IMG/VR virus record: IMGVR_UViG_3300010296_002390
Coordinates: 1-22,586 of that record
Length of the DNA stretch: 22,586 nt
Strand: one strand, 5' to 3'
DNA from: a virus
Notes under the pieces: generated by a model
Database searches by the model: none
Seen by the model: the letters and a program-made list of their open reading frames with translations, nothing else
Told to the model about the DNA's origin: nothing
Shown here: piece after piece, positions 1 through 22,586 of the stretch
Layout of the letters: each line of letters starts with the position of its first letter
Position numbering within the stretch: position 1 is the stretch's first letter
Made by a program: the position numbers and the translations under genes

Positions 1-1
1 C

Positions 2-565
2 ACGATTTTTGGAACGCAAAACGCACAGCCGCTTGATTTGCAAACCAATTCAATTACTCGCTGGACCATCAACACCACGGGCAACCTAGTCGCCAGCTCA
101 GGAGTAGGCATTGATTTCGGGTCTACGCCTGACGGCAGCGGTGCAACGGGTGTTGCTGAGATTTTTGACGACTACGAAACAGGGACTGTGACGGTTGGGG
201 TTACGTGTGGGAGCGGTTCAATCACTCTGAACTCAAGTTTCCAGTATCTGTATTACACAAAAATTGGGCGAACCGTGAACTTCTTCGGCGAGCTGGTTGT
301 CAGTTCGGTTAGCTCACCCAGCGGAACGATTCATTTGACAGGGTTACCGTTTACCTCGCTGAACCAATCGGGAGGTCGCCAAGCGATGAGCATTTACACG
401 CGCGGGTTGGCCTCTGACTTGGGTTCAGTGGTTGGGTTTGTAGAGCCAAACACGACAACGCTCTATCTCCGCGAGTCTGGAACGACTGGCGTGGGTAACT
501 CGATAGCAAACGCATTTCAGGCCAACACTGAAATAATGTTCGGGGGTTCCTACACCGCCGCATAA
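2..565 (+). CDS. Tail fibre / receptor-binding protein, C-terminal part (5' truncated by window)
   Basis: The reading frame is open from the first bases of the window, so the gene begins upstream; a TTG at 38 is only an internal codon choice. Visible residues start with TIFGTQNAQPLDLQTNS and are followed by RWTI and TTGN, the style of the phage tail-fibre segment that precedes a C-terminal trimerisation or receptor-binding tip. The remainder is rich in Gly, Ser and Thr with alternating hydrophobic residues, suggesting a beta-structured fibre tip (YTKIGRTVNFFGELVV, then IHLTGLPF). It would sit on the virion surface and contact the host. It ends 53 bp before the next gene. The family assignment rests on pattern only. 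Confidence 0.6.
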   Translation, partial: TIFGTQNAQPLDLQTNSITRWTINTTGNLVASSGVGIDFGSTPDGSGATGVAEIFDDYETGTVTVGVTCGSGSITLNSSFQYLYYTKIGRTVNFFGELVVSSVSSPSGTIHLTGLPFTSLNQSGGRQAMSIYTRGLASDLGSVVGFVEPNTTTLYLRESGTTGVGNSIANAFQANTEIMFGGSYTAA

Positions 566-574
566 CCAATTTAC

Positions 575-593
575 CCCAGCCGGACTAGCTGGG
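575..593 (+). other. Small stem-loop between fibre gene and next gene
   Basis: CCCAGC (575-580) can pair with GCTGGG (588-593) around a 7-nt loop. No T-run follows, so it is not a canonical intrinsic terminator. It could be an RNA-processing or attenuation hairpin, or chance. Confidence 0.3.
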
Positions 594-618
594 ATGGACC
601 ACAAACACAATCAATCAT

Positions 619-921
619 ATGGCAATTACCAAAACCACCGTAGTCGACAAAATTGAAGTTGTTGGCTGGCACGTTCAAGTTCGCGAAGCAACGTATTTCG
701 AGGAGGACGGAGTCCCCGCCTCATCGAAGTCATTCAGTCGCTACGTCCTCAACCCCGATTCCGATTTGACGGACCAACCACAACGGGTGGTTGATGTCGC
801 AAATGGCGCTTGGGATGCGGACACTCGCGCGGCTTTCGAGGCTCACAAAGCTGAACAAGCTGCTGCTGAAGAAGCAACTGAGCCAGAATCAGTTGATGCC
901 GAAACTCCAACTGAGGCATAA
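619..921 (+). CDS. Small phage protein of unknown function (tail-fibre neighbourhood)
   Basis: 100 residues starting at ATG. The N-terminal two thirds has alternating beta-like segments (IEVVGWHVQVREATYFEEDG, later SFSRYVLNP), and the last 30 residues are Ala/Glu-rich and acidic, probably helical or disordered. Small proteins of this look are common beside fibre genes in marine and other environmental phages, but I cannot name a function. It lies 3 bp before the spike gene and is presumably co-transcribed with it. There is no signal peptide and no membrane segment. A virion accessory or fibre chaperone role would be a guess. Confidence 0.6.
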   Translation: MAITKTTVVDKIEVVGWHVQVREATYFEEDGVPASSKSFSRYVLNPDSDLTDQPQRVVDVANGAWDADTRAAFEAHKAEQAAAEEATEPESVDAETPTEA

Positions 922-924
922 CGT

Positions 925-2802
925 ATGGCATCGTTCAGCTCTACCTACCCAGCACAGAGGCCAGTCTTCAGCCTAGACGCAGCGAACGCTGGTAGGCTGG
1001 ACCCACGGATGACGTTCAGTCGTGCCGACACGCCGCCCACCTATGCTGCGCCATCTGCGGTGCATTACTGGAGTAATGAGAAGCACCTCTCCAGCGAAAA
1101 CCTCGTTCTGCAAAGTCAAAGCTTCGACACGACTTGGACGCAATACCAATTAGCTTCCTCTGGTGGGTTGACTGGTTCGCAGTCGGCTCCAGACGGAACG
1201 AGTTCGGCGTGGCTTATGACAGCTGGCACGCTGAGTCCCGGGGCTCCGTTCCTCAACCAAACACTGTCGGGCATCGCCAGCTCAACAGAATACACAGCCT
1301 CCGTATACCTAAAAGCGGGCTCTGCAAGCCACGGATATATCACTCTCCGTGGTCAATTTAGTCATCTTGCGTGGGCTGAAATAGATTTTGCGTCGCCCCT
1401 GTCGCCTACTACTGGTGGTGCAAATTTCACCAGCATTTCAGCCACATCCACAGCAGTTGGGGCGACCGGTTGGTATCGGCTAACGCTGACATGTACCACA
1501 TCGGCGGTGGCCTCGCCAAAGGCATACGTTGGCCCCTCAGATGGCACGGACCCCGGCCTATACGGGGAGGCGGTTTGGAATTGTGCTGGCGAAACAATTT
1601 ATGTTTGGGGTTACCAGCTCGAGGAGCGAGGCAGCGCAACCGCATACAACGCCACCACAACCCAAATTCACCGTGAGTATGCGCCAACGCTCAAATCGGT
1701 GGCAACGGCTGGGCAACCCAGATTTGAATACGACCCAGCGTCTGATGGGCAATCTATGGGCATTCTCATTGAGGGGCAGTTCCAGCAGCTTGCACAATAC
1801 ACGGAAGACTTATCGAATGCGTATTGGACGAAAGCCAACACGACCGTCGAGTCAAATGCTGCGGTTGCTCCAGATGGCACACTGACCGCTGACCTAGTTG
1901 TTGAGACGACTGCGACTGGTGTTGGGCATCATGTTCGCACTGACAACGTGACGGGTATTAGCAGCTCAACAACTTACACGGCCACGGTTTATGCCAAAGC
2001 TGCTGGGCTTGGTTTCTGCCGCCTATACACGAATATTGGAGCCGCTAATACCGGAGCTGTCTTTAATTTGAGTGATGGAACACACAATGTGACTGATGGC
2101 AGCGGCACGTTCAGTTCCAGCAGTGTGGGCAATGGTTGGTATCGTCTGCAAATGACGTTCACCACCTCGAACACAAACAACGGGGCAGTTTATTTTCACA
2201 CAGCCACTGATTCCTCCACCGTTATCTACACCGGTAATGGGTACGGGTCAGTCCTAATCTGGGGCGCGAACCTGACTCAGAGCAGTCATGCTTACAGCTA
2301 CCTCAAAGCGGAGGGTTCAGCGACCACGAAAGCCGCTGAGTCGTTATCTATGGATTTAACGCAAGCTGGTTTTAACGGTGGACCAGTTTCCATAGTTGGC
2401 GAGCTTGCTCCAATCGACGCATCTGTGACTGGTAGTAAACGAGTGTTTTCGTTGAGTAATGGCAGTGACTCAGAAAACATCAGGGTTCACCTAAACAACA
2501 GCCGCATGTATTCCGTTGTTCGTTCTGGCTCATCCAACACCGCCGTTGGCTACAATTCAAATACGTTAAATGACGGCGAAGCGGTGAAATTCGGCTTGGC
2601 TGTAGACACCGACAGCCTCATAGCTTCGACCAGTGGTTTCAATTCGCTAGGAACAACGGGTGCGACATTACCATCCCAAGCAACGCGACTGGGAATCGCG
2701 GAGGGGCATTCAGGTGGTCAGACATTAAATAGCCACTGGAAGTCCGTGAAAGTTTTCAGTGAGCCTCTCAGCCTAACCAACCTCCAAGCCCTGACTAGCT
2801 AA
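925..2802 (+). CDS. Spike / tail-fibre protein with duplicated carbohydrate-binding-like module
   Basis: 625 residues; GAGG at 913-916 supports the ATG. The N-terminus (FSLDAANAGRLDPRMTFSR) is the opening typical of phage head-spike or tail-spike proteins. Two related modules follow, about residues 51-235 and 280-475. Each begins with an ENLVLQSQSFDTTW- or AQYTEDLSNAYW-like segment, contains APDGT, then SSTEYTASVYLKA or SSTTYTATVYAKA, and closes with YVWGYQLEE or LIWGANLTQ. Residues 480-625 look like a LamG/concanavalin-like sandwich (GPVSIVGELAPI ... HWKSVKVFSEPLS). The expected role is receptor or glycan binding on the virion surface. No catalytic site is recognisable, so depolymerase activity is not supported. 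It lies in the CCWGG-free part of the window. Confidence 0.7.
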   Translation: MASFSSTYPAQRPVFSLDAANAGRLDPRMTFSRADTPPTYAAPSAVHYWSNEKHLSSENLVLQSQSFDTTWTQYQLASSGGLTGSQSAPDGTSSAWLMTAGTLSPGAPFLNQTLSGIASSTEYTASVYLKAGSASHGYITLRGQFSHLAWAEIDFASPLSPTTGGANFTSISATSTAVGATGWYRLTLTCTTSAVASPKAYVGPSDGTDPGLYGEAVWNCAGETIYVWGYQLEERGSATAYNATTTQIHREYAPTLKSVATAGQPRFEYDPASDGQSMGILIEGQFQQLAQYTEDLSNAYWTKANTTVESNAAVAPDGTLTADLVVETTATGVGHHVRTDNVTGISSSTTYTATVYAKAAGLGFCRLYTNIGAANTGAVFNLSDGTHNVTDGSGTFSSSSVGNGWYRLQMTFTTSNTNNGAVYFHTATDSSTVIYTGNGYGSVLIWGANLTQSSHAYSYLKAEGSATTKAAESLSMDLTQAGFNGGPVSIVGELAPIDASVTGSKRVFSLSNGSDSENIRVHLNNSRMYSVVRSGSSNTAVGYNSNTLNDGEAVKFGLAVDTDSLIASTSGFNSLGTTGATLPSQATRLGIAEGHSGGQTLNSHWKSVKVFSEPLSLTNLQALTS

Positions 2803-2825
2803 CAACAGACACTCAATCTATCGAT

Positions 2826-3158
2826 ATGCACTATACCGATCTAATGCTCAAGTTCGACGACGAGCAACAGGCTAAAGCTTACCTCTATGAGGAGGTTCCT
2901 ACTGCTTGGGACAACTCGGACCCAGAGAACCCTGTTGAGACCGAGTGGGAATACCGTCCCAAGTTCCGCAACATCGATACCCTCGGAGTCATTTACACTG
3001 GCGGGAGCTGGGATGCTGAGGGGAACGAGATCGAAGCCCCAGTGGCGCAGCCGGGCTGGCATGTGAATCTACGTTGCCTGGAGGAAGAGAACGCTGTGCC
3101 TCTATACGGGTTTCTCGTTGCACCAACCCCAGCCACACCTCGGAGAGTTTGGGCGTAA
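2826..3158 (+). CDS. Small hypothetical phage protein
   Basis: 110 residues from ATG, soluble and acidic, with no membrane segment. The N-terminus (MHYTDLMLKFDDEQQAKAYL) suggests a strand-helix start. Later come WEYRPKFRNIDTLGVIYTGG and a GWHVNLRCL strand, a layout seen in many small proteins next to fibre or holin genes of environmental phages. No function is recognised. It follows the spike gene by 23 bp and precedes the holin-like gene by 25 bp, so it is probably a member of the same late transcript. It is the first gene after the CCWGG-free stretch; the first CCWGG site of the window (3077) lies inside it. Confidence 0.6.
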   Translation: MHYTDLMLKFDDEQQAKAYLYEEVPTAWDNSDPENPVETEWEYRPKFRNIDTLGVIYTGGSWDAEGNEIEAPVAQPGWHVNLRCLEEENAVPLYGFLVAPTPATPRRVWA

Positions 3159-3183
3159 GCTATCTGCTGCCGGAGGGGACGCG

Positions 3184-3378
3184 GTGAATAGTTGGATGGA
3201 TCACGTTAAATTTGGGATGGTCGCCGTACTTGGGGTGACTGTGACTACGACTCAAATAGATTCAGTTCTAAGAGTCTGCATAGCATTGGCAACCCTGACA
3301 TACACGGTCATCAAGTGCATGTCAGCTGCCAGGGATTACAAAAACAAGAAGAGAGATAACGATGAAACGTTGGATTGA
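3184..3378 (+). CDS. Holin-like small membrane protein
   Basis: I choose GTG 3184 because GGAGG lies at 3174-3178, five bases upstream. This gives 64 residues. An in-frame TTG further upstream would overlap the previous gene, and ATG 3196 is badly spaced from GGAGG. The protein has two hydrophobic segments, about residues 11-20 and 28-46 (VCIALATLTYTVIKCM), and ends in a highly charged tail (DYKNKKRDNDE). Short, two-segment, charged-tail proteins next to a lipoprotein gene are typical of phage holins or lysis accessory proteins acting in the inner membrane. Its last 17 bp overlap the lipoprotein gene, suggesting coupled translation. No endolysin is visible in the window. Confidence 0.5.
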   Translation: MNSWMDHVKFGMVAVLGVTVTTTQIDSVLRVCIALATLTYTVIKCMSAARDYKNKKRDNDETLD

Positions 3379-3823
3379 AATAGCATTCCTGGCCGGTGCC
3401 ATACTCACATTCTCCGGCTGCGCTCAGTGGGAGAAACTGTCAGACAGGATCCACGAGCCTGTCATCACCACCAGGACCAACACTGTGGAAACACCACTAG
3501 GCCCGGTGAGCATGGTTACCACTCACACCAACTGGGTGGTTAAATCTAGCGCCGAATCTGTTGCCGAGCTACCTCGAGACCTGGGCTTTCCCCTAGGAGG
3601 TCTTATCACGTTTGTCCTCACAAGCGCCCTGGCTATCACTGCTGCGATACGCGGTAGGCAATACAAGATGGCAGTGATCAGCGCACTGGATGCTGGCAAC
3701 CAATTCAAAGATGAACTGGTTAAGAACAACATCGATTACAAACCGATGCTCAAGACGATCATAAAAGATCAAAAAGCAAAGGGCACGTTTGGGATTATCC
3801 GCAAATTTCTAGACCTCATCTAA
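3362..3823 (+). CDS. Lipoprotein with second membrane segment, spanin-like
   Basis: 153 residues. The N-terminus is a lipoprotein signal: MKR, a hydrophobic core (IAFLAGAILTF) and the lipobox FSGC with Cys20. Residues 21-76 are Thr/Val/Asn-rich and likely periplasmic. Residues 77-96 (PLGGLITFVLTSALAITAAI) form a transmembrane helix followed by RGRQYK, and a 55-residue Lys-rich tail would lie in the cytoplasm. A lipid-anchored N-terminus plus an inner-membrane helix is the topology of unimolecular spanins such as T1 gp11, which fuse the membranes of Gram-negative hosts during lysis. The long cytoplasmic tail is unusual for that family. Position beside a holin-like gene supports a lysis role. 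It could instead be an unrelated host-interaction lipoprotein. Confidence 0.5.
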   Translation: MKRWIEIAFLAGAILTFSGCAQWEKLSDRIHEPVITTRTNTVETPLGPVSMVTTHTNWVVKSSAESVAELPRDLGFPLGGLITFVLTSALAITAAIRGRQYKMAVISALDAGNQFKDELVKNNIDYKPMLKTIIKDQKAKGTFGIIRKFLDLI

Positions 3824-4848
3824 TGGGACTCTCAAAGGGACATACATTCACCGACGGTGAAACAGTAACAGCTGCCAAGCTTAATAACCTGGTAGACAAC
3901 GCGACAATCACCAGTGACACGGTGACGACTGCGATGATCCAGGATAACGCCGTGACAGCTGATAAGCTGGCTACGGACGCTGTAACCGGGGCCAACATTG
4001 CCTCCAACTCGATTAACCTGACCTCACTGTCCAATGCGTCAGGAGGAACCTCGGGGACGATAGTCCAAAGTGGGGCAGGCGGAGTGTTTGAAGAGTTTAC
4101 GCCTGGCACCTCTGGGACGTTTCTGAAATCGGCTGGAACAGACGCATCCCTCACCTGGGGCACTGTAGACGCTACTGGCGTGGATGCTACAATGATCTCC
4201 GGGCATACTGAGATCACGTCCCCAGGCACTGATGATATCCTCCTGATTAAAGACAAAGCAGCCGGGGTTAACAAGAGTCTTCAAATTCAGAATCTCTACA
4301 AGACGGTTAGCGGACTGACCGCATTGTCCTCAGCTGACATCGCTAATCCAGATGAATTTCTGGTCCTGGATGGGGGCATACCAAAGAAGATAACAAAAGC
4401 AAATCTGGAGACTGCTACGCTGACCAGTGTTAACAGCCTGTCTGCTCTCACTGACACAACTGTCGCAGATGATGACATGCTTCTGGTTTATGATACCAGC
4501 ACTAGTAGCGTTAAGAAGATTGCTAAAAGCGATCTTGTCGGCGGCGGCATAACCTACGTAGCCAAGGCAGTGGTTACGAGGGATTCTGGGGGCAGCACCA
4601 CGTTGGCGTCAGGCTCGGTTAATATCGCCTCGGTATCAAGCTCATTGACTGCGGGCGGAGGAGGTACAGGGTTCATGTATTTCACCATAAACTTCACTGA
4701 TTCTGTTGATGAATTCCTACCATTATTGTCCTCTTCAACGGGGGTCACGTTTAATTTGAATTCGAGAACCTCATCTTCAATAAATTTCAAATCAACAAGT
4801 CAAGTAAGCGCAACTAACGCAACTATTACTGCTTACATACTTAGCTAA
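3823..4848 (+). CDS. Tail fibre protein
   Basis: 341 residues; the ATG overlaps the preceding TAA (TAATG), a translational coupling arrangement. The N-terminus (LSKGHTFTDGETVTAAKLNN, then ITSDTV, DNAVTADKLATDAVTGANI) is the typical repeat-rich shaft start of phage tail fibres. Three short repeats of about 30 residues follow (about 131-158, 169-195 and 207-238), each with a D-x-LL-V/I-x-D core and a following K-K/S-x-I/L (DDILLIKD, DEFLVLDGG, DDMLLVYD). The C-terminal 90 residues are Ser/Thr/Gly-rich and beta-like and probably form the tip. It is expected to be an appendage attached to the tail tube encoded next. The exact attachment is not visible. Confidence 0.65.
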   Translation: MGLSKGHTFTDGETVTAAKLNNLVDNATITSDTVTTAMIQDNAVTADKLATDAVTGANIASNSINLTSLSNASGGTSGTIVQSGAGGVFEEFTPGTSGTFLKSAGTDASLTWGTVDATGVDATMISGHTEITSPGTDDILLIKDKAAGVNKSLQIQNLYKTVSGLTALSSADIANPDEFLVLDGGIPKKITKANLETATLTSVNSLSALTDTTVADDDMLLVYDTSTSSVKKIAKSDLVGGGITYVAKAVVTRDSGGSTTLASGSVNIASVSSSLTAGGGGTGFMYFTINFTDSVDEFLPLLSSSTGVTFNLNSRTSSSINFKSTSQVSATNATITAYILS

Positions 4849-4859
4849 TCAGAGCAAAG

Positions 4860-5840
4860 ATGACACTCTCCTCAATAGCCAACTTTGTTTGCAGCAAGCT
4901 CGGTAAAACCGACGCTTCATCCATCGCAGCTGCCAAAGACTTCATCAGGCAGAGGCATGAGATGATCGTTGATACCGGTCTCTGGAAAGACACGATTGTG
5001 ATTTCCGAGTTTAACTTGCCGACCAGGGAGTCTCCCGACACTAACCCCTACACGGCGAACGCAACAGAGAGTGTATCATACGAGGAAGAGTTCACCCTGC
5101 CATACGAGGTGGCTAGGCCAATTAACATCATCTACAATGATCAGCTGCTTGCTTACCGAGACCTACAAGCTCTTGTTCGCACGCAGCCGGACTCAATCCT
5201 GGGCACTGGAAACCCGGTAGCATTTACCGAGGTTGAACCAGTTGCCCTGTCCAAGCTTACTAGCACAGAGCCATTCCGCGTTCAGCTCAAAGCTTACACC
5301 AACGCGGCAGACTCCGGCACCACGATTTACTTCAAAGGGAAGCTTAACTCTAGACCAGTCGCGGAGACGCTAACACTTTCCTCGAGCAACTACTACGGAT
5401 CCCAGGAATTCGATGAGGTGCATTACGTATCCAAGAACACAACCTCAGGGGCTGTCCTGTTCTCTAACGGTGCGTCTACCGAAACCATCCCGGCGGATGA
5501 AACCAAGTACTCTCTTTGCCGGGTTCGTCTCAATCTCAACCCTGAGTACGTAACGGGTGAAGACGTTTCGATCATCGTGATCGGAAAGATACGCGTCAGA
5601 CCAATGCGGCATGACTACGACGAGCCCCAGGTGAGGGGAATAGATAACGCACTAATTGCGTTTGTGGAGGGAGACATGCTGGAGCGCTCCAGGCAATACG
5701 CCAAAGCTCAAGTGAAATACTCAGAAGCATCTAGCCAGCTGGATATCGCTAGAGACATTGAGCGAGGGCAGTCAGCTGCCGTCAGTATCCTCCAGCCAAC
5801 AGTGATAGGCGATTACGACCGAGTTGATTTTGGATTCTAA
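4860..5840 (+). CDS. Tail tubular protein A / head-tail adaptor-like (T7 gp11-like)
   Basis: 326 residues. The N-terminal helices (SIANFVCSKLGKTDASSIAA, then DFIRQRHEMIVDTGLWKDT) and C-terminal helices (DNALIAFVEGDMLERSRQYAKAQVKYSEA) have the look of podovirus adaptor or tail tubular A proteins, which join the portal to the nozzle. Between them lies a beta-rich insertion (about residues 110-230) with a TNAADSGTTIYFKGKLNSRP segment like Ig-type modules in other phage structural proteins. This makes the protein much longer than T7 gp11 (196 residues). Its position directly before a long nozzle-like gene, as in T7, is the main support. The function is inferred by order and pattern, not by a catalytic motif. 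Confidence 0.6.
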   Translation: MTLSSIANFVCSKLGKTDASSIAAAKDFIRQRHEMIVDTGLWKDTIVISEFNLPTRESPDTNPYTANATESVSYEEEFTLPYEVARPINIIYNDQLLAYRDLQALVRTQPDSILGTGNPVAFTEVEPVALSKLTSTEPFRVQLKAYTNAADSGTTIYFKGKLNSRPVAETLTLSSSNYYGSQEFDEVHYVSKNTTSGAVLFSNGASTETIPADETKYSLCRVRLNLNPEYVTGEDVSIIVIGKIRVRPMRHDYDEPQVRGIDNALIAFVEGDMLERSRQYAKAQVKYSEASSQLDIARDIERGQSAAVSILQPTVIGDYDRVDFGF

Positions 5841-5843
5841 GCA

Positions 5844-7586
5844 ATGCCAGTTTATTTCAATGACGCCACTGATGATCCGCTCGTATTTGATTCCCAACCA
5901 GTCATCCAGGGAATCAACTCATACGGACGTGCGTCTACGATTCCTAATATCCTGGCGAGCAACCTCGAGAATGTAGAGCTCTCCACCTCTGGGATCACAA
6001 AGAGCCGGCGCGGTGCCTGGAGAATTTCTTCCGACACTTACACCACCGTCCATGCGGTCATAGGACTCCGCACCTCTGTATGGGACTATGGTCTCATGAT
6101 CTTTGCGGATGGGAATGTCTACCTGCACACCCCGGATGTAACAGGTGTTTTGTTCACCGGAGAATATAACAGCTCGGCCCTGGCCCATCAGTGCAGTGCA
6201 GCTGAAATCAATGGAGCAATCTATTTTACAGACGGAAGTGGCGACATACTCGTCATTCGACAAACTGGTTCTGAGGACATTCTGGTGGACGCTGACGGTA
6301 ATGGCGTTTGGGATGATGTCAGCAGCATTGTTGCTTACGATGTTGCCGTCGAGATCGCAGACACTGACAGCCCAGAAAACACTAGAGCCCTAACAGCTCA
6401 CATGTTTCGGTTGTTCTGCGCGACCGGCATCGACAACCTCCACGTATCCTACATCCTGCCTGACCTGGGGGCTGACCAGAACGAAGAAGTAACCTCTGAT
6501 CCAAATAACACCGACCCTGGGACTGGCGACATATTCCCAGCAATCAATTCGATTAGGATCGGAAAGGGCAACAGTGATGCCATCCGGTCCATTGTTGCTT
6601 TTAAAGATTTCCGAGTCGCTATTCTCAAAGACAACTCAATTTACGTTGTTAACGCAGACCCAACATTGAGACCAGCCGATTACACTGTACAGCTGGTGAG
6701 CGACAAAGTGGGATGCCTGGCTGAGAAGTCGGCAGTCAGAGTTGGAGACGACATTTTGTTCCTGTCGCGCGATGGGGTGCGCAGCATTGGCACCGCATTC
6801 CAACAGGATCAGGTCGCAACCTCGGACCCCATCTCACTTCCGATCCACGATATCATTGAGGAGATCAACTGGGGGTATGCCAACCGTTCATGCGCTGCCT
6901 ACTGGCGAGGCAGATACATCCTAGCAGTGCCTACTGGATCGTCCACGACTCCCAACACTGTCCTGGTATACGATACCAATCTCAAGCAGTGGTCTGGGCG
7001 CTGGTCTGGCTGGAAGCCAACTGCATTTGATATCTACGAACCTCTCAATGACAGGCGACGCCTGGTGTGGGCTGATGCGACGAACAATAACGTCGTCTAC
7101 CTGCGAGATCATATCGACGAGGACGCAACCACTGAGAATGATTATGCTGATCAGCTGGGGGCAGACTACACCCAGGTTCCGTTTGAGATTCTGACCAGAG
7201 GGCTGACTTTCGGTGATCCAATCTCACCTAAGACCTGCGACTTTCTCGAGGTTGAATTCTACAAGAGCAAAGCCAGGGCAAACATCACGCTGATCCCTGA
7301 CGGTGGCGACGAAGTCATCCTGGACAGTGGTCAGCTGGTGGACACTGGAACCGGTGAGCTCCGCCTGGATTTTGTTTTGCCAGCTGTCTTAGGTAAGCCT
7401 GGCATCGTGCGGCACAATATGAGCCTGACGGGTACCAATCAGGGGCGTGAGTTCCAGGTTAAAATCACCAGTTCATCAGCAACTCAGGTCACAGAGGCCG
7501 GATTGCAGCTGGATGATCAGAGATACATTGCGCTCAGAAACATCAACTTGGGAGCGTTCCTCGAGACGCTCGAAAAACAGGTTTGA
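5844..7586 (+). CDS. Tail tubular protein B / tail nozzle-like (T7 gp12-like)
   Basis: 580 residues, 3 bp after the gp11-like gene. The N-terminus (QGINSYGRASTIPNILASNL, then ENVELSTSGITKSRRGAW) is the style of podovirus tail nozzle or stabilisation proteins. The body is a series of beta segments with aromatic turns (FMIFADGNVYLHT-type strands, VLVYDTNLKQWSGRWSGW, RRLVWADATNNNVVYLRD), which suggests a beta-propeller-like platform. The C-terminus is again beta-rich (QGREFQVKITSSSATQVTEA). It would form the distal tube through which DNA leaves and onto which fibres dock. The T7-like order gp11-gp12-gp13 supports the call. Confidence 0.6.
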   Translation: MPVYFNDATDDPLVFDSQPVIQGINSYGRASTIPNILASNLENVELSTSGITKSRRGAWRISSDTYTTVHAVIGLRTSVWDYGLMIFADGNVYLHTPDVTGVLFTGEYNSSALAHQCSAAEINGAIYFTDGSGDILVIRQTGSEDILVDADGNGVWDDVSSIVAYDVAVEIADTDSPENTRALTAHMFRLFCATGIDNLHVSYILPDLGADQNEEVTSDPNNTDPGTGDIFPAINSIRIGKGNSDAIRSIVAFKDFRVAILKDNSIYVVNADPTLRPADYTVQLVSDKVGCLAEKSAVRVGDDILFLSRDGVRSIGTAFQQDQVATSDPISLPIHDIIEEINWGYANRSCAAYWRGRYILAVPTGSSTTPNTVLVYDTNLKQWSGRWSGWKPTAFDIYEPLNDRRRLVWADATNNNVVYLRDHIDEDATTENDYADQLGADYTQVPFEILTRGLTFGDPISPKTCDFLEVEFYKSKARANITLIPDGGDEVILDSGQLVDTGTGELRLDFVLPAVLGKPGIVRHNMSLTGTNQGREFQVKITSSSATQVTEAGLQLDDQRYIALRNINLGAFLETLEKQV

Positions 7587-8014
7587 AAATTGACAAGGTT
7601 CTTGAATTCGCCAGGAAAAATGGAAACGGGAGAATATTTGCGGATTGGACAGATGATGAAGTACGGCAGCACCTGGCATTCCACAACAGGAACGGAACAC
7701 TCATGGTTGTCGAAGAATGGGGGAGCATCTCTGGGTTCGTCACCTACAGGAGGATTAAAGACTTCGATGGCGACATCGTTCCTCACTTTTGGTCGCCAAA
7801 CGACCCGGAGGGTAAAGACGTTTATCTCCATGAACTTTGCAATCCCGGCAAACATGCGACCTACACCATGCTGGCAACTTTTGAAGAATTTAACCAGGAC
7901 GCACCAGAGCTGAACTACTGGGGGCACCGCAGGGAAAAACTGAAACGATACACATACGCTGACTTTAAGAGAATCATATGGGCTCACCAAAAACACCACC
8001 ACCACCTGACATAG
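7583..8014 (+). CDS. GNAT-like protein in the T7 gp13 position
   Basis: 143 residues from a TTG start that overlaps the TGA of the nozzle gene (TTGA). The next in-frame ATG is residue 41 and would remove the N-terminal fold. The sequence has the strand-strand-strand order of GNAT N-acetyltransferases: TLMVVEEWGSISGFVTYRRI (about 39-58), then VYLHELCNPGKHATYTML (about 80-97), where NPGKHA sits where the acetyl-CoA binding loop is expected. The canonical Q/RxxGxG/A loop is not clear, so activity is uncertain. T7 gp13, a morphogenesis/internal virion protein of the DUF2833 family, is related to GNAT folds and has the same place in gene order. The C-terminus ends in HQKHHHHLT. Confidence 0.5.
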   Translation: MKIDKVLEFARKNGNGRIFADWTDDEVRQHLAFHNRNGTLMVVEEWGSISGFVTYRRIKDFDGDIVPHFWSPNDPEGKDVYLHELCNPGKHATYTMLATFEEFNQDAPELNYWGHRREKLKRYTYADFKRIIWAHQKHHHHLT

Positions 8015-8862
8015 CCGCGGCAAACGAAGCTGCTGTTTATGCGGACGTGGAGACGCTGCCGATCCGAAAGATGATCGAGTCAGCTGCTGCGCTAGGCACG
8101 TCTGTCACCTACACCGACCCAAAGACCGGGGAACAGAGGACAGCCGACTTTACTGGATTTGGTGACATTGATCAGACCAGGGCACAGTTGGACTTCATGG
8201 CTGAATCTGCACGCACAATTGCCAAGAGCCAGCTAGATGTTCAAAAAGAATTTGGAGAAGATTTCATCAAGCAGAGGATTAAAGAGCTAGAGCTATCCGA
8301 TCCCCAGGGGACTGAAATACGTAAGATGTTGGGAGATGAGGCCAAGAAAGATTTGGAAGCAGGCTATGGTCTTGGGGATGACCTGCGGAGAGAGGTCACC
8401 CAGGCAGTGCGAGGAGCCCAGGCTGCTCGAGGAAACATCATGGGTGATGCTAATGCAGCTGCTGAGGCGTTTGCCGTCGGTGATGCCGCAATCAGACTAC
8501 GTCAACAACGATTGGCTAATGCAGCATCGTTCCTGTCAGGGATCACCCCGGTAGCCCAATTTGGTGCCATCTCAGGTGCCCAACAAGGGGCAGCAGGTTT
8601 TAACCCAATGGGGATCCAGCAAGGGACCGGTATTAACCAAAACGCAATGCAGATTGGTTCTAATTTCGCTATGCAGAGTTACCAGCAACAAAGTCAGAAT
8701 GCGATTGCAGCTGCTGAAATGAACCCATGGAACACTGTCCTGGGAACAGCTGGAGGACTTGCTATGGCTGGGCTAGGTGGCGGCGTGTTTGGCTCCATGG
8801 GAGGAACATTTGGATCCGGCGCAGCTAGTGGTGTTAACGCATTTCTGGGAGGTGGTCGATGA
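7978..8862 (+). CDS. Probable internal virion / ejection protein (T7 gp14-like position)
   Basis: 294 residues; the ATG lies inside the previous gene (37-bp overlap), with AAGAGA upstream. The N-terminus is Pro-rich (SPKTPPPPDIAAANEAA). The middle is helical and charged (about residues 70-180, with ARTIAKSQLDVQKEFGEDF). The C-terminal third is Ala/Gly/Gln-rich, ending in a glycine-rich hydrophobic stretch (AGGLAMAGLGGGVFGSMGG). Small Ala/Gly-rich proteins with a membrane-seeking end are typical of podovirus ejection proteins, which leave the capsid and form a channel in the host outer membrane or envelope. The assignment rests on composition and order. Confidence 0.5.
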   Translation: MGSPKTPPPPDIAAANEAAVYADVETLPIRKMIESAAALGTSVTYTDPKTGEQRTADFTGFGDIDQTRAQLDFMAESARTIAKSQLDVQKEFGEDFIKQRIKELELSDPQGTEIRKMLGDEAKKDLEAGYGLGDDLRREVTQAVRGAQAARGNIMGDANAAAEAFAVGDAAIRLRQQRLANAASFLSGITPVAQFGAISGAQQGAAGFNPMGIQQGTGINQNAMQIGSNFAMQSYQQQSQNAIAAAEMNPWNTVLGTAGGLAMAGLGGGVFGSMGGTFGSGAASGVNAFLGGGR

Positions 8863-10292
8863 GTTTTCAAAGTGGATGGAATGCTGGGTTAAACCTAGCA
8901 GCCAATATTAGGTCTAACGCGGCTAGGGACCGCGAGATGGACATGCAGGCCAAGCGTGACGAAGTCAATAAACGCGCAACTGAACAGCTGATTGAACAAC
9001 GCGCCACTAAGATGAAGCAGGAAGATGCTGTCTATGAGCGCATGGAAACAGATCGCGTAGAAAGCGAGACAGTGCTCGGCTACTTTGCGTCTGAGGCGGG
9101 CAAGCTCAAGTTCAGCTCTCCAGAAGACGTTACTACTTACCGAGATCTTGTTGGCTACAGTTTGAGCAACATTAAAGATCAGGATGTTCTCAATCGGTTC
9201 AGTCAGATCAACGACATGTTCCAGCAAAAGTATGCCTACAAGCGACAGATCGACAAGACGATCAAAGCTGAAGAGAAGTCGGTGTACTACGAGAAGCATA
9301 GTGACGACATGTATCAGAAAACCGGCATTGAGGTGGATCCTGACACTCCCCAGGGGCGCTCGCAGATTGACGGGTTCATTCGCTGGGAGGCTGCTTACGA
9401 CGCACTTAAAAAAGCCGGCAAGACATGGGAGGATGCTGGGGTAAATGGATCCACTCGAAACATTTCGTCAGATAATTTCGCAAAGATTAACACTTTCTTA
9501 ATGGAGACAGGTAAGCAGCAAGCTATCCTGGACAACATGACTGACCAGCAGAAGAACGCTAAAGCTATTGGTGAGAAAAGAGAACAGCTCCCAGCAGACG
9601 CTTCTTTGTCAGATCAAATCAAGATTACAAGCGGGGGTAACGAGCTTAAAATTTCGGAGCATGAAGCCATAGGTCAGGCGTTCATGGCTCTTGAGCTCGC
9701 AGTCAGCGCAGAGAAGCAGATGTCCAATTTGGGGATACCGTTCCAGGGATCAGCGTTCACAAGCTGGTTTGCTGATTTGAAACGCAATGCAGCTGCTTTC
9801 TCTAATCAGACATCGGACAATCTGGATGCTTTCAGATCCACAATCACTCAGCTAGTGCCAGTTCTTGCTAGGGGTATCTTCCAGGAGACCGGGGTGCTCA
9901 CTGAGGCGGATGTTAAGCTATACAGTGGTACGATTGCTACGATTGAAAACACGCCCAAGTCCAATGAGCGAGTCATGGCTGCTACGCAGTCTCTCATTGC
10001 AAGAATTACGAGGAACCACCTCAAGCGAGCGATTGACGGTGGCATGGACGTGTCTAGATACGAAAGCGAGGCTTCTAAGTTGAAGAATGTGCCGACTCAA
10101 GCCTACTGGCTGAAAGACAAGATGTCTGAGGGTGAGGTAAACAATGCTGTTCTCTCTGGGATCTATGAAGACTTGGTTGTCAACGAAGTGATCTTCCCTG
10201 GAGAGACTGTCAAATTCTGGGCTAATGGAAGTTGGAAGATGAAGAAAGTCCCAGAGAAATCATTTTTCGGAAACGTAAATGCCGCAAACTAA
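8859..10292 (+). CDS. Probable internal virion protein (T7 gp15-like position)
   Basis: 477 residues; ATG overlaps the previous stop as ATGA. The N-terminal 70 residues are strongly charged and likely coiled coil (AARDREMDMQAKRDEVNKRA onwards). The body is almost wholly helical, with segments such as AFRSTITQLVPVLARGIF (about 325-342) and ERVMAATQSLIARITRNHLK. No enzyme motif is seen. The place between a gp14-like and a giant gp16-like gene suggests a structural part of the ejected channel or core stack. It overlaps the next gene by 14 bp, so the two are likely made together. Confidence 0.5.
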   Translation: MSFQSGWNAGLNLAANIRSNAARDREMDMQAKRDEVNKRATEQLIEQRATKMKQEDAVYERMETDRVESETVLGYFASEAGKLKFSSPEDVTTYRDLVGYSLSNIKDQDVLNRFSQINDMFQQKYAYKRQIDKTIKAEEKSVYYEKHSDDMYQKTGIEVDPDTPQGRSQIDGFIRWEAAYDALKKAGKTWEDAGVNGSTRNISSDNFAKINTFLMETGKQQAILDNMTDQQKNAKAIGEKREQLPADASLSDQIKITSGGNELKISEHEAIGQAFMALELAVSAEKQMSNLGIPFQGSAFTSWFADLKRNAAAFSNQTSDNLDAFRSTITQLVPVLARGIFQETGVLTEADVKLYSGTIATIENTPKSNERVMAATQSLIARITRNHLKRAIDGGMDVSRYESEASKLKNVPTQAYWLKDKMSEGEVNNAVLSGIYEDLVVNEVIFPGETVKFWANGSWKMKKVPEKSFFGNVNAAN

Positions 10293-13200
10293 GCCTGACT
10301 TTAGCGGACTGACTCTGGATATGCTAGAGTCAGTAGAACCCCGAAAGAACAACTTCGATGGGTTGACTCTCGACATGCTTGAAACGCCTGGTGAAGAAAA
10401 GCCAGACTTTTCAAATCTTCCAAAGATCTACGACGAGTTTGAGACATCATCCCCTGAGGAACTGTATCAGGTGATGAAGCAAAACCCTGGTCGGGCATAC
10501 TCCAGGGATCAGTGGAATACCTACCTCGAGTATATGGCTGAGAAAGATTTCAGCCCAACCGAGGTTATTAAAAACTTCACCAGCGGCATTGGCCCAGTTG
10601 TCATGGAGGCAGCCGGCGGAGGTCTTGAGCTTCTGAAGATGGGAGCCAGTGCTGCTGGGGTTCTAAACCCTGAGAACACTGATCCAGATAAGTTCAAGAA
10701 AGTCGGCAACCTAGCCGCTACTGGTGTTGAGGGTGCCCTCCGAGCTGGTTACGACTTGGGCATCATTGGGCAGATGGTGCAGCTCAACAATGCACTCCAG
10801 GACAGTGTGGCTACCCCAAGCGGATCCTACCAGGGTTACGGTTCTGGCTACACGTTTCCGACATACAAAAAGCGCACCTATAAAGATTTCCCAGAAGAAA
10901 AGAAAAACCAGGTCATCGACCTGGCGATGAAGTTGTCCAAGACAGTCGCTGATCGTAATTCCTACGCTGAGGGACAGGGCACCATCCTGGGGGATATAGC
11001 AGGTTCAGTGCTTACTAGCGACGAGGACTCTGTAGCCACTGCTGATTCAGTTAAAGACTATCTGCTTGCAGCTGTTAATCCCAAAGCAGCTGAGATGCTA
11101 TCCATTGTCAATCCACTCGCTCCTGAGACGATTGCAACTCGACTGGGCACCAAGTATGGCAAACCAATTCAGATGGGCGCTACTAAAGCTGTCCTGGATG
11201 CGGCTGCTACTGGCGTTGAGAAGACTGCTGACGCTGTAACGGCTGCCGGTGGTAAGCTGAAAGAGCTTACAGCTGGTTTTGGTGACGACACGGCAGACAT
11301 AGGCAAAGTCCGGGGTGTGTCTCCGGGCGTCGCAGCCAAAAGTCTTCAGACTATAGCTGACACTCTCAAAGCTGCCAGTCGGCAGGTCGATGAAGCCGGC
11401 AGTGATAACTTCCTGCTTCGCATGAGCCGCGATGGTGAGTTTGCTAGGAACAATCCTAGGATGCATCGGTATGCCAGGTTTTGGGGACATGGCATTTATA
11501 ATGATGTACCGTTTCTGTCTCCGTTGCTACGTATGGCAGCACCTGTCGGTAACATCGTCATCGATGCTGCCGCAATGGGTGCTCGAGGTGCAATTGCTGG
11601 AGGTATCATGGCACTGCCGACCGGTGATGAGGAAATGACCGGAGTGTCCATGGCTGGTGGTGCCGGCATTGGTGGTATAGCAGGGGCTGGCAGGCGAGCG
11701 TTCTGGAACAACAAAATCCAGATTGAATCGGAAGCCAAACGGTTCATGAGTCAAATGGCTCCCGAGCTCCAAGAAATCATTCAACGTCGTATCGATGCTG
11801 GTGAGCTAGGGATGGGGGACATTGCCAGAATGTCAGCATTCGAGTCTTGGGCTAAACGATTTACCTCTGGGGTAACAGGCGACACTGACGTGGACTTTGT
11901 CTACTGGGATGGCAAAGACATTGAGCAAGTTGAAAAAATGCTGATTGATAATGGGGTTGATCAGTCACTTCCCCTGGACCATGTCCAAGCCAAATATGAA
12001 AACCAGTTTGAGAACAAAGACGCAGACAGGATCATAAGCCCAACCAGGGGCGTGCAGATGCTCAACACCAGGCAGGCCGGGTCTAAACCCATTGTCCTGG
12101 TGAACCTCGAGCGCATGACCAAGTCAACGCTCATCCATGAAAGCATTCACGCGCTCAAGCGTCTGGATCTTTACCAGGGAGCTTTTGACGACATCGAGGG
12201 CATCCTCTTCGACAGACCAGGCAGGGGTGGTGATGAAGCAACTAACGGCATGATAAGTGATGCCGACCTCGAGAGGTTTTACAGAGAATACCTGGATCGG
12301 TTTATAAAGTCTGCTAACACTCCAGAGCAGCTGGAATCAGGGAAGCGCATGGTTCGAGACATTATCAAGATGGACCAGCGTCGAGCAGACAACGCTACCC
12401 CTGGAACTCCTCAGTCCGACGTTGCTTATTGGCAGCGAGTCCGGATGAAAGAGGAGGTTGTTGCTGATGTATTTGAATCATTCCTCACAAACAAAAACCC
12501 TCTATACATCACTCAAGCTGGGCTAGAGACAAACGCACAAAAACTGGGCAGACCGTTCTCCAGAGTTGCAAAAACCATGGCAACCTGGATTGGTGCTACC
12601 ACCCCATCTGGGGCTCTGTCTGTTCAGAATTACAGCAGAGATGGCAAGCGCATCGCATACGATTCGCCAGCTCTAGAGGCGTCAATCAACAACCTGATCA
12701 ACTTCCAGAACCGGGTCACAGAGAAAAACGGAAAGCTTACCAGGGCTGAGGTTTCTGAGGGAGAATCCGGAGAATCGTTCAGGGCGAATCAGATTCGCAA
12801 AGGGAGCGCATTGGCTAGGAGCTTAGAGGCTAGTATTCTGGTCAAACATGACGAGAACGGTAATGCAGTCTACGACTCAGATGGGAACATCGTTTTCGAG
12901 GGAAGCCAGAAAGCTGTTCGAGACAAAGAGACTGCCAGGGCTAAATTTTTCCGAGACACTATCTCAAATCAGGTCATCAACGATGACGAAAAGCTCCCAG
13001 GCAAGCAGCCTGTCAGGCTTGACGTTGACACTGGCGAGATAACTGGGGACTACCTGCACCAGGACACTCTAAAAGCACTGAGGAATGCTCCCAGGTATCT
13101 GATGCCAAAGCGCCTGCTGGATCACCTGGAAACAATCAACGAAGCCGCGAAGAATGGGAATGTGATTGAGATTGATTACAACCCCAGGCTCTACACCCAG

Positions 13201-16200
13201 AACGGCAGGACAGTTCAGAAAGCTCAATACTCCTCTGCACTGGGATCCACCATCAGGCACGTTGTGCCATTTTCGATGCGGATCACCAAAGCTGGGAACT
13301 TCACTTTCAATGGGCTCGATATCACGCACCTGACCGACAAATATAATCGAGTCATGCGTGATTCCAGGAGGTCAGGGAACATCACGCAAATGTGGGGCGG
13401 AGACCGAGCAGCATTCCAGAAAGATCTCTTGCAGTATCTCGAAAACGCAACCAATCCCCCAGAGCAATTCGAGGGTGGCTTGGCTCGAGGTCTGGACGAC
13501 AATCCAGCAGCAGCCAGGAAGAAAGCTAACGTGCTTTCTGCGTTCATGGGCTTTAAAAAGAAAGACATCGACTGGCGCAACAACACCTCGAGGCAGGACG
13601 CACTGTTGAGGGACATGAATCCGGAGCGCCAGGATAATGTCATTCGCACCAGGCGCTTGGATGCGGTCAACGCAGTCAGGTCAACTGACATGCCCAGGAT
13701 GCCTCTGAGCCAGTCGGCCTACCGAGACATCCAGCGCAACCTGGAGCCTGGAGGCAACGAGGTTCGCAAGCGTCCATTTAGGGGTAGTCGAGTTCTGTCT
13801 GAGCAGCCATTTGTCAGGGGGCAAAATGCATCGTTCACTACCAGGCCTGGACTCATTTTCTTTGAGCCAGCTTTCCATGGATCTGGGGCGGACTTCGACA
13901 GGTTCGACATTGAGATGGTCGGGACCGGAGAGGGCAACGCAGCTTACGGTTACGGTTTATACGCAGCTCAGGACAGGAACATCGGGGAGGGATACCGTAA
14001 GCAACTTGCCGACGGTAGCTCTTACACAATTGAAGAGCTCAGAAGCTTCTTTGAAGTTGGGAGCATCGTCCCAGCAGGCTTCGGTGGTTATGACAAAGTC
14101 ATCGACTTCAAAGCGACCGAAGATGGTAAGTGGACGGCGACTGTTGTCAGGGTGGAGCCACCGACGTGGACCCCGCCCGGTAATGAGAGACCAAGAACTC
14201 ACTCCACTGCTCCGAGCGATAGGGTCTACGAACATGTCACCGGCAATGAGCGAGGGTTCCTCTACAAAGTTGATCTAAACATAGAAGACAGCAATGCACT
14301 TCAATGGGACAAGCGTCTGAGCCAGCAGTCCGAGCCAGTGCGCCAGGCAGTTGAGAAGATCTCAAAGAGCCTGCAATCTGGTGGATCCAATTACGCTAAC
14401 ATTCAGAACTGGGAAAACTTCCAGAAACTGGATCCCAGTGGCGCTTCGATCTACAGGTCGATTGAGGAATATTACAGGATTGATGAGGAGCAGAACGGAA
14501 CCTACGGAGCTGCCAATAAGATGGCTTCTGAAGCGTTGCTTGCAAACGGGGTAAAAGGCATCAAGTACCTCGATGGGCCTAGCCGCAAAAAGAAAGATCG
14601 CGAGTCATTTAACTACGTGATGTTTGATGATGCTGACATCAAGATCCTCGAGAAGAACGATCAGGCAATCAGCCCAAGTGATGTAGTTAAGATGTTTGAT
14701 CCTGGGGATGCAAAAGCCCAGGAAGACAAGATCCGCAGAATGGATGTTGGAGACAAGTCCAGGAAGCAGGTAGGACTTAGCATCGCAGACTACCCAGACA
14801 ATCCCGATCCAAACTCAGTGGCCCTCCCCGCTAGAATGGGAGTAGTCAACCGCAACATTGCTGGCGTACCAAATACTTATGCCGAGGTGTTGAACATTGT
14901 AGAAGAACAGGTAGCAAGAATCAGAAATGTTATACGAGCAAACCCAGAGTTTGCGCTTGCAGCTGCCAATTTCTACAGGGACATGGCAGAGGTTGGCTAC
15001 AGGATTGCCAGGCCACTTGCTGTCAACGGTCCTGATGGTAAGCCTCAGATCTACAGTGCAGCTGAGTTGATGCTGAGGATGCTTGCGCTCGGGTCACCCA
15101 GGACGGGTGTTGCCGCTAATGCAACTAAGTCGGTGAGATCTACCATGGCGATTAGGGAGCAGCCTGCTGGATACAAGATTGGCATGGGCACCGGTCAGTT
15201 AGGGGCAAAGAAAGCAGCTAAAGATTGGTCAGATGGGAAGCATTTTGACGTGTTGTCCGACGATGCGATTGGTGCCGACGACAAAGTTCGCAACTTCTAT
15301 CTCAATTCCCTGGCAGACCTGATCGAGATGGCAGCTGCCGATCAAGATCTGACTCCTAGCGAACGTCGCCGCGAGGTTTTAAAGCTTCGTCACTTGGCAG
15401 CAAAAACACTCGGCCTGACCACTGGAAAGATGACTCCAGAGCTGGAAACACAAGTCGCCAAGTTCCTGGATGGTCTTGCCACTGTCGATATGTGGGACAT
15501 GGCTGCTAAGGGCTACGCGACGGGGGGATACATTCCGGTAAAGAATCGCAAGAAAAAGGGAGCCTATCAGTGGAGTGTGCCAAAGCATCGAGTCAAATCA
15601 ACAATTGATAGCAAGATGTTTGAGGAGGTACTCAGAGAGTCTGAGATCAGGCGAGCAAACGCCAAAGGGGAGCTTAAAAAGAGGGCACCTAAATCCATAT
15701 CTGAGCTCGACTACCAGCACGCCAGATCTTTGCTAATAGATGGCAGGCGCGATTGGAACGCGGAGTCCTGGGCAGATCGAGTCGCAGAGGGTTTCGAGCC
15801 GACTACAGAGTTCTCGTATTACAAGAAGAACGATGAAGCTGGATTGTCTCCAGGGGGCAGTGGACCGGTCTATGACGCGCAGCAGATGATCGATGGGATG
15901 ATCGCAGATCGAGTCAATGATCTAGGTCTTGCTGCTCAGCTGGGCAAAGAGAAATTTAAAGCCAGGAATGCTCAAGAAGTCATTTGGGCACTTGAGAAAA
16001 GCGACAACCCGTTACTTGGCAACCGGGAGCTAGTCAGGTTTGGTGACAGGCTCAAAGAGGTAGCTGATGCTTTTGACAAGTTAGCAGCTGGTGAAGATCT
16101 GGGTGAAAATATCAACGAAAAAGCAGCCACTGCATTTCGCGTAATCCAGGAGACATACAACGCAACATCAGAGCAATCAATCCCAATCGAGGTGACCTCT

Positions 16201-17334
16201 GAGGGTACCACTCCGACTGCCAGGAAGATCCAAAACATCCAAGACATTGCGGGTGTTGAAGCGATGACTCAGGCAGTTGCTGACGGGCTTGCTGATGGCT
16301 TGCAGTCTATAGTCGATGGGATGGGTGTGGATGTGTCCATATCCGGGGTGGTGACTGGGTTTGGTGCGTTTAGACTCGATACCGGGGATGTTCAGACATC
16401 TCCCAACATGAGCATCCTCCTGAGGGGTGAACCTGCTCTAAACAGAACCATCATGCAGGCACTGACGAAAGCATGGGACCAGGAGGGAGGAAACCTAATC
16501 AGGCGACCAACGCTCCAGGAAACGATGTCAGGCGAGAAGTTCAACACTGCGATCCAGTTTGACACTCGGCATATGTCTTCTGAGCAGGTTAAAGAGTTCT
16601 ACGGTGAGCTGGCGAGTCTCATGGACGAAACCGGAAATCCGTTCCTAACCGGGTACACCGAAACCCCGGACGGTATCTTCATTGGAGATCACTTCTACAA
16701 CGGGAACATGAGGGCTGAGATATCAGTCAATGCGGACAAGATAAGAGAGATTGCTGCCAAGTATGACGTGCCAGAATTTGTCGTCGAAGAGGTGGTCGTT
16801 GAAACATATACACGCCCAGAGGACGTTAAAGATAGCCCGACAACAGACTCCTCTGAGGGCAACAATCCAGAGCTTGCTAGGCTGGTCATGAGCTACGCAA
16901 AACGGAAACTGAACGAAGCCAGGGGGCGCGTAAAAGCAGGAGGGGCTGGTCCAGTCAATCAGGCAGTTGATCGTGTTGAGTATGCCAGGAGGCTTCCCGG
17001 CAGGGTTGAGTCGTTTAGGGTAAGTAAAGACAAAGAAAACTTTGGAACCGAGCTAGGTTCAAGAGTGGATCTGGCAGTTATGGATGGCGCACTGCCAATT
17101 GAGCAAGCTGACGACATTAAGAAAGAGCTCAAGAAGATGGTCGCAGAAATACCCGTTTCAAAAGAGTTGACTAAAAAGGAAACGCTCAATAAGTATCGTA
17201 CGATTCTTGATCGCGAGATTAAGAACAAGTCGCCATGGCTCAGCAAGGGCCAGGTCAAGAAGCGTAAGTCTGAGATAGCTGCTGACAAAGCCAAGAAAGA
17301 CAAAGCAGCAGCCAAGAAGAAAGCAAAGCAATGA
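10279..17334 (+). CDS. Giant polyvalent virion protein with metallopeptidase-like and ADP-ribosyltransferase-like domains (T7 gp16 position)
   Basis: 2351 residues, ATG with weak CGGA upstream. The N-terminus has repeats of D/N-F-S/D-G-L-T-L-D-M-L-E (residues 7-17 and 25-35; degenerate third DFSNL near 43). A Gly/Ala-rich hydrophobic stretch covers about 420-475. HESIH at 620-624 is a HExxH zinc-protease motif, and E725/E726 in EEVVADVFESFL could give the third ligand. Residues 1195-1457 resemble ADP-ribosyltransferases of phage polyvalent proteins: FHGS (1199-1202), AAYGYGLYAAQD (1221-1232) and a closing FNYVMFDDADIKIL. About 1590-1910 contain SPRTGV, KVRNFYLNS, TVDMW and QEVIWALEK, a pattern seen in other giant phage proteins. 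The tail is Lys/Ala-rich. No lytic transglycosylase domain, as in T7 gp16, was recognised. It is probably packaged and ejected into the host. Confidence 0.7.
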   Translation: MPQTKPDFSGLTLDMLESVEPRKNNFDGLTLDMLETPGEEKPDFSNLPKIYDEFETSSPEELYQVMKQNPGRAYSRDQWNTYLEYMAEKDFSPTEVIKNFTSGIGPVVMEAAGGGLELLKMGASAAGVLNPENTDPDKFKKVGNLAATGVEGALRAGYDLGIIGQMVQLNNALQDSVATPSGSYQGYGSGYTFPTYKKRTYKDFPEEKKNQVIDLAMKLSKTVADRNSYAEGQGTILGDIAGSVLTSDEDSVATADSVKDYLLAAVNPKAAEMLSIVNPLAPETIATRLGTKYGKPIQMGATKAVLDAAATGVEKTADAVTAAGGKLKELTAGFGDDTADIGKVRGVSPGVAAKSLQTIADTLKAASRQVDEAGSDNFLLRMSRDGEFARNNPRMHRYARFWGHGIYNDVPFLSPLLRMAAPVGNIVIDAAAMGARGAIAGGIMALPTGDEEMTGVSMAGGAGIGGIAGAGRRAFWNNKIQIESEAKRFMSQMAPELQEIIQRRIDAGELGMGDIARMSAFESWAKRFTSGVTGDTDVDFVYWDGKDIEQVEKMLIDNGVDQSLPLDHVQAKYENQFENKDADRIISPTRGVQMLNTRQAGSKPIVLVNLERMTKSTLIHESIHALKRLDLYQGAFDDIEGILFDRPGRGGDEATNGMISDADLERFYREYLDRFIKSANTPEQLESGKRMVRDIIKMDQRRADNATPGTPQSDVAYWQRVRMKEEVVADVFESFLTNKNPLYITQAGLETNAQKLGRPFSRVAKTMATWIGATTPSGALSVQNYSRDGKRIAYDSPALEASINNLINFQNRVTEKNGKLTRAEVSEGESGESFRANQIRKGSALARSLEASILVKHDENGNAVYDSDGNIVFEGSQKAVRDKETARAKFFRDTISNQVINDDEKLPGKQPVRLDVDTGEITGDYLHQDTLKALRNAPRYLMPKRLLDHLETINEAAKNGNVIEIDYNPRLYTQNGRTVQKAQYSSALGSTIRHVVPFSMRITKAGNFTFNGLDITHLTDKYNRVMRDSRRSGNITQMWGGDRAAFQKDLLQYLENATNPPEQFEGGLARGLDDNPAAARKKANVLSAFMGFKKKDIDWRNNTSRQDALLRDMNPERQDNVIRTRRLDAVNAVRSTDMPRMPLSQSAYRDIQRNLEPGGNEVRKRPFRGSRVLSEQPFVRGQNASFTTRPGLIFFEPAFHGSGADFDRFDIEMVGTGEGNAAYGYGLYAAQDRNIGEGYRKQLADGSSYTIEELRSFFEVGSIVPAGFGGYDKVIDFKATEDGKWTATVVRVEPPTWTPPGNERPRTHSTAPSDRVYEHVTGNERGFLYKVDLNIEDSNALQWDKRLSQQSEPVRQAVEKISKSLQSGGSNYANIQNWENFQKLDPSGASIYRSIEEYYRIDEEQNGTYGAANKMASEALLANGVKGIKYLDGPSRKKKDRESFNYVMFDDADIKILEKNDQAISPSDVVKMFDPGDAKAQEDKIRRMDVGDKSRKQVGLSIADYPDNPDPNSVALPARMGVVNRNIAGVPNTYAEVLNIVEEQVARIRNVIRANPEFALAAANFYRDMAEVGYRIARPLAVNGPDGKPQIYSAAELMLRMLALGSPRTGVAANATKSVRSTMAIREQPAGYKIGMGTGQLGAKKAAKDWSDGKHFDVLSDDAIGADDKVRNFYLNSLADLIEMAAADQDLTPSERRREVLKLRHLAAKTLGLTTGKMTPELETQVAKFLDGLATVDMWDMAAKGYATGGYIPVKNRKKKGAYQWSVPKHRVKSTIDSKMFEEVLRESEIRRANAKGELKKRAPKSISELDYQHARSLLIDGRRDWNAESWADRVAEGFEPTTEFSYYKKNDEAGLSPGGSGPVYDAQQMIDGMIADRVNDLGLAAQLGKEKFKARNAQEVIWALEKSDNPLLGNRELVRFGDRLKEVADAFDKLAAGEDLGENINEKAATAFRVIQETYNATSEQSIPIEVTSEGTTPTARKIQNIQDIAGVEAMTQAVADGLADGLQSIVDGMGVDVSISGVVTGFGAFRLDTGDVQTSPNMSILLRGEPALNRTIMQALTKAWDQEGGNLIRRPTLQETMSGEKFNTAIQFDTRHMSSEQVKEFYGELASLMDETGNPFLTGYTETPDGIFIGDHFYNGNMRAEISVNADKIREIAAKYDVPEFVVEEVVVETYTRPEDVKDSPTTDSSEGNNPELARLVMSYAKRKLNEARGRVKAGGAGPVNQAVDRVEYARRLPGRVESFRVSKDKENFGTELGSRVDLAVMDGALPIEQADDIKKELKKMVAEIPVSKELTKKETLNKYRTILDREIKNKSPWLSKGQVKKRKSEIAADKAKKDKAAAKKKAKQ

Positions 17335-17513
17335 CAAGAGAAGAGTTCAATAAGATACCACCCAAGCAGCAAATTGCAGCATTGAACAAGCAGTTCGATG
17401 ACATGGGAGTTCTCTATAAAAATGGAGGCATCTTCAAGAGCACCGATATGATTGGGGTCTTCAACGTCATTCAAAAGAGCATGGCTGAGGAGCCCGAGCA
17501 GGCTGAAGAATAG
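17331..17513 (+). CDS. Small hypothetical protein ending the late operon
   Basis: 60 residues; ATG overlaps the stop of the giant gene (ATGA), so translation is probably coupled. The sequence is soluble and helical (EEFNKIPPKQQIAALNKQF, then DDMGVLYKNGGIF) and ends acidic (EEPEQAEE). No family is recognised. It is the last gene before a strong intrinsic terminator and therefore belongs to the virion transcript; a scaffold or partner role for the giant protein is only a guess. Confidence 0.6.
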   Translation: MTREEFNKIPPKQQIAALNKQFDDMGVLYKNGGIFKSTDMIGVFNVIQKSMAEEPEQAEE

Positions 17514-17534
17514 CCAACTCACTTTCTAAGCAAG

Positions 17535-17557
17535 CCGGGGGAGACCCCGGTTTTTTT
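17535..17557 (+). terminator. Intrinsic terminator of the late (virion) operon
   Basis: CCGGGG (17535-17540) pairs with CCCCGG (17545-17550) around a GAGA tetraloop, followed directly by seven Ts (17551-17557). It lies 21 bp after the last late gene. The GNRA-type loop and the T-run make this a textbook rho-independent terminator. Confidence 0.9.
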
Positions 17558-17579
17558 GTGTCCTGATCCAACGGAAGAA

Positions 17580-17601
17580 ACTGTTGATATCCTGTTGACA
17601 T
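17580..17601 (+). repeat. Tandem 11-bp repeat pair A (candidate operator)
   Basis: ACTGTTGATAT (17580-17590) is followed without gap by CCTGTTGACAT (17591-17601). The second copy contains the -35 hexamer of the promoter below. Equivalent 11-bp pairs occur at 18223-18244 and, inverted, at 20211-20232. Spacing of one helical turn places both copies on the same face of the DNA, as expected for a cooperative dimer-binding repressor such as an RHH protein. Confidence 0.55.
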
Positions 17602-17623
17602 CTCCAGGTGTTTAACGTACTTT
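17595..17623 (+). promoter_or_regulatory. Sigma70-type promoter of the moron-like cassette
   Basis: A perfect TTGACA (17595-17600) is followed by a 17-bp spacer and TACTTT (17618-17623). It lies just after the late terminator and about 50 bp before the 113-residue gene. The -35 sits in repeat pair A, and the -10 sits in an imperfect palindrome, so repression is likely. Confidence 0.7.
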
Positions 17624-17629
17624 AACACC
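17607..17629. repeat. Imperfect palindrome over the -10 box
   Basis: GGTGTT (17607-17612) and AACACC (17624-17629) form a 6-bp inverted repeat, and inner AA/TT pairs also match, centred on GTAC. The right arm resembles the TTTAACACC units at 20300-20310. It could be a second operator element. Confidence 0.4.
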
Positions 17630-17673
17630 CGTACAGATAAACAACACCAATCCAACAACAGAAAGAACAAAAC

Positions 17674-18015
17674 ATGGAAAATCACATTGAATACCTTGAT
17701 TACGTTGAGGGCATCGCAAAAGACATTCTTGACGAGACTACAGACAGGGAGAGAGCTGAAGAGCTTGTTTGGGAATGCGCTGACTCTTCTCAGTACGTCT
17801 GCTATTACAGCAAAGCTCACGACCTAGTTCACTTGGTTCGCAAATGGGATCCGAGCCTATACGACGATGCCCAGGATGAGGTTGAAGAGCTGAAAATGGG
17901 AGAGTACCTAGACTACGACACATATGCTACCAAGTTGGCGTTTTCGATCCTACGCATCCACCTCTCCCATCTTGTCAATGAACAGATTGAGAACCGCGAG
18001 GAGGGTGCGGTATGA
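17674..18015 (+). CDS. Hypothetical acidic protein, first gene of a moron-like cassette
   Basis: 113 residues from ATG; upstream AGAAAGAA is only a weak ribosome site. The protein is acidic and helical, with clustered Asp/Glu/Tyr (ENHIEYLDYVEGIAKDIL; YYSKAHDLVHLVRKWDPSLY). No domain is recognised. It has its own promoter upstream and shares an ATGA overlap with the 47-residue gene and a terminator downstream, separate from the late operon. Position next to attP puts it at one end of the integrated prophage, where lysogenic conversion or superinfection genes often sit. That role is inferred from context alone. Confidence 0.6.
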   Translation: MENHIEYLDYVEGIAKDILDETTDRERAEELVWECADSSQYVCYYSKAHDLVHLVRKWDPSLYDDAQDEVEELKMGEYLDYDTYATKLAFSILRIHLSHLVNEQIENREEGAV

Positions 18016-18155
18016 AGCCTGGGGATACAGTTCGCATTGACGGTAAAGAATACACGCTGATTGAGATCTGTCCCGGACAGGCGATGATCATTGAGGATAA
18101 GCATGGAGGTCAGTTTTTGTGCAGTGGGTATATGGTCGCCCAACATTGGGAGTAG
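18012..18155 (+). CDS. 47-residue hypothetical protein, second gene of the cassette
   Basis: ATG overlaps the previous TGA (ATGA), with GAGGAGGG just upstream (17998-18005) as a good ribosome site. The sequence starts MKPGDTVRIDGKEYTLIEIC and ends YMVAQHWE. Alternating hydrophobic residues and Gly turns suggest a small SH3-like beta barrel. No family is recognised. It is followed 11 bp later by a terminator. Confidence 0.65.
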   Translation: MKPGDTVRIDGKEYTLIEICPGQAMIIEDKHGGQFLCSGYMVAQHWE

Positions 18156-18166
18156 ATTAAAAGCAG

Positions 18167-18190
18167 CCGAGGTTAAGCCTCGGTTTTTTT
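18167..18190 (+). terminator. Intrinsic terminator of the moron-like cassette
   Basis: CCGAGG (18167-18172) pairs with CCTCGG (18178-18183) around TTAAG, followed by seven Ts (18184-18190). The distal 16 bases CGGTTTTTTTGTGTCC are identical to those after the late terminator. Confidence 0.9.
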
Positions 18191-18222
18191 GTGTCCAAAT
18201 TTTCTCAACACCGTGATGCTCC

Positions 18223-18244
18223 CCTGTTGACAGCCTGTTAATAG
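18223..18244 (+). repeat. Tandem 11-bp repeat pair B (candidate operator) with nearby TCAACACCGT
   Basis: CCTGTTGACAG (18223-18233) and CCTGTTAATAG (18234-18244) lie head-to-tail and cover the -35 of the integrase promoter. Upstream, TCAACACCGT (18205-18214) is identical to 20291-20300. The first copy is the exact reverse complement of 20222-20232. Confidence 0.6.
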
Positions 18245-18255
18245 TGGGTTACTTA
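18227..18255 (+). promoter_or_regulatory. Sigma70-type promoter for integrase, upstream of attP core
   Basis: TTGACA (18227-18232), a 17-bp spacer and TACTTA (18250-18255). The geometry is the same as in the moron promoter. The predicted transcript starts near 18262 and runs through the attachment core before reaching the integrase ATG at 18377. Confidence 0.65.
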
Positions 18256-18260
18256 TAAAT

Positions 18261-18354
18261 CACTGCAAGTGGTAGTCGAACGGACTACGGATCAGAAGGT
18301 TTGGGGTTCGACTCCCTACGGGTGTACCACTTCTTCCCTCTGTCACTTGCAGTG
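18261..18354. repeat. Inverted repeat flanking the attachment core
   Basis: CACTGCAAGTG (18261-18271) and its exact reverse complement CACTTGCAGTG (18344-18354) bracket the tRNA-like core. The left arm extends to GTGGTA, matched by TACCAC at 18325-18330. A third, direct copy ACTGCAAG lies at 18366-18373. These may be integrase binding sites. Confidence 0.55.
18281..18329 (+). other. attP: attP core: 3' half of a tRNA, probably tRNA-Arg(ACG)
   Basis: The segment reads as the 3' part of a tRNA: an anticodon loop CTACGGA (18285-18291, anticodon ACG), variable loop AGGTT, T-stem TGGGG/CCCTA with loop TTCGACT (18307-18313), acceptor strand CGGGTGT, discriminator A and CCA (18327-18329). The sequence before the anticodon loop cannot pair with TCAGA and there is no D-arm or 5' acceptor strand, so it is not a complete tRNA. 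Phages that integrate into tRNA genes carry such a 3' fragment to restore the gene. The integrase follows directly. The precise crossover cannot be placed without attB. Confidence 0.65.
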
Positions 18355-18376
18355 TAAGTCCAACAACTGCAAGAAC

Positions 18377-19432
18377 ATGAACATCAAAAAAGTCACGCTA
18401 TTTAAGCGAGGTTCCAAGTACTACGCAAAGACCTGTTTTTTGGGTACAGTGTACACAGTGTCTACGGGCACTTCAGATAAAAACGATGCCTGGGAAATCG
18501 CACCAGGCAGGCTCACGAAAAAAGTCCAAGAGCAACGCACCAAGGGCAACAGTGTCCGCAGCGCCATTGAGCACTACCTCGATTTCAACACGGAATCCAG
18601 GGACAAGACCAAACGAGGCGTGATCTCGTTTGTTAAGAGCTACTGCAAGCTGCTAGGGTACAATCTGGACACGCCGGCCAAGCAGGCTTTCACCAAACAA
18701 TCAGCCATTCGGTTCCAGCAGCTGAGGCTCGCTGATGTTGAGCCAGAGGATCGCCCCAGAGTTGCCAGGAGCACCAACACGATCCTGCGATCTGTTAAGT
18801 GCCTCTACTCCGAAAGACTCCTAGATACCTACGACAAAATCCCGGATCACGTCACGTCATTCAAGAGGGTGCGATCCCTCAAAGCACCGTCTGTTCAATA
18901 CACGGTAGCCGACAAGAAAGAAAAGATTGCTGAGGCCATACGTCGATGCGATGCGCTCGAGGATGAGAACTACGGTGCCTGGTTGACCTACTACCTCTCG
19001 CTACATGCTGGTCTGAGGCGGAGTGAAGTGGCAGCTGCTAAATGGAGCTGGCTTACTGAGTCCGGGATATTGGTTCAGTCGGATGGTGACTTCCAGACCA
19101 AAAGTGGCAAGTCGCGCCTGGTTCCGCTTTCGCAATCTCAAGTCAGGCGACTGCGTGAATACCAGTTCGACGGTGAATATATTGTTCCTGGCCCCTACAC
19201 GGCGCGGTACAGAACACTTCCTGATGAGGTTGCCAAGATCATCCGAGACTGCGGTATCACTGGCAGCAAATCGTTTCATGAGCTTAGAAAATACTACGGC
19301 GCAAACGTGGCCACTCAGCTGGGGATTTTTCATGCTCAAAAGTACCTGGGGCACCACTCCCCGGAGATCACCAGCAAATACTACGCTGACATCGTCGATG
19401 CCAAACCCGTGGAGATAAAAATCTTGGCATGA
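18377..19432 (+). CDS. int: Tyrosine recombinase integrase
   Basis: 351 residues from ATG 18377. A longer frame from GTG 18269 would translate the tRNA fragment and is unlikely. The N-terminal part (VTLFKRGSKYYAKTCFLGTV) is an arm-binding-like beta domain, and the middle is a helical core-binding domain. The catalytic part has HAGLRRSE with Arg214, HELR with His301 and Arg304, LGHHSPEITSKYYADI with His326 and the nucleophile Tyr335 (nine residues after His326). It would catalyse recombination between attP and a host tRNA gene, and excision with a directionality factor not identified here. Its promoter lies on the other side of the attP core. A strong hairpin terminator follows. Confidence 0.9.
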   Translation: MNIKKVTLFKRGSKYYAKTCFLGTVYTVSTGTSDKNDAWEIAPGRLTKKVQEQRTKGNSVRSAIEHYLDFNTESRDKTKRGVISFVKSYCKLLGYNLDTPAKQAFTKQSAIRFQQLRLADVEPEDRPRVARSTNTILRSVKCLYSERLLDTYDKIPDHVTSFKRVRSLKAPSVQYTVADKKEKIAEAIRRCDALEDENYGAWLTYYLSLHAGLRRSEVAAAKWSWLTESGILVQSDGDFQTKSGKSRLVPLSQSQVRRLREYQFDGEYIVPGPYTARYRTLPDEVAKIIRDCGITGSKSFHELRKYYGANVATQLGIFHAQKYLGHHSPEITSKYYADIVDAKPVEIKILA

Positions 19433-19438
19433 AGCAAC

Positions 19439-19458
19439 TTACACCGTATAACACCAGT
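19439..19458. repeat. 10-bp phased repeat pair downstream of integrase
   Basis: TTACACCGTA (19439-19448) is followed by TAACACCAGT (19449-19458). ACACC recurs with 10-bp spacing, as in the array at 20291-20310. It may be a weak member of the operator family. Confidence 0.35.
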
Positions 19459-19488
19459 GATAGTTGTTAATGTTCATATGTTGGATAC

Positions 19489-19525
19489 GGGGCTGAGGGG
19501 GCACCCACCTCTCGGCCCCTATTTT
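19489..19525 (+). terminator. Intrinsic terminator after integrase
   Basis: A 12-bp stem, GGGGCTGAGGGG (19489-19500) against CCTCTCGGCCCC (19508-19519) with two G-T pairs and a 7-nt loop, is followed by TATTTTA. The T-run is shorter than in the other two terminators, so some readthrough into the next gene is possible. Confidence 0.7.
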
Positions 19526-20050
19526 ATGGTGACCTACCAACCAACCCCAGGCCAGGTGACCAGCTGCTATCTGGCTGCTCTCACTAATCCGGACCTCTGC
19601 AAGCCGAGCCCGGTCAGCAGTCGCTTTGACTCTCAATCATTTGAGGAGCGCCTAGAGATCAGAACCATTGCATACCTGGCTGAGGCCGGGATGAACCTAG
19701 CGGTGGGAAATGGCTTCCTAAGCGGCCTGAGAGGGGTTCCTGACGTGCCTCCGAACATCGAGGTCAAATGGAACCGGCGAGGGGATAAGCTGATTGTCAG
19801 CGGCAAATACTTAGATCCAGACCTGATCTACGTCCTAGCTACCGGTAGGCGTCCAGTGGCCTACCTAGGATGGTTGCCAGGCCGCAAAATAACCAGGAGA
19901 CTTGCCGGGAACGGTTACCCTCAATGGTTTGCCTATGCTGGAGAGTTAAAACAATTTCCAAGCAGTTGGTGGGCAGAAAAACTCCCAAAAAACATTACCA
20001 TTGGTCAGGCAATGTCGCACCCCTCCGTTTACTCTTCAACCATCGCTTGA
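19526..20050 (+). CDS. Phage protein with PD-(D/E)XK nuclease-like motif
   Basis: 174 residues from ATG 19526. The frame opens earlier (GTG 19457, ATG 19478), but those starts fall in or before the terminator hairpin. No clear ribosome site is seen for any start. The first half (SSRFDSQSFEERLEIRTIAYL) is helical. Then comes VPDVPPNIEVKW, with Asp73 and Glu79-Val-Lys81, which has the spacing of a PD-(D/E)XK site, followed by DKLIV, LIYVLATGRRPVAYLGWLPG and WFAYAGELKQFP. This is the layout of small endonuclease-like phage proteins. The role is unknown. Its last 56 bp overlap the convergent RHH gene. Nuclease activity is not proven by the motif. Confidence 0.6.
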   Translation: MVTYQPTPGQVTSCYLAALTNPDLCKPSPVSSRFDSQSFEERLEIRTIAYLAEAGMNLAVGNGFLSGLRGVPDVPPNIEVKWNRRGDKLIVSGKYLDPDLIYVLATGRRPVAYLGWLPGRKITRRLAGNGYPQWFAYAGELKQFPSSWWAEKLPKNITIGQAMSHPSVYSSTIA

Positions 20051-20177
20051 TAACTGTCTCGATCATGTTGCTGACATTGCGGTTTTCCTCGTCAGCATAA
20101 TACTTGATTTCTTTCTTTAAATCATTGTCGAGCCAGAGGCCGAGCATTGATTTATTTGGATCTCTAGAATTTGGCAT
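19995..20177 (-). CDS. Ribbon-helix-helix (Arc/CopG-like) DNA-binding regulator, candidate repressor
   Basis: 60 residues from ATG (20177). A TTG three codons earlier (20186) is better spaced from AGGAAA and may be the real start. After an N-terminal arm (PNSRDPNK) come a strand SMLGLWLD (10-17), helix A (DLKKEIKYYADEEN) and helix B (NVSNMIETVIKRWLKSK), the RHH order with a short turn. Such proteins bind DNA as dimers with the strands in the major groove, often on tandem repeats. It is the only minus-strand gene, placed back-to-back with the early operon and separated from it by repeat clusters, like a phage repressor in a genetic switch. The repressor role is inferred from position. Confidence 0.7.
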   Translation of the reverse strand: MPNSRDPNKSMLGLWLDNDLKKEIKYYADEENRNVSNMIETVIKRWLKSKRRGATLPDQW

Positions 20178-20210
20178 AAACGTCAATGTTTCCTAATGAA
20201 AACGACTACA

Positions 20211-20232
20211 ATGTTAACAGTCTGTCAACAGG
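20211..20232 (-). repeat. Tandem 11-bp repeat pair C upstream of the RHH gene
   Basis: On the minus strand, CCTGTTGACAG (20232-20222) is followed by ACTGTTAACAT (20221-20211). The first is identical to the first copy of pair B. It contains TTGACA as a possible -35 for the RHH gene, but the hexamer 17 bp downstream (TCGTTT) is a poor -10. Confidence 0.55.
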
Positions 20233-20265
20233 TGTAAAGAAACATTCATAAAAAATCTACTTGCA

Positions 20266-20310
20266 ATATCAACAGTTTAACAACAAGTTATCAACACCGT
20301 TTAACACCGT
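20266..20310. repeat. Repeat array at the start of the early operon (operator or origin)
   Basis: ATATCAACAGT (20266-20276) is the exact reverse complement of 17580-17590. It is followed by TTAACAACA, then TCAACACCGT (20291-20300) and TTAACACCGT (20301-20310). The last unit covers the GTG start of the next gene, so bound protein would block it. TTATCAACA at 20288-20296 differs from the DnaA box TTATCCACA at one base, and an AT-rich stretch (20233-20265) lies just left. Confidence 0.5.
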
Positions 20311-20512
20311 GAGTGAATACGAATTAAACGAGCCGGTTTTCATCGACAGCTGGGCTTATGAAAAGCTTCAGCAGCTGAAAAGACCGGGCGAACACGAGAC
20401 ACAAACATTCCAACGAATATGGAACTATTACAAACAGACCAAAGCGGATGGGGACTTATCGGACTCATCATCGGAGCAGGACTACTCCTCGGATGCGTCC
20501 TGGCAGGAGTGA
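20309..20512 (+). CDS. Small protein, possibly a second RHH-type regulator (first early gene)
   Basis: 67 residues from GTG 20309. A TTG at 20261 would translate the repeat array and is unlikely. The core VFIDSWAYEKLQQLKRPGEH has the strand-then-helix look of small RHH/VapB-like proteins, whose members often read 'Y-x-x-L-x-x-L-K-R-P-G-E'; then comes a helix TQTFQRIWNYYKQTK. The last 17 residues are Ser/Asp-rich and may be a by-product of the overlapping frame. It is divergent from the minus-strand RHH gene and is the first gene of the early transcript, where a Cro-like protein would be expected. No ribosome site is visible and no operator contact residues can be confirmed. Confidence 0.45.
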   Translation: MSEYELNEPVFIDSWAYEKLQQLKRPGEHETQTFQRIWNYYKQTKADGDLSDSSSEQDYSSDASWQE

Positions 20513-20550
20513 GAACAAATGACGACGACGAAGCAGGAATTCAACGATGA
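20419..20550 (+). CDS. 43-residue membrane protein embedded out of frame in the preceding gene
   Basis: ATG 20419 to TGA 20550; the TGA overlaps the ATG of the ERF gene as ATGA, the same junction used by several gene pairs here. The peptide begins MELLQTDQSG, has a single hydrophobic helix of about residues 11-31 (WGLIGLIIGAGLLLGCVLAG), then RTNDDDEAG. A 20-residue uninterrupted hydrophobic run with Gly spacing is unlikely by chance. It overlaps the upstream gene by 94 bp in another frame. No clear ribosome site is seen. A role in the inner membrane, such as exclusion or lysis control, is open. Confidence 0.5.
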   Translation: MELLQTDQSGWGLIGLIIGAGLLLGCVLAGVRTNDDDEAGIQR

Positions 20551-21041
20551 GCGAACCATTAACAGATGCAGAGAAAGTGAGCGCCCTATGGGAAGCGATT
20601 GCCCAAGCTCAAAGCAAATTGGGACCGGTGCCAAAGAATGGGCGCAATCCACATTTCCGGACGAAGTATGCGACCCTGGACGACATCCTCAAATCTACAC
20701 TGCCGGTTTTCGCTTCCGTAGGCATCGGCATCACCCAATGGACTTCAACTTCAGAGAATGGCGTGAGGGTTAAAACTCTGATTGGCCACAAAGCAGGGGC
20801 TATCATTCAAGACACAATTGAACTGCCATGCGATACCACTAACCCTCAGAAAGTCGGATCGACCCTGACATACGCACGTCGGTATGCATTGCAATCTGCA
20901 TTGGGGATAGCCGCGGAGGAGGATGATGATGCCAACGCAAGTGCGATACCATCCAACCCGGTGCCCACCAGGACCAAACCTGTCGGGCAAGCCAGAAAAG
21001 TCCCTGGTAACAAGCCTCAGTTCGATTTGGGAGATCTATGA
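20547..21041 (+). CDS. erf: ERF-family single-strand annealing protein
   Basis: 164 residues; CAGGAATT lies upstream. The protein has the ERF signature: AIAQAQSKL, then NPHFRTKYATLDDIL (34-48), a GIGITQW turn, a V-x-V-K-T-L-I-G-H strand, NPQKVGSTLTYARRYAL (99-115), LGI and an acidic EEDDDAN tail. P22 Erf and relatives form rings on single-stranded DNA and anneal complementary strands in phage recombination and circularisation. The C-terminal 35 residues are Pro/Lys-rich, probably a linker with a partner-binding tip (QFDLGDL). It overlaps the nuclease gene by 4 bp, the usual annealing protein-exonuclease pairing. Confidence 0.85.
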   Translation: MSEPLTDAEKVSALWEAIAQAQSKLGPVPKNGRNPHFRTKYATLDDILKSTLPVFASVGIGITQWTSTSENGVRVKTLIGHKAGAIIQDTIELPCDTTNPQKVGSTLTYARRYALQSALGIAAEEDDDANASAIPSNPVPTRTKPVGQARKVPGNKPQFDLGDL

Positions 21042-22021
21042 GTGAGGAAAGACAACATCACCCTAACGGGTGTAGCAAATGGCCTGACTGGCTGAGGTGC
21101 TCAGACTACGAGGCAACCGGGGGTAGCAGCCCAGCTGCTGAACGAGGCACCAGGATTCACAAATACTGGGAGCTGCTTGGAACTGACGAGGCAATCGATG
21201 GGGACGCTGATCCAGAGGAAGTGGCTCATGCTGCATGGGCAGTTGGTCAGGTAGATGAGTTAGCAGGTGCAGCTGACATCGAGTGGGAACGCCGGATCGA
21301 GAGTGAAGCGCCAGAGTATTTCGGTTACCTCGATGCCTGTTGGTATGAGAACCCTGAGACCATCGTGATTTGTGACGGTAAATCTGGCCAGGGTAACGAT
21401 GAACAGTGGATCCAGCTGGTTGGCTATGCATACGCAATCATGCAGGAGGACACTGCCATTAAGCAGGCCAAGCTTCACTTCATCTACTGGGACAGGCGCG
21501 AGATCAAATCCTATGAATTTAGCCGCGCCCAGGTGTTAAACGAAGTTAAGAAACTTTTCCAACACCGACAGTCTGGGCAGAGGGCAACCGGGGTGCAGTG
21601 TAGTAGGTGCAAACTCTATGAGACCTGCGGGAAAGTGCAGGGGGTGTTGATTCGCACTTGGCAAACCGACTGGAGCTCAGTGTGGAACTCACCAGCTGCT
21701 CTCAGGGAGCTCGATGATGATTTGGACCTGCTCTCAAAGATGCATGAGAAAGTAAAAGCCAAAGTCAAAGAGCTGAGTGCCGCTGGAACTGAAGTGCCAG
21801 GCTACCGGTTTTACACCCGAAAGGGCTCTTCAAAAGTAGACACTCTAGAGGCTTGGAAATCTTTAAAGAAGAGACTATCTGCCGACGACTTTCTCAAGTG
21901 CTGCACAGTAAAGCTGTCAGCTCTTCAAGCCATGCATCAGCTCCGAACCGGCGAGGAGTTGACTGGAGAATTCATCACGCCGGGTGAATCAACGCAAGTG
22001 CTAACCAAAAAGAAAAACTAA
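21038..22021 (+). CDS. Cas4/RecB-like PD-(D/E)XK exonuclease with cysteine cluster
   Basis: 327 residues, ATG overlapping the ERF stop (ATGA). The nuclease half shows ERGTRIHKYWE with His41, GYLDACW with Asp99, ICDGKSG with Asp113-Gly-Lys115, and QLVGYAYAI with Gln126 and Tyr130: the H...D...DxK...QxxxY order of the RecB/Cas4 family. Cys12 or Cys21 near the N-terminus and C188, C191 and C197 (CSRCKLYETC) could hold an iron-sulfur cluster, as in Cas4 and AddB. The C-terminal part is helical. It most likely resects DNA ends to give the single strands annealed by ERF. DUF2800-type phage proteins have this layout. Confidence 0.75.
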   Translation: MSEERQHHPNGCSKWPDWLRCSDYEATGGSSPAAERGTRIHKYWELLGTDEAIDGDADPEEVAHAAWAVGQVDELAGAADIEWERRIESEAPEYFGYLDACWYENPETIVICDGKSGQGNDEQWIQLVGYAYAIMQEDTAIKQAKLHFIYWDRREIKSYEFSRAQVLNEVKKLFQHRQSGQRATGVQCSRCKLYETCGKVQGVLIRTWQTDWSSVWNSPAALRELDDDLDLLSKMHEKVKAKVKELSAAGTEVPGYRFYTRKGSSKVDTLEAWKSLKKRLSADDFLKCCTVKLSALQAMHQLRTGEELTGEFITPGESTQVLTKKKN

Positions 22022-22296
22022 TGCCACACCAATACACAAAAGTAACTGGGGGTCGATTGTTTAAAAACGAGACCCATGACGAAAACGGAAACCCAACCAA
22101 GCGACCACCATTGTCGGTGAGCAACTGCGAAGTTCTAGAAGATCTCAAAAAGGGAGATCGAGTGGACATAGCCGGTTGGATCAAACAAGAGGAGGGCACC
22201 AACGAGAAAGTCATCTCTATCACGGTGACCAAGAAGACCCTGGTTGGACCTGCTCCCAGTCAAGCTAACAACGACGACGACATTCCCTGGGGTTGA
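22021..22296 (+). CDS. SSB-like single-stranded DNA-binding protein
   Basis: 91 residues; ATG overlaps the previous TAA (TAATG). The centre (LSVSNCEVLEDLKKGDRVDI, then AGWIKQEEGTNEKVISITVT) reads like the later strands of an OB fold, with 'GDRVDIAGWIK' resembling SSB and phage SSB-like proteins. The C-terminus NNDDDIPWG strongly resembles the acidic partner-binding tip DDDIPF of bacterial SSB, with W-G in place of the terminal F. It would coat single strands for ERF and the nuclease. It is shorter than cellular SSB. Confidence 0.65.
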   Translation: MPHQYTKVTGGRLFKNETHDENGNPTKRPPLSVSNCEVLEDLKKGDRVDIAGWIKQEEGTNEKVISITVTKKTLVGPAPSQANNDDDIPWG

Positions 22297-22298
22297 GG

Positions 22299-22586
22299 AT
22301 GGTTCACTCCCGGAACAAAGGGAAGCGGGGGGAGCGCGAATGGGCTGGAGTGCTCCAATATCATGGATACTCAGACGCCAGGCGTGGGGCGCAATACAGC
22401 GCACAAACCGCAGACGGCAGTCCAAGCCCTGATGTCCATTGTCCCTCGCTCCCTATCCACTGGGAGGTCAAGCGCACCAACCGACTGAGTATCCGAGACG
22501 CGGTCGCACAGGCCAAATCGGATGCCGGTCGGTATGGAGCTGAATACTGGGCTGTCGCATGGCGAGAGGATCACGGTGAGTGGTTA
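22299..22586 (+). CDS. Holliday-junction-resolvase-like PD-(D/E)XK nuclease (3' truncated by window)
   Basis: ATG 22299 comes 2 bp after the SSB-like stop; 96 codons are open to the window end. The motifs match the archaeal Hjc and related phage nuclease pattern: N-terminal KGKRGEREWA with Glu12, ARRGAQY, SPDVH with Asp45 and IHWEVKR with Glu56-Val-Lys58, then IRDAVAQAKSDAG. Such proteins cleave branched DNA made by recombination or stalled replication, before packaging. The run of frame beyond 22586 is unknown. It completes an annealase-exonuclease-SSB-resolvase set. Confidence 0.7.
   Translation, partial: MVHSRNKGKRGEREWAGVLQYHGYSDARRGAQYSAQTADGSPSPDVHCPSLPIHWEVKRTNRLSIRDAVAQAKSDAGRYGAEYWAVAWREDHGEWL

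Follow-up and report, generated by a model that had tools for sequence, protein, structure and literature searches.

We propose, with a probability of roughly 70%, that a 60-residue ribbon-helix-helix (RHH) protein is the phage's own repressor of four operators, binding cooperatively to phased boxes and holding lysogeny. The window, that is the whole stretch of 22,586 nt analysed here, is a phage contig (IMG/VR record IMGVR_UViG_3300010296_002390), and the hosts of the phage are Verrucomicrobia bacteria. Phased boxes of about 11 bp, arranged head to tail with the consensus MCTGTTRAYAK, were found at four promoters of the window. The original prediction had named a single RHH repressor for a shared set of promoters, and this is likely right: its location, its profile matches and its co-change with the boxes make the RHH protein a candidate ligand.

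In the right part of the window, the late operon ends and is followed by a terminator, an accessory operon of two genes, a further terminator, the integrase gene, a gene for a 174-aa protein, the RHH gene (minus strand) and the early operon. The early operon is divergent from the RHH gene and opens with a 67-aa gene and the gene for an ERF annealing protein. The 174-aa protein (19526-20050) is conserved and unannotated, and its PD...PP(D/N)IEVKW motif resembles the PD-(D/E)xK nuclease signature.

Phased boxes at four predicted promoters

All promoters described here are predicted promoters, called by inspection or with a simple scan for matches to the consensus. O1 (ACTGTTGATAT, CCTGTTGACAT; 17580-17601, plus strand) overlaps the −35 of the accessory-operon promoter (TTGACA 17595-17600, 17-nt spacer, TACTTT 17618-17623). 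The operon under it (113-aa and 47-aa ORFs, 17674-18155, plus strand) is bordered by the terminators at 17532-17553 and 18165-18185. O2 (CCTGTTGACAG, CCTGTTAATAG; 18223-18244, plus strand) spans the −35 and the spacer of the integrase promoter P_int (TTGACA 18227-18232, 17-nt spacer, TACTTA 18250-18255). The RHH gene shares its intergenic region with the early operon, and both O3 and O4 lie inside it. O3 (CCTGTTGACAG, ACTGTTAACAT; 20211-20232, minus strand) covers the spacer and the −10 of the RHH promoter (TTTACA 20238-20233, 16-nt spacer, TAACAT 20216-20211). O4 (20266-20308, minus strand) lies over the early promoter and start, where three clear boxes (GGTGTTGATAA-CTTGTTGTTAA-ACTGTTGATAT, 20298-20266) are joined at 10 bp by a degenerate fourth (GGTGTTAAAC, 20308-20299), so that the array reaches the start codon.

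The 11-mers of the original prediction were all present where it had placed them. It had counted three promoters with a shared family of sites; the sharing was confirmed and the number is four, since the copy at 20266 ends the phased O4 array. A TTGACA −35 inside the repeats was recovered with good spacing at O1 and O2; it does not extend to 20232-20211.

Relatives of the phage were searched for with three of its proteins, namely the integrase, the RHH protein and the 174-aa protein. Those found are G001 (36 kb), G002 (20 kb), G302 (37 kb; L138 is this phage too) and G304/L166, with G299-301/L155-158, G303/L162 and G305/L167 as further relatives. Compared with the window, G001 and G002 have integrases about 70% identical and RHH proteins 72-75% identical, and in phages with integrases at this level of identity the operator positions are kept at the same promoters. 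Within O1, TGTTGACA is identical across four phages. At the position of O2, G001 and G002 carry degenerate phased boxes, and the counterpart of O3 is a GGTGTTAACAR-SCTGTTAATAT pair over their RHH promoter. The O4 homologues are ungapped in G001 and G002 and diverged in G302. A second conserved element, ACACCGTWTAACACC, has exact copies in two places only, behind int and at the early promoter (window 19441-19455 and 20294-20308; G001 29110 and 30071; G002 3143 and 2186), and ACACCGT is also found at the other promoters of G001. The element may be an additional operator with 10-bp spacing or the site of a second regulator.

When at most one mismatch was allowed, the consensus matched 15 times in the window against 3.5 expected, and never more than 11 times in any of 100 shuffles. 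The perfect matches in the window, seven of seven, stand at 17580, 17591, 18223, 18234, 20211, 20222 and 20266. Tandem pairs with at most three mismatches were found only at the operator promoters of the window (six of six, three of them with 0 mismatches), and the reversed motif gave 0 matches there. In the 36 kb of G001, the same search returned the four homologous promoters and nothing else; G002 had a single match away from these promoters. A spacing of 11 was clearly the best among the spacings of 8-18 that were tried.

A weight matrix was then built from sites 3 and 4 of G001 and G002 only, and it placed O1, O3, O2 and O4 of the window on top (22.3 to 18.1 bits). Conversely, with a matrix from sites 3 and 4 of the window only, the same promoters took the top places in G001 and G002. 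With the joint matrix, the window operators scored 23.3-26.4 bits, whereas the best coding site reached 10.4 bits; the top scores of 30 Markov-shuffled genomes had a mean of 11.0 and a largest value of 16.7. The original prediction had proposed a weight-matrix search for confinement to promoters and had named frequent pairs inside coding regions as the finding that would speak against it. The operators came first in the window and no coding site came close.

These searches also bear on the reading that the repeats match by chance and are no more than strong −35 elements. TTGACA does lie within the consensus at O1 and O2, and the second boxes of these two sites are weak in G001 and G002, so the strength of the O1 and O2 pairs is partly specific to the window phage. 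A TTGACA −35, however, cannot account for the O4 boxes or for the role of O3, and the matrix from O3 and O4 boxes only still found O1 and O2 first. The partner box, the one in which the −35 does not lie, scored 13.8 bits at O1 and 12.6 bits at O2. The chance of at least 12.5 bits is 8e-5 per position, and that of a partner box at exactly ±11 bp is about 1e-4. Because such a partner-box score is this improbable, TTGACA alone is insufficient for the O1 and O2 pairs. The chance reading is disfavoured by the leave-out matrix test, and we give it hardly any credence.

About 62-64% of the mirrored positions in the box pair with each other (column-permutation control, p 0.04-0.15), which is suggestive, though not significant, as a sign of the symmetry expected for dimers. 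The 11-bp self-similarity within single intergenic regions was weak and was significant in L157 only. Among the matches listed in an exact-tandem scan of viral contigs, almost all were chance or DnaA-box-like, and the only true relative was L061, which is nearly identical to the window.

The RHH protein as candidate ligand

The RHH (Arc-like) protein is encoded at 19995-20177 on the minus strand. It matched the PHROG Arc-like repressor (4.8e-6) and Pfam RHH_5 (3.5e-5, 23.9 bits, below the curated 26-bit cut-off). Its best PDB profile match was SvtR (2kel, 1.7e-6), followed by weaker matches to ArtA, pArc, ORF56 and E73, every one an RHH protein. By sequence profile, the 60-aa protein is thus assigned to the ribbon-helix-helix (MetJ/Arc) superfamily. 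An AF2 monomer, calculated with an alignment of 4 sequences, was a poor model with a single helix (pTM 0.38). Tandem boxes near 11 bp are found at the gene's own promoter and at other early promoters, as in the F55/Arc/RelB mode. The RHH protein appears to be the best candidate ligand of the boxes because it is divergent from the early operon and adjacent to its own operator, because it matches the profiles of RHH repressors and because its operators change with it.

This co-change was seen in the more distant relatives. In G302, with an RHH protein 47% identical, the accessory and early promoters were the two best places genome-wide at a spacing of 10 bp. In L166/G304, the three best 11-bp places were all in the RHH/early intergenic region. 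In G303, G305 and G299, which have other RHH types, the boxes were absent from the RHH and early promoters, and a scan for MCTGTTRAYAK-type sites recognised no phased box in the RHH/early regions of L162 and L167. G299-G301 instead carry GGCGCAY three times at 11-bp spacing between the RHH gene and the early operon. These comparisons, which cover few independent RHH types between which other genes also differ, support the view that the operator sequence changes together with the RHH subfamily while the 11-bp phasing is kept. Beside an RHH relative in L188 (1485-1941), the palindrome GGTGATWWYCACC is present in three copies and is perhaps its operator. The RHH region of L167 has two copies of the palindrome GGTGTTAA(A/C)CACC, perhaps the operator of that RHH relative.

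The boxes could be bound by another phage regulator, either an early protein with a DnaA_C domain, which is the main rival ligand, or the 67-aa early product. The early operon of G001 encodes a DnaA_C protein (PF08299, 4e-9), a single mismatch separates one O4 box (TTATCAACA) from a DnaA box, against 2-5 for the others, and true DnaA boxes can be 11-bp phased too, as in L089. We nevertheless consider this explanation unlikely. DnaA_C proteins are equally present in phages without the boxes (G299-301, G303), most boxes have at least three mismatches to TTATCCACA, and the boxes are located at promoters, among them the one of the RHH gene. The 67-aa protein, for its part, is without a recognisable DNA-binding family. 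A DnaA-box array or origin with TTATNCACA boxes was set aside on the same mismatch count.

Proteins with the DnaA C-terminal domain were found to be encoded by G001 (32999-33190), G302, G303, G304 and G299-301, and the early operon of G001 also encodes an ATPase with a DnaA-like AAA match. L089 is an unrelated phage contig, and its phased DnaA boxes (GCTGTGGATAAGCTGTGGATAA, 5369-5400) are a possible origin.

The 67-aa gene (20309-20512, plus strand) is the first of the early operon and is kept in G001, G302 and L166. Behind it, the early replication/recombination operon under O4 (20547-22586, plus strand) encodes the ERF annealing protein, a Cas4/PDDEXK-like nuclease and others. An AF2 monomer model of limited quality placed helices at residues 14-23 and 30-46 of the 67-aa protein; a family search and a fold search gave no match. 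In L157 and L167, second RHH-like genes lie near the position of the 67-aa gene. Judged from the helix positions in the model, the 67-aa protein is possibly a second RHH protein in a Cro/Arc-like position, so that two RHH genes would flank the operator as in immI of P22.

We also considered whether a host regulator such as LexA uses the sites, which are common to four promoters like a host regulon and whose TGT..ACA resembles parts of several bacterial operators. The motif TGTTC-N4-GAACA, which we take to be that of verrucomicrobial LexA, was absent from the window, from G001 and G002 and from the L154 locus, and an SOS/LexA operator was rejected for that reason. The sites moreover adjoin the phage RHH gene and vary with the RHH type. 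Phages of the L157 type use the same attP tRNA and therefore have a similar host range, but are without the boxes. A host regulator is thus very improbable as the user of the sites.

Integration and the proposed lysogenic state

The tyrosine integrase gene (18377-19432, plus strand; Pfam Phage_integrase, 5.6e-12) is preceded by the attP core (18283-18329, plus strand), which lies between P_int and int. The core consists of the final 47 nt of a tRNA-Arg(ACG) gene and exactly matches the tRNA-Arg(ACG) 3' ends in 8 Verrucomicrobia genomes. An integrase together with an attP identical to the 3' end of a host tRNA points to a temperate phage. About 680 draws of genomes, taken from the order and the phylum to which one verrucomicrobial genome belongs, yielded no close integrated prophage, and a scan of the genome contigs by integrase N-terminal patterns gave no match. 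The attP of the phage contig L138 is that of a verrucomicrobial tRNA-Arg; the contig was found in an actinobacterial (Candidatus Microthrix) MAG and is probably mis-binned.

Since O2 and the attP core are 39 bp apart and O4 is an array of 3-4 boxes adjoining the early operon, the sites near attP might be arm sites of the integrase or excisionase, or the O4 array a replication origin. We assign this a very small probability. The same boxes are also present at other promoters 0.7 kb and 1.9 kb away, and the core is flanked by a different repeat, CACTGCAAGTG / CACTTGCAGTG, as the better candidate for arm sites. This repeat forms inverted repeats around the core in the window at 18260-18350, which may be the integrase arm sites.

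According to the RHH repressor model, each box, being quasi-palindromic, would be bound by one RHH dimer; adjacent dimers would be spaced by one helical turn and would act cooperatively on two to four boxes. This occupancy is proposed by analogy with RelB-like RHH repressors. The bound protein would cover the −35, the spacer, the −10 or the start at the four promoters and exclude RNA polymerase from the accessory operon at O1, the integrase gene at O2, the early replication operon at O4 and, as autorepression, the RHH gene itself at O3. With steady RHH levels on the four operators, the phage would therefore be held lysogenic. Integration itself would cut int off from P_int, because the attP core lies between the two. 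The original prediction had called the accessory operon a moron, a label that fits poorly because the model predicts this operon to be repressed in the lysogen.

A wider proposal is that a family of tailed Verrucomicrobiota phages uses exchangeable RHH modules as the sole lysogeny switch. Each module would consist of a divergent RHH repressor, a small and possibly RHH-type first early gene and 10-11-bp phased boxes that are replaced together with the protein, in a constant architecture, and the repressor would also act on an integrase promoter that is split from int by integration. We offer this tentatively and think it somewhat more probably wrong than right. Verrucomicrobiota are an abundant phylum in aquatic habitats and soil, and no account of lysogeny control in their phages was found in the open literature searched. 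If the RHH repressor model is true, a 60-residue RHH protein would fill the CI role, with a four-operator regulon readable from sequence, and the related phages with swapped RHH types and box sequences would provide a natural series for the study of RHH-DNA recognition.

Comparison with known repressor systems

The proposed mechanism is not new in kind, and its closest functional precedent, by analogy, is F55 of SSV1. F55 regulates lysogeny as an RHH protein, and its 11-nt sites occur in several early promoters as well as in that of its own gene (PMC5569661, PMC9608457). Like the window protein, it is a small RHH protein with several 11-nt sites, its own promoter included, and is the proposed keeper of lysogeny. 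SSV1, in contrast, is an archaeal fusellovirus with archaeal promoters, an unrelated sequence context and the box ATAGATAGAGT, and an integrase promoter within the regulon is a feature of the window phage, unlike F55. Escherichia coli RelB binds as cooperative RHH dimers to adjacent half-sites with the core [A/T]TGT[A/C]A on one face of the DNA (PMC2812701). RelB and relO resemble the proposed window system in that an RHH protein occupies two pseudo-palindromic half-sites next to each other, which have TGT...ACA ends, but the half-sites are 12 bp and control a toxin-antitoxin operon. SvtR of SIRV1 (2kel) binds to its own promoter and to three further viral sites; it differs in its imperfect inverted-repeat site and in belonging to an archaeal rod-shaped virus.

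In P22, the immI region encodes the phage RHH repressors Arc and Mnt, which use adjacent half-sites on one DNA face and an operator between divergent genes, and it is a secondary immunity region beside the CI-type c2 repressor. In the proposed model, the window phage shares with P22 the RHH repressor, the adjacent half-sites on the same face and the operator between divergent genes. Unlike P22, it has no CI-like gene that could be seen, and its boxes are spread over four promoters. With the CI/Cro switch of lambda, it has in common a (here putative) repressor gene divergent from the early genes and multiple shared operators, whereas lambda uses an HTH repressor and inverted-repeat operators. 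The description as a 'non-HTH version of the lambda switch' in the original prediction therefore holds relative to lambda only; as a claim of novelty it is too strong, because F55 of SSV1 already fills that place.
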